64,000 nucleotides of DNA from Chlorops oryzae (Eukaryota > Arthropoda > Insecta > Diptera > Chloropidae), in the NCBI GenBank assembly GCA_020466095.1, contig CM035806.1:69889077-69953076 (forward strand). The letters run 5' to 3'. Numbering within the stretch: the first letter of the stretch is position 1; the number at the start of each line of letters is the position of its first letter. A model generated the notes under the pieces. That model made no database searches. It was not told the DNA's origin and worked only from the letters and a program-made list of their open reading frames with translations. A program made the translations under genes and the position numbers. This document shows positions 1 through 64,000 of the stretch, piece after piece.

Positions 1-613
1 CAGCGCAAATTCCGAATACGTTTTCAATTATCCTTCGAGCCCTAGATAGCCGATAATTGAAAACTCTAGTGTTCATATCCTGCTTTCTGAATGAGTATGG
101 CTTCATTAAAAAGGGCTTTAGAGGAAAAGCGTCATCAGCCACAATTACAAAAGGAATTGAAGGCTCTGTTTCATGCGGCAAAGGCTCTGGTGGGGGTACA
201 TTTATATTATTTTCGCACAACGCTAATGACAACGGAGATCTGCAAATTTAAAAAAAAATTATTGTTGGGACACAAACCTAGCACTTCTTATAACTTACGT
301 TACAAAAATACCACCATCAGATTCGCGTCCATAAGCACCGACGTCAATATATATAAATTTATATTCAGCATCAGCTAAACCTAATAGCACTATACTGTTT
401 GTATTTTTGTAATTAAAATATTGCGATCCGGATCTATGTGGTGCTTATATAACTATATGTTTTCCATCTAAGGCCCCAATGCAATGCGGAAACTGCCACC
501 TTTCCTGAAAACCGTTCGCTATGAGCAACCACTCCGCAGTTGTTGTGGGCATCTGAAATTGCAAAATATTATATCAAAACTAAGCTGTTTTTTTAATTGT
601 TTTAATTGTTTCA

Positions 614-986
614 GTCTACTACGTCGGAATTTTCGACAAGTAAAACATCTGCGGCATTGGATTTCGCAAAAACCCTTATAGAAGACGTCTCTGCAGGGTC
701 AGATTTTGATTTGGAAGAAACGGTATCAACGGCATCGACGGCCAAAAAGCAACAAGTTGGAAAAGTCGGGCGAAAGCCTTCAGATTTGCAAAGATCGTCA
801 TTACTTAACCGTGCATCAGAGATTTTGGACTCCGTTGAGCATGAAACAAGCGACGACTTATGGGGCCGTCTTATAGCCGACAAATTAAAGACTTGGCCTA
901 ACGCAGAAGGCAAGCGCCGATTTCGGCTAGCTATTTTAGATGCATTCACAAAACTTGAAAATGGAAATTTCGATTCTGTCTCTTAA
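614..986 (+). CDS. BESS-motif protein exon, probable second Harbinger protein
   Basis: The exon opens just after a good acceptor (TTTAATTGTTTCAG, ending at 613) and has no ATG of its own, so it is probably the last exon of a spliced gene. The C-terminal 40 residues, from DDLWGRLIADKL to LAILDAF, fit a BESS motif (two helices with a basic centre), which usually follows a MADF (Myb/SANT-like) DNA-binding domain. Harbinger elements normally carry such a DNA-binding partner that helps the transposase enter the nucleus and bind DNA. The MADF part is not visible here. It lies inside the first intron of the transposase on the opposite strand. A host gene fragment is the alternative. Confidence 0.6.
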
Positions 987-1027
987 AATTAACAATAACT
1001 ACACAAGTTTACAAATAAAGGCCAACT

Positions 1028-2115
1028 TTTGGACCAGAAAAACTGGATAGCGGCCCTATAGGAATTTTTCGTGCTGATTCCGAATCTGGTACCCGTTTTT
1101 CTCTATCACGTCAAGTTTTTGAGAAATCGTTAAATAACGGTTTTTGACATTTTTACCTATAGTCTATGTCAATAATGAGGTCGTAGACCCTATATGCCTT
1201 AACCGATTTCAAAGTTTTTGGTACTCATATGAAAGAGGAATGACAACGCAACATATCCTTCATACACAAATTTGGAATTGATTCAGTAACTTGGAAGCTA
1301 TAGGGCAAAAAACGCGATGCTGATTTCCAATTTTTAGCGATTTTGTTTAAAAACTTGAAATTCAAATGGTTATAATTTCCGAACCAAGGCTGGCATTCCA
1401 GGTCTTAATACTTTGAATGAAAGAACAATCAATTGAAAAAGTTTTGAGCCTAAAACAAAAAAAATCCGTTGCGTCGTTCTAATTTTATGAGGATTTTCGC
1501 TGAAAATGACAAAAACGAATTTTTTATTTTGGTATATTCTTCGCTCGTTCATATGTATATTTCAGTTACATATACATATAAATATACATATGAACGAGCG
1601 AAGAATATACCAAAAATAAAAATTCGTTTTTGTCATTTTCAGCGAAAATCCTCATAAAATTAGAACGACGCAACGGATTATTTTTGTTTTAGGCTCAAAA
1701 CTTTTTCAATTGATTGTTCTTTCATTCAAAGTATTAAGACCTGGAATACCAGCCTTGGTTCGGAAATTATAACCATTTGAATTTCAAGTTTTTAAACAAA
1801 ATCGCTAAAAATTGGAAATCAGCATCGCGTTTTTTGCCCTATAGCTTCCAAGTTACTGAATCAATTCCAAATTTGTGTATGAAGGATATGTTGCGTTGTC
1901 ATTCCTCTTTCATATGAGTACCAAAAACTTTGAAATCGGTTAAGGCATATAGGGTCTACGACCTCATTATTGACATAGACTATAGGTAAAAATGTCAAAA
2001 ACCGTTATTTAACGATTTCTCAAAAACTTGACGTGATAGAGAAAAACGGGTACCAGATTCGGAATCAGCACGAAAAATTCCTATATGGCCGCTATCCAGT
2101 TTCTCTGGTCCAAAA
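1028..2115. repeat. 1.09 kb foldback element: two near-identical ~540 bp inverted arms
   Basis: The left arm begins TTTTGGACCAG near 1028 and the right arm ends CTGGTCCAAAA near 2115. The arms match almost base for base in inverse order, for example GGATAGCGGCC against GGCCGCTATCC, and GACGTGATAGAGAAA at 2029 against TTTCTCTATCACGTC at 1097. They meet around 1564-1590 with about 25 bases of AT-rich spacer. No coding is evident and open frames inside it are mirror images. No clear target duplication was found. It sits in the Harbinger intron, so it is probably a later foldback or MITE insertion. Confidence 0.9.
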
Positions 2116-2762
2116 CCTTGTATACCTGTGCTATGTTTTACTACTATATAGTCCGCGCGAACAGGACTGACTGTTAAAGTAATTTACTTGCATACTGAAT
2201 AAATGAAATATATTACCTTTAAAAAATCTTCACGGAGAGTTTCATATATAGCAGCGCAGGTTTCGTGTATTATAAGCGATATGGTAGAATCGGACATCTT
2301 AAATAGATATCTTAAACTACCCATGCTCTCCCCAGTTGCTAAATAGCGCAATGTTACCACGAGCCGCTCTGCTGGTGATATTGCCTTCCGAAAATAGGTG
2401 TCTCTTTTCTCAATCAACGGGCGAACTCGCGCTAATAAAAAATAGAAGTCCTCAGCCTTCATGCGTACAAAATTACGGAATAGTTCTGGGTCATTTGCTT
2501 CCAGCTTTTTTTGAAAATGCGTGAAAAATCCTGTTGCTTCTCTTTCTAAGAAAAGCTCGCGAGCCCACACACTCCGCTTACGTTTTCGTCCTGCCTCTTC
2601 CTCTTCATGGTTCAATAGCACAATAACTGCAGCCAGTCGCAACTTTTTTTGTGCAGATATTTCCATAGTTTTATAATTAATTTTTGTTTTTAAACAGGGC
2701 AAGCTAATTTCAGTTTTTGAACTTTGGTGCCTGCGTTGCTTTATTTTTGAATTTAAGCTCAC

Positions 2763-3013
2763 ATGTAAGGGGCTTTCAATTTATTTGCCAACACTTTTAT
2801 GAACTGTGTTTACAAACGGGGGAAATGCGTTCCCAATTAAAATTTTGATAAAGTTTACAAACTAGTGTAAGGGGCAGTTTTCGAATCGTTGCTGTTGATT
2901 TATGTTGCTAAATTTATCAACAGATGTAAAGGCGGCATAAGAAAGCAACAATTTGAATGATCATATTTCAATCCCATACGTGATTAATTGGATTAATTAT
3001 TTCGTTTTTGTAA
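2763..3013. other. Probable right end of the Harbinger element and AT-rich flank
   Basis: No gene seen. The motif GTAAGGGGC occurs at 2766 and again at 2868, which may mark an internal repeat or the terminal region of the Harbinger transposon. The exact end and its 3-bp target duplication could not be fixed. Confidence 0.3.
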
Positions 3014-3250
3014 TTTGAATACGACTCGCTTTTGAAACATATTGGAGAGTCGTTTTCGAGTTTTCTTTTAATCGTGCATGTGATCGATCACTTTTCAATC
3101 ATCAAGAGGGCTCGAAAACGGCTCATCTGGGTTATTGAAATACGACTCGCTTTTGAAGCATATTGGAGAGTTGTTTTCGAGTCTTCTTTTAATCATGCAT
3201 GTGATCAATCATTTTCTAATCATGAAGGGGGCTCGAAAAAGACTCGTAAT
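3014..3250. repeat. 121-bp direct repeat, two copies
   Basis: AATACGACTCGC occurs at 3018 and 3139, giving a period of 121 bp. The two units share TTTGAA-CATATTGGAGAGT and a run around CATGTGATC-ATCA. They diverge by about 10 percent. No coding is apparent. Confidence 0.75.
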
Positions 3251-3297
3251 TGAATCTTCTCAAAAAACAGTCTTCCAAATGTTGGGTAGTTATTTAA

Positions 3298-3913
3298 TAG
3301 GGATTCCAAAAAATGGCCAAAATGCCAATCCCGGGATTTCGGGATTCCAAAATTTCAATCCCGGGATCCCGGGATCGGTCCCGGGATTAGGAAGAATGCT
3401 TAAAACGAATAAATTTTAAAATTTTTTTTATTTAAGCTATGTTTCACATTAACAATAATAAAAAAAAACAAAAACTTAATAACATTCCAGTTATTTGAAG
3501 CATAACAGCTGAATCAGTGATGTTAAATTCTTTTTCTGATATTCCCTAACATACACAGCCCCAAAAAATCACTACTTTTTCCTTTGCTTATATAAATTTT
3601 TCCCTACAAAAATCCTTACGATTTTATTTACTTATATTTGCATTATCATAGCTGAATTACAATAGTCTGGCGACTGCGTATTTTAATGGTTTAAAATACA
3701 AAAATCGATTTTTATGTCCACTAACGTATTACACCCACTTGCAACGTTATATCTTAAAGCATTTTCATCTGATTATATTTCGATATTTCTACCTCGACAG
3801 TTAAAAATAATTGCAAAAATGCCCCGGGACTAACGAAGACTAATCCCGGGATTTTCGGGACTAGAAAACGTCCGGGATCCCGGGATCCCGGGATCCCGGG
3901 ATTGGAATCCCTA
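3298..3913. mobile_element. hAT-type MITE with CCCGGGATT iterations
   Basis: The terminal inverted repeats are TAGGGATTCCAA and TTGGAATCCCTA, and the 8-bp target duplication TTATTTAA lies at 3290-3297 and 3914-3921. Eight-bp duplications with TAGGG ends fit the hAT superfamily. The element is 616 bp and codes for nothing. Both subterminal zones are dense in CCCGGGAT units, the right one being a run of four around 3872-3905. Such iterated sites are usually transposase-binding sites; that role is inferred. Confidence 0.85.
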
Positions 3914-4864
3914 TTATTTAATATTTTTAAAGATTAAAATGTATGTAAATCTGCTCTATTTTTAGTTCTCAGTAATTAAATATTTTTTAGGGATGTTCCG
4001 ATCATGACTTTGGCCGACTAGCCGCCTACTCGACTAGTCGGTTGTAAAAATGCCGACTAGTCGACCGATTATATAAATATATATTTAAAATGCGATGCTT
4101 ATTTTTTGGCGATGAAGCAATGGCGATTAAATGCTCTTGAAGAGGTGCAAAAACATAAGTACAGACTTTTTTCCCGGTATATTATAGTAACGGTATTCTT
4201 CCAGCAATCATTCAATTAAATATCGATTGATACGAAGTCTAGTACTTACGTTTTTGTTATCAAATATTAAGTTTTCATAAGCCAGAAGGTAAACAAAAAA
4301 TAAAAATCAAATAATTGAAGAAATGATTGGGAAATTTTAATTTTCATAAAACTTAATTTTTCAATATACGATGCGTTAAAAAAATCATATCTCTGTAAGT
4401 ATTGCGTATCCCATTCTTAAATTTTGCTTTTATTAAGAGAAAAGCTTAGGCTACCATTAAAAAATAAAATATATTAAAATGGTCCAAATTTAAAAAAAAA
4501 ATAATTTTTTGCAAAATTCAAGTTTTTCCCTTTGAAATAATAGTTATAGCGGTATTTAGTATAATTCAGTCGAAAGCTAAATACAAGACAAACATTTCAC
4601 TCCTTCAAAATTTTTTTCTAGCGTCCTTAGTTTTTGCGGTATCAGCGATTGAAAAAAAGTCTTTGTTGAAAAAAGTAAGATTTCAAAAAAAAATTTCCGG
4701 GAAAAGTATGGTAAATTTAGAAAATAAATAAGGTATCTAATGTTTTTGGTTATTTTATCGAAAAAACAATATTTTTTCCAAAACAAAACTTTAGTGGCAA
4801 ATTTTGTGTGGAATCACCCATATGTATGTCAATATTAAATAAGTTAATTTTTTCTTTCTTTCAG
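3914..4864. other. AT-rich stretch upstream of the visible cuticle-gene exons
   Basis: No gene recognised. At 3990-4065 there is a short zone of CGACTAGTCG palindromes after AGGGATGTTCCGAT, which looks like one end of another hAT-type repeat, but no matching second end was found. The rest is probably intron of the cuticular protein gene, because a splice acceptor (TTTCTTTCAG) closes it at 4864. Confidence 0.4.
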
Positions 4865-5375
4865 CAACCCCCAAAAACACCGGGTAATCGTCCCGGACCA
4901 GGACCTGGACCACAACCTGATGTGAGCATACATACATATACACACAATTGAAAAGGGATCTTAGTCGTCGTTCATATTATGCGACAAGACAACCGCCGTG
5001 CCGCTCGCTTGTCTTGTCGCATAATATGAACGACGACTTATTCAAGCCCTACTTTATCGATCAATGTATCTATCTCTCTATATGACTATCTGACTGTCTA
5101 TCTAAATTCAACAGGATCACGTCCACGTACCTGGCATGCCATATGACTTTGAATACTCAGTGAATGATATTGAAACTGCAAATGACTATGCCCACAAAGC
5201 CTCAAGTAATGGTGACGTAGTCCAAGGAGAATATCGCGTCCAATTACCGGATGGAAGAACACAAATTGTGCGCTACACAGCCGACTGGAAGACTGGTTAT
5301 CATGCTGAAGTAAGTTATGAAGGCGAAGCTCAATATCCCGAAGGTCCTGGAGGACGTCCAGGCTACAAATACTAG
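4865..5375 (+). CDS. Pro-resilin-like cuticular protein (R&R chitin-binding domain), last two exons
   Basis: Two exons join in phase: 4865-4921 (19 codons rich in Pro and Gly, between a CTTTCAG acceptor and a GTGAGC donor) and 5115-5375 (86 codons and TAG). The second exon carries a Rebers-Riddiford chitin-binding domain: YDFEYSVND near its start, then GEYRVQLPDGRTQIVRYTAD and GYHAEVSYEGEA. The tail is Gly/Pro-rich and ends GYKY. Such proteins are secreted and bind chitin in the cuticle. The first exon with signal peptide is not seen and should lie upstream. The domain is close to the RR-2/pro-resilin group. This is the only clear host gene in the window. Confidence 0.88.
4963..5038. repeat. 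Perfect 30-bp hairpin inside the cuticle-gene intron
   Basis: Positions 4963-4992 and 5009-5038 are exact reverse complements (AGTCGTCGTTC... against ...GAACGACGACT), separated by 16 GC-rich bases. It lies entirely in the 193-bp intron 4922-5114. It could be a tiny MITE remnant or a structured intron element. Confidence 0.9.
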
Positions 5376-5793
5376 AGATACAGATGACCATACATTATGA
5401 ACCTATTAATACTCTTAGAGAGGGATTGCTTGTGGAACGAATTTATCCACTATAAGTGAACTTTTTCCATTTCGATTTAGGCTAAATTCAGATAAATTTT
5501 TTCTCTTTTATTGTTTTATTTTATTTTATTTAAAATTTTTTTATAACTTAGTTCCATTTTTTTCATTTTTCATTTTCTTTTGTTCGTATTTACGGATATA
5601 TGAAATCGATTGTAAAAGATTTGTACATGAAATAAAATTATTTAAATAATATTGAAAAGATATTTCCGCTAAAATTTCGATTTAAAGAGCAAAGCGAGTA
5701 TTGGAATAAGCTCAGCAAAGGCAGAAATAGGCCAGAATATGAACCAAAATGAACTGGCCTAGTAGTGAAAAACCCCCCAAATTATAATAAAAA
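5376..5793 (+). other. 3' UTR and downstream flank of the cuticle gene
   Basis: Contains a canonical AATAAA polyadenylation signal at 5631-5636, about 255 bp after the stop codon. Nothing else recognisable up to the Helentron-like end at about 5794. Confidence 0.6.
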
Positions 5794-6469
5794 CAAGTAA
5801 AGAAGTTTACATCGGCTAAGCCGATTGCACACATACCTTTTCCTCAGCCTAAAATATGTCAAAACATTACCTTAACAAAAATTCATGCCGTTTTCGTTGT
5901 TCTAGCTTGGATATCTATTTATACCTTATCTGTACTTCGATTTAGCTTCTCAAACTCAAGAGCATTATTAAGCACAACATTTTCGCGGATGGTGGGCATG
6001 GTCAAGTTTTAACCGTTAGAGGACATTTTGTCTAGTTGCGAAATACTCAATTCAAAATAGTGGAAATCAAATTTTTGCGAATTTCGCGTATGGCATCACA
6101 AATCAGAACTATGTTTCTTTTAATGTTTCCATTTGTTACATTTATTATTTTTGTTGTTTGTGAACTCAATTTTACATGGTGGTTTAAATGTTAGATGTTA
6201 TATAGATGCTTGCTGGCTGTCTGTTTGGAAATTGTATGAATATCGCGGCCATATATTACTATATATGTCACTCAGGAGCCGTTTCGGTTTTGGCTCGTTT
6301 CACCACGGTCTTGGGTACCCACCACGGTTTTGGGTACCCACCAAAATGAGCATTTTGCACTGAGGTACTCACCAAAAGTATTTCTCTCTTGCTCTTTTTT
6401 TGCCTGCCGAGTAACATCTCTTTCTAACTGGCGCGAAATGTCCCGCCCAAAATCTATGAGAGTGACATA

Positions 6470-7761
6470 TTAGGTGTAGTAAAAAGAAATCCATTATTTT
6501 TGCATTAAATTGAGGGCTTTATTTAAGATAGTTAGAATGACCCGATTTAGGTCAAATATGCGCCGTTTTGTTCGATAACTTGTTGCCATTTTAAAGGTAA
6601 TTTCATTATGTCTCTCTCATAGAAGCCCTCGTTCCTATTAGCAAAAAATTGAGACAGTCGAATTTCAGAAGCCTCTCTTGAAGCGAATGTTTCACCAGCA
6701 AAATTGTTCGCCATGGACAGGAACAGATGGTAATCACTTGGTGCCAGGTCCGGACTATAAGGTGGATGCAGAAGAACCTCCAAACCAAACTCCCGGAGCT
6801 TCTGGCGAGTCACTATCGATGTGTGTGGCCTGGCGTTGTCCTGATGGAACACAATTCCTCTCCTATTGGCCAAAGCTGGCCGCTTATGGGCGATTGCTTC
6901 CTTCAGACGGTCCAATTGTTGACAGTAGAGTTCCGAGTTAAGAGTTTTGCCGTATGGGAGCAGGTCATAGTAGATAATTCCCTGCAAATCCCACCAAACA
7001 CACAGCAAAACCTTCTTGGCCGTCAATCCTGGCTTGGCCACCGTTTCCGCCGGTTCACCGTGTTTCGACCACGACCGTTTTCGCTTGACGTTGTCGTAAG
7101 TGACCCACTTTTCATTCCCAGTCACCAACCGCTTCAGAAATGGGTCGATTTTGTTGCGGTTCAGCAGCGATTCGCAGATGGAAATTCGGTCTATGAGGTT
7201 TTTTTGCGTTAACTCGTGTGGCACCCATACATCGAGCTTCTTTGTGTATCCAGCCTTATTCAAATGGTTCCAAACGGTTTTTTGTGCAATCTTTAGCTCT
7301 TTTGCAATCGAAACAGTGCTAACATGACGGTCGGACTCGATAATTTCCATGATTTTATCGACATTTTCGACAATTGGCCTTCCAGTGCGTGGTGCATCCT
7401 TGACATCGAAGTTACCGGAACGGAATCGACGAAACCAAAATTGCGCATGATTGGCTGTTACAGTATCAGGTCCATAAACGCTATTCACATTTTCAGCCGC
7501 CTGGCTTGCGTTTTCTCCCTTATCGAAGAAAAACTGTAAAATGTAGCGAATTTTCTCTTTGCTGATGTCCATCTTTGGCAAGCTCTCAAACAAAACTGAA
7601 TCAATCAATCAAAAAAGTGTCAAAAAAGCTTTTTTAGTAGGAACTGTCATCTTTCTAATGCCCCCTAGCGGAACACGATCGGACTTATACAACGCGAGAT
7701 GCAGATAAATAACGCCATCTATTGGAAAAATAATGGAATAATTTCTTTTTACTACACCTAA
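6470..7761 (-). mobile_element. mariner element, 1292 bp, structurally complete
   Basis: Terminal inverted repeats start TTAGGTGTAGTAAAAAGAAAT on both sides (right end as ATTTCTTTTTACTACACCTAA) and the TA target duplication is at 6468-6469 and 7762-7763. Length and layout are those of an intact mariner. Confidence 0.93.
6547..7608 (-). CDS. mariner transposase, full length
   Basis: A DD34D transposase that binds the mariner ends and moves the element into TA sites. It has 353 codons from the first ATG, or 341 from the inner MDISKEK, which fits the roughly 345-residue norm. The N-terminal third has the paired helix-turn-helix, with the linker WVPHELTQKN. The catalytic Asp residues are in TGNEKWVTYDN (first Asp of the triad at YD), FHQDNARPH and YSPDLAPSDYHLF. 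No stop or frameshift is present, so this copy could encode active enzyme; activity itself is not shown. The subfamily was not settled by eye. Confidence 0.93.
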   Translation of the reverse strand: MIDSVLFESLPKMDISKEKIRYILQFFFDKGENASQAAENVNSVYGPDTVTANHAQFWFRRFRSGNFDVKDAPRTGRPIVENVDKIMEIIESDRHVSTVSIAKELKIAQKTVWNHLNKAGYTKKLDVWVPHELTQKNLIDRISICESLLNRNKIDPFLKRLVTGNEKWVTYDNVKRKRSWSKHGEPAETVAKPGLTAKKVLLCVWWDLQGIIYYDLLPYGKTLNSELYCQQLDRLKEAIAHKRPALANRRGIVFHQDNARPHTSIVTRQKLREFGLEVLLHPPYSPDLAPSDYHLFLSMANNFAGETFASREASEIRLSQFFANRNEGFYERDIMKLPLKWQQVIEQNGAYLT

Positions 7762-7819
7762 TATATAGTAATATATGATCGCGGCTGTCCGCTGGCTACC
7801 GTTCAGTGTGAGTATTCAC

Positions 7820-8552
7820 CATATAGGACTATAGGTCTAACTTTTCTTCTTCCTAATCCCTGCAATGTGTTAGACCTACGCTGCTTCAACATAGGCATAT
7901 AGCATGAGGAAAAGAGAAGCATGCAATGGCAGCGAAATCTTTAGCTCTGCTGTGGTGAAATGCATTGCCACTTTTTATTTTTAATTTTGGGAGATTTTCG
8001 AGTACATTACATATAAAATATCTACCAAACTCATAAAATGATATGAAAAGCTTGAAAAACATAAAACTAATCAAGGAAACTCAATATCAAGGAGAAAAAT
8101 AAATTGTTTTTTAGTTCTACCCTGTCCACTTAACTTTTTGATCACACTGTTTCAGCAAAAATACTGAATTCTATGTACAATCAAATTCGTAGCCGTAGTC
8201 AAAAATGTATGTCAATTTATTACAAAATGAACACATTCGTGCACATTGAGCAAAAACATATCGCAATACATTTAATAAAGTTTCATTTATGAACTTTTCA
8301 AGCAATATAGAAAACCGAGCCGACGTCGTGTTTCTTTGATAATTTTCTCACAAGTGGCATCATAGTGCCACTTTGTGTCTACCCGTAATATTGTTGGTAG
8401 CTTTCTGGTGAATTTCTCGAAAGAGTTGAATTTCCTATTCCTGCTTAAGGTTTTTATTGATAGCTTTTTGGTGAATTTCTCGAAAGAGTTGAATTTCCTA
8501 TACCTGCCTAGAGGCTTTTCGACGTCGACAGTAAGACCTACAGTCCTACATG
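7820..8552. mobile_element. hAT-type MITE B, copy 1 (left LTR)
   Basis: 733 bp, ends CATATAGGACTATAGGTC and GACCTACAGTCCTACATG, with the 8-bp duplication GTATTCAC at 7812-7819 and 8553-8560. The same family is present twice in the right LTR at different positions. It includes a direct repeat of about 75 bp (TTGGTAGCTTTCTGGTGAATT at 8393 and a copy at 8459). Confidence 0.88.
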
Positions 8553-8962
8553 GTATTCACGCTGCACTGAGAAGCAGTCGCGCACACAAATCACTCAATT
8601 TCTGTCACTTGTATGAGTGTGTGCTCAACTACCTCTCAGCCAACTACGCTGTCGGAAATTACTCTTTCTGTGCATTTTCAGTTACAGTTTAAAAGTTTCT
8701 TTAATATTGACAATGACTTGAGTAAATCTAACTTTGAATATTCTGTAGGTTGTCTCAAAAAAATGCTGTAAACTAAGATACTTAAACTAAGAATGACTTC
8801 GACTTAAAAGCTATAAACGACCTCAACTTAAAACTAAAAGCGCCTCCACTTAGAACTAAAAACGTTCTCCGTGCGTTTGTGTGTGAACCGGCTCGTTTTG
8901 CATATTATAAACTGTATGAGACTTTCATACATTTACACTCTCGCCTCCGTAAATCACTCAGT

Positions 8963-9457
8963 TCATTTACTCAATTTTAGCACGGCCAGTCTATTGACAG
9001 GACGACGAAAGGTGACAGTGGCAGTTTTGACTTCCAATATTCTTATGCGTCCATCCTTAGCAGGAAATACATTAGTAATTCTTCCTTTCTGCCACTGACT
9101 TCGAGGTTGACTTGGGTCACATACAATAACGATGTCGTTGATCTTAATCGGCGTTCGCTCAGAAAACCACTTGCTACGGTTCATCAACTGCGGTAGATAC
9201 TCAGTGGTCCATTTTTTCCATAGGCGGTCCTTGATCATTTGTGCAATTCTCCATTGCTTTCGCAGACAAATGTTTTCAGTATACGGCTGAGGTGTCTGAG
9301 TTGAATTACAACATCCAATTTTAAAGTGGTTTGGAGTAAGCGAGTCATCGTCGGGGGATTCGATTGGAACGTCGGTGAGGGGCCGGCAATTTACGATGTT
9401 TTCCGCTTCGATCAATGCGCTCTGTAGCGTCGCCAACCTCGGAGTTGCGTTCTTAAA
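8963..9457 (-). pseudogene. BEL-1 integrase C-terminal part
   Basis: Open frame ending KLSK at 8963, with the BEL/Pao signature IEAENIVNCRPLTDVP, then DDDSLTPNHFKIG, CLRKQWRIAQ and the C-terminal domain PRSQWQKGRITNVFP. It is the downstream half of the integrase whose catalytic core lies at 18536-18834. The gypsy element separates the two, and reading can be followed across the ACGT duplication. The frame is open within this piece. Confidence 0.88.
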
Positions 9458-9461
9458 CGTT

Positions 9462-11308
9462 GTTACGCACGGGTTTTAAATAGATCCAATAAAAAAAATG
9501 TCTTTAAATTTCGATTAACTTGGGATTTTAGTAATCATCTTAATAATGTTCGGCTAGCTCTAGCAAGTGGCGTAGTTCTGTACCAAATTCCCGAGTAAGC
9601 GTAAACATAGCTACAGTATTGCAGTCAATCAAAGCCACTTCCGACTGCAAAGCTGAAAATTTTATCTGACTAAAAGAAACGAAGATTCTGTGCACTGGTA
9701 ATCCAATAACTTTTGCTATGAATGGTGTTAATTCATGCGGAGCGCAATTATTTTCCCCTTTTACCCCTTCCATGGTAATTGTAACGCCCTTAGTTTAGTA
9801 CAACTACCCCTTTTTTGTTATATCTCGTCTCAATCAACCATCTTGGCCATCAACCTTCTTCTTCACAAAACAAAATTTATCAGTTCATAACAATATTTAT
9901 TAATAGAAACAAATTAGAAAGAAGTAAAGAAATTCAATGGAGCATACTTGAACTAACATTTGAGTTCACTTAAATTCAAAATTGAGTGCGCAAACAATAA
10001 CTTCAAGTCAAAATAAAATTGGCAGCATTTATAATAAGACACTGCTTTACCTGGCCATTGCATTAGCCTCATACTCTTCTACATGTCAATGAAATAGACA
10101 ATGAAGTGTAATTACATATATACTGTTTCGTTTTTGGTTTTTTTTTTTTTTTTTTTTTTTTTGATTTACTTTACTTTGTATTCTTTTAGTTTAATTTACT
10201 CTTTAGTTTTGACCAATAACGGAATGTAGTTCTAGGGAATTTTAATTTTATAAAGTGTGAATGAGCAATTTAATAAAATGATAGTTTTGGATGTTTAAAG
10301 TTTATTCTACAAAAGCAATATTCGTTTCAATATCATATACTTACAAGTGATGACTGTAGGTCCAGTGCGCACCAACCGTAGCCGTAGTGTTATCTGGTAC
10401 TTATAGGTTAGGATACTTAAACACATGATAGGGTACAAAAAAAACTAAACACTAATCATAACATATAAAATTTTTCTTCTCTCTTTTTTTTTTTTTTTAT
10501 TCTTTTCCTTCTTCAATTCATTCATACGTCAATTTCAACGAAGATGTAGCAACTTATGTTTATTTTTGTTCCTTTTATTATCAAAAAATTTTTTTTTTTT
10601 TTTTTTTTTTTTTTGTATCTTTAATTTAATTTAAATTTTAATTTTTCTTTTTTTTTTTTTGTGTTTTCTTTGCTTAACTGTACCAGCTAAATATTCGCAA
10701 TACGTGTTTTCAATCAATTTCAGGAGTGAGGCTTTTAACCGCTTCCATTCTGGATTTCATCCGTCACTCTCTTTCCTTTTCCCACTCGGATTTACCAGAC
10801 GTACAAACGGTTTATTTTTTTGGAAGGGAACTATCGGCTCCGCTCGAAGGTTCTCTCTCATAGTACAGATCGGTCTCGAACAAAAAAACTTTTCCGGCTC
10901 GCACGCGGAATCGAAGTTTAGCCAGCTTTTCAGGCGTAATCCTTCACCTTCTTTAAATTTTATTTTGTTAAGAAGTGTCGGTAAATGTCTTTTGTTTAAT
11001 TTTTTTGTTACTTTCGAATAACCCGAATGATGGTCTCGCCCGTGGGTCTTCGCTTAATATTCGATGCGTTTCGATTCGTTTTTTTCTTGCGTTCCTTATT
11101 TCTTCACGCCTTCGTTCGCACGCGTTCTCTGACCGGAAACTCTTCTGACTTCTACTCTTTCTTCTGTCAAGATCCCTTTTTCGCCCTCAGTGTTGCCCCT
11201 TCCAAACTTTTTTTTTGTTTGCTTTTTGATGAAAACTACCATGGGGATTTCCCTCTTCGCCTTAGGTTTCTCAGCTATAAAGCGGCACACACAGTGAAAT
11301 TTCTAACA
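9462..11308 (-). repeat. gypsy 3' LTR (left copy), 1847 bp
   Basis: Almost identical to 16699-18531. Unusually long for a gypsy LTR and rich in T homopolymers (10140-10162, 10485-10500, 10587-10614, 10650-10661). It contains open frames of 77, 120 and 103 codons on both strands that recur in the other LTR, but copy identity alone explains this. Confidence 0.93.
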
Positions 11309-11361
11309 AAGCTGCTTCTAAATACTGGATTACAGTAAATTTAGAACAGAAAAAAAATTTT

Positions 11362-11432
11362 GCTTAACGTGTGGCACGACCCATGACCCTGAGATAAAGA
11401 GTATCATTCTCTGACTACTGAGCTAGCCGGGC
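11362..11432 (-). ncRNA. tRNA-Lys(CTT)-like sequence inside the gypsy element
   Basis: Read on the minus strand it starts GCCCGGCTAGCTCAGT (acceptor, A box and D arm as in fly tRNA-Lys). It continues with an anticodon loop CTCTTTA (anticodon CTT) and then CTCAGGGTCATGGGTCGTG and a 3' part ending GTTAAGC, with a T run behind it. The acceptor stem has two mismatches, the anticodon stem one, and position 37 is T, so it is a tRNA pseudogene. It lies 18 bp after the end of pol and 53 bp before the 3' LTR. The element's own primer-binding site also matches tRNA-Lys. Confidence 0.75.
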
Positions 11433-11449
11433 AATCAACAGTGGAACAA

Positions 11450-14400
11450 CTAGGGTTTCAGATCAGAAGCATGAAATACTCCTATAATTTTTCCTTGTAG
11501 ATTCTCCAGTTTGTAGAGGGAGTTTCCAATCTTTTTTGTGATCCTACATTTAATGAACTTGGGCATGAATTTTGCATTGATCCCTTTTTGAAAGTTGCTC
11601 AAATTATGGGCTTTCCGGAATACTTCTTGTCCCTCCTTAAAGTTGGTTTCTTTAGTTCGGGTGTTATAGACTTTTGAGGCCTTTTCATGTGCTCTTTCCA
11701 AGTTTAGTGAGATTTTGTCTCTGACGGTTGCTAGCTTATCGGCTCTATGAACAACGGTATCATCTCGTAACATGTTGAGTTTTTGCAATATTGGATATGA
11801 CGAGCCGTGTAAGCACATGTTTTGCCCAAACATAGCATAATAAGGTGAACATTGAATGGAACTATGGAAATCGCTTCTAAGAGTGTTTAAAATTTTCGGG
11901 ATATGTTTATCCCAATTGAGGTGGTGTGGTTCATTTTTCAGGTAGAGTCTTAATTTCGAAATTATTTCTCTGTTCACTCTTTCGGATGCATTGGCTTGCG
12001 GAGAATATAGTGCAGTTTGGATGTGCGTTATTCCATATTGTTCGAAGAAGTTTTTCATTTCCGCTGAGACAAATTGCTTCCCATTATCGCTATGGATGAA
12101 CTGCGGGACTCCAAAAGTGATGAACAGCTCATTTTGGAAGAAATCAATGACGTTGCTCGAAGTTCCTGATCTAAATGCACGTAGAAACACAAATTTTGTG
12201 AAGTGGTCCAATACAATGAATAGGATGGTATTTTTAGCCTTTGACCCGGGGTAAGGGCCAAGAAAGTCACAATACAGTCTTTGCATTGGTCGAGAAGTGT
12301 TGAATGCGTTTCCCATGGGTGGTTTAGAAAGCTGATTTGTGACCTTGATGATTTTGCAATCGTCGCAGTTACGCACATGCGACTTAACGTCTTCAACCAT
12401 AGCGGGCCAGAAATATTTTTCGCGAATTCTAGCAAGGGTCTTAGCGTATCCTCCATGGCCACTCGAATCATGAGCTTTTAATATGGCGGTTTCGATGAGG
12501 GTTTTCGGGAGCCATAACCTCCACAGACTGTCTTCTTCGTTCTCCGCACCTTGTCTAAATTTAACAAGTTTGTATACGAATTTATCGACTACTTGCAGGT
12601 CAGGTAGCTGATCAGTGTTGGTTTGTATATAGGTTCGTAGTCCAGTGTATTCCTCACTATCAAAATCTGGTGCAGTAAGATCAATATCTGAGATGGTATA
12701 ATTCACCGTAAGAGAGTCTACATCAAAACGGGATAAGGCGTCAGGAACGACGTTCAGAGTACCTTTTCTATGCTCCATTTCAAATTCAAATCCTTGTAGC
12801 TTAAGGCTCCATCTTGCTAAGCGGCCGCTTAAGTCCTTTTGCTTCATTAGCCACTTTAGGCTTGAGTGGTCGGTGATGATTTTAAACGGCAAGCCTTCCA
12901 CATAGGGCCGAAAACGCTTTACGCTGATTACTGCTGCCAGACATTCCAACTCTGTAACGGTGTAATTACGCTGTGCTCGATTCAACTTTTGCGAAACAAA
13001 GGAAATGGGTCGCTCCAGGCCATTCTCATCGATTTGGTATAAAACCCCTCCTACGCCAATACGTGAGGCATCACATTGAATGATGAATTCCTTGTTAAAA
13101 TCAGGTTGTGCTAGTACAGGTGCATCAGAAAGGGCGATCTTCAGCTTTTCCAAGCTCTCAACAGCTTCGGGAGACAACGAAAATTTGTTATTGGTTTTGC
13201 GCAAACAATTAGTAAGAGGGCCTGCTAAATCTGCGAAATTCGGGATGAATGCTCGGTACCAGTTGGCCATACCAATGAACCTTCGAACTTGAAGAGGAGT
13301 TTTTGGTTGAGGGAAATCTTTTATGGCTGAGACTTTATCTGGATCCACCTTTAAACAACCTTTACCAATACGGTAGCCTAGATATTTGATTTCGTTTTGG
13401 CAGAATTTGGTTTTAGAAAGATTTATAGTTAGACCAGAATTTTTCAGACAAGTGGCCACCTCACGCAGCAAGTCAATATGTTCTTCAAACGATGCGCTAC
13501 AAACCAGTAAATCGTCTAGGTATACAAAAACATTCTCGCGAATTCGAGAGGGAATTACTTTGTCCATTAGACGGCTCATAGTCTGAGGCCCATTACAAAG
13601 CCCAAAAGGCATGACACGGTATTGATAGAGTGGTCTACCTGGAACTGCGAAGGCGGTTTTTTCTTTGGAAGTATCGGAAAGCTTGATCTGGAAGAACGCG
13701 TCTTTCAAGTCTATTCCACTAATGAAATGCGTATCTTTAAGCCTACTCAGCAAGCCATTTATATGGGGCAACGGGTAAGAATCCTTTTTTGTGATTTGCT
13801 TAAGCTTCCGTGAGTCCAAACATAGACGAACTTTTCCCGGTTTCCTCACATTCACAATAGGAAAGCACCATGGCGAGTTACTCTCTTCGATGACTCTTAA
13901 CTTTAGTAGCCTATCCAATTCTGCGTATACTTCTGCTTGTCTGGGTGGTGACAGTGGGTAATGTCTACTTTTAATGGGAGCTGAATCACCAGTGTCTATA
14001 TGGTGTTCTAGTAGTGAAGTACATCCTAGACCATGCTTTTCGAAGGAGGGAAACTTTAGTATAACTTTGTCTAATTCCAATTTTTGATCTGCTGATAGCT
14101 TGTGAAAATTCACATCCTTTTCAGGGGGGAGTTTAAGAGGTAATTGTAAAGATTCGATGGCTGGAATAATGTTCGGAGCTATGGCAAATTCCTGCCAAAA
14201 ATTCAGACCTAGATACGCTTCCTGGCATAAGCTGGGTACAATATAAAATACAATGTTTTTCTTTGTGCCCTTATAAGTTACAGGCAATTCCACATGACCA
14301 TGTACCAGGTTTTTTGATCCATCAGCGGTCGTTAGGTGAGATTTAAAAGGCTTTATCTGAAGATGGTTCTCTTTAATGAACTCTTGACAATTTTTTCCCA

Positions 14401-14773
14401 ATACTGAAACGCTTGCACCGGAATCCAACAAAGCATAGAAAGCATGATTGAATATTGTAATTTTAACGAACGGTCTTTCATCCTTTTCACTACATAATTT
14501 GGACGACTCAATTAATTTCCGGAATAAACGTCGCTTCTGCATACGTTTTCGATTAGCAAGAATATTTTTAGAAACTAACTTGGATGGAGTAGTAAAGTTG
14601 GGTGAATTGTCTTCAACTGCCTCCTCTATTACAGTCGAAGATCTTGTGGAAGTATTTAAGTGCTCGGGGTGGTTATTTTGGAACGAGAGTCCCCGGTAAC
14701 CGTCTCGTTCTGCCTTCGGTTTCCCAGGTGTTGGTTCGTGCACTTTACAGTCACTACACCGCGGTTGCCACAT
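11450..14773 (-). CDS. pol: gypsy Pol polyprotein (protease, RT, RNase H, integrase)
   Basis: 1107 codons with no interruption. Domains in order: aspartic protease (ALLDSGASVSVLG, about residue 115), reverse transcriptase with YLDD (about 417), RNase H (IIQCDASRIGVGG), integrase zinc finger (HDSSGHGGY to CDDCK, about 755-800), and the integrase core with CDFLG, HSDNGKQF and SERVNRE as the D, D and E blocks (about 832-932). The frame is -1 relative to gag and overlaps its end by about 118 bp, so it is probably made by -1 frameshifting. The PQANASERVNRE block resembles the mdg3/blastopia-like branch, a low-confidence assignment. It ends just upstream of the tRNA-Lys-like sequence. Confidence 0.95.
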   Translation of the reverse strand: MWQPRCSDCKVHEPTPGKPKAERDGYRGLSFQNNHPEHLNTSTRSSTVIEEAVEDNSPNFTTPSKLVSKNILANRKRMQKRRLFRKLIESSKLCSEKDERPFVKITIFNHAFYALLDSGASVSVLGKNCQEFIKENHLQIKPFKSHLTTADGSKNLVHGHVELPVTYKGTKKNIVFYIVPSLCQEAYLGLNFWQEFAIAPNIIPAIESLQLPLKLPPEKDVNFHKLSADQKLELDKVILKFPSFEKHGLGCTSLLEHHIDTGDSAPIKSRHYPLSPPRQAEVYAELDRLLKLRVIEESNSPWCFPIVNVRKPGKVRLCLDSRKLKQITKKDSYPLPHINGLLSRLKDTHFISGIDLKDAFFQIKLSDTSKEKTAFAVPGRPLYQYRVMPFGLCNGPQTMSRLMDKVIPSRIRENVFVYLDDLLVCSASFEEHIDLLREVATCLKNSGLTINLSKTKFCQNEIKYLGYRIGKGCLKVDPDKVSAIKDFPQPKTPLQVRRFIGMANWYRAFIPNFADLAGPLTNCLRKTNNKFSLSPEAVESLEKLKIALSDAPVLAQPDFNKEFIIQCDASRIGVGGVLYQIDENGLERPISFVSQKLNRAQRNYTVTELECLAAVISVKRFRPYVEGLPFKIITDHSSLKWLMKQKDLSGRLARWSLKLQGFEFEMEHRKGTLNVVPDALSRFDVDSLTVNYTISDIDLTAPDFDSEEYTGLRTYIQTNTDQLPDLQVVDKFVYKLVKFRQGAENEEDSLWRLWLPKTLIETAILKAHDSSGHGGYAKTLARIREKYFWPAMVEDVKSHVRNCDDCKIIKVTNQLSKPPMGNAFNTSRPMQRLYCDFLGPYPGSKAKNTILFIVLDHFTKFVFLRAFRSGTSSNVIDFFQNELFITFGVPQFIHSDNGKQFVSAEMKNFFEQYGITHIQTALYSPQANASERVNREIISKLRLYLKNEPHHLNWDKHIPKILNTLRSDFHSSIQCSPYYAMFGQNMCLHGSSYPILQKLNMLRDDTVVHRADKLATVRDKISLNLERAHEKASKVYNTRTKETNFKEGQEVFRKAHNLSNFQKGINAKFMPKFIKCRITKKIGNSLYKLENLQGKIIGVFHASDLKP

Positions 14774-16035
14774 TTATAACAAAATATATGTCTTTCTTCC
14801 TTAGGACAGTAGATATAGGAGTGCCCTAAGGCTAAGCAATTCCAACATTTGATATTACTGTAATCAGGCTTTGAAAGCCGAAGACGAGAAAATTGTAATG
14901 CCTCCACTTGAGGATCTATATCTGAATCATAATCTTCTAAATGGGCTTTAGTGTCTAGCTCACTAATATTTCTAGCAGGATTTCCTTGGGAAAATAATAC
15001 TTTGCCTTCGCGCAAAACTTGTTCCGCGCTCCGCGCATGGTCTCTCAGATCGTGTACTGATTTCGAATCGGCATTGAAAAGCAGAAGTTTCAAATTTTGA
15101 TTGACATTCCGTTTCAAAATGCTTATCAGCGTTTTGTCGTTAATAGGTTGTTTCATCCTAGCATTCATCTCCAATACAGCACTATAGAATTCGTCAAAAG
15201 ACTCTTTGGGGGATTGTCTTCGGTTGGACAATCGCATGAGAATCTCATGATCCGATTCAAGTGTTCCGAATTCTTTGGTAATGTAGTATTTTAACATGGG
15301 ATACGTGACATTTTGTTCCTGTCTTATGAATGCCCAATACCACCGTTCGGCTTTACCAGTTAAAAATACTTGAAAGTTAGAAAGTAAGTGATCGTTGCTA
15401 CATTGTGTTCGTCTGCACAAAGTCTCTATTTTAAAGAGAAAATGTGAAACGCTAGTAGTACCGTCATACGTGACCTTCCATTTTTCTAAATCAAGCTTAG
15501 GTGAGATAGAGTGAGAGAAGCCTGATGGATTCGAATCATTTGAAACCGCGTTAAACAACTCTGGACGTGCATTCGGCTGTGTATTTAAAACTTGTTCCTT
15601 GATTGCGGTTAATTCCGTTCTAAGTTCGGCTTGAGAGTTTCTAATCATTTCTTGGATGCGATGAAATATGTCATTTTCCGTTTCGGAGGGTGCCTGATTT
15701 TGAAATTGGGCCATGTTCGGAATGGGGTCTGGGTTGGTATCTAACGAGAGGTCTGATCGGCTTAATCCCTGTAAAGGTTCGCTAATTTTATTTACTGCTA
15801 TGAATTCATTAAATCCTACTAGATTGGGGATGCAACTTGCTGAGGCTGCAGATAAACTGGGGCCTACTTGTCCGTGGATGTTACCCGGCGGAGAGTGTGA
15901 TACCAGTTGTCTATCGGGCTGAAGGGACGGAGTGCCTAAAATTCGACCCGGCGAGCTTGCTGCCGAGATACGCCCTTTTCCACGTGAATAATTCAAACTG
16001 GTTGAGACGCTTTTAACATTCTTCCGAGTATTCAT
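14656..16035 (-). CDS. gag: gypsy Gag capsid/nucleocapsid protein
   Basis: The first ATG of the frame gives MNTRKNVKS at 16035. A retrotransposon Gag domain runs from about LEKWKVTYDG through GKAERWYWAF and SPKESFDEFY. Near the C terminus there are two CCHC-type knuckles: CWNCLALGHSYIYC is canonical, while CYKCGNRGVVTVKC has Val in place of the zinc-binding His. The protein would form the particle and bind RNA. It overlaps pol in the -1 frame. No stop or frameshift is present. Confidence 0.9.
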   Translation of the reverse strand: MNTRKNVKSVSTSLNYSRGKGRISAASSPGRILGTPSLQPDRQLVSHSPPGNIHGQVGPSLSAASASCIPNLVGFNEFIAVNKISEPLQGLSRSDLSLDTNPDPIPNMAQFQNQAPSETENDIFHRIQEMIRNSQAELRTELTAIKEQVLNTQPNARPELFNAVSNDSNPSGFSHSISPKLDLEKWKVTYDGTTSVSHFLFKIETLCRRTQCSNDHLLSNFQVFLTGKAERWYWAFIRQEQNVTYPMLKYYITKEFGTLESDHEILMRLSNRRQSPKESFDEFYSAVLEMNARMKQPINDKTLISILKRNVNQNLKLLLFNADSKSVHDLRDHARSAEQVLREGKVLFSQGNPARNISELDTKAHLEDYDSDIDPQVEALQFSRLRLSKPDYSNIKCWNCLALGHSYIYCPKEERHIFCYKCGNRGVVTVKCTNQHLGNRRQNETVTGDSRSKITTPST

Positions 16036-16698
16036 ACTGTTAAGCAAGTTAAGAAAAATTTTAACGAAAATATAAACGTTTTATTTAATTTAAAAAAAAA
16101 ATTTTTTTTTTTTTTTATAATAGGAACGAACTTTGCGACAGTTAGTTAATTCGTATCAAAGTTATGTTTTTGTTTGTATTGAATATTTCAAATTCTGTGA
16201 AGATTTCAGGTTGACGACGAAGATGGCCAATTTAGAAGATACTAGCACGTTGCAAACAGACGTTAGTATAGCTCCCCATTATGAACTGTGTCTTAACAAA
16301 CACATTACAAATAGAGGTTTTTTTTTTTTTTTTATGCTACGGTCCGTAATTGTAGAACTGTGCCTTCAGTGCTTGTTATTTTGCTTAATTATTTTTCGAG
16401 GATCTAAGCTTCAGACTCCAACGTATCTAACTGTCTTAACAAGTGTCTCTTAACTCACAAGCAATTTGTCCGACTTGAAAAAGAAACGTTAGCATCTGCA
16501 TTCTAGTACTTGAACCAGTGCACTTTAGTGTAAAGAACGCAGAATATATTCCGTCATTTCTTTGTAACTTAAAGAGCATGATCACATGTACCCGAATGTG
16601 ATGACAAAAAAAAAGAATTGATATTCGAATATTCTAGCAAATTTCAAATGGTCTGTTTGAAATCCCCTTTCAACAGCCATTTCGTTGGGCGCCATCTA
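16036..16698 (-). promoter_or_regulatory. gypsy 5' untranslated leader with tRNA-Lys primer-binding site
   Basis: Four bases inside the 5' LTR, positions 16694-16683 read TGGCGCCCAACG on the minus strand, the complement of the 3' end of fly tRNA-Lys(CTT). The leader between it and the gag ATG is about 650 bp and has no other clear gene; a T run lies at 16101-16116 and another at 16318-16333. Confidence 0.85.
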
Positions 16699-18531
16699 TG
16701 TTACGCACGGGTTTTAAATAGATCCAATAAAAAAAATGTCTTTAAATTTCGATTAACTTGGGATTTCAGTAATCATCTTAATAATGTTCGGCTAGCTCTA
16801 GCAAGTGGCGTAGTTCTGTACCAAATTCCCGAGTAAGCGTAAACATAGCTACAGTATTGCAGTCAATCAAAGCCACTTCCGACTGCAAAGCTGAAAATTT
16901 TATCTGACTAAAAGAAACGAAGATTCTGTGCACTGGTAATCCAATAACTTTTGCTATGAATGGTGTTAATTCATGCGGAGCGCAATTATTTTCCCCTTTT
17001 ACCCCTTCCATGGTAATTGTAACGCCCTTAGTTTAGTACAACTACCCCTTTTTTGTTATATCTCGTCTCAATCAACCATCTTGGCCATCAACCTTCTTCT
17101 TCACAAAACAAAATTTATCAGTTCATAACAATATTTATTAATAGAAACAAATTAGAAAGAAGTAAAGAAATTCAATGGAGCATACTTGAACTAACATTTG
17201 AGTTCACTTAAATTCAAAATTGAGTGCGCAAACAATAACATGAAGTCAAAATAAAACTGGCAGCATTTATAATAAGACACTGCTTTACCTGGCCATTGCA
17301 TTAGCCTCATACTCTTCTACATGTGAATGAAATAGACAATGAAGTGTAATTACATATATACTGTTTCGTTTTTGGTTTTTGTTTTTTTTTTTTTTTTTGA
17401 TTTACTTTACTTTGTATTCTTTTAGTTTAATTTACTCTTTAGTTTTGACCAATAACGGAATGTAGTTCTAGGGAATTTTAATTTTATAAAGTGTGAATGA
17501 GCAATTTAATAAAATGATAGTTTTGGATGTTTAAAGTTTATTCTACAAAAGCAATATTCGTTTCAATATCATTTACTTACAAGTGATGACTGTAGGTCCA
17601 GTGCGCACCAACCGTAGCCGTAGTGTTATCTGGTACTTATAGGTTAGGATACTTAAACACATGATAGGGTACAAAAAAAACTAAACACTAATCATAACAT
17701 ATAAAATTTTTCTTCTCTCTTTTTTTTTTTTTTGTTCTTTTCCTTCTTCAATTCATTCATACGTCAATTTCAACGAAGATATAGCAACTTATGTTTATTT
17801 TTGTTCCTTTTATTATCAAAAAAAATTTTTTTTTTTTTGTATCTTTAATTTAATTTAAATTTTAATTTTTTTTTTTTTTTTTTGTGTTTTCTTTGCTTAA
17901 CTGTACCAGCTAAATATTCGCAATACGTGTTTTCAATCAATTTCAGGAGTGAGGCTTTTAACCGCTTCCATTCTGGATTTCATCCGTCACTCTCTTTCCT
18001 TTTCCCACTCGGATTTACCAGACGTACAAACGGTTTATTTTTTTGGAAGGGAACTATCGGCTCCGCTCGAAGGTTCTCTCTCATAGTACAGATCGGTCTC
18101 GAACAAAAAAACTTTTCCGGCTCGCACGCGGAATCGAAGTTTAGCCAGCTTTTCAGGCGTAATCCTTCACCTTCTTTAAATTTTATTTTGTTAAGAAGTG
18201 TCGGTAAATGTCTTTTGTTTAATTTTTTTGTTACTTTCGAATAACCCGAATGATGGTCTCGCCCGTGGGTCTTCGCTTAATATTCGATGCGTTTCGATTC
18301 GTTTTTTTCTTGCGTTCCTTATTTCTTCACGCCTTCGTTCGCACGCGTTCTCTGACCGGAAACTCTTCTGACTTCTACTCTTTCTTCTGTCAAGATCCCT
18401 TTTTCGCCCTCAGTGTTGCCCCTTCCAAACTTTTTTTTTGTTTGCTTTTTGATGAAAACTACCATGGGGATTTCACTCTTCGCCTTAGGTTTCTCAGCTA
18501 TTAAGCGGCACACACAGTGAAATTTCTAACA
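16699..18531 (-). repeat. gypsy 5' LTR (right copy), 1833 bp
   Basis: Pairs with 9462-11308. Visible differences are few, for example T/C at the GATTT(C/T)AGTAA site, and lengths of poly-T runs. It starts TGTTACGC and ends TTCTAACA. Confidence 0.93.
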
Positions 18532-18535
18532 ACGT

Positions 18536-18834
18536 ATGGCGTAAAAGGCGTTTCACAATAGCAATGAGCCACTCCCAGCAACCGCCAGAGCTTGGATTAC
18601 CGGGGCAATTAAAAATGAAATCCATTCGACTTTTTGCGGCTTCTGATTGGATGCGATCAACTTCGAAGAGTCTCTCATCTTCCTTGCGCTCCTTTTGGGC
18701 TCCTTCAAAGTTGGTCCCATTATCGCACCTCATACGAACTGGAGTGCCACGGTAATTGACGAAATTTCTTAGGCTCATAATAAACCCATCCGTAGACAGG
18801 TCCTCCACAATCTCCAAAAGAATGGCTCTAACTC
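18536..18834 (-). pseudogene. BEL-1 integrase catalytic-core fragment
   Basis: Minus-strand frame with VRAILLEIVEDLSTDGF, LRNFVNYRGTPVRMRCDNGTNF (second catalytic Asp) and NPSSGGCWEWL (catalytic Glu). The part with the HHCC finger and the first Asp, about 150-170 residues, is missing between here and the piece at 23330-23621, so the event that placed the 128-bp repeats and LINE here also removed BEL sequence. Confidence 0.85.
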
Positions 18835-19529
18835 CAAAAAACCCCAGTACGTCAGGGTTCTGACATAACCTCAAAAAACCTCATACAAAATTATATTCGA
18901 GTCCGGGGGTCAGACCATGTTTACTATATGTTTTCGGGGTCGCTGAATCCGAATCCGAGGTCCAAAAAACCCCAGCACGTCAGGGTTCTGACATAACCTC
19001 AAAAACTTGATAAAATTTTTCTTTTCCGAGTTCTGGGCTCAGATCATGTTTACCACATGTTTTTGGAGTCACTGAATCCGAATTCGTCGTTCAAAAAATC
19101 CCAGCATGTCAGGTTGTTGACGTAACCTTTAAAATATCCCGTTATCTAGGCTATTTAACGATTCAACGTTTTGACTTTAGCCGTATATTGAACAAAAATC
19201 AGTTCAACCCATAAACCCTATTTACTCCACAAAACAAAGTTATATACATAGGACCGTCGGCATCAGCGATACCCGATGTACACCGCGAGGAGGTTGCACG
19301 ATCGGATTTTGTACATCATATAGCCCTTACAAGGGCTTTTAGCAACAAAAATTTGAATTTGTGGAATGATTACCAAGAATAAATAAATGATTAGATAAAT
19401 GAATTGTATACATCTACATCAGACGTAATCCAGGGACTTAGCCGGATCACAGGCACACTCCGTTGCCCGCCGTCACCGCGAGGAGGTGCCCTGGATGCAG
19501 ACACACGTCGTAGGTCGGATGAATAAATT

Positions 19530-19829
19530 TTGCGAGTTTCTTTGCAAATCAAAATCAAAGGTTTTTGTAAAGTAAACAAAAGACCTTTGCGACTCTCTGA
19601 GATTGGACTCAATGATGAGAGAAATATATACGTGCATGAATGTTTAACCAAATCAACTCGTACACTTATGCATCATGCTACTCAACTGAAGAGACGTAAA
19701 TTGCTCACTGCAGCGTTCTCGATACGTGGACAGGTGTTTGTGAGAGTGGGTATGGATGGTGGTACGAAATTGGTGAAAAATTTCAATGATGTTAACATGC
19801 TCGTCGGTGTAGATTCTCAGAGAAATTAG
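19530..19829 (+). pseudogene. LINE ORF1 C-terminal remnant
   Basis: The segment NIYVHECLTKSTRTLMHHA, then LKRRKLLTAAFSIRGQVFVRVG, matches the C-terminal pattern of ORF1 proteins that share a domain with baculovirus FP protein (xVNExLTxxxRxLLxxA...G.I...W...G.VFVR). It would bind LINE RNA. The upstream part of ORF1 is missing or too diverged to see. Confidence 0.55.
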
Positions 19830-20060
19830 TAATGCTGTTGACGAGTAAATCTCTTAGTCAAGTTCTGCTAACTTTTATGGAGCTAATGTTAATTTTATTC
19901 TTATTAATACTTCTGTTATTATTACATCTGCTTTATTTCTCCTCTTGTCTATACATTTATATCTTTTCTGAATCTCGAGCTGATTATAATCTTCAGTTTA
20001 AATATAATTATAACACTTTTCGTATAAGCCAATTCAGATGTGCCGAACTAAAACACAAAC

Positions 20061-22524
20061 ATGATTAACTCTATGTCGAGTTTCGACACTGACAATGATC
20101 ATATGACGCTCCTTTTAAAACTCATACGAAATCATAGGCCTGGATTTCAAGTATGCTATTTTAATGCCCGCAGTCTTAGCTCTGTAAAGCTAGACTACTT
20201 TAACTACGCTTTTAGTGAACTAAATGTGGATATTATTGGTGTCACAGAGACATGGTTTAAAACTGAATATCCCGATGAATATTATGCCCTCTGCAACTAT
20301 AATCTTTTAAGATGTGATCGTAGGACCGGGGGACGAGGGGGTGGAATCGCTATCTACAGTAGAAAAAATCTTCAACACAGAGTAATTTGTATCTCTGAAG
20401 TCACGGATCCTGTTGAGTTTATGTTCACTGAATTCGGGGACTGTAATAACAAAATGCTCGTGGTATGTGTGTATAATCCACACAAGTCTTGTGATTTATC
20501 TAAGCTTTTTGACAACTTGCACAACTACAATTTGGAATATGAGCATATCGTTATGTTTGGTGACTTTAATATTGACCTTTTGACACCTGACACACAATCG
20601 GAGGGATTGTTGAACCAGATCAGTAGTACGGGTATTAGCATCATAAATAAGTATGCCACGCGGTTCGCTCCTAACAATAGACCGAGCCTTTTAGACCTGT
20701 TATGTGTCTGCAATTTGAACGGTGTCCTTAATCAGGACCAAATATCCCTACCTGGTATTTCCGACCATGACATGCTAATTCTGACCTATGACATTGACTT
20801 TAGTAATAACGCAGTTGACTTGACTTTTACTTTCAGAAATTACAAAAGTATTAGTACTGACCTTTTGTTTTTGAATGCTAGCTGCTTAGACTGGAATGAC
20901 TGTTGGTACTATGTCAATGTTAATGACAAACTTAATTGTTTAACCTCCAAGATTTACTATCTTTTTAATACGTATGTACCAGTGGTAAAAAGGAAAAGTC
21001 GGAGTTCAAAACAGCCTTGGTTCACTGTGGAAGTTAGGACTGCAATTCATACTAGATTCAGACATTACGTGCACTGGAAAAGATATCCGACGGCTCAAAA
21101 TTGGGAGCTGTTTCGAATAGCTAGAAATCACGCTACAAATATTACCCGTAGTTCGAAGTTACGCTTCTTTCGTAGTAAGCTTAACGTTGATTTACCATCG
21201 AAAACTTTGTGGCGTAATCTAAAAACGATTGGTGCAAGCACCAAGTCTGAAACAAGTTGTGATATTGATATAAATGTAATGAATGACCATTATGCATCTA
21301 CATTCAGCAATGCCCGTGTTAGACCCCTGTCTTTAACGAATGTTCAAATGGCGGAAACTGGCGGTCACAGATTTGCCTTTCACTGTCTCACTGAAAATGA
21401 TGTTTTAAAAGGTATAGCTACTATCAAATCGGATGCTATAGGATTAGATAATGTAAGTCCTAGATTTATAAAATTAATATTACCCTTTATAATATCGCCT
21501 TTAACCCATATACTAAATTGCTGTATTACTACTTCAACTTTCCCAGAAAGCTGGAAAATTGCCAAGATCATCCCAGTTGCAAAAAATAACACCCCTAACT
21601 CACTAAATGATTATCGACCAATCAGTATTTTATCTTGGTTTTCGAAAGTCCTAGAGAAGTGTTTATCGTATCAAATACTTAGTTATCTCGAAGCACACTG
21701 TTTGTTAAATGATAACCAGTCTGGTTTTCGTAAGCACCACAGCTGCACTACAGCCATGCTTAAAGTTCTCGAGGATATAAGAAAAGCATATGACCGTAGT
21801 GAAATCACTATTCTAGCGTTACTCGACTTCTCGAAAGCTTTCGACAAAGTCGATCATAAACTTCTAATTGACAAACTAATGTACTTGTATAACTTTGAAA
21901 ACAGTGCATCAAGTTTAATTAAAAACTATCTATCGGATAGGTTTCAAAGAGTATGCATAAATGGAAAGGTTTCCTGTTTAAAGCCAGTCTTGTCTGGTGT
22001 TCCACAGGGATCTATACTTGGACCCATTTTGTTTGTCATGTTCATTAATGACATAATTGCTTGCTGCAAAAATGTGTCTGTTCATCTTTATGCGGATGAT
22101 GCTCAAATCTACACTTCACGTTAAGTATGACAGAGTTGCTAGTAGCTTGGGCTTTAAAATTAATTCTAGGTTGACGTGTGTGGACCATATCAATGGTTCA
22201 ATCGGCAAATCATATTTCCTCTTGCGAAAATTGTGGAAATCCGCTGCTTTTATACCACAGGATACCAAAATGTTGTTGATAAGAACTCTTGTTATGCCCG
22301 TACTAACGTACGGAGTTATTTTATACCCGGCCATGGATGCAGCTTCTACAGATAAATTGCAATTGCTTCTCAACAATTCAGCGAGATATATCTTCAATAA
22401 AAGAAGATACGACCACATCTCTCAATTCACAACCCAAATTTTACATCGTAGCATTCAGTCGCATGTTAAAATCAAAAACCTTATGTTTCTACACAAGCTA
22501 ATTCATGGTAAAGGACCCCAATAA
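20061..22524 (+). pseudogene. LINE ORF2: AP endonuclease plus reverse transcriptase
   Basis: 687 codons from ATG 20061. The endonuclease has FNARSLSSVKLDYF, DIIGVTETWF, FGDFNIDLL and the catalytic SDHD near residue 235. The RT has LNDYRPISILSWFSKVLEK, LLDFSKAFDKVDHKLL, SGVPQGSILGP and YADD near the end. The frame stops at 22122-22124 directly after YADDAQIYTSR. A shifted frame then continues with LGFKINSRLTCVDHI and the C-terminal domain to 22524. About 60 residues between the two are absent, so there is a deletion of roughly 200 bp near 22120. The element could not retrotranspose itself. Confidence 0.88.
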
Positions 22525-23329
22525 TTACGTCGAAATCTAGTTTTTGCCCATTCGTTACGGACATCCAATTTGACTGTTCCACATTACAATTACTTATCAA
22601 CGTCCCGTATGTTTTTTGTCAGTGTCGTTAGACTTTGGAATTCACTACCTAATAGTACAAAATCCATCGTTAATCTTAGGCGCTTTGAGTTGGCATTATT
22701 TTCTATATATACTTAAAAACTTGAATTTACTTTATTTACTCTGCACTTTAGTATTTCTTGCTTTCATTATCTTAGCTTTAAGTAATTCGAGATTAATAAT
22801 AATAATAAGCTTCGTCTTTTCCATTATTTCTTTGGTAGACTCGTACTAGAATAAGGAAAATGAAACAACATGTATCTGAATTTAAAATGTACTGTAAAAG
22901 ACCTAGTCTTAATTAATGTACAAACGAAGAAAGAATAAATTGAATTGAATTGAATTGAATTGAAAATCCTGACGTGCTGGAGTTTTTTAGACAACGGATT
23001 CGGATTCAGCGACCCCAAAAACATATGGTAAACATGATCTGAGCCCAGAACTCGGAAAAGAAAAATGTTATCAAGTTTTTGAGGTTATGTCGTAACCCTG
23101 ACATTCTGGAGTTTTTTAGACCTCGGATTCGGATTCAGCGACCCCGCAAACATATAGTAAACATGGTCTGACCCCCGGACTCGAATATAATTTTGTATGA
23201 GGTTTTTTGAGGTTATGTCAGAACCCTGACGTGCTGGGGTTTTTTGGACCTCGGATTCGGATTCAGCGACCCCGAAAACATATAGTAAACATGGTCTGAC
23301 CTCCAGACCCGAAAAAATATTTTTTTTGT

Positions 23330-24506
23330 GTGGCTGTGTTATTAAATGTGTTACAACATGGTTACCTGGCATCAAGATCGGGTGTTGTGCTTCTACTGGC
23401 AGGTAAAGCGCTTCGTCCAATCGAACTTGAAGCCGCAACAAGTTTTCTTCGTCAATGTACGGCATCAGCTTTCGAATCAGGCTACTTTTTGGCAATGGCA
23501 TAGATGACCTTAGCATTTTAGTTTCATTGTGGAAAACCTCTTCTTGGACTATCTTGCATATGACCTTTTCAGCGCTTGCGATTTCTGTTGCAGTCAAGTT
23601 TAGAGGCGTCTGACCACTCATGTAGCTCGGCTTGGCTCACGTTAAGAATCTCGGCTATGCGATGTCCCACAAAGGCTTTATACCTTCGGCTAGGCATTTT
23701 GACCCAATACAGGACATTATGAGAATCACTGCAATAAACAGTTTTTTCGATCAAAAAATCATGTCCCTCCAGTATGGCTGTGCAAGTCGAACTCCCAAAA
23801 CGGCAGCTTATAGTTCTAACCGCGGAATAGACACCATCTTTTTGCGTGCCAGCCGTGTTCTACCGTCAACAAAAGCGATCTCGCTTCGTTCTGACTTTTC
23901 AATGCGAAATTAGGCGACCGCTGCAAATGCTACCTGGCTTGCATCCACAAACACGTGCAGTTCCAGTCTTCTATGCTCTTCCTCCATCAATGAGTAACAT
24001 CTGTTTATTCTGAACTGCTTCACCTGAACAAATTCGTTCCACCAATCGATCCATTGTCTGCCCAAGTCTTCAGGAATGGTCTCGTCCCAACCAATGTTGA
24101 GTTTCCATGTCTCCTGGAGAAGGACCTTAGAAAACAAAACAAAATCTGCAAAAAAGCCATAAGGATCGAAAATTGACATAATTATTGACAAAAGCTTCCT
24201 TTTCGTAGGCAATTGCTCGCCCTTCAATACCGAGTCGGGTACTCTATGAAATTTTGTGCGAAATTCAAATACATCATCGGCAGAATTCCATACTATACCA
24301 AGTATCTTTTCGCTAGTTGACTGGCAATCTATACTGATAACACCCTCGTTTTTGCGCTCGGTTTTGTTTAATGCATTGGCAACCGTTTTACTGTTAGACA
24401 CAAAGTTCCGCAACTCAAATCCCGCGTTAGCATGTAACATACTTGGGTGATATCTGGCAAATCTCGATACCATCTTTTTCGGAACCAAAATTGGCAACGA
24501 GGTCAT
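23330..24506 (-). pseudogene. BEL-1 RNase H and linker region
   Basis: Minus-strand pieces in order: the post-YVDD region with SIFDPYGFFADFVLFSK and WKLNIGWDETIPEDLGRQW, the RNase H start LELHVFVDASQVAFAAV (ends in a stop at 23910), RNase H core pieces VYCSDSHNVLYWV and HRIAEILNVSQ, and then NLLRLQVRLDEALYLPVEA before the integrase finger. Stops and frameshifts separate them. Sequence order is that of BEL/Pao Pol. The 128-bp repeat cluster starts at about 23330. Confidence 0.82.
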
Positions 24507-25284
24507 CGACGTAATGCTTATTTATTATGACCTCGGCTTCTCGTGGATATTGTCTCTGGAATTCGTGAGCGTTAGTGTTTTTGACGAACTCAGCACAGCA
24601 CGGTGAACACGATGCACCAAATATCATAGACGTCATTAGACAATGTGATGGAAGCGCGTCATCTCCATTTACTTTCCATAAAAATCTCTGTGCATGCTGG
24701 TCTTCAGAATTCATCTTAACATGTGAGAACATCTCTCTTATATCCGCGGCGATTCCTATGTTCCCTTCATGAAATTTAAACAAAATATAGAACAGAGACT
24801 GTACCTGTTCTGGTCCTCTCGACAACTTCGAGTTTAATGATACACCATGCGCCACAGCTGCGGCATCGAAAACTATTCTAAATTTGCTTGGTTTGTTCAT
24901 GTTTCTAACAGCAAAGTGTGGCAAGTACCACACGGGTGATTGGCAATTAGTGATTTCCCTGAAGTCTAACTCTCTGGCATAGCCTTTCGCAAAATACTTA
25001 TTCATCTCCTCACGATACCTCTGTTCGAATCCTTTATCCTTTTTGATTTTTACCTCTAAGCTTTTATATCTCTTTTGAGCCATTGTAAAGCTGTCTGGCA
25101 GCTCGGGTGGGCAATCTTTCCACAATAAGCCTGTTTCGAACTTTTTCCCAATACGTTTAGTTTTGGCTATTAATATTTTTCGCGCATTCTTATTTTCGTC
25201 TGACTCAAGCAATACGTTGTTATTAATTCCAAAATTCTCTGTATTGAAGTATCGATTGACTAAATCATTCAACTCATAAAATAA
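24427..25284 (-). pseudogene. BEL-1 reverse transcriptase
   Basis: 281-codon open piece with the BEL/Pao landmarks FPDSFTMAQKRYKSLE-type spacing, YLPHFAVRNMNKPSKFRIVFDAAA, GIAADIREMFSHVKM, LMTSMIFGASCSPCCAEF and the catalytic KHYVDDLV. It leaves frame just after YVDD, where the downstream part continues in another frame (24506). At its upstream end a frameshift near 25285 separates it from the protease. Confidence 0.88.
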
Positions 25285-25615
25285 CTGGCTGACAAGTAGG
25301 ATTAACTGACCCGTAGGCTATCCAACCTATTTCAGTTTCAATAGCGATTGTTTCGGCACCATTGCCTTTTATTATCCTTTTTGGAACGCCTACTTGGAAA
25401 TTGTCTAAAATCAATAACAAAACAATTTTCAAAGCAAATCTTCGACCTACATTCCTACCTTGAATTTCTAAACTCACTACAGTAAAGCATTCTGTTGTAA
25501 CTTTCTCGCCATACCACTTCAAAGACAATTGTTTCGATCGTCCTTTCGAACCCAACAGCTCAGCGCAATTTTCCTCCAACAAAGAAATGGAAGAGCCATC
25601 ATCAATCATGGCATA
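25274..25615 (-). pseudogene. BEL-1 aspartic protease, downstream part
   Basis: Contains VYAMIDDGSSISLLEE, the BEL protease active-site block, and TEIGWIAYGSVNP. The Tc1 element cut the gene right before this block. The upstream part, ending FGPNGHLEV, is at 44032-44203. The TA duplication joins the two in the same frame. Confidence 0.85.
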
Positions 25616-25851
25616 TACAGTATGCAAAACTCGTATTCATACACCTCAAAATTTCAGTGAAAAACTGATTTTTACTGCCATAAAAATAGAATTTTGGATG
25701 AAAACTCATAAAAAGCATTACTTTAATGCAAATCAAGCAGAAAAACAAACAAAAGATATTATAGTTTTCAAAATATAAGCAAATTTGTTATTTTGGCACG
25801 CAAAATTCGTATTCATACATCTGTTTAGTTTCTATTTTTAACAGCTTTTTA

Positions 25852-26892
25852 TTAAGAATTAATATTATAATATAAATATAAATATATAAAACGAGGATGT
25901 TTTATAACGGCGTTCAAACGTTTTTTCATTGATTTCACCAATTTTTTTGTCAAAGTTGGGGATATTTTTTGCCATTCCCATTGTAAAATGCGTTTCAGAT
26001 CAGTAGCATCTCTAATTGTATGCTTTCGAACTCTTTTTTTCAAAATCGACCATAGATTCTCAATAGGATTGATATCGGGACTCTGCGGTGGTGTTTTCAA
26101 ATAATATGGGCAGTTATAAAGGATCCATAAACGTGTATCGAAAGCTGTGTGCTTGGGGTCGTTATCCTGTTGAAACATATATCGCCCTGTCAGCCCCAAA
26201 TTTTGTGCACTGGGACCCAAATTGGTTTTTAAAACATCAATGTACTTTCTTGTGTTCATTATGCCAGGGATATGAGCCAGCTTTCCCACGCCTGCAGCAG
26301 CGAAACAGCCCCAAATCATGACGGAGCCCCCGCCGTGTTTAACTGTTGGCAAAAGGTTCTTGAAATTTAGCCTCTTATTTTTTTCTCGCCATATTTTAGT
26401 GATTCCATCGGACACTTTTATGTTGAATTTACATTCATCGGAAAATATAATACGTTTCCAGAACTGCAAACCCATTTTAATATAATTTTTGGAAAATTGT
26501 ACTCTTTTGACGCGGTTAATTCGACTTATAAAAGGCTTTCGTGCCGCAATTCTGCTTTGAAACTTGAGTTTTCTGAGATAATTTCTTACAGTTTGGGCTG
26601 TTACTGATATTCCGTATTAGCTTTCCACTAAATATGGTGCTGAACTTGTTGGATCTTTCCGAATTTGCCTTATTAAGAAGGACTGATGTCTACGAGTAAG
26701 TTTTTGTCTGGGTCCATTACGTTTTTTCTTCTGCACGTATCCTTGACTTTGAAACATTTTGACAATGTACTGAACCGTAGAATGGGTTCTATTTATTATT
26801 TTTGCTATTTCACGCAGTGACTTGCCTTCTTTGTGCAGTTTAAGTACGAGTTCGCAAATTTCATTTCCAACTTCTGTTCCTTTACGTCCCAT
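25852..26892 (-). pseudogene. Tc1-like transposase with a single nonsense codon
   Basis: 346 codons from MGRKGTEVGNE in one frame, broken by one TAA at 26616-26614. The N-terminal part has two helix-turn-helix motifs (GKSLREIAKIINRTHSTVQ). The catalytic residues lie in IIFSDECKFN, FQQDNDPKHTAF and SPDINPIENLW, with 34 residues between the second Asp and the Glu. Length and motifs are those of a full Tc1 transposase. Confidence 0.9.
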
Positions 26893-27018
26893 TGCTTCAA
26901 AAAACGAATTGAGTCGAAAATGTCAAGTTATAACTATAGATTAAAATCTGGACAATTGCTAAACAGCTGTTTTTGACACATTAAATAAGTAGATGTTATC
27001 CCAGGACCACATTTGGTT

Positions 27019-28004
27019 AGTAGGGGGGATATGTTCGTTCTGGATGTGCAACTTTTTTTGTATGGAAAATCGGAAAAAGACGCACATTTGAGATCTAGAA
27101 AATTTTTGTTGATTTGTATGAGACGTCGCACATTTGAGATCTAGAAAATTTTTTTCATTTGTATGAGACGTCGCACATTTGAGATCTAGAAAATTTTTGT
27201 TGATTTGTATGAGACGTCGCACATTTGAGATCTAGAAAATTTTTGTTCGTTTGTATGAGACGTCGCACATCTAGAAAATTTTGGTTGGTTTATATGAGAT
27301 GACATACATTTAGGTCTTTGGAAATTTTGGTTGGTTTATATGAGATGACATACATTTAGGTCTTTGGAAATTTAGGAAGTTTGTATGAGGTGACATACAT
27401 TTAGGTCTTTGGAGATTTTTGGAGGTTTATATGAGAAGGTTCGCATTGAGCCTCATTGAAGAGGTGAGGGGGTGAGAAACTGTGCGGTAGGAGAGCATAT
27501 ATAGTTCAATATGTAAACATTGGGATAGAGCTGGAGTTGACTTATCGCTACTGAAGTCATTGAGATGAAGACAAGGCATGATTTTTTAGTCAGAACAAGT
27601 TGAAGCTTGCCTCATTGAATGTTTTGAAAAATTAGTACATATATGTGTGAGTATGGTGTGGGTGAGAAGCTGTGCGGTAGGAGAGCATATATAGTTCAAT
27701 ATGTAAACATTGGGTTAGAGCTGGAGTTGACTTATCGCTACTGAAGTCATTGAGATGAAGATAAGGCATGATTTTTTAGTCAGAACAAGTTGAAGCGTGC
27801 CTCATTGGATGTTTATTCAAAAATTTTTCAAGTTCAAGTTCAGTGCAATCGGGGGGATATTTTTGGGATTGAATGTTTTGAAAAATTAGTACATATATGT
27901 GTGAGTATGGTGTGGGTGAGAAACTGTGTGGAAGTTTGAAGAAAAGTGTGAAGGTATAAAAATAAAACTTGTTCTATTGACACTATCAGTCTTACAAGTG
28001 AAGT
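27019..28004. repeat. Polinton left TIR, 986 bp, built from nested tandem repeats
   Basis: It begins with about four units of a 46-bp repeat (GAGACGTCGCACATTTGAGA, 27120-27270), then three of a related unit (GAGATGACATACATTTAGG, 27294-27430). Next come two copies of a longer unit of about 190 bp (GAGAGCATATATAGTTCAAT at 27491 and 27681). No difference from the right TIR was seen in the stretches compared. Confidence 0.93.
27955..27990 (+). promoter_or_regulatory. TIR promoter: TATA box plus initiator facing inwards (polymerase side)
   Basis: TATAAAAATA starts at 27955 and the arthropod initiator ATCAGTCT puts its A at 27988, 33 bp later. The same sequence in the right TIR faces the other way, so both ends of the element would drive transcription inwards. 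It fits the 5' UTR and intron found in front of the polymerase gene. Confidence 0.6.
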
Positions 28005-28423
28005 GTGCATAAAATCAGATTTTCTCCTTTGACGTTGCCATTCTTTAAAGTGAAATCAAACAGTTCAGTTTAAATTTATCGAAAAATCGATCGTGAGCGT
28101 CGGTTTCGAAAGTAGTGTCGTCTTTAAGTGTATAAAAACCCGTGGACTTATCCAATCCGTATCGTGATCCTCGTATTGATAGAGACTAACGTCCATCATC
28201 AAAGTTTACACTCAAAGACGATCGCAGACAATTCCGCCGTCAAACCCCCAGGTATGTGACCCTTTGCATCCTTTTCTGAAGTGTGCACGTAGCATTTAAT
28301 ATTTTTATTTAATGTAATATATTTTATATGTATATTTATTCCTTTCATTCCTACTGGGAACGTAGGGTTGAATTTAATATATTTTGCTTTTTTGTTTTTA
28401 GAATATAAAAATTGACAATCAAA
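28005..28423 (+). other. Leader of the Polinton polymerase gene, with a 150-bp intron
   Basis: No coding. A donor (CCCCAG|GTATGT, intron from 28252) and acceptor (TTTTTAG, to 28401) define a leader intron. A second TATAAAAA occurs at 28131. The ATG context AATCAAAATG at 28424 is favourable. Confidence 0.55.
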
Positions 28424-31400
28424 ATGAATAAGGCTTGCGAAATTTGTTTAAAGGAGTTTTCTTCGGAAACGGGTATGAAACGCCATAAAAGGGCAATGCA
28501 TTTAAATAACAATTTTTTATGCGAATATTGCGGTGTTATTTTAAAGAATCATTTTACTCTCAAACGACATTATGAGACAACTCATAGTATGGAATTTCCA
28601 AACCAAGACCAAAACGATTCTGATATTCTGTGCGAATATTGCGGTATTAGATTTAAAAACCGTTTTGCTATAAAAAGTCATTATGAGACACTTCATGGTA
28701 CGGAATTTCAAATCCAAGATCAAAACATGTCTGATGAAAACCTTGTCACGAAGAAATGTGAAGCATGTGAAGTAGATGTTATTATAACAGATTGGTCTTA
28801 TCATCTGCGAACCAATCAACATAAAAAGAATAGCATGGTTGACTTTAGTGAAAACCTCAAGAGGATAAATCATGCTTTTAACGAAAAAATGGAAACTCTA
28901 GTTTATGTGAATAAGGATGAAAGTATATTCATTCCAGAACAGTTCTTTGCAGCTGCAAAAACAGAAGTTCTGGACGCATTGAGCAACCTAATTCTAAAGC
29001 ATACATCGATAAAATCTAACATAGAACTATTTTGCGAATATTTGCTAATCAAGCAAAATGAGGAAGAAACAAAAATAATGATAAAATCTTTCTCAACTAA
29101 AATGACTATATTAACGGAGTCATCAGATATAAATGAGGACTTTTCCAAGAAATGCAAAGATATTTTGGAAAAAATGAATGTTTTTCAAGAAAGGGATAGT
29201 GGATGGTCTCTTTTACGAATTGTTCACTTGGAAGTGAACATTAACCAATATAGACCCATGAGAGGATCTGGTCATATAGTGCTTCCATTATGGATTCAGA
29301 AAAAACATGCTTGTATAAATGTTAAAAATAAAGATGAGAACTGCTTCAAATGGGCAGTGATATCGTCTTTTCAAACAGGTCGAAATCTGGAAAAATGCTC
29401 AAATTATAAGCTAAATATAACATTGGATCACATTACTACCCCAGATGGAACTTTGCTTAATTTCTCCAACTTATCATTTCCATTGACATTGAATCAAATT
29501 AAAATTTTTGAGGAGAATAATCCAGAAATAAGTATAAATGTTTTTGGATTGAATGAGGAGAGTAAAGCGATTGTTGGACCGTATTATTTTACTAGAGGAG
29601 AACAACAGAAGCATATAAATCTATTGTTTTTTGAGAAGGAAAACAATCAAACGCATTATATAATATATGGATTAAAAATATTTCAAGGTTGGTAACCCAA
29701 AATATTTATCTTTATTAATTTAATTTTTTACTATTTTTATTATTATTATTATTATTTTTTTTCTTTTAATTTTATTTTTGTAGATTAATCAGCTCTCAAC
29801 TTTCTGCAAATCACAGAATGAAACATCTCTGTCATGGCTGTCTTCAATACACCTTATCCAAGGAACGATTGGAAGCTCATAAATTGGTATGTAATCATGT
29901 CGTAACAAAGCTGCCAGACGAGGACAATAAAATTTTAAAGTTTCGTGCTCAAAAAAAGCAACTAGATGTACCTTTTGTTATTTACGCCGATTTTGAGTGC
30001 ATTTTGGAAAATATAAATATTAAAGATTCGAAGAAAGTTGTAAGCACTAAGCATCATAAGCCAATGGCATTCGCTTATTTTATTAAATCTAAATTTGATG
30101 AAAGTTTGGATAAGTTTAGGATATATACGGGAGAGGATTGTGTTGAAGTGTTTATAAAGAAATTAGTAAATGATTGTAAATTTCTTTATAGCAACTATTT
30201 AAGTGTTTGTAAACCAATGAATTTTCTTACAAAAGAACAAATGAAAAACTTAGCGGAGAGTTCAGTATGTCATATCTGTAATGAAGATCTTATTAATGAT
30301 CGAGTTGCAGATCACTGTCATTTTACTGGAGATTTTCGTGGAGCAGCTCATTCAGAATGTAATTTGAAATATCAGATATCGAAATTTATTCCAGTTTTCT
30401 TTCATAATTTTTCCGCCTACGACTGTCATTTATTTGTAAAAGAACTCACTTCCATTCCCGGAGACATAAGAGTAATTCCACTCAATAAAGAGCTTTACAT
30501 TTCACTATCGAAATACATTCCAATGGGGGATAATCTCAAGAATGAACGCATGGAAATTCGTTTTGTAGATTCCTATAGATTCATGACAGCAAGCTTAGAA
30601 AGCTTAGCTCAAAACTTGCGATCTGAAGATTTTCACGTACTCAGATCAATGTATCCCAACACTGAACAGTTTTCTTTACTTAAAAGAAAGGGTGTCTTTC
30701 CCTATGAATATTTAGATTCAATTGAACGTCTTGAAGAAAATCAACTACCTCCCCGTAAGAAATTTTTCAATATACTAAATAATAGTGAGTGTTCTATTGA
30801 GGACTATAGTCATGCTGTAAATGTATGGAATACATTAAATTGTCAATCATTGAAAGACTACATGATTCTCTATTTAAAAACAGATGTATTTCTCCTAACC
30901 GATATCTTAGAAAATTTTCGAAAAATATGTAAAAGTATCTATGATTTGGATCCTTGTCAATACATAACTATTCCGGGCTTATCTTGGGATGCAATGTTGA
31001 AATCAACAAAAATTTAACTCGAACTATTTACAGATATAAGTATGTATGATTTCGTTAAAAAAGGAATCAGAGGTGGTATTGTCCAATGTTCAAAACGACA
31101 TTCTAAAGCCAACAACAAATATATGCCTGATTTTGATTCCACCAAACCATCTGAATATATTGTATACTTAGATGCGAACAACTTGTATGGTTGGGCAATG
31201 TCTCAGTACCTACCTACTGGAGAATTTGAATGGGTAGAAGACATTGAAAGTTTTAATATATTTGAAATAGATTCAGAAGCTTTATATGGGTATATTTTAG
31301 AAGTAGATTTAGATTATCCCCAAGGAATTCATGATTATCATAATGATTTTCCTTTTTGTGCGGAAAATAAAAAAGTTGGTGGTTCAAGGACATCGAAACT

Positions 31401-32448
31401 AATAACAGACTTAACAGATAAACGAAATTATATCATTCACTATAGAGTTCTACAACAATGTATTAAGAATGGAATGAAACTAATAAAAGTTCATAGAGTT
31501 TTAAAGTTTAAACAGTCACCTTGGTTAAAGAGCTACATTGACTTAAATACTCATCATAGAACGCTCTCTAAGAGTGATTTTGAGAAGAATTTTTTTAAAT
31601 TACTCAACAATTCGGTTTACGGTAAAACTATGGAAAATGTAGATAAAAGGAAAAACATAAAAATTGTGAGTGAATGGGAAAGTAGAGGACGACATTTAGG
31701 TGCTCGTGCTCTTATAGCACATCCAACATTTCGCAGCGTTAAACATTTCAGCGACTCTATGATAGCAATTCAATTAGATCGGGATCATGTTACATATGAT
31801 AAACCGTTATATTTAGGTTTTATAGTACTCGAGTTATCGAAATTTCTAATGTATGATTTCCATTACGACTATATGAAACCCAAATATAATGAAAACCTTT
31901 TACTAAATTATATGGATACGGATTCCTTTATATACACAATAAAGACGGATGACTTTTATTCAGATATATCCAACGATATTGATTTGCGTTTTGATACGTC
32001 CGAATATCCTCCCAAAAATCCATATAATTTACCTTTAAAAAATAAAAAAATATTAGGAATGATGAAAGACGAAGCTAATGGAAAAATAATTAGAGAATTT
32101 GTGGGTCTACGTCCCAAAATGTATTCCTTAGATATAACAGATACGAAAGAAATAAAAAAGTCGAAAGGTGTTAAAAGATGCGTACTCAATAAATTGAGTA
32201 TTAATGATTATAAATTATGTTTATTAGAAGATAAATATTATGTTCGCGATATGTATTTTTTTAAATCAAAATTTCATAAAATTTATACACAATTATTTAC
32301 GAAATTAGTTTTAAGTAACAATGATGATAAGAGATTTGTTAAAGAGGATAAAAAAAATACTTATGCTTGGGGACACTATAAGATTGCTGTAAATGATGAC
32401 GAACCCATGAGTATTGCTAAAGATATTGAATTAATGGAATATATGTAA
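28424..32448 (+). pseudogene. Protein-primed DNA polymerase B (Polinton pPolB) with N-terminal C2H2 zinc fingers
   Basis: It would replicate the element from a terminal protein. Exon 1 (28424-29691) holds three C2H2 fingers (CEICLKEF, CEYCGVIL, CEYCGIRF), a fourth finger-like CEACEVDV...H...H, a coiled middle and the conserved GSGHIVLPLWIQKKHACINV block. A 101-bp intron (29692-29792) keeps the frame. Exon 2 has the exonuclease (VIYADFEC; FFHNFSAYDCHLF), an endonuclease VII-like insert (CHICNEDL...DHCHFTGDFRGAAH) and the polymerase motifs YLDANNLYGWAM, LLNNSVYGKTM and YMDTDSF. A single TAA at 31015-31017 lies between exonuclease and polymerase palm in an otherwise open frame. The gene is therefore inactive unless read through. 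Confidence 0.93.
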
Positions 32449-32522
32449 TGGTTTATAATTATCAGATATTATCAAATTATAAATAAAAGAAACTTTTTAT
32501 GTATTTAAAATTGATATTTTAT

Positions 32523-32890
32523 TTAATTGTTGCATGATTGTGAATACAGAAACTTTAAACACAAATGACCACAGTTATATGAATTGTATTGCTGATTTTG
32601 TTTATAGTTGTATCTTAAATTATTTGCACCGAGATATTTGACAACTTCTTTCGGTGGTGGAAGGTTACCAAAACTATCAAAATATTCCTTAACAGTATTA
32701 TTTTTAAAATATGCTACCCAATGAGTACCATCTCCATCTGATGAATCCAGATTAATTATTCCACATTCAATCTTATGAGGACGTCTTGGTAAAGTATTTC
32801 GCATAAAAACTCCTCTGAAAGATTTCAAGTTAGCGGCATATTTTCTTAGGTCGACCTCGGTTAGGGCTCTTTTGGGTAGAGTGCTAATTA
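32523..32890 (-). CDS. Adenain-like cysteine protease (Polinton PRO), start unclear
   Basis: Ulp1/adenovirus-type protease that would cut capsid precursors. The catalytic set is visible: His in DGTHWVAYF, acid in YFDSFGNLPPP, and QQYNSYNCGHLCLKFL with the Cys. The conserved N-terminal part (ALTEVDLRKYAANLKSFRG) is present, yet no ATG precedes it in frame: the frame runs back into the end of the PX gene and hits a stop. The first ATG (at MRNTLP) would drop about 25 conserved residues. It may start by a mutated codon, a non-ATG codon or frameshifting from PX. Confidence 0.82.
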
Positions 32891-33697
32891 GTTTTTTGAA
32901 TAAGGACGAAGATAGAAACCATATCCATTTCTATAGGGTTTTAAATAAAGCCCATTTCCAATGGCAACAGGTTCCTTGGGCTTTTTATCCTTTGCAGATA
33001 TTATATTTTTTATCATATTTGCAATCGACATGCCTCCAGATACTATTCCTCCAAGTTTTGCAATACCCGCTAAAATTGGTATTAACGGTAAAAATCCACC
33101 CACTTTTGGTACAGGGATTATACGAGGTAGAACTTTACGATTTTTCCTCTTAAGAGTAGATGATAAAGATTTCTCAGCAATTTGAATAGCATCATTCATA
33201 TCAATTGGTTTTGCATTTTTTAAAACTTTTGTAGCATTTTTTATTGTAGTAGTGAAAATTTTAGTACAGAATTTCTTCTTTTTGTTCTTCACAGTCTTTA
33301 GTTTTCGATTATTGTTTTTTCGAAGACTACCACCTATCTTCAGTTTGGCTTTCATTGCGTTTGTGACAAACCAAGCGTTTGCTTTTTCTGCGACACTCGA
33401 ATCTGGAGCTTTTACTCTCTCCCAAGCTCTCTCAACTAAAATCTTATCGGCAATGCGGCGATTAGGTAAGTCTTTGAATTTAGAGTAGGCAATATCGTGT
33501 TCTCTACATGCAGAATCCAAAAGATTTATACCCTTGTCTCCTTTTGCTAAACGTTTTTCGAGTTTAGTTCCCGGTCCACAAAACTGATAGCCTGGTAAAT
33601 GAAGTTCAATTGGCAGTTTGTTAATAAGGTTATTTATTAATCCTTTTCCAACGGCTTTACGTTTACGACTAAATAGTTTTTTGCTGCTAACAAGCAT
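32888..33697 (-). CDS. Polinton PX protein with parvovirus-type phospholipase A2 domain
   Basis: 269 residues. A PLA2 domain follows a basic start: LPGYQFCGPGTKLEKRL is the calcium-loop region, and SACREHDIAYSKF holds the catalytic HD pair. Similar domains in parvoviruses open endosomal membranes; the role in Polintons is inferred from that. The middle is very basic (KKNNNRKLKTVKNKKKKF type), and the C-terminal third has a hydrophobic Gly-rich segment (LPLIPILAGIAKLGGIVSGG) and ends in two LYLKPYRN/FYLRPYSKN repeats. The frame is intact. It is divergent from the ATPase gene and overlaps the start region of PRO. Confidence 0.85.
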   Translation of the reverse strand: MLVSSKKLFSRKRKAVGKGLINNLINKLPIELHLPGYQFCGPGTKLEKRLAKGDKGINLLDSACREHDIAYSKFKDLPNRRIADKILVERAWERVKAPDSSVAEKANAWFVTNAMKAKLKIGGSLRKNNNRKLKTVKNKKKKFCTKIFTTTIKNATKVLKNAKPIDMNDAIQIAEKSLSSTLKRKNRKVLPRIIPVPKVGGFLPLIPILAGIAKLGGIVSGGMSIANMIKNIISAKDKKPKEPVAIGNGLYLKPYRNGYGFYLRPYSKN

Positions 33698-33762
33698 TTA
33701 TAAATTTTTGTTTGTTTGTATAGCACACAAATCAACGGTCAAAAGCGTTCTGAACAAAAAAG

Positions 33763-33800
33763 TATAAAAGGAATCGCTTTTATATCATTGTTGTTAGTTA
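33763..33800 (+). promoter_or_regulatory. TATA/initiator promoter of the packaging ATPase gene
   Basis: TATAAAAG starts at 33763 and GTTAGTT has its A at 33796, 33 bp later; the ATG follows at 33811. The spacing equals that of the TIR, 35515 and 38026 promoters. Confidence 0.55.
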
Positions 33801-33810
33801 AAAGAGTAAA

Positions 33811-34506
33811 ATGCGTTTCATAAGACAACAAATGAATATTTCGGTGAAAAATTTAGACCTAAAAACGATTTCAAATGATAAATTATCACAAATACGTCAT
33901 AGTTCATTGCTACCAAACACAATACGTGCACTAATTGTCGGACCATCGAATTGTGGAAAAACCAACATTATGCTGAGTCTTATTGAAAGCCCCAATGGTC
34001 TTAGATTTAAAAATGTATACTTATATTCAAAGTCATTGCATCAACCGAAATATCAATATCTTCAACAACTTATAAAACCAATAAAAGGAATGGGCTTTTA
34101 CACCTTCTCAGATAATGAAGAAGTTCTAGCTCCAGAAAAAGCAAAATCAGATTCTATTTTTATCTTCGATGATGTTGCATGTGAAAAACAGAACAATATA
34201 CGAAATTATTTCTGTATGGGTCGGCACAATAATATTGATAGCTTTTATCTATGCCAAACTTATACTCGAATACCAAAACATCTGATTCGTGACAATGCAA
34301 ACTTAATTATCATGTTTAAACAAGATGAAACGAACATAAGACATATTTATAATGATCATGTTGGTACTGACATGTCATTTCAAGATTTTTTAAAAATTTG
34401 TTTTGAATGTTGGAAGGATAAATATGGGTTTCTCGTCATTAGCAAAGATGATTCATTAAAAAGTGGACGATTTAGAAAAGGGTTCAACATATTTATTCAT
34501 CTATAA
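33811..34506 (+). CDS. FtsK/HerA-type genome packaging ATPase
   Basis: 231 residues. Walker A is LIVGPSNCGKTNIML (about residue 43-57) and Walker B is DSIFIFDDVAC (about 110-120), followed by the sensor-like QTYTRIPKHLIRDNANLII block. This is the A32-like packaging ATPase shared by Polintons and related dsDNA viruses; it would pump element DNA into capsids. The frame is intact. Its stop codon overlaps the TATA box of the next gene. Confidence 0.93.
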   Translation: MRFIRQQMNISVKNLDLKTISNDKLSQIRHSSLLPNTIRALIVGPSNCGKTNIMLSLIESPNGLRFKNVYLYSKSLHQPKYQYLQQLIKPIKGMGFYTFSDNEEVLAPEKAKSDSIFIFDDVACEKQNNIRNYFCMGRHNNIDSFYLCQTYTRIPKHLIRDNANLIIMFKQDETNIRHIYNDHVGTDMSFQDFLKICFECWKDKYGFLVISKDDSLKSGRFRKGFNIFIHL

Positions 34507-34540
34507 AAGCAAAGTGTATGCACAACAAAATGTTCAGTTT
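34502..34540 (+). promoter_or_regulatory. TATA/initiator promoter of the BIR gene
   Basis: TATAAAAG starts at 34502, overlapping the end of the ATPase gene, and TTCAGTTT puts its A at 34536, 34 bp later. Transcription from here would start after the first in-frame ATG (34518), leaving ATG 34569 as the usable start. Confidence 0.6.
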
Positions 34541-34568
34541 CAAAAACAGATCAAGCAGTTCAACAACA

Positions 34569-35201
34569 ATGTTTGGAGTCAAGCAGCAATCTGATCAGTT
34601 CAATAGTCATCCTTCTTCTTCTTCTTCATCGACAGCAAACAGCCCTGTTCATTATGGAACAGACCTGTTCAATAAGCAGATCTGTTCAACAGCAACAACA
34701 ATAAACAGACCTGTTCATCGAGGAACAGACTCGTTTTGGCCACCATCAATCCAGAGTGTAAAGAATGTTGAACCTTTGGATATGACCGATCGAATGTGCT
34801 ATGAGAGCGAGCGCCTAAAAACTTTCGAAAATTGGCCTTTGGGATGGATGGATACAAGAAGTCTTGCACAATTTGGAATGTTTTACACTGGTAGTGAAGA
34901 TATTGCAAAATGTTACTTTTGTACAGTGGAAATTTGTAAATGGAACATAAATGATGATCCTCTAGCAGAACATATACGCTGGTCGCCTAATTGTCCATTA
35001 ATATGCTTACGTCATACCAACAATCATACTATTCATCAAGATGAGTTGAATGCAATATTGCAAATATCACGACTTATTCTACGCCTTAAAGCAATAGTAT
35101 ATCCACAATGCAGTAGCAAATATGTTTTTCCAAACGACATATATACAGTTTTACATATGGTCAATGCATTGTTACAACTGCAAACTACTGTACCCGATTG
35201 A
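34569..35201 (+). CDS. BIR-domain (IAP-like) protein carried by the Polinton
   Basis: 210 residues from ATG 34569 (ACAACAATG, good context); the frame is open back to ATG 34518, but the predicted transcript starts after it. Residues about 78-148 form a baculovirus-IAP-repeat domain: ERLKTFENWP, LAQFGMFYTGSED, then the exact zinc spacing C-X2-C-X16-H-X6-C in CYFC...EHIRWSPNC. The N-terminal 75 residues are Ser-rich and contain a repeated PVH-GTD motif. There is no RING finger. BIR proteins bind caspases or their activators and block cell death, or act in cell division; the role here is inferred. It has its own Polinton-type promoter and AATAAA shortly after the stop, so it behaves as a resident gene. 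Confidence 0.9.
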   Translation: MFGVKQQSDQFNSHPSSSSSSTANSPVHYGTDLFNKQICSTATTINRPVHRGTDSFWPPSIQSVKNVEPLDMTDRMCYESERLKTFENWPLGWMDTRSLAQFGMFYTGSEDIAKCYFCTVEICKWNINDDPLAEHIRWSPNCPLICLRHTNNHTIHQDELNAILQISRLILRLKAIVYPQCSSKYVFPNDIYTVLHMVNALLQLQTTVPD

Positions 35202-35260
35202 AAACTAATAAAATATATTTTTATAAACTGTATACAATTTTATTTTTTCTTTTCTCTATT

Positions 35261-35309
<49 letters not shown>

Positions 35310-35414
35310 GTTATATTTTATCACTTATTTACCGATTAATTGCAATGTAGAAGTTACAGTGAAAGAGAGAGGAAGAGAATAAATAGGATTTTCTAAAGTT
35401 TCTACCTGTGTCGA

Positions 35415-35488
35415 GAGTTAAACATCTCGCTTTGAGCCTATAGATGTATGACAACGACATACTCCTAACCACTACGCCACGGAAGGTG
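35415..35488 (-). ncRNA. tRNA-like sequence with Pol III A and B boxes
   Basis: On the minus strand TGGCGTAGTGGTTAGGAG is a perfect A box. GTATG-TCGTTGT-CATAC forms a perfect five-pair anticodon-type stem with a seven-base loop. GGCTCAAAGC is B-box-like 41 bases after the A box, the tRNA spacing. The acceptor and T stems do not pair well and position 33 is not T, so it is not a normal tRNA. It may be a tRNA pseudogene, a SINE head or a tRNA-like RNA of the element. Confidence 0.45.
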
Positions 35489-35514
35489 GCAATTAAATTG
35501 AGGACAATTTATAA

Positions 35515-35550
35515 TATAAAAGATGTCATGGACACTTAAATGATCTCATT
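35515..35550 (+). promoter_or_regulatory. TATA/initiator promoter upstream of the 35613 gene
   Basis: TATAAAAG starts at 35515 and CTCATT has its A at 35548, 33 bp later. The ATG of the next gene is 65 bp downstream. Confidence 0.5.
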
Positions 35551-35612
35551 AATAATTTAACCATTAATGCAAACAGTTCATTGAGAGCGTTATCAGTAGC
35601 AACAACAAAGTC

Positions 35613-36644
35613 ATGGATGATGAATTGCTTTCCAAAAATATTCAGACGAGAAAAGTTTTGAGGGATAAGTTCAAAGCCATTAAAATTAATGATTTAAGCG
35701 CAGCAGAAAGTCTGGAAAAAACTTTTCTACCAATCACAGCTCCAATTAAGGATTTGCTTACAGAAACTAAAGTTAAAAATGAAATAGTAAATGATTTGGC
35801 TAAAAACTCTAAAGCAAATATTTCAACTTTCAACAAAAAAAATTTATTCAAAAGACCGATGAAAAAAGATAGGAGGAAAAAAATTAATAAACTACCAAAG
35901 ATTGAAACTAGTACACCAAAAAGGTCTAATAGTGTTGATTCTGTTCAAGATTATGATGATGATGAAGAAAGCAATGATCAATTTTATAGCAATGATGATG
36001 ACGTTGATGATGATGATAATAAATCAAACACTATTAAAGCCATGGAAGAAGAAGAAGGAGAAGTCAGTAATTTGTTAAATGAACCGAATTTTGATCTACT
36101 AGAAAAGCAAAACAGTCTAGATAGAATATTTGGATTGAATTACAATTCGGAAAAGCAATTGATGTTTGGAGACTCAAAAATATCATTCAAAAGTTCTAAT
36201 CAAGTTCAAATTGGTGACGAAACATTTACAATGACACCAGGACTTTTTCAGTTAATGTTCACAAAAAATCCTATCGAATATACTGAACCGGATTTAAAAT
36301 TTTATAAGAAAATTCTATTGAAAACTAATGCCTATAGACGTGGCTATACATCTCGTGGTCAAGTCAATGGAAACAAAGGACCCAAGTATCTAAACATTAT
36401 TCAATTTTTAATCAAAGATGTGGAGAGTAAAGGGTCAAACTCGAACTTAGATGTGAAGAAAGAAGGATTTGGTTTAATGAATTTAAATTTGAATCCAATC
36501 AACTATATATATTGGGATGACCCAAATGAATTGGTTAATCGTTTACGACTACTCATAGCATCACAATCTGCAGGACATAATAATCATAACAACGAAATTA
36601 TTTCAATTATTGAAGAGCTTAAAGAAGCTGACATAATTGAATGA
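35613..36644 (+). CDS. Conserved Polinton protein of unknown function
   Basis: 343 residues, intact. The first half is charged and low in complexity, with a Lys-rich stretch (about 83-100) and an Asp-rich stretch (about 115-135). The second half looks folded: DETFTMTPGLFQLMFTKNP, then AYRRGYTSRGQVNGNKGPKY, NYIYWDDPNELVNRLRLL and a final amphipathic helix. I recall this C-terminal pattern from uncharacterised proteins linked to Polintons in arthropods; no function is established. Its end overlaps the start of the next frame by a few bases. Confidence 0.7.
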   Translation: MDDELLSKNIQTRKVLRDKFKAIKINDLSAAESLEKTFLPITAPIKDLLTETKVKNEIVNDLAKNSKANISTFNKKNLFKRPMKKDRRKKINKLPKIETSTPKRSNSVDSVQDYDDDEESNDQFYSNDDDVDDDDNKSNTIKAMEEEEGEVSNLLNEPNFDLLEKQNSLDRIFGLNYNSEKQLMFGDSKISFKSSNQVQIGDETFTMTPGLFQLMFTKNPIEYTEPDLKFYKKILLKTNAYRRGYTSRGQVNGNKGPKYLNIIQFLIKDVESKGSNSNLDVKKEGFGLMNLNLNPINYIYWDDPNELVNRLRLLIASQSAGHNNHNNEIISIIEELKEADIIE

Positions 36645-36666
36645 AAACTCGACGAAAAATAAAAAG

Positions 36667-37098
36667 ATGAGCGTGGACAAATTCGGTCGATATAATAACA
36701 ATACATCCAAGTCAAAAAGTTTTAATACGGAATTGACTCTAAGCGCTAGCAGAGATCACAGCTTCAACGCTCATTTTAAACGCATCAGAAATCTTAAAGA
36801 TCCAATAGTAAAGGGCGACGCTGCAACGCAAAATTTTGTAATTCTAAGTCTTGATGCGTATCGAACTGAATTTCAGGATTCAATTAAAGCTTATGAAAGT
36901 CACCGTAATAAAGAAATTGAAACCGTTTATGAAAAAATTAAATCTATTGAACGCGATATTGATGAGAGGTTTAAGGTGTATATGGAATATGTTGAGAAGC
37001 GTTTAGAAGGTACGGAAAATGTTTTGTTTTCAATGATTTCTAATCAAAACATTATTCAAAAACCAAACCAAAACCACACAATACCATCTTCAAGATGA
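36667..37098 (+). CDS. Small coiled-coil Polinton protein
   Basis: 143 residues from MSVDKFGRYNNN (an upstream ATG at 36637 lies within the end of the previous gene). The C-terminal half is predicted helical and coiled (KEIETVYEKIKSIERDIDERFKVYMEYVEKRLEG). The block FKRIRNLKDPIVKGDAATQNF looks conserved. Its TGA overlaps the ATG of the integrase gene (ATGA at 37095-37098). Function unknown; an oligomeric structural role would fit a coiled coil. Confidence 0.65.
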   Translation: MSVDKFGRYNNNTSKSKSFNTELTLSASRDHSFNAHFKRIRNLKDPIVKGDAATQNFVILSLDAYRTEFQDSIKAYESHRNKEIETVYEKIKSIERDIDERFKVYMEYVEKRLEGTENVLFSMISNQNIIQKPNQNHTIPSSR

Positions 37099-38017
37099 GT
37101 CGATATCAAATAGTTGAGGAGCTCCATCGACAGGCACGACGAAATTTTAAACGAAGAGCTGTTATAACCAAAGATATTGATGATCTTTGGCAAGCTGATT
37201 TAGTGGAAATGGGTAATTACTCTACATTCAACAAAGGTTATCGCTACCTACTCACAATCATTGACACTTTCTCCAAATATGCCTGGACCGTTGCGATAAA
37301 GTCGAAAACAGCTCCTGATGTTACCAAAGCAATGAAAAGTGTATTTGAATGCGGTCGAAAACCTAAAAATTTGCAAACAGATGATGGGAAGGAATTCTTC
37401 AATAAAGAGTTTCAACTTTTAATGAAACAAAACAAAATAAATCACTACTCTACCTATAGTGTAATGAAAGCCTCGATAGTTGAACGATTTAATCGCACTT
37501 TGAAAAATATGATGTGGAAGGGCTTCAGTAATCGCGGTTCTTACAAATGGATTGATGAATATCAAAAATTGACTAAAGAGTACAATGGAAAAGTCCACAG
37601 AACAATAAAAATTGCACCCGATAAAGTGAATTCTTTAAATGCAGCAACAATTCTAAAAACGATTTACAACCGTCTGAAAGTCTATAATAAGCCCAAATTT
37701 CATGTAAACGATTACGTTCGAATAAGCAAATATAAACATGTTTTTGAGAAAGGTTACACACCCAATTGGACAACGGAAATCTTCAAGATAAATATTATAA
37801 GATTCAAAATACCAATCCATGTACTTATATTCTAGAAGACTATCAGGGAAATGTAATTAAGGGTGCTTTCTATACACAAGAATTGCAAAAATCACGTTTT
37901 CCTCACATGTATTTAGTTGAGAAAGTTATAAAGAAGCGGGGTGATAAAGTGTATGTAAAATGGTTGGGGTTTTCCGATAGTCACAACTCTTGGATAAATA
38001 AATATGATATACTATGA
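37095..38017 (+). pseudogene. Retroviral-type integrase with chromodomain (Polinton INT), frameshifted
   Basis: The catalytic core has D in LWQADLVEMGNY, D in LQTDDGKEFF and E in MKASIVERFNRT. Reading leaves frame near 37790, after WTTEIFKI. In the shifted frame the protein continues with YILEDYQGNVIKGAFYTQEL and ends in a chromodomain (YLVEKVIKKRGDKVYVKWLGF). The integrase would insert Polinton DNA and make 6-bp duplications. One shift in an AT-rich run is the only lesion seen. It is read as the third gene of a tightly packed group. Confidence 0.9.
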
Positions 38018-38025
38018 AAAAATTT

Positions 38026-38062
38026 TATAAAAAGAAGTTTTATTTCTTTGATTGATTCAGTT
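38026..38062 (+). promoter_or_regulatory. TATA/initiator promoter of the capsid gene cluster
   Basis: TATAAAAAG starts at 38026 and ATTCAGTTT has its A at 38059, exactly 33 bp later; the penton ATG follows at 38088. Confidence 0.6.
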
Positions 38063-38087
38063 TACTTTACTATCTCAACCCCTCAAG

Positions 38088-38783
38088 ATGTCAAGAACAT
38101 TGACTTAAACTGGAAATTCCTCAATTCTTACAGCAAATTATTTTCCTCCCATAGAGCTTAAAAAGGAATATGTTTGTGGACTGATTGATTTTCATACATA
38201 TTACTCAATACCGAATATTGATGAAAAAAATAACCTTTTTCACATTGGCAAGCATGTAATCGAGCTTCCTATCGGGTCATATGAGTTCGATGATATTGTG
38301 AAATATATTTTAGACGCATACGAAAATCAAGAAGCAGCAGCAGCTGGTGCTACATTAAGTATAAAGGCCAATAATAATACATTAAAAGCTGAAATCTTCT
38401 CTGAAAAAGATATAATTTATTTTGATAGAGAGAGAAGCATTGGATCGCTTTTGGGATTTTCAAAGCGTCAACTTAAACCTGATGAAACACATATATCGGA
38501 TACAAGTTTAATGATTACCCAAAACAATGTTGTACGTATTGAGTGCAACATTGTGGGCGGTTCATATGTTAACAGTACCTTGGCACACACCTTACATGAA
38601 TTCTCTATAAATGTTGAACCGGGATATAAAATAGACATAATTCCAAATAATGTTATCTATTTGCCTGTGATCGTCAAAGAGATAGGTTCAATTGCAGTTA
38701 GACTTGTTAACGAAAACGGTGTATTATTAAATTTTCAAGGAGAAACAATTACATTAAGACTCCACTTGAAACCTGTTGAATAA
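38088..38783 (+). pseudogene. Penton (minor capsid) protein with an early stop
   Basis: From ATG 38088 the frame reads six codons, then TAA at 38106-38108, then stays open to 38783 (231 residues in all). The stretch after the stop has the penton signature NYFPPIELKKEYVCGLIDF, HTYYSIPNID and PIGSYEFDDIVKYIL, followed by a single jelly-roll type C-terminal part with FEINVEPGY-like and LRLHLKP blocks. It would sit at the capsid vertices. The next ATG (38298) would lose a third of the domain. Confidence 0.87.
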
Positions 38784-38795
38784 TTAGCATCAGCT

Positions 38796-38972
38796 ATGAT
38801 TATATTTAATAAAAATGGTGTGAACGATGGTTCTTCTATCAGTTTATCTTCATCTCTTGTACATAACGCATCAAGAATAAGCAAAGAAAAATTTCTTATA
38901 AAAAAGCCATTAAGTATTAAAAATAGAAACTTTTTACAATCATTGGGATTTACTTACATTAAAAAGAAATGA
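38796..38972 (+). CDS. 58-residue basic protein between penton and capsid genes
   Basis: Starts at ATG 38796 and ends in ATGA overlapping the capsid start (38969). Ser-rich in the first half and Lys-rich in the second, ending NRNFLQSLGFTYIKKK. Tight coupling with the capsid gene and the intact frame support it as real. I have seen a FLxSLGF tail in short Polinton proteins near the capsid genes, but cannot confirm the family. Role unknown. Confidence 0.55.
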   Translation: MIIFNKNGVNDGSSISLSSSLVHNASRISKEKFLIKKPLSIKNRNFLQSLGFTYIKKK

Positions 38973-40159
38973 ATAATATCTTGAGAGTTGGAGAACAACC
39001 CGTCTTCGATGAGTCTATTACGAAGAAAGAATTTCACACATATCAACCATATTTGCAATCCTTTAACAACAATGATGAGATACGGATAGCAATTCAAAAT
39101 CAAGATCTCTACGTTCTACCTCATGAAAGCTTACTGTACATTGAGGGGGTTGTTTCAATTGGTTCCGAAAATGCAGAACCCAAAGGAGTTAAATTTCGAA
39201 ATAATTGTATTGCATATCTATTTGAGGAAATACGTTATGAAATGAATGGTGTGGAAATTGATCGCACACGGTACTTGGGTCAAACTTCTACTTTAAAAAA
39301 TCTTGTATCCTTAAACAAAAATACAAGAACAATGTTGGAAAATGCCGGTTGGTCTCCGGAAGAAAATATTTAACCAGCTATAAATAATGGCTATTTCAAT
39401 TTTTGCGTACCACTAAAAATGTTGATGGGCTTTGCCGAAGACTTTGATAAAATTATGATAAATTCAAAACATGAGCTTATATTGCTACGTTCTAGATCAA
39501 ATGATAAGTCTGTCTATAGTACGGAAGAGAGTGAAAAGGATAACATTAACTTAAAGCTCTTAAATGTTGCTTGGAAGGTTCCCCAAATTCAATTATCCGA
39601 TGCAGCCAAATTGAAAATCTATACAACTATTAAAGAGGATATTCCTCTACCTATATCATTTCGTAGTTGGGAATGTTACTTTTATCCAGAGCTACCTCAA
39701 AGTACAAATCATACATGGAACATAAAAGTAGGAACACAAAGTGAGCGTCCTCGTTTTATTCTTATCGCTTTCGAGAATGGAGAAAAGTTTACAAACTGTA
39801 GCTTAACCGATTTAAAAGTACATTTAAACTCTGTTTCATATCCATACGATGACCTTAATTTAAATTTGTCTCGTAATCGATATGCTCTCTTATATGAAAT
39901 GTATGCAAGGTTTCAACAAAGTTATTACATGATTGAGTCACACCCACTTTTATGCTGCAAAAAGTTTAAAGAATGTCCAATAATTGTTATTGACACATCG
40001 CATCAAAATGAAGAAATTAAAACAGGTGCTCTCGATATTCGTATAATGTTCAAAACTCTTGAAAACATTAAACCAAACACTTCGGCATATTGTGTTCTTA
40101 TACATGATCGTGTCATTACATACAAACCGATGACTGGTGAAATTGTAAAGCACACTTAA
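38969..40159 (+). pseudogene. Major capsid protein (double jelly-roll), one in-frame stop
   Basis: 397 codons in a single frame with one TAA at 39371-39373. The first part has VFDESITKKEFHTYQPYLQSFN and EIRYEMNGVEIDRTRYLGQTSTL. After the stop it continues with GYFNFCVPLKMLMGFAEDF, WKVPQIQLSDAAKLKIYTTI and FRSWECYFYPELPQS, the usual landmarks of Polinton capsid proteins, and ends near KPMTGEIVKHT. The protein would form the icosahedral shell. A TATAAAG at 40160 begins the next unit. Confidence 0.92.
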
Positions 40160-40254
40160 TATAAAGCATTGATTTGTAGCACATTTTATTTATTTCATCA
40201 TAAGCCTTTGAGCAAAAAACTTGTTCACGACAATAAAACCCGGATAAAGGAAAA

Positions 40255-40773
40255 ATGCCTAAATTTGTTGTCTTCGATTGTCAAGGCTTCCGACTCACTA
40301 ATAACCATTTCATTTTTAAGGAAGTCGCTTTTTGCTTCAGTGATAAAAAATATATCCATTTTCTTATAAAGTCACCATTTAATTTCAAATTATTGAACGA
40401 TGCCGAGAAAAAATCAGTAAATTGGCTCAAAAACAACTACCATATGCTCGATTGGGACTCTGGTGACTTCACTTTGAGTGAAATGAAGAAATATATGAAA
40501 TTTTTCCTCAAAGGCTATCAAATACATGTAAAAGGCGAAGAAAAATCAATGTGGGCAAAGGAACTTTTGGCAGAGTGCGCAATTTCTGGCATAAAAGAAA
40601 TCGATTGTAATTATTCGCTTAAGAACATAAGGCACCTATGTGATTCAGATGATATAACATGTAACAATCATTGTAATTTGTTGACAAGAAAAAAGAAAGC
40701 TTGCGCTTGCGCCCTTAAAAATTCTTTAGCTCTAAGAAAATTTGTTCAAGATTATGGTTCAGCTATGTCATAA
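40255..40773 (+). CDS. Conserved Polinton protein of unknown function, possibly RNase H-like
   Basis: 172 residues, intact. Starts PKFVVFDCQGFRLTNNHFIFKEVAFC, a pattern (first strand with Asp, then a KEhA motif) that I recall from many uncharacterised insect proteins linked to transposons. It continues NNYHMLDWDSGDFTLSEM, IHVKGEEKSMWAKELL and a Cys/His-rich tail (CDSDDITCNNHC, CACAL). The opening strand and acidic residues suggest an RNase H or exonuclease-like fold, at low confidence. AATAAA follows at 40795. Confidence 0.6.
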   Translation: MPKFVVFDCQGFRLTNNHFIFKEVAFCFSDKKYIHFLIKSPFNFKLLNDAEKKSVNWLKNNYHMLDWDSGDFTLSEMKKYMKFFLKGYQIHVKGEEKSMWAKELLAECAISGIKEIDCNYSLKNIRHLCDSDDITCNNHCNLLTRKKKACACALKNSLALRKFVQDYGSAMS

Positions 40774-40869
40774 GTTTCTTTATTAATTTATTAAATAAAA
40801 GATTCTTTTAAGAATTGAAAACAAAATTTATTTTCTTTTATTTTTGAAAAAAAATGTTTACATATTTTA

Positions 40870-41337
40870 TTAGAATATTTTCCTTTTCTTAACATTTATA
40901 ACATCATCAACATAATCATTATCATTATCTTCCTCAATATCATTGGTTCTTATATTAGGTGGGGCGTAAAAAAGGTTTTCATTGAACAAATGATCATGAA
41001 CGTTAAAATCTATGAAGAGTGGTTGAGAGTTTGGAATACCTTCAACAATGTGTAAAGTATAATTTTGCATAGACCCTCTCCGAATTAGAGAAAAACTTTG
41101 ATCTTTCAATAGCTCCAAGGTTTCTTCCTTCAAATCGTTGAACATTGCCGGTAAAAATATTACTCCTTTGATAAGTTCCAATAAAATTCGTTTTCCAAAT
41201 TTTGTTTGAACTCTCACAGCCCTAACAATAGGATGCTGTTCCCCTTCTGCTAGCTGATTAATAGGGATACTTTCCTTTTTATTAAGTCTTTCGAAGTCCT
41301 TAATAGCATTCAGAGCTCTCTGACTTTGATCCGTCAT
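40870..41337 (-). CDS. Small conserved protein, OB-fold-like, at the right end of the Polinton
   Basis: 155 residues, intact. The core INQLAEGEQHPIVRAVRVQT...FGKRILLELIKGVIFLPAMF has the alternating pattern of an OB fold such as found in single-strand DNA-binding proteins; the tail is acidic and then ends in a KKRKIF nuclear-signal-like cluster. A leader intron (41344-41410, GTAAGG...TTTTTTGTAG) and the right TIR promoter (initiator A at about 41480) precede it. A replication role as ssDNA-binding protein is inferred. Confidence 0.6.
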   Translation of the reverse strand: MTDQSQRALNAIKDFERLNKKESIPINQLAEGEQHPIVRAVRVQTKFGKRILLELIKGVIFLPAMFNDLKEETLELLKDQSFSLIRRGSMQNYTLHIVEGIPNSQPLFIDFNVHDHLFNENLFYAPPNIRTNDIEEDNDNDYVDDVINVKKRKIF

Positions 41338-41463
41338 ATTTATCTACAAAAAATAAAAGGACATTATTAATTTAATTTAAAATAATTTGTTGTTTTTTTT
41401 TTTCCCTTACCTTTTTTGTATTTTTGTGCGTCGCAAGGGTACTACTATATCAATATCTGTTTG

Positions 41464-42449
41464 ACTTCACTTGTAAGACTGATAGTGTCAATAGAACAAG
41501 TTTTATTTTTATACCTTCACACTTTTCTTCAAACTTCCACACAGTTTCTCACCCACACCATACTCACACATATATGTACTAATTTTTCAAAACATTCAAT
41601 CCCAAAAATATCCCCCCGATTGCACTGAACTTGAACTTGAAAAATTTTTGAATAAACATCCAATGAGGCACGCTTCAACTTGTTCTGACTAAAAAATCAT
41701 GCCTTATCTTCATCTCAATGACTTCAGTAGCGATAAGTCAACTCCAGCTCTAACCCAATGTTTACATATTGAACTATATATGCTCTCCTACCGCACAGCT
41801 TCTCACCCACACCATACTCACACATATATGTACTAATTTTTCAAAACATTCAATGAGGCAAGCTTCAACTTGTTCTGACTAAAAAATCATGCCTTGTCTT
41901 CATCTCAATGACTTCAGTAGCGATAAGTCAACTCCAGCTCTATCCCAATGTTTACATATTGAACTATATATGCTCTCCTACCGCACAGTTTCTCACCCCC
42001 TCACCTCTTCAATGAGGCTCAATGCGAACCTTCTCATATAAACCTCCAAAAATTTCCAAAGACCTAAATGTATGTCACCTCATACAAACTTCCTAAATTT
42101 CCAAAGACCTAAATGTATGTCATCTCATATAAACCAACCAAAATTTCCAAAGACCTAAATGTATGTCATCTCATATAAACCAACCAAAATTTTCTAGATG
42201 TGCGACGTCTCATACAAACGAACAAAAATTTTCTAGATCTCAAATGTGCGACGTCTCATACAAATCAACAAAAATTTTCTAGATCTCAAATGTGCGACGT
42301 CTCATACAAATGAAAAAAATTTTCTAGATCTCAAATGTGCGACGTCTCATACAAATCAACAAAAATTTTCTAGATCTCAAATGTGCGTCTTTTTCCGATT
42401 TTCCATACAAAAAAAGTTGCACATCCAGAACGAACATATCCCCCCTACT
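41464..42449. repeat. Polinton right TIR, 986 bp
   Basis: Reverse complement of 27019-28004 with no difference noticed in the segments compared, including the tandem blocks. It carries the inward TATA/initiator promoter on the minus strand (TATA near 41513, initiator near 41480). Confidence 0.93.
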
Positions 42450-42556
42450 TTGGTTGGTGTATGAATACGAATTTTGCGTGCCAAAATAACAAATTTGCTT
42501 ATATTTTGAAAACTATAATATCTTTTGTTTGTTTTTCTGCTTGATTTGCATTAAAG

Positions 42557-43918
42557 CAGAGCCGGATTAAGGTTGCCGGGGGCCGGGGGCCAGAGAATGG
42601 TGGTGGCCTTTCTGTTAGTTGAAAGATATAGGATGAAATTTCACACAATAGCAGAAAATGTGTTTGTAGAAAGGTTATCAATTATAAGAATGAAAATATT
42701 TTTCAACGTTCACATTTTGTTTATTTAACAGTTTTCATAAAATATTTTTTTTTATTCAGCGTCTTTTCAACCAATATAAACTTTTCTCGATTTTATCCTA
42801 GCGAATTCTTCAATGAGAGTTTCAAACGATAATTTTTTTAATATGTCGCTTTTGATACTCAAAATCATCAAACTAGTCAGACAAACAGTTTTTTTGCGGT
42901 TAGTTCAAAAATAGCAGTTTTATTCTCGAATAAGAAGTGTAGTTTCCTTAAAAAAATGTTTCTGTCTCAGAAATTCGTATGATAAGAAAGGTTACTAATA
43001 GAAAAAAAATACAAGTTGTTTGTCAGAGACATGATATTTGAATTTCACTTGATCGCAGACAATTTCGGAAAACCTCACCAACAGTTGAAAACAACTTCTG
43101 GTAGGTATATGTTCATAAGTAGTGGACCATTATTCCCAGATCAGGGGAATTCTTTTTTCTCTGCTCGGTGAGGACAAATGGAACATAAATTTTTTTTGAT
43201 CTTTTTGCGCACGACCACAGAACATGTAATTCAAATTCGGTTAAAAATGTACGGAAAAAATTCCGCTCGATTTTTCGCTAACCGCAAGAATGCATTTTTC
43301 TCCGCTGTCCAACTTCAAAATCTGCTAGATCTAGCCGAAAATCTGCTGATCAGGCATCACTGCTTTTGATTGTGATCCTTCAGACTTATTTCGTTATACT
43401 TGTTTCCACCACATACATATGGCAATTTCACCACATAGAATACTTATGGCCTTATTGGAATTTTTCAAATATAGAAATATTGGAAGTAATAAAAAAGTTA
43501 TGAAGAGTTGAAAATTGCTTCGACGTATTGTCTCAGTAAGGGCGAAATGGTTAAAATAAATCGTCATAAAATCACTTATTCCGCAAAACAAATCTGCTGC
43601 TCCACGAAAAAGCGGTCAAGTGCGAGTCTGAGTAGAGCGAATATTATAAAATAAAATTGACTATGTAGCATATTTTCACTAAACGACAGATTGATTGTTA
43701 GCAAAAGTACGTTTTGTGATTGATAAAAGGGTTATTCAATTCTTAAGTCCACTGAATAACCGTATAAATAGGTGAAAATTTTAAGAGAGTAGTTACTGAA
43801 TATCTTGAAAACTATAATAAATAAAAAAAAATTAATTTGATCACTGCTGGTGGGGGCCCCCACGTGGTGGAGGCCCGGTGCCACTGGCCCCCCTGGCCCA
43901 CCCTATAATCCGGCCCTG
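42557..43918. mobile_element. hAT-type MITE C, copy 1, inside the Tc1 right repeat
   Basis: 1362 bp, ends CAGAGCCGGATTA and TAATCCGGCCCTG, with the 8-bp duplication CATTAAAG at 42549-42556 and 43919-43926. The empty site is seen in the left Tc1 repeat (around 25733). Both ends are G/C-rich, the rest AT-rich. No transposase frame is present. A second copy lies at 53901-56773. Confidence 0.9.
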
Positions 43919-44031
43919 CATTAAAGTAATGCTTTTTATGAGTTTTCATCCAAAATTCTATTTTTATGGCAGTAAAAATCAGTTTTTCACTGAAATTTTG
44001 AGGTGTATGAATACGAGTTTTGCATACTGTA

Positions 44032-45520
44032 CCTCTAAATGACCATTTGGTCCGAACAGTTTGACGGGCAGAATTTTAAATAACTCGTTGCTCGAACAAT
44101 TCTGACGACAGCTCATTACCTGTGCAGGTTCACCTTTGTCAGCGCTTTCTCGCTTTGCTTTTGTCGAATCTCTGTCAGCATTGCTGTTACCATTTTCATA
44201 CAAGCTTCTATGATGGCTGCGTGTACAGCCGAGGAGTCCACAGGGTCTCTTACCACGTCAATCGGAGATATTGTGGGTTCTGCAAAGACAATAAAAACAA
44301 AGTTTTAACTTTTTTACCTGAGTCCAACGTTCTTGGACTGGAAGCTTTTCATATTGAGGGCATTTTGCCATCATATGGTCACCACGGCATCCATAGCATC
44401 TCAAGCCATTAGACTTCGATTCATCCTTTCCAACAAGTTGCATTGGTTTCGATTTAATGTGCTTCTCATTCTTCGCCGCTATTGACGGCATAGCCGCGAC
44501 GACTCGTGCCAACTCAGTAACCCATTTGTATAAATCCCTTATGGTCATATTACCACCAGTGCTATGACGGGTCCATTCAAGTTGCTGTAAGGGCTGAAAT
44601 TTTTATACAACACTATCGATCAAAAAACAGTTCTGCAAATGATGAACACAATCCGCCGACGACAACAGCACAACAACGTTCCGTATTTTCGCGGCAAACG
44701 GCACCAACAAATCCATTTTTGTCGTAGTGATAACTGGCAATTCTCGCAGCTTCCCAAGCTGCTCACGGGCAAGTAGTTCCGGCCTACCAAACTGCATCTT
44801 CAATTCGTCGATTATGTTGGGTACGTCCCTCGGATATATTAACATCGACGCGCCCGCTTCCAGGGCAGGTCCAGTCAAACATTTGCTCAATCGAATCAAG
44901 TTCCGTTTATTGTCATAATTAAATACTGCCGTTGTTTCATGAAAATTAGCAATAAACAAAGGCCAATCTTCTATAGCGCCTGCAAACTGTGGCAAATCGT
45001 AGAGTTTGGCGGGCATATGACTCATTGGCAGAATTATGTTGTCATTACTTCTCTGAACCGGCACTTCTTCCGGGGCGATAATAACGTTCTGTGCTGACAC
45101 TGTTTCAGGGGCAATGCTTACATTCAGAATCGGCGTTGTCCCAAGGGTGACACCGGCACTCTGGAACGGCACGGTTTCATGGGCGACACTGGCATTCTGA
45201 ACTGGCACTGTTTCAAGGGCGACACTGGCATTCTGACCCGGCACCGTTTCAAGGGCGATACTGGCATTCTGAACCGGCACTGCTTCTGCAATAGTATTCT
45301 GTACATTTTCGGCCTTAAAATTGCTTTCAGAAAGCTCCTTAACTACGCCAAGTATTTCTCTTTTGATTTCCTCCATATCTCTTCTCGTATCCACTTTCAA
45401 CTGTTCCATCATGGCAGCAATCTCACTCGAAGCTCCATTTTCCTCCGGAAATGACATATTTTCAATATCTTCCTCGATCTCACATTTATCATTAATGCGT
45501 CTCAAATCATAACGCCGCAT
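44032..45520 (-). pseudogene. gag: BEL-1 Gag with 12-residue repeats, plus start of protease
   Basis: Starts MRRYDLRRINDKCEIEED at 45520. Residues about 70-150 are six or seven units of a 12-residue repeat (ETVPVQNASVAL type, 36-bp DNA period, 45070-45310). The BEL Gag core follows (LPQFAGAIEDWPLFIANF, RLSKCLTGPALEAG). All pieces stay in one frame but for two stops: TAA at 44605-44603 and TGA at 44260-44258, the latter at a place where a zinc-binding Cys is expected. Zinc knuckle residues CYGCRGDH...C and CGLLGCTRSHHRSL are visible. The frame ends at the Tc1 joint in the protease. Confidence 0.87.
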
Positions 45521-45923
45521 ATCAATTTTCGGCGATCTTATTACTTCTCCTTAATTCTGCTACTGTTCAACGTTGGCAGCAACTAATCAAATGGCTTGTT
45601 CTATTTGCTAATGCTGTTTCTTCTTCTTCTTATTGCAAACGACGTCGTTCGACAATGCACATACATAAATACGCTTGTATTCACCGCGTTTCACAAATAA
45701 CGGAAATTTCTCCAAATCTTACACACAACTTTATTCAGCAAAAACTGTTCGATTATAACTCAAATTTTTCAAAATTTTACACAAAACTTTGTTCGGCAAA
45801 AACTGTTCGACGATCAGGAAAATTCCCACAATTTTCAAACACCTTACTCGGCAACTGTTCGGATGTATGACAATTTCTCATACGAATGATCCAAAGTCGC
45901 GATATTCAAATTTCAAAAACGAA
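45521..45923 (-). other. BEL-1 leader between Gag and the 5' LTR
   Basis: No coding. Contains a degenerate direct repeat of roughly 65 bp with GCAAAAACTGTTCGA (45739 and 45797). A primer-binding site was not identified with confidence. Confidence 0.5.
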
Positions 45924-46112
45924 TGTGGCTTCACAAATCAGAACTATGTTTCTTTTAATGTTTCCATTTGTTACATTTATTATTGCTGTTGTTTGTGAAC
46001 TCAAATTTACATGGCGGTTTAAATGTTAGATGTTATGTGGATGCTTGCTGGCTGTCTGATATATAATGTTTGCTGTTTGGAAATTGTATGAATATCGCGG
46101 CAGTCCGCTATC

Positions 46113-46873
46113 CATATAGGACTATAGGTCTAACTCTTCTTCTTCCTAATCCCTGCAATGTGTTAGAGCTACGCTGCTTCAACATAGGCATATAGCATGA
46201 GGAAAAGAGAAGCATGCTATGGCAGCGAAATCTTTAGCTCTGCTCTGGTGAAATGCATTGCCACTTTTATTTTTAATTTTGGGAGATTTTCGAGTTCATT
46301 ACATATAAAATATCTACCAAACTCATAAAATAATATGAAAAGCTTGAAAAACATAAAAATAATCAAGGAATCTCAATATCAAGGAGAAATATAAATTGTT
46401 TTTTTGTCCTTCCCTGTCCACAAAACTTTTTGATCACACTTTTTCAGCAAAAATACTAATTTCTATGTACAATCAAATTCGTAGCCGTAGTCAAAAATGT
46501 ATGTCAATTTATTACAAAATGAACACATTCGTGCACATTGAGCAAAAACATATCGTAATACATTTAGTAAAGTTTCAATAATGAACTTTTCAAGCAATAT
46601 AAAAAACAGAGCCGACGCCGTGTTTCTTTTATAATTTTCTTGCAAGTGGCATCATAGTGCCACTTTGTGTCTACCCGTAATATTGTTGGTAGCTTTCTGG
46701 TGAATTTCTCGAAAGAGTTGAATTTCCTATTCCTGCTTACGGTTTTTGTTGGTAGCTTTTTGGTGAATTTCTCGAAAGAGTTGAATTTCCTATACCTGCC
46801 AAATGGTGAATTTCTTATTAGCGGCAGAGGCTTTTCAACGTCGACAGTTAGACCTACAGTGCTAACATACATG
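46113..46873. mobile_element. hAT-type MITE B, copy 2
   Basis: Starts CATATAGGACTATAGG and ends near ACATACATG. The flanks CCGCTATC and CCACTGGC look like decayed 8-bp duplications of the LTR sequence CCGCTGGC that the left LTR still has (7788-7795). 761 bp. Confidence 0.8.
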
Positions 46874-46917
46874 CCACTGGCTACCGTTCAGTTTGAGTAT
46901 TCACGCTGCACTGAGAA

Positions 46918-47644
46918 CATGTAGGACTGTAGGTCTAACTGTCGACGTCGAAAAGCCTCTGCGCAATAAGAAACTCTCATTAGCAGGGATAGGAAACTCA
47001 ACTCTTTCGAGAAATTCACCAGCTACCAACAAAACTTAAGCAGGATAGGAAATTCAACTCTTTCGAGAAATTCACCAGAATAGTTACAACAATCATACGG
47101 ATAGACACAAAGTGGCACTATGTCACTTGCGAGAAAATTATCAAAGAAACAGCGTCGCTCGTTTTGTATTGCTTGAAAAGTTCATAATTGAAACTTTACT
47201 AAATGTATTACGATATACTTTTGCTTAATGTGCACGAATGTTTTCATTTGTAATAAATTGTAATATTTTGACATACATTTTTTACTACTGCTACGAATTT
47301 GATTGTATATGAATTTAGTATTTTGCTGAAAAAGTGTGATCAAAAGTTATGTGACAGGGTAGGACTAAAAAACCATATCTATTTCTCCTTAATATTGAGT
47401 TTCCTTGATTATTTTTATGTTTTTCAAGCTTTTCATGGCATTTTATGAGTTTAGTAGATATTTTATATGTAATGTACTCGAAAATCTACCAAAATTAAAT
47501 AAAAGTGGCAATGCATTTCACACGCAGAGTTAAAGATTTCGCTGCATTGCATGCTTTCTTTCTATGCTATATCCCTATATTGAAGCAGCGTAGCTCTAAC
47601 ACATTGCAGGATTGAAGAAGAAGTTAGACCTATAGTCCTATATG
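46918..47644. mobile_element. hAT-type MITE B, copy 3, inverted
   Basis: Starts CATGTAGGACTGTAGG and ends CCTATAGTCCTATATG, with the exact 8-bp duplication ACTGAGAA at 46910-46917 and 47645-47652. It is the inverse of copy 2, so 46113-47644 can fold into a hairpin with arms of over 700 bp and a 44-bp spacer. Confidence 0.87.
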
Positions 47645-48017
47645 ACTGAGAAGCAGTCGCGCACACAAATCACTCAATTTCTGTCACTTGTATGAGTGTA
47701 TGCTCAACTACCTCTCAGCCAACTACGTTGTCGGAAATTACTCTTTCTTTACATTTTCAGTTACAGTTTGAAAGTTTCTATAATATTGACAATGACTTGA
47801 GTAAATCTAACTTTGAATATTCTGTAGGTTGTCTCAAAAAAAATGCTGTAAACTTAGATACTTAAACTAAGAATGACTTCGACTTAAAAGCTATAAACGA
47901 CCTCAACTTAAAACTAAAAGCGCCTCCACTTAGAACTAAAAACGTTCTCCGTGCGTATTTATGTGAACCGGCTCGTTTTGCATATTATAAACTGTATGAG
48001 ACTTTCATACATTTACA

Positions 48018-48478
48018 TCGCGGATGGTGGGCATGGTCAAATTGCAACCGTTAGAGGATATTTTGTCTAGTTGCGAAATACTCAATCCAAAATAGTGAAA
48101 ATAAAATTTCTGCGAATTTCGCGAATGGTGGTCATGGTCAAATTTTAACCATTTGAGGACATTTTGTCTAGCTGCGAAATACTCATTTCAAAATAGTGAA
48201 AATCAAATTTTTGCGAATTTCGCGGATGGTGGTCATGGTCAAATTTTAACCGTTAGAGGACATTTTGTCTAGTTGCGAAATACTCAATTCAAAATAGTGA
48301 AAATCAAATTTTTGCGAATTTCGCGAATGGTGGTCATGGTCAAATTTTAACCGTTAGAGGACATTTTGTCTAGCTGGGAAATCCTCAATTCAAAATAGTG
48401 AAAATAAAATTTTTGCGAATTTCGCGAAATGTGGTCATGGTCAAAATTTAACCATATGTGACGACATTATTTGGCGGC
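48018..48478. repeat. 101-bp satellite units of the Helentron-like element
   Basis: TCGCG(A/G)ATGGTGG(T/G)CATGG recurs at 48018, 48119, 48220 and 48321, with a diverged copy at about 48422. Units share CCGTTAGAGGACATTTTGTCTAG. One more unit precedes the BEL insertion (5976-6088) and further units occur at 63736-64000. Confidence 0.92.
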
Positions 48479-48809
48479 AAAATACACAATCAGAAGAAGC
48501 AACAAAAATTATTTTTGTATACAGATATAAGAATAAGAGAAAGAGTGTTTTTTTTCTAATGTGTAGGATGATGACCATAAATATAGCGATGTCGGAATTT
48601 TTGAAACTTCTGAACCACTTCCCACGACCCAAGGGTCTACGAAAAAAATTTGTATGTAGTTTTTCGGACATTTACCTGGTTTAAGTCCATGCCCAATTTC
48701 AATATGATATCTTTCATGGCTTTGGAGAAAATTACGAAAAACTAAAGTGTGACCGACAGACAGACAGACAGACAAACATGGCTAGATCGACTCCTCTTGT
48801 CACCCTGAT

Positions 48810-49502
48810 TTTTTTTTTTTTTTTAAACAGTATTCCTATTTATTGTATCACTCCTTGGATAAAAGAGTCTAACAATAAGTTTTACAATCTTAATTCTATT
48901 TTACATAATTACGTATCATTAAGCATATTTCGATCATACACTTATAATACGTAATATAATTTGTTCGCTGGCCTCGGTTTGGAAAAGCTGGGCATAAATC
49001 TGCTGGAGGTTGAGCCAATTATGCATTTATCGATTGTTATTAAATGAGGAAAACGTATGAAATGGCGGAATGCGTAAGGAATACGCCACGATCTTAACGA
49101 GTAATACGCGGCGGATTAGCTAGGATAAGCTTCTGCGATGGTGTGCGTAAACAATACGCTGGAGTGAGAAAAAGTATGGATGAATGGAATGCGTAAGGAA
49201 TACGCCACGATCTTAACGAGTAATACGCGGCAGATTAGCTAGGATAAGTTCCGGCGATGGCGTGCGTAAGGAATACGCATGAGCAGAGGAAAACGCGATA
49301 TATATTAGATAGAAAAAGCACCGATCCTTTTTGTGCAAGGACTGCACTTTTAATTCACACGTGCTGAATTGTCGGCTGGAGCCCTTTCACACTGCTGGTC
49401 GATCTTTTCTTTTTAATCTCGAAACTGTGGTCGTATTTGCGAGTCTTACTGCAAGAGGATTCACGTGATTTTGCAATTTTTGGAAATATTTCTCTTTAAT
49501 TT
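48810..49502 (-). mobile_element. Polyadenylated retroposon, 693 bp
   Basis: The minus strand ends in about 17 A (T run at 48810-48824 on the plus strand) preceded by an ATAAAT-type signal. The 12-13-bp duplication (T)TGTCACCCTGAT flanks it (48798-48809 and 49503-49514). It has no long frame but two copies of a roughly 125-bp unit with GCGTAAGGAATACGCCACGA (49069 and 49191). It looks like a non-coding LINE-mobilised RNA or a short non-autonomous LINE. Confidence 0.8.
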
Positions 49503-49686
49503 TGTCACCCTGATCAAGAATATATATATATATATGTCTATATCTATCGCGACTCCTTTGGTATGTTACATGCTCCGTGCCAAACTTAATATACCCTTTA
49601 CTTCGGAAAAGGTATAATGAACTGATTGGGGAGCTTAGCTAGAACGCACTTTTATAAAACATTATAAGACATTTGTAAGAGAATAG

Positions 49687-50120
49687 TGTGGCGGCTGCCA
49701 CGAAGATTAGAAGTGACTCTGCGCCGTAATGCGATAGATTAAACGACCAATATTCAAAAACGATATACGTTTATTTAGACTTCATTGGTTTGTTCGTTGA
49801 GTGGTTTATTCTCTAAAATAACATTGTTTAACAAATATGGCATTACAATTAAAGGGAACTTACATTGTTTCTTGCTGGAGTCTTGGCGCAAAGTGACTCT
49901 CAAATATCTGGACGCAGTCTTTTATAGACTAGAAGCTAATTCGCTTCCCGCCAATTCTCAATTAATTTTACAACTACAATTTAACTCAAATTAGATCACG
50001 CGACATAGGAATGTAAATAGACAAAACATAAAGATGACACTTCCAGCTGGTCGGTAGTGATGTGATATGAAACAGGTATCGATATCGATCTTTTATTCGT
50101 GACAGATAGTATCGCCGACA
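49687..50120 (-). repeat. BEL-2 3' LTR
   Basis: 434 bp, differs from 58493-58926 at only a few bases (for example GATATACG against CTACATACG, and GGGAAC against AGGAAC). The last codons of pol reach into it. Confidence 0.93.
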
Positions 50121-53100
50121 TCTCCGCCCCCGTGAGTCGATCCGGAGGGAGAAACACCATCCTTATCATGAGGCGACATACTCACGTCCAATAAGGCAAA
50201 TTTTGAAATAGGCCGCTTGAGTACCCCAGTGGTTGTATCTACGGCGGCTGAGCTGGCTATTCCGTCTTGCCCGTAGTGCAAGTCGATTATTCTGCCACGC
50301 CTCCATTGCGATCGCGGGGCCTCGGCATCACAAATCAGTACGAGGCTTCCTTCACAAAGCGTTTTAGTGGGAAGGCACCACTTCGTGCGTCTGGTCATTT
50401 CGGGTAAATGCTCCCTTATCCATCTTCTCCAGAAGCAGTTCTTCAAATTATTCAATACTCTCCATTGCTTGCGAAGACACATAAAACGAGGCTCTGGCGA
50501 CGCGAATGCTTGTGTAGAATTACTGCCGCCTAAGAGGAAGTGGTTCGGCGTCAACGGCTCGGGCTCATCGGGTGTTACCGGCAGATGCGTAAGCGGACGA
50601 GAGTTGACAATACACTCCGCCTCTATCAATAAGCTGGTCAACGTATCCAGTCTAGGCGCTTCCTCCTTCAGCATTTGGTATAAAACTTTTTTCACGGATT
50701 GCACCAGTCTCTCCCATATTCCACCTTGAGCTGGATTCGCCGGCGTGTTAAAAATCCACTTGATACCCAATGGAGCTAGCTTCTCTGTGATGGAATTGTG
50801 ATCCAGAAAATCCGATGTACCCTTTAATTCCGCGGAAACACCCACAAAATTGGTGCCGTTATCACTTCTCACTTGCTTAGGCACACCTCTCCTGTTCATA
50901 AAGTTCCGTAGGCACAACAAAAACGAGTCACTTGAGAGATCAGTGGCAACTTCTAGATGGATAGCTCTCACGGTCAAACAGGTAAATAGGCATACCCATC
51001 GTTTCTCCCGAACACGTCTTATCTTCACCGCTACGGGCCCGAACATGTCGACGCCAGCATAACTAAACGGGCGTACGAACGGCTGTAATCGGTCAACGGG
51101 TAGTGCACTCATTTGGAGCTGAATCAATTTGGCTCTCCTAATTCTGCATAGTAGACAGTTCGACTGAGCAAGATTGACTTGACGACGTAGAGAAGGCACC
51201 CAGAATTTTTGTCGTATTTCACACATGATGGTCTCCTTGTTCATATGTCGAAATTTGCTGTGGTGCTGCTGAATCAAAAGCCGGGTGAACGGGTGGTTGC
51301 TCGGCAAAATTATTGGCTCTTTGGCGGTCGGTGCTATACATTCGGCTCTCTCCAACCGGCTTTTACAACGAATCAGGCCGTCATCTCCGATAAAGGGATT
51401 CAACATCTTCAGATTACTGCTTAAGAAGACAACGCCTTTATCGCGAAGATCGGAAATGTCCTCTCGATACACCTGCATTTGCGTCCAGCGACACAAATAA
51501 ACCTCAGCTTTGTTCTCTTCATCCGCGGTTAAGGGGCCACCAACCAGTTCTCCCTTCTTAATCCTTCGTTTCAGATTGGCAATATACCTTAGCATCCAAC
51601 CCGTGGCACGCTTATATCTTGAAAAGTTACAGAAACGATCAATACATGGTACTTCATAACGTACCTGGCATGAAGCGACAAAAACGAATTTCTTTCTTAA
51701 TTCTTCATCGTTCGGCTCTTCTATTTCAGATCTGGGGGATTCCTTAGGCCAAAGATGTTCTCCCAGCGCTAGGAATTCTGGGCCCAACATCCATCTACTA
51801 TCAGGCAGGTATTGTGACGGAAATTTCGCGCGAGTAGCGTCATCGGCTGGATTTATTTCCCCTGGACACCACTTCCATTGCTCGATACTGCTGCCTTCAA
51901 GAATTTCGGCTACTCGATTCGCCACATACTGTTTGTACTTCCGGTGCTCCGACCTGATCCACTTCAACACCGTGCTTGAGTCACTCCAAAAGACACGATT
52001 TCGAATTTCTACGCTGTGATGAGCCGATATTGATTGTTCCAGACGAACGGCCATAGTTGCTGCTTGCAACTCCAACTTCGGTATTGTGTGGAAACGAATC
52101 GGTGCGCAGTGACTTTTCGCCGTAACGAACGTTACGCGCACTTTTCCATCTGTCACCGCTCGCCAATACGCCACCACCGCCAACGCTTGCTCACTCGCAT
52201 CCGCAAAAATGTGCAAGTCCACGATTGCTTTTTAAAATTCTTGCATGTAGCATCTTGGAACTTTCAATTTCATGACGTTCGGCAAGTCCTCCATCCATGA
52301 CTTCCATCTTACATAAATCTCATCCGGAATCCATTCATCCCACTCTATGTGCGCTTTCCACGCGGCTTGCATAATCACCTTTGCAGTTATCATGAAATTT
52401 ACTAAAAATCCGTACGGATCGAACACGGACATATGCAACCGTAAAAGCTCTCTTTTGGTAGGTTTGCGTTGAAATTCAAGCACTTCTCCAGGAATGCGAT
52501 CCAGTTTGAGTTTAAATACGAAAATATCGGCGTTCGTTACCCAGTGAACTCTCAGGATACGATCCAAGTCCTTCTCAATTCTAACTACTTCCTCTGGTTC
52601 TTCATTGCCGCATACTTCCTTCACTCTCTTTGAGTTAGAATTCAGGTTGCGCAACTGAATCCGGCTGCACTATGAATTTTCGTCACTTCAGTTACGGTTC
52701 GTCTGGCTTCTTCCTCGTTTTGAAAGCAGTCCGCGTAGTCATCCACGTAGTGATTCTCACAAATTGCCTTGACTGCTCGTGGATATATACGGGAAAACGT
52801 CCTTGCGTTCAAGTTCTTAATATGCTGCGCCGCGACAGGTGAGCATGTGGCTCCAAATATAAGTCTCTTCATGACGTAGGTCTCAATGGATTTTTTCGGA
52901 TTACCATCTCTCCATATGAACCGTTGGCTATCGCAATCCTCTTTTCTTACGCAAATTTGATGAAACATCTCTTGAATGTCTCCGGTAACTGCTACTGGAG
53001 CTTGTCAAAATTTAAACAGTACTGCTATAAGCGGCTGGTTCAGGTCTGGTCTGGGCAATAACAGTTTGTTCAGCGAAATATTCCTTACTTCGGCTGCGGC

Positions 53101-53898
53101 ATCGAACACGATTCTTATGCCCTCTTTATTCGGGTTTCTAACTCCAAAGTGTGGAACATAGAATGTTCTGGTGGTCCTACAATTTGCTTCTTCTTCTTTT
53201 AACCGTTCTGCGTATCCTTTCTCGATGTAGCTGGCTAGCTTTTCTCTATACCTTCTAGCGAACTCCGGATCTCTAGTCATCTTACGTTCAACTCCTTCCA
53301 AGCGCCTTTTTGCCATGTCGAAGCTATCTGGAAATGGCGGGCGACACTTTCTCCACAGCAAGCCGACTTCATATCTTCCATCTATCTTTTTGGTAGTTTC
53401 GTTTAGAATCTTCATAGCGAAGGCGTCGTCCTTTGACATAGGCGGCTTAACGTGAGGTTTGACACCAAAGGATTCTATTGAGAAATAACTAGACATTATA
53501 TCGTTCATCTTATCATCGCACTTGCAATACGCATGGCACATGAGAGGTATGGATTTCTCGGCAGCAAAATTCGTAGGTCCATACGCTAACCATCCAAGTT
53601 TTGTTCTCACTGCTATTGGACCAGCGCCCGTTCTCGGAATTTCTATTGGAACTGTTAGGTACACATGAGTTAGGCTTATAATAATTTTTGGCTGAACATG
53701 TTCGTAGCTATTCAACGAAAGACCCATTAGATAAACGTTTCTCTCTCTGCTCGTCCGCGCGTCGAATGACTGAGATGGCAACGCTAACTTTGACGATGTC
53801 AACACATTTGACATCTTAAACCTTTTGGCCTGCTTTTCAACGCCACTTATTTCCAGACTAATGACTTGTGTGGCCTCTGATATTCTATCTTGATTCAA
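50093..53898 (-). pseudogene. pol: BEL-2 Pol: RT, RNase H and integrase
   Basis: The RT part starts at 53898 with YVPHFGVRNPNKEGIRIVFDAAA, passes a TGA at 53004-53002, and continues with GATCSPVAAQHI and the catalytic ENHYVDDYAD. A frameshift near 52660 leads to the piece with VFDPYGFLVNFMI. A TAA at 52234-52232 is followed in frame by a 709-codon piece: RNase H (DLHIFADASEQALAVVAY, FWSDSSTVLKWI), the finger (CLLCRIRR), integrase core (AGVDMFGPVAV, VRSDNGTNFVGV, NPAQGGIWERLV) and the C-terminal domain (PRSQWRRGRIIDLH). Three lesions in all, otherwise well kept. The end overlaps the LTR. Confidence 0.92.
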
Positions 53899-54074
53899 CC
53901 CAAAGCCGGATTAAGGTTGCCGGGGGCCCGGGGGCCAGAGAATGGTGGTGGCCCCTCTGTTAATTGAAAGATATAGGATGAAATGTCACACAATAGCAGA
54001 AAATGTGTTTGTAGAAAGGTTATCAATTATAAGAATGAAAATATTTTTCAACGTTCACATTTTGTTTATTTATT

Positions 54075-54300
54075 GAGAGGCATTCGATAAAAATATAGGA
54101 TCAACTTAAACTTATAAACGAAAAAAATGCAGTCATCTCAATTCGGCAACGACGGTGTAATGGGTAAGCAGATGACTAGTAATCGAGAGGTTCGCGGTTC
54201 AAATCTCACAGCGTGGATTTAAAAGAGTTGTGATAAGCAGCATTGGAAACGTTTTCTTTTATTTTTTTTCCAAAGTAGTCTTATAATTAGACTCTTATTT
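54075..54300 (+). mobile_element. tRNA-derived SINE-like repeat, copy 1
   Basis: Includes GGTGTAATGGGTAAGC (A-box-like), CTAGTAA (an anticodon-type loop with AGT, as in tRNA-Thr) and GGTTCAAATCT (B box). Leader GGCATTCGATAAAAATATAGG matches the copy at 62966. A T-rich stretch follows. Both copies share flanks on each side, so it is a repeat family, not a tRNA gene. Confidence 0.6.
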
Positions 54301-54757
54301 GGTTTTTACATTGAAAAAAAGTCACATTTTTATTCGAAAACAATTCAAGAATCGGTTCGCTTAGGTTCGTAAACGATAAAAAATTCGATAAAAATACGAA
54401 CCGCGTAAAAAGGTTACTCCCTCACGAATTCGAATTCGATTCGAACTCGCTGTGCTTATTGGGTGTGGTACACTGATGCATGATGTCAATTGTATGGGTA
54501 AGTGTACATCAACACGTACACGGGTGATTGATCAGGCGGATTGAATGTTTATTTGGTGCTTCATATATATATATATATATCCGCGATATATCGATAAATC
54601 GACATATTAAAGTCGAAAATTTGACATATCATTTCGACTTTATAAACAATCCGGGCGACATACGATATCGACATTCTAATGCTCGATACCCATCCCTACT
54701 TATTAGAACGTGCAAAAAATTCGATAACTTCTTATAAAAGTTGCCAGATCGGTTATA

Positions 54758-55259
54758 CAGTAGAATCTCGCAAAAGTTACCGCTCGAATTAGTTAAACGC
54801 TTGGTTAAGTTAATCGAATTTCAGCGCCCACGTAGCGTTCTAAAAAGTTAATTTTGGCGTTTACTTTTTTGAGCGTAATTTTTTTTCTTTTCCTTTTTTT
54901 CCTTAAATCAACCCTATTTCATGTGTATTACGTGGAATAGCGAAGAAAAACAAAAGAAGACAACGCAAATCATAACGGTAGCACTTAAAAGTGACAAATT
55001 CGATCGAAGCGTGCAACCTTATTGTGAAATAGAAGTTGTGCGCGAGTAGATCTTGTGTATGTAAAATAAAAATAAATATGGTTTAAATCAAAAGATTTAA
55101 ATAGAATAAGCATGCTATGTTTGCAAAAATATATTTTTGTGCATGTAGTCCCTATTTCTTTAATTTTGTTCGATTTTGAAAAACATTTGGAAAAGTTAAT
55201 AATTCGGAAAAGTTGATTACCCCTGGGACAAATCGATTAACTTTTGCGAGATTCTACTG
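54758..55259. mobile_element. pogo/Tc1-type MITE, 502 bp
   Basis: Inverted ends CAGTAGAATCTCGCAAAAGT and ACTTTTGCGAGATTCTACTG with TA at 54756-54757 and 55260-55261. CAGTAGA-CTCG ends are typical of pogo-like elements. No coding. Confidence 0.85.
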
Positions 55260-56781
55260 TATTAAATTCTGCTAGGGAGTTCTTCACTTTCCTCTAGATT
55301 CTGCGACGTGGTTGCCAATTTAACGGAATCTCCGCGGAATTATAAAATACATGTGTATAATACATCATGCGACCAAATTACTGTTTAAGAAATTTTAAAA
55401 TTAAATTTTATGGAATTTCGACCTTTTTTGGATACATTCAGCGGAATATTTCGCTGAAAAATTGGCAACAGTTTTTTTGCGGTTAGTTCAAAAAAAGCAG
55501 TTTTATTCTCGAATAAGAAGAGTAGTTTTCTTAAAAAAAATGTTTCTGTCTCAGAAATTCGTATGATAAGAAAGGTTACTAATAGAAAAAAAATACAAGT
55601 TGTTTGTCAGAGACATGATATTTGAATTTCACTTGCTCGAGTTACGATCCTCTCGTACCAAGTACCTAAAAAGTATCGATTATGTGCATCAAGTACCAGA
55701 AAGAAAACAAGAACACTAGGGAAGAAGAAGAAAAAACTCGAGAGAACTGATTTTCGGCGTGTAGAAAAAAACTATCGAAACGTTTAATTTAATAATTGTT
55801 AAAATAGATTTAATGAAAAGGAAAGAAAAATAAACTGATTTCAAATCAAATAAAAGAAAAAATTGTTAATTGAACCGATTTTCGATACCGAATCGAAGAA
55901 ACATAACTCTCGCACAGAATTTCGGAAAACCTCACCAACAGTTGAAAACAACTTCTGGTAGGTATATGTTCACAAGTAGTGGACCATTATTCCCAGATCA
56001 GGGGAATTCTTTTTTCTCTGCTCGGTGAGGACAAATGGAACATACATTTTTTTTCATCTTTTTGCGCACGACCACAGAACATGTAATTCAAATTCGGTTA
56101 AAAATGTACGGAAAAAATTCCGCTAGATTTTTTGCTAACCGCAAGAATGCATTTTTCTCCGCTGTCCAACTTCAAAATCTGCTAGATCTAGCCGAAAATC
56201 TGCTGATCAGGCATCACTGCTTTTTATAATGATCTTTCAGACTTATTTCGTTATACTTGTTTCCACCACATACATATGGCAATTTCACCACATAGAATAC
56301 TTATGGCCTTATTGGAATTTTTCAAATATAGAAATATTGGAAGTAATAAAGAAGTTATGAAGAGTTCAAAATTGCTTCGACGTATTGTCTCAGTAAGGGC
56401 GAAAGGGTTAAAATAAATCGTCATAAAATCACTTACTCCGCAACCCAAATCCGCTGCTCCACGAAAAAGCGGTCAAGTGCGACTCTGAGTAGAGCGAATA
56501 TTATAAAATAAAATTTACTATGTAGCATATTTTCATTAAACGACAGATTGATTGTTAGCAAAAGTACGTTTTGTGATTGATAAAAGGGTTTTTCAATTCT
56601 TAAGTCCACTGAATAGCCGTATAAACAAGTGAAAATTTTAAGAGAGTAGTTACTGAATATCTTGAAAACTATAATAAATAAAAAAAATTAATTTGATCAC
56701 TGCTGGTGGGGGCCCCCACGTGGTGGAGGCCCGGTGCCACTGGCCCCCCTGGCCCCCCCATAATCCGGCCCTGATTCAACC

Positions 56782-58428
56782 AGAACGACTCCAATGTGCT
56801 TCTCTTGCCGGTTACGCCCAATTGCTGTGCTATCTGACTGTCCAATATCGTTGCATTTGCTCCGTCGTCAATAAACGCGTAGGTACTGACCGTAGTTCCA
56901 TTACCGTACAGCTTGACAGGGAGGACTTGGAACAACACATCTTCGCTAGAAACTACATCGTTATTGTGGCAGCTTACACGCCCGGCAGTGGAAACCGTTT
57001 CGGTTTCTACGGCTCGAACATCATCCTTGGAGGAGCTATGCCTCTGCGGGTTGTGCAATAGTCTATGATGTCTTCCTTGGCAACTGTCGGTTCCACATTT
57101 CGCCTTTTTATAACATTGTGCTGTTCGGTGACCCTTTTTTAAACAAGAGAAACACACTTTAATTTCCTTTACCTTGTTCCAGCGTTGTTCAACGGTAAAA
57201 TCTTGAAATGCGTTACACGCTTCTAAGTTTCTGCATTCACCTCCGCATGAAGCACACTTTCTATCAGCTATCGCGACGTGGACATATTTGCATTACATTG
57301 CGGCCCTTTTGTTGCGATGAGGAGGCGGACGTCTGTACGGATGTCGGTTGTTGGCCTTTCTGTGCAGAGGCCGGAAGCGAGTCTGATACCATATTTGCGA
57401 TGCGTCTTATTACGTTCAACCAATCGCAGAGATCGACAACTGTGGCCGGACGGTCTAGGTAGAGACACTTCTCAGCCCATTGCAACTGACGAGTAGTTGG
57501 TAATTTTGCAACAATTTTACTTAGGAGTGTAGGATTAGATAGATGGTGCTCACCGTTAGAACTCTTCAAGAAGGTGACCATGTTTGTAAGTTTATTAACC
57601 AAATCCACGAGTCGTTCAAGATTATTTTCTTTTAATGGAAAGATTTCTCTTATTTTCTCGATTTGGCTTTTAATCAATTTCTCAGGTCTGCCGTACGTTT
57701 CCTTTAGTATTTCCATAATGGCTTTCACGTTGGCTGAGTTGGATAGATAGTGCTTCAACCGTCTCACGTGCCTTTCCTTGTACAGCATCCCGTAAACGCA
57801 TAATATTGTGTAAATCGGAGTATTCAAATTCCAATGTCGTGCTGGTAAACGATTCGTAAAAACTGTGCCACTCTTCAGGCGTACCCGTAAATCTTGGCAA
57901 CGGATATATTTTCTTATGGCGGTGTTCCGTATTTCTGGAACCATTTTCACTCGCTAACGACGACGATCCTTGAACTTCTACGGGCGTGCGTTGGCTAGCA
58001 CTGCCGCTCCCGATGTTACGTTCATTTTGCAGCTCCCTTAAACTGTTAGTTACTCTTTCTATACTTGCACACATCAATTCTTGCATTGTATGCATCTGTC
58101 TGCTGAACTCGCTTCTCATTTCGGCCATTTTGTGTTCCAATTCCGCCACCATTTTGCTCAAAGCATTCTGCTGCGAAGCGCTGCTGCTAAGCGTCGACTG
58201 CTTACCACCTGTGCTACCTGTGAGCTGCGACGCGGGGTTCGGACGGGATGCATTTGACACACTTACATTTATCTGCGGATTCTCAGGAGTCCTCTGTGGC
58301 TCTACATTTCCCTGCGACATGGCTCTTTCTGATTTGCGACTCGACTTATCCACTATAAGCCTTGCAGCGGGAATACCTTTATTACTTCTCTGGCTCCTCC
58401 TCGGTGTTTCTGAATCCAGCATCAACAA
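56782..58428 (-). pseudogene. gag: BEL-2 Gag and protease start
   Basis: Starts MLMLDSETPRRSQRSNKG at 58428. Core motifs YPLPRFTGTPEEWHSFYESF and the helical region with ILKETYGRPEKLIKSQIEKI lie in two frames that join near 57720-57780. A third frame holds CFSCLKKGHRTAQC, a canonical CCHC knuckle, the second knuckle-like CGTDSCQGRHHRLLH, and the protease block YAFIDDGANATILDSQ. MITE C cuts the gene after TLESFWLNQ; the rest of Pol resumes at 53898. Two frameshifts make it inactive. Confidence 0.88.
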
Positions 58429-58492
58429 TCAAGTTCAGCACAGTCCATCAATATACATATAAATCCAATCAAAATGCAAAATAGAATAAAAA

Positions 58493-58926
58493 TGTGGCGG
58501 CTGCCACGAAGATTAGAAGTGACTCTGCGCCGTAATGCGATAGATTAAACGACCAATATTCAAAAACTACATACGTTTATTTAGACTTCATTGGTTTGTT
58601 CGTTGAGTGGTTTATTCTCTAAAATAACATTGTTTAACAAATATGGCATTACAATTAAAAGGAACTTACATTGTTTCTTGCTAGAGTCTTGGCGCAAAGT
58701 GACTCTCAAATATCTGGACGCAGTCCTTTATAGACTAGAAGCTAATTCGCTTCCCGCCAATTCTCAATTAATTTTACAATTACAATTTAACTCAAATTAG
58801 ATCACGCGACATAGGAATGTAAATAGACAAAACATAAAGATGACACTTCCAGCTGGTCGGTAGTGATGTGACATGAAACAGGTATCGATATCGATCTTTT
58901 ATTCGTGACAGATAGTATCGCCGACA
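58493..58926 (-). repeat. BEL-2 5' LTR
   Basis: Pairs with 49687-50120, equal length. TGTGGCGG start and CCGACA end. Confidence 0.93.
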
Positions 58927-59453
58927 AATTGGAAAAAAAGACCCAAAATAATAATTATTTTTTAACTTTGAATTTTAAAAATCAATACGAAATAAATTAT
59001 ATTTTAAAAATTAGTATGTGAGTGTTATTCTTAGAGTTTTATTTTTTGATCATAAAATAAAAATTATTTGTCATGTTTTATTTTGTGATCAGGAAATAAC
59101 AATTAATTTTTGACTTTTATGTTTAACTCAGAAGATAAAACTTATTCTAAGAGTTTTAGTTTTAACTCAGAAAAAAAAAATTACTTTTAGAGTTTTATTT
59201 TTTGCTTAGAAGATAAAAATTATTCTTAGAGTTTTATTTTTTACTCAGAAAATAAAAGTTATTTTTCAAGTTTTTTTATTTACTCACAAAATAAAAGTAT
59301 TATGCAAATATTTTTTGTCAATGAATTTTATGTGAAAACTTTTAGAAAAGTCATGCCTGAAGCTCAATGTAAAAGTATAAAAATTTCTATGCAAAAACTT
59401 CTCGACCTTAGTGGAAAAAAACTTGTATAAAAAGTTTAATCGAATTGTTTTTT
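58927..59453. repeat. AT-rich degenerate tandem repeat
   Basis: Between about 58990 and 59290 a unit of roughly 42-48 bp recurs at least six times, with core AGAGTTTTATTTTTT-CTCAGAA and AAAAATTATT. No coding. Confidence 0.7.
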
Positions 59454-60534
59454 ATTATACCCAGCGTAAGCGGGGTATATTAGTTTTGTGCGAATCTTGT
59501 AACAGGGAGAACTAAGCTCCGGAGATATAGACATATATATATAGAAATGATCAGGATCAAAAACTGAATCGATTTAGACATGTCCGTCTGTCCATCTGTC
59601 CGTCTGTCCGTCTGTCCGTCCGTCCGTCCGTCCGTCCGTCTGTCCGTCCGTCCGTCCGTGGTCGGATCTCCTCCGAAACCGCTGCACCAACGAAGTCGAA
59701 ATTTGGCACACATGTATATCGGGGTCCGAGTATAATCCTAAGTAAAAATGGGAGACATCCGCCCACTGCCACGCCCACAAATGAATTTATTGTGTTTTCA
59801 GTAAAATGCTTGTAACTTGCGAACCACTCAACACATTTCATTGATATTTGGTGTGCTGGTAAGCTACGAAAAGGGACATTTCCTGGCAAAAAATGGACGC
59901 CACCCTCTCGAGCCACGCCCACAAATAAGCCCAAAAATAAGGGCATATCGTAACTTGTGATGTAAAAGGCGTAGAAGCTTCAAATTCGCAACATAGGTTC
60001 ACCAAGGCGAATGAAAGGTGTAGGAAAAAATTTTATCTGGCCCGCCCACTGCCACGCCCACAAATGAAGATTTTTCGTAACTGCCGAAGTAAAAGGCGTA
60101 GAAGCTTCGAATTCGCAACATAGGTTCACCAAGGCGAATGAAAGGTGTAGGATAAAATTTTATGTGGCCCGCCCACTGCCACGCCCATAAATAAAGATTT
60201 TTCGTAACTTCCGAAGTAAAAAGCGTAGAAGCTTCAAATTCGCAACATAGGTTCACCAAGGCGAATGAAAGGTGTAGGTAAAAATTTTATGTAGCCCGCC
60301 CACTGCCACGCCCACAAATGGAGATTTTTCATAACTTCCGAAGTAAAAGGCGTAGAAGCTCCAAATTCGCAACATAGGCTGACCAAGGCGAATGAAAGGT
60401 GTAGGGAAATAATTTATGTTGCCCTCCCACTGCCACGCCCACAAATAGAGAAGCAAAACATAGTGCGCTCATAATGTCGGGACGCTGGGTATTTCAAAGT
60501 CGGGCTTGACCGACTTTAGCTTTCTTACTTGTTT
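59454..60534 (-). mobile_element. Second Helentron-like element (DINE-1 type), reverse orientation
   Basis: On the minus strand it starts AACAAGTAAGAAAGCTAAAG followed by the hairpin GTCGG...CCGAC. It has about four units of a 126-bp tandem repeat (CCACGCCCACAAAT at 60053, 60179 and 60306) and a GTCC/GTCT microsatellite (59581-59660). It ends in the hairpin ATACCCCGC...GCTGGGTAT at about 59456-59477. This matches the same plan as the element at 5794-49619. The end of a hAT transposase frame runs into its first bases. Confidence 0.8.
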
Positions 60535-62340
60535 AATTTTACAAAAAGGAGTTTTTGGACTGAGGATGCTGATAAATTTGAACGCAAATCTGTTAAAACA
60601 AGTTTTAAAGCAGAGAATGCTCTCTCCACAGAAACCTGGGTAGCAGGCACAGCATGCACGACTTTTGCCAATTGATATAAATAGGGATAAATGAATTTTT
60701 TTTCTTCCCAATACTGCATGATATCGATGTCAACATCTATAGGTTTTGGATTGTAGTTGTCGATTTCGCATTTGGCCTTTTTAATTTCCTCCTGTTCATC
60801 ATCATCCGGTTCTTCATCACTTGATCCTTTTTCAATTGAAAGTAAATATCCTTTTAATAATGAACTTGTAATCAATTCATTCGGAGCAGATACATCCGTT
60901 AACTTAAAACATGAAGCGACTGGAAAAACCGAAGTACATTTCGGAGTTTGTACATCACTCTATCAAAAACCATAAGATTCTCTGTTTGTCCGTAAAAAAA
61001 ATTATGTCTCAAACCGGAAGTGGTTTTTGTCTAACTGTCAGAATTTGGTTCATCAATTGCTTTAAATGGCATCTGGCATAAATCAGGTTTATCGGGTTTT
61101 GGTTTATGACCCTTCGTAGTCTTGGATCCAAATACACTGCAGAAATCACCACCTTATTTTCCATCAAAGCTGTTTCTCGTTTTTTAAGACATTGAAATAA
61201 AATGCTGCTTTCCGAAGCCGTTAAAGATTTGATATTTATTGTTAACTCCAACCATAATTTAAAGAAATCGCCTAAATAGAGCTGTTCACTTTGAAGCCGG
61301 TTTGTTGCCACGAAAACTGGCATCAGAGTTTCAGTCAAATGCTGAATAGTGTCCCATTCTAACGGCGTCAAATTGGAAATTTTCCCCACAAAAGTCGCGA
61401 CATTTTAAAAGCTTATTAAGCATGCCGTATGTAGAACTCCATCGCGTTGCAATATCTATTTCCTGCTGCGGAAGCCCTTGAGTGCAAATTTCATACCTTA
61501 AAAACGTAGGTAAATATTAAACCAACATTCAGGCGAACAAATGCGATGTACCTTAGACACATAGTGTGTTGGGTATAAAAATTATAGACTTGTAAGTACA
61601 CTAGCAATCATATGAGTAAGTACACATTTTCTTTATTAATTAATGTCTATTTTCTTAAAAATTCCTCAGAGGATTTATGAGGTTATTTTGAACCATGGAG
61701 TTGTTATTTTTATTTTTAATCCTTTGTACCTATTCTATTGAGTCACTTTCAGAAGCACGTTTTTGATTACATTTCGGGAAATATTAGAAAAGGAAAATAA
61801 CTGTCAAGTTTTGGCATTCCTCTTCTTCATGTATTCAAAGGAGAGAGTCTGGTGCATAAAATAACTTAAGAAACTAGAGTTTCCAGCGTCTAATTTTTAA
61901 GAAAATAGACATTAATTAAGAAAAAAAATATGTACCTATTCATATGATTGCTAGTGTATATGATATTTGAACTATCTTAGTGCTTACCTGTAAGATGGAG
62001 TCCTTAATGTTTTAACAATTTCCCGTGCTTTTTCAATGATACCCAAAGAATCGATCTTCCGCAAGAAATCCTTGACGGCCAGCTGCAAAGTGTGCGCAGC
62101 GCATTTAATTGATTCAATGGCATGAATTTTAACATCTCTGAGCAACTTTTCATTGCTCATTGTATCTTCACAAATCTCTTCCGAACTATCGCTGAGCACC
62201 TCTATAGCTTTAACCATATTCCTGCCATTGTCTGTCGTTATGCAATATATTTGGTTTTTCGCAATACCAAAGTCATCCAAAATAGCATGCACTTCAGTAC
62301 TTAAATTTATCGCGGTGTGTTTTTTTGTTAGCTCAATCAA
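60525..62340 (-). pseudogene. hAT transposase remnant with one intron
   Basis: Exon A (62340-61989) has FGIAKNQIYCITTDNGRNMV (catalytic-Asp region) and AIESIKCAAHTLQLAVKDFL, ending TPSYR at a GTAAGC donor. Exon B starts after a TTTTTAAG acceptor at 61496 and holds the typical DIATRWSSTYGMLNKLL. It then shifts frame near 61395 into LTPLEWDTIQHLTETLMPVF and on to VVISAVYLDPRL. The final piece (60875-60525) is the hAT dimerisation domain, VSVERAFSALKLVLTDLRSN. The N-terminal BED finger is not present. The last two codons before the stop come from the adjoining Helentron-like end. Confidence 0.88.
61599..61956. mobile_element. TA-type MITE in the hAT intron, 358 bp
   Basis: Ends CACTAGCAATCATATGA and TCATATGATTGCTAGTG with TA at 61597-61598 and 61957-61958. 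The inverted arms extend about 65 bp on each side (both include TTAATTAATGTCTATTTTCTT or its complement). No coding. Confidence 0.85.
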
Positions 62341-62342
62341 TG

Positions 62343-62940
62343 TCCAATAAACACAAAAACGACGACGATATCGTAACGATATCGAGACGAATTCGAGAAA
62401 ACCGAATTTCTCGATATCGCGATTTAGGCTCGCGACGATATCGAGACGAGTTCGAGAAGATAGAATTTCTCAATATCGTAATTTTGGTGTCGCGAAGATA
62501 TGGAGACGAGTTCGCGAAAATCAAATTTCTCGATATCGTAATTTTGGCCTCGCGAAGATATCGAGACGAGTTCGTGAAAATCAAATTTCTCAATATCGTG
62601 ATTTTGGCCTCGCAAAGATATCGAGACGAAACATTTTTAGCCCAATAAATACAAAAACGAAGATTATATCGCCACAAATTTGTAACGAATTTGAGAAAAA
62701 CGAAATCCTAGAAAGTAGTTTAGTGAACTCGTTTTGAACTCGAAACACATAAGGGAAAAGAAGAAAAATAAGTTGGACCTAATAAACACAAAAACGATAA
62801 CGAGTTCGAATCGAATTCGAATCGAATTCGTAGAGCGCGAATCGCATTAAACGAATTCGAATCGAATTCGATTCGAACTCGTTAACGTTTTTGTGTTTAT
62901 TTGTTTATTGGGTACGAAACTTTAATTCTCGAAGGTAGTT
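62343..62940. repeat. Foldback-type repeat containing a 60-bp minisatellite
   Basis: CCAATAAACACAAAAACG at 62343 recurs inverted as CGTTTTTGTGTTTATT near 62886. Between about 62430 and 62635 a 60-bp unit (GATATCGAGACGAGTTCG, TTCTCAATATCG) is repeated more than three times. The right part is a dense palindrome of GAATTCGAATCG (62806-62882). Open frames on both strands mirror the 20-residue period and are not genes. Confidence 0.75.
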
Positions 62941-62965
62941 TTGTTAATTTGTTTCCAAATCGGAA

Positions 62966-63145
62966 GGCATTCGAGGTAAATATAGAATCAAGCTAAACTT
63001 ATAAACGAAAAAAAGTCATTCAGTTCAATTTGGCGAAGACGGCGTAATGGGTAAGCAGACTAGAAACATGACTAGAAATCAAGAGGTTCGGTATTCAAAT
63101 CCCACAGCCGGTGGATTCAAAAGCGTGGTTACCAGCAATAGAACC

Positions 63146-63180
<35 letters not shown>

Positions 63181-63200
63181 TAAACCGAAAGTAGTATTAT
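62966..63200 (+). mobile_element. tRNA-derived SINE-like repeat, copy 2
   Basis: Shares GGCATTCGA...AAATATAG, the A-box-like GGCGTAATGGGTAAGC and the B-box-like ATTCAAATCCC with copy 1, and is followed by about 32 T (63148-63179). The shared AGTA-TATAATTAG after the T run extends the match. Confidence 0.6.
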
Positions 63201-63540
63201 AATTAGGTGTGTGATTGGTTTCCCTGGGTTTTCATTTCCCTGGGGAAATACGATTCCCGGGAATTAAAATATGGTGTGATTGTTTTCCCGGGAATCGAAA
63301 AAGAACATTGAGCATGAAAGTTTACATTTTAGGCATTCAACTTACATTTTTTACTGAAGAAAGTAAATTTAAACAATATTTAAACGTAGCAAACTTCTTG
63401 TTATTCGATTTTGACAGCTTATTTGAGTGATGCCACCCTTTTGATACTAGCGAATACTGCCTTCTTTAGGTTTTTTAAGAGGTGTTAGGTTAGGTTACTT
63501 GGGCGGAGTTACATTTTTAATAATTTAAAACTTAAAGAAA
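63201..63540. other. Unassigned AT-rich stretch
   Basis: No gene recognised. TTCCCTGGG / TTCCCGGGAAT motifs at 63220-63296 suggest the end of a MITE, but no partner end was found. Confidence 0.4.
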
Positions 63541-64000
63541 AACAAGTGAAGAAGTTTACATCGGCTAAGCCGATTGCACACATACCTTTTCCTCAGCCTG
63601 AAATATGTTAAAACATTACCTTAACAAAAATTCCTACCGTTTTCGTTGTCTAGCTTGGATATCTATTTATACCTTATCTGTACTTCGATTTAGCTTCTAT
63701 AACTCGAGATTATTATTAAGCACAAAATTTTCGCGGATGGCGAGCATGGTCAAATTTTAACCGTTAGAGGACATTTTGTCTAGCTGCGAAATACTCAATT
63801 CAAAATAGTGAAAATAAAATGTTTGCGAATTTCGCGAATGGTGGTCATGGTCAAATTTTAACCGTTAGAGGACATTTTGTCTAGCTGCGAAATACTCAAT
63901 TTAAATAGTGAAAATCAAATTTTTGCGAATTTCGCGAATGGTGGTCATGGTCAAATTTTAACCGTTAGAGGACATTTTGTCTAGCTGCGAAAACCTGAAT
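63541..64000 (+). mobile_element. Third Helentron-like element, runs off the window
   Basis: Repeats the 5' end of the element at 5794 (ACAAGTGAAGAAGTTTACAT, hairpin ATCGGCTAAGCCGAT) and then 101-bp satellite units starting at about 63736, 63837 and 63938. Same orientation as the first copy. Confidence 0.75.

Follow-up and report, generated by a model that had tools for sequence, protein, structure and literature searches.

A Polinton in the genome of the fly Chlorops oryzae carries, immediately behind its packaging ATPase gene, a separate gene for a protein with a single BIR domain and no RING. We found the domain to be of the BIR1-of-IAP1 type by sequence, fold and tree, long diverged from its fly relatives and with its zinc site and groove retained. 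The account that we consider moderately probable is that a fly Polinton took up the BIR1 of an IAP1, which it keeps as a short, independently promoted gene whose product would bind IBM peptides and delay apoptosis of the host cell.

The gene lies in a 15.4-kb element within the window, the whole 64,000-nt stretch of DNA that was analyzed and to which all coordinates refer. The element has the following features.

27013-27018, no strand: target-site duplication TTGGTT, left copy
27019-42449, no strand: Polinton with the BIR gene, 15.4 kb
27019-28004, plus strand: left terminal inverted repeat, TATA/initiator at 27955/27986
28424-29695, plus strand: C2H2 zinc-finger open reading frame (Pfam)
29818-32448, plus strand: PolB-like gene, one frame in two pieces, in-frame stop at 31015
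32526-32930, minus strand: adenovirus-protease-like frame (Peptidase_C5, E 0.001, below Pfam's cut-off)
32888-33697, minus strand: phospholipase-A2-like gene (E 1.3e-13)
33811-34506, plus strand: packaging ATPase, Pox_A32 family (E 1.8e-9), immediately upstream of the BIR gene
35613-36644, plus strand: 343-aa open reading frame (ORF list), next downstream of the BIR gene
36667-37098, plus strand: 143-aa open reading frame (ORF list)
37095-37835, plus strand: integrase (rve, E 1.8e-16), early frame end at 37833
38109-38780, plus strand: open stretch, probable minor capsid protein, named by position alone
38969-40159, plus strand: double-jelly-roll major capsid protein (MCP), one frame in two pieces (E 1.4e-88 and E 2.6e-21), in-frame stop at 39371
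41464-42449, minus strand: right terminal inverted repeat, differing from the left repeat by one mismatch
42450-42455, no strand: target-site duplication TTGGTT, right copy

The rve integrase, the Pox_A32-type ATPase, the double-jelly-roll capsid protein, the phospholipase-A2-like gene, the weak protease match and the terminal repeats identify the element as a Polinton. Its hallmarks include long terminal inverted repeats (986 bp each, with a single mismatch) and a 6-bp target duplication, as well as an integrase, a packaging ATPase and a double-jelly-roll capsid protein, the integrase and MCP frames being interrupted. We take 29818-32448 (plus strand) to be PolB-like from its PolB motifs; on its two pieces Pfam recognized Endonuclease_7 alone, in the first piece, and no PolB family. 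The stretch named as a probable minor capsid protein had no Pfam match, and its frame has a stop (38106) shortly past its ATG. In this copy no fewer than three core genes are broken, at the positions given above for the PolB-like, integrase, minor capsid and MCP frames, and the first-pass annotation was right that the BIR frame stands intact beside them. Since the terminal repeats differ by one mismatch, we take the insertion to be young, and part of the core-gene damage may therefore predate it; damage of that kind may fit a copy mobilized by other elements, or sequencing error. The copy is now probably dead, and the intactness of its BIR frame thus tells little about present use.

Several other features of the element and its surroundings were observed. 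Exact inverted-repeat arms (25616-25819, 42458-42556 and 43917-44031) flank the Polinton, which appears to have inserted within an older Tc1-like element, the right arm being broken up by an insert of 1360 bp. In each terminal repeat, 46-bp tandem repeats make up a part (27081-27436 and 42032-42387). The same outward-in TATA/initiator pair occurs near the inner end of both terminal repeats (27955-27986, and 41513-41482 on the minus strand), and, judging from these motifs, each end may drive inward transcription. The phospholipase-A2-like gene and the ATPase gene diverge from a short region (33697-33811) with a nearly symmetrical double TATA (TATAAAAGGAATCGCTTTTATA).

For the BIR gene itself, the following parts were recognized.

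34502-34508, plus strand: TATA box, sharing bases with the ATPase stop codon at 34504-34506
34518-35201, plus strand: BIR gene, longest ATG frame, 227 aa (ORF list and Pfam)
34533-34537, plus strand: initiator-like TCAGT, about 31 bp past the TATA box, A at 34534
34794-35069, plus strand: DIAP1-BIR1-like domain, residues 93-184 of 227
35070-35198, plus strand: C-terminal tail with predicted helices (model residues 174-198 and 206-222; structure model)
35207-35212, plus strand: AATAAA poly(A) signal, after the BIR stop

Around this gene 241 codons are open from stop to stop (34476-35198, plus strand), and the probability of 227 open codons arising by chance at the base composition of the Polinton is about 8e-9. 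Pfam found a single BIR domain at residues 99-162 of 227 (E 2.9e-19, 69.8 bits, with a cut-off of 22.9 bits) and no further family up to E 0.1. The zinc pattern C-X2-C-X16-H-X6-C, from which the product had first been called IAP-like, is present as C132-X2-C135-X16-H152-X6-C159, and all fixed positions of the BIR consensus GX2YX4DX3CX2CX6WX9HX6-10C (PMC3972657) are matched (G120, Y123, D128, C132, C135, W142, H152 and C159). The Pfam score and the open-frame probability rule out a chance motif, and the BIR identity of the product of 34518-35201 is confirmed. The earlier claim that a RING is lacking also agrees with Pfam, by which both the second BIR and the C-terminal RING of fly IAP1 are absent; because it has a single BIR and no other family, the protein is a relative of IAP1 BIR1 only, and not an IAP1. 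Outside the domain, the N terminus is Ser-rich, unlike that of IAP1, and the tail blocks have pLDDT values of 52-88 in the predicted structure. As the structure model was built from the IAP1 alignment, its resemblance to DIAP1 cannot count as evidence separate from the sequence match.

The N-terminal coding part (34593-34735) contains short repeats of CAGACCTGTTCA-type units and a 43-bp duplication at 77%, and the protein shows a repeated PVHxGTDxF. The interval from the BIR gene to its downstream neighbor holds a GA microsatellite (35262-35310) and a tRNA-like A-box motif (GGCGTAGTGGTTAGGA; 35463-35478, minus strand), which together are possibly a SINE remnant; ARAGORN and Rfam returned nothing in the window, this region included.

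The first-pass annotation had proposed that the gene has its own TATA/initiator in the style of other Polinton genes, and the distribution of such pairs agrees with this. TATAAAA and TCAGT at promoter distance occur three times on the plus strand of the Polinton and once on its minus strand, the latter being the copy in the second terminal repeat, against an expectation of 0.042 per strand and a largest count of 2 in 500 shuffles; outside the Polinton the counts were 0 and 1. If transcription begins near 34534, the first in-frame ATG is at 34569, which is likely the start codon and would give a protein of 210 aa, the length first reported.

The best protein matches, among 16 matches and the 120 listed of 557, were fly IAP1s with 56-61% identity over the BIR; identity to DIAP1 BIR1 is 48%. 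DIAP1 BIR1 was matched at E 1.6e-28, in contrast to E 2.9e-10 for the best survivin chain, and a survivin/BIRC5 type was rejected on this basis. Two trees were built, of 73 and 38 out of 134 rows, with viral IAPs left out. The first puts the query in a group of 52 brachyceran-type IAP1 BIR1s (support 100/98), without placing it more closely, and gives it an end branch of 1.08 changes per site versus a median of 0.095. The second gave an end branch of 1.19 versus a median of 0.13, and a clade of the query with six small blowfly-type IAP1-like proteins was not rejected (p-AU 0.256). Nesting among IAP1 BIR1s on a very long end branch indicates that the source is a fly IAP1-type gene, much changed since. 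Near-identity to one host gene, which had been named beforehand as a sign of chance capture, was not found, and these identities and branch lengths exclude a recent near-identical host capture.

We then compared the query with the columns conserved among 123 IAP1 BIR1s, four rows having been dropped beforehand. Residues at least 95% conserved in that set were kept in 26 of 30 columns, and the commonest residue was present in 27 of the 62 other columns (Fisher p 9e-5). The four missed columns (residues 162, 164, 171 and 182) all lie behind the zinc core. In a drift model begun at 30 of 30 conserved residues and run down to 58% identity, at least 26 were kept in 2 of 2000 runs and the frame stayed open in 7.4%, with both occurring in none. 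Part of this conservation can reflect selection before capture.

Active effector caspases and IAP antagonists are both bound by DIAP1 BIR1 at their exposed N terminus (PMC3972657), and an AlphaFold3 study named 11 of its residues as Reaper contacts (PMC12803136). Eight of these 11 Reaper/IBM contacts are unchanged in the query, including the equivalents of W103, D94 and E99, and the groove residues of type II BIRs, the IBM-binding type, are retained. The contacts that differ are G84, G88 and C89, of which G84 and C89 are variable across the family. The G88 position is Cys in the query and Gly in 114 of 123 family rows, with Cys also found in a Cochliomyia IAP1-like protein (P0003). Gain-of-function alleles of thread with changes at Gly88 are known.

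In the account that we favor, a Polinton of a fly, probably brachyceran, would have acquired BIR1 from a fly IAP1 gene, minus BIR2 and RING. It would have retained this as a short gene placed after the ATPase and before the later genes and driven by its own promoter. A type II BIR fold is most likely for the product, whose groove would bind IBM peptides; the targets would be exposed N termini, either of active effector caspases (drICE type), of Reaper/Hid/Grim-type IAP antagonists, or of both. A RING-less BIR1 could be an antagonist sink, as dBruce is thought to be (PMC12803136), or it could cap active drICE; with either route, the cell that hosts the element's DNA replication and particle production would die later. 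Counting against this account are the single copy seen, the Cys at a position where the family mostly has Gly, and the missing RING, which DIAP1 needs together with BIR2 for control of DRONC (PMC3972657); the same review notes that binding by BIR1 may be insufficient to block caspases in vivo. We put forward tentatively, as a doubtful extension, that fly Polintons carry an IAP1 BIR1 without its RING that works as a viral-style inhibitor of cell death and is poorly controlled by host IAP antagonists: lacking a RING, the protein could not destroy itself on antagonist binding, and the Cys replacing DIAP1 G88 may weaken such binding.

The gene had been described at first pass as a resident Polinton gene lying between the packaging ATPase and the structural genes. 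Its RING-less BIR, its own TATA/initiator and its intact frame are confirmed, but residency is supported only in part: we saw a single copy, and no tail-sharing relative was listed. The gene does directly follow the ATPase; two open reading frames and the integrase come next, with the capsid genes only after those. The neighboring ATPase has 2300 relatives, up to 77% identical, the named ones from Lucilia cuprina and Stomoxys calcitrans; short contigs are the source of most relatives found in the protein searches. For the BIR protein, all 16 matches and the 120 listed of 557 were to IAPs or BIRs only, with none to its N- or C-terminal parts. With so many relatives of the ATPase and none listed for the BIR tail, the BIR gene is either rare among Polintons or too diverged there to be recognized. 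Viral contigs were searched with three proteins (the BIR protein, the ATPase and the second piece of the MCP) and with the ATPase and BIR alignments, and gave no confirmed relatives; since neither BIR nor Polinton relatives were found there, that collection is no test of the BIR gene. A search of genome contigs with the ATPase alignment yielded two poor matches (24% identity; 20 residues at 70%). Codon usage of the BIR gene correlates at r 0.61 with the Polinton genes and 0.53 with a gypsy element, which does not mark it as a Polinton gene; the ATPase itself scores 0.70 versus 0.69.

It is quite possible, if on balance unlikely, that the gene is a chance passenger, a host IAP1-like fragment captured by one element or subfamily and useless to it, in which case the open frame and the core residues would reflect host selection before capture and a recent insertion. 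The contrast between tail and ATPase relatives and the nearly identical terminal repeats would suit such a history. So would the small IAP1-like paralogues (301-315 aa) of the blowflies Calliphora and Cochliomyia, and late capture of a fast-evolving host paralogue is possible given the blowfly clade that the second tree did not reject. Against this, the gene is a full transcription unit fused to the end of the ATPase, and its N and C termini differ from those of IAP1. Nor was there a trace of a retrocopy of a host IAP, the 420 bp behind the BIR stop being free of poly(A) runs of 7 or more and the flanking repeats no longer than a simple 9-mer.

Another job for the BIR protein, in NF-kB or immune signaling, in the structure of the particle or in mitosis (survivin-like), seems improbable to us. 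A single BIR with a helical C-terminal tail, as modeled, is superficially like survivin, certain IAPs signal in immunity (PMC3972657), and the single-BIR protein A224L is reportedly incorporated into virus particles (PMC5618007); however, survivin was far the poorer match and the caspase/antagonist groove is retained. Descent from a known insect virus IAP (baculovirus, nudivirus or entomopox) instead of a fly gene is very improbable, for although IAPs are common in such viruses and the structure model has matches to 40 viral models (E up to 0.001), the viral rows have 18-40% identity (the two best 27 and 35%), below DIAP1 BIR1 and the fly IAP1s, and no viral names occur among the 16 matches or the 120 listed of 557, most rows being nameless. 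Separately, we noted a short BIR1-type protein without a RING (P0012, 166 aa, on a contig of 1167 bp) with a C-terminal hydrophobic stretch, which is another candidate mobile or viral BIR.

Among known systems, Drosophila DIAP1/thread BIR1 is alike in BIR type, in its zinc residues and in most IBM contacts; the query differs in lacking BIR2 and RING, in its unrelated Ser-rich N terminus and helical tail, in the Cys at G88 and in being encoded in a transposon. The small blowfly-type IAP1-like proteins (Calliphora vicina P0004 and P0138, Cochliomyia hominivorax P0003, and P0002, P0005 and P0159) are closest by BIR1 identity among the matches listed but, unlike the query, have two BIRs and a RING. 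Insect virus IAPs typically combine BIR and RING, and they have lower identity to the query than fly IAP1s do. The resemblance is that a DNA-virus-like element carries an IAP, which presumably keeps the infected cell alive (PMC3972657). A224L of African swine fever virus, compared by description only, is a working parallel: it is about as long as the query, has a single BIR, lacks a RING and is a reported caspase 3 inhibitor (PMC5618007), but it belongs to another virus class with a mammalian/tick host and ends in a C4 zinc finger. Giant Burro (Gypsy) retrotransposons of planarians likewise hold a BIR motif within a transposable element, along with BCL2-like motifs (PMC6431247); there the BIR is part of a huge retrotransposon polyprotein, whereas here it is a separate gene in a capsid-coding DNA element. 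Mammal-associated adintoviruses, which are Polinton-related, are said to encode anti-apoptotic homologues, although the available part of that account names no BIR or IAP (PMC11071296).

In the literature searched, outside which the founding adintovirus paper (Starrett 2021) lies, we found no description of an IAP gene in an insect Polinton. The available portions of PMC8363768, PMC8097293, PMC11071308, PMC10675110, PMC12567637 and PMC6035795 mention no such gene, and that of PMC10812802 contains none of the sought terms. While IAPs in insect DNA viruses, BIR motifs in planarian retrotransposons and anti-apoptotic homologues in mammal-associated adintoviruses are already known, a separate RING-less BIR gene in a capsid-coding fly Polinton is apparently new.

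An intact, long-diverged copy of BIR1 hints that host-cell survival may matter to the Polinton, and the gene may serve a virus-like stage of the element. This bears on the question of whether animal Polintons are mere transposons or also viruses with a particle stage. Conservation of the gene in Polintons as a cell-death inhibitor would be functional evidence for a stage limited by host-cell survival, and transposons would then join the known routes by which IAP genes move. If fly Polintons do carry a viral-style death inhibitor that host antagonists control poorly, this would be evidence that insect Polintons go through a phase in which host cell death stands in their way.
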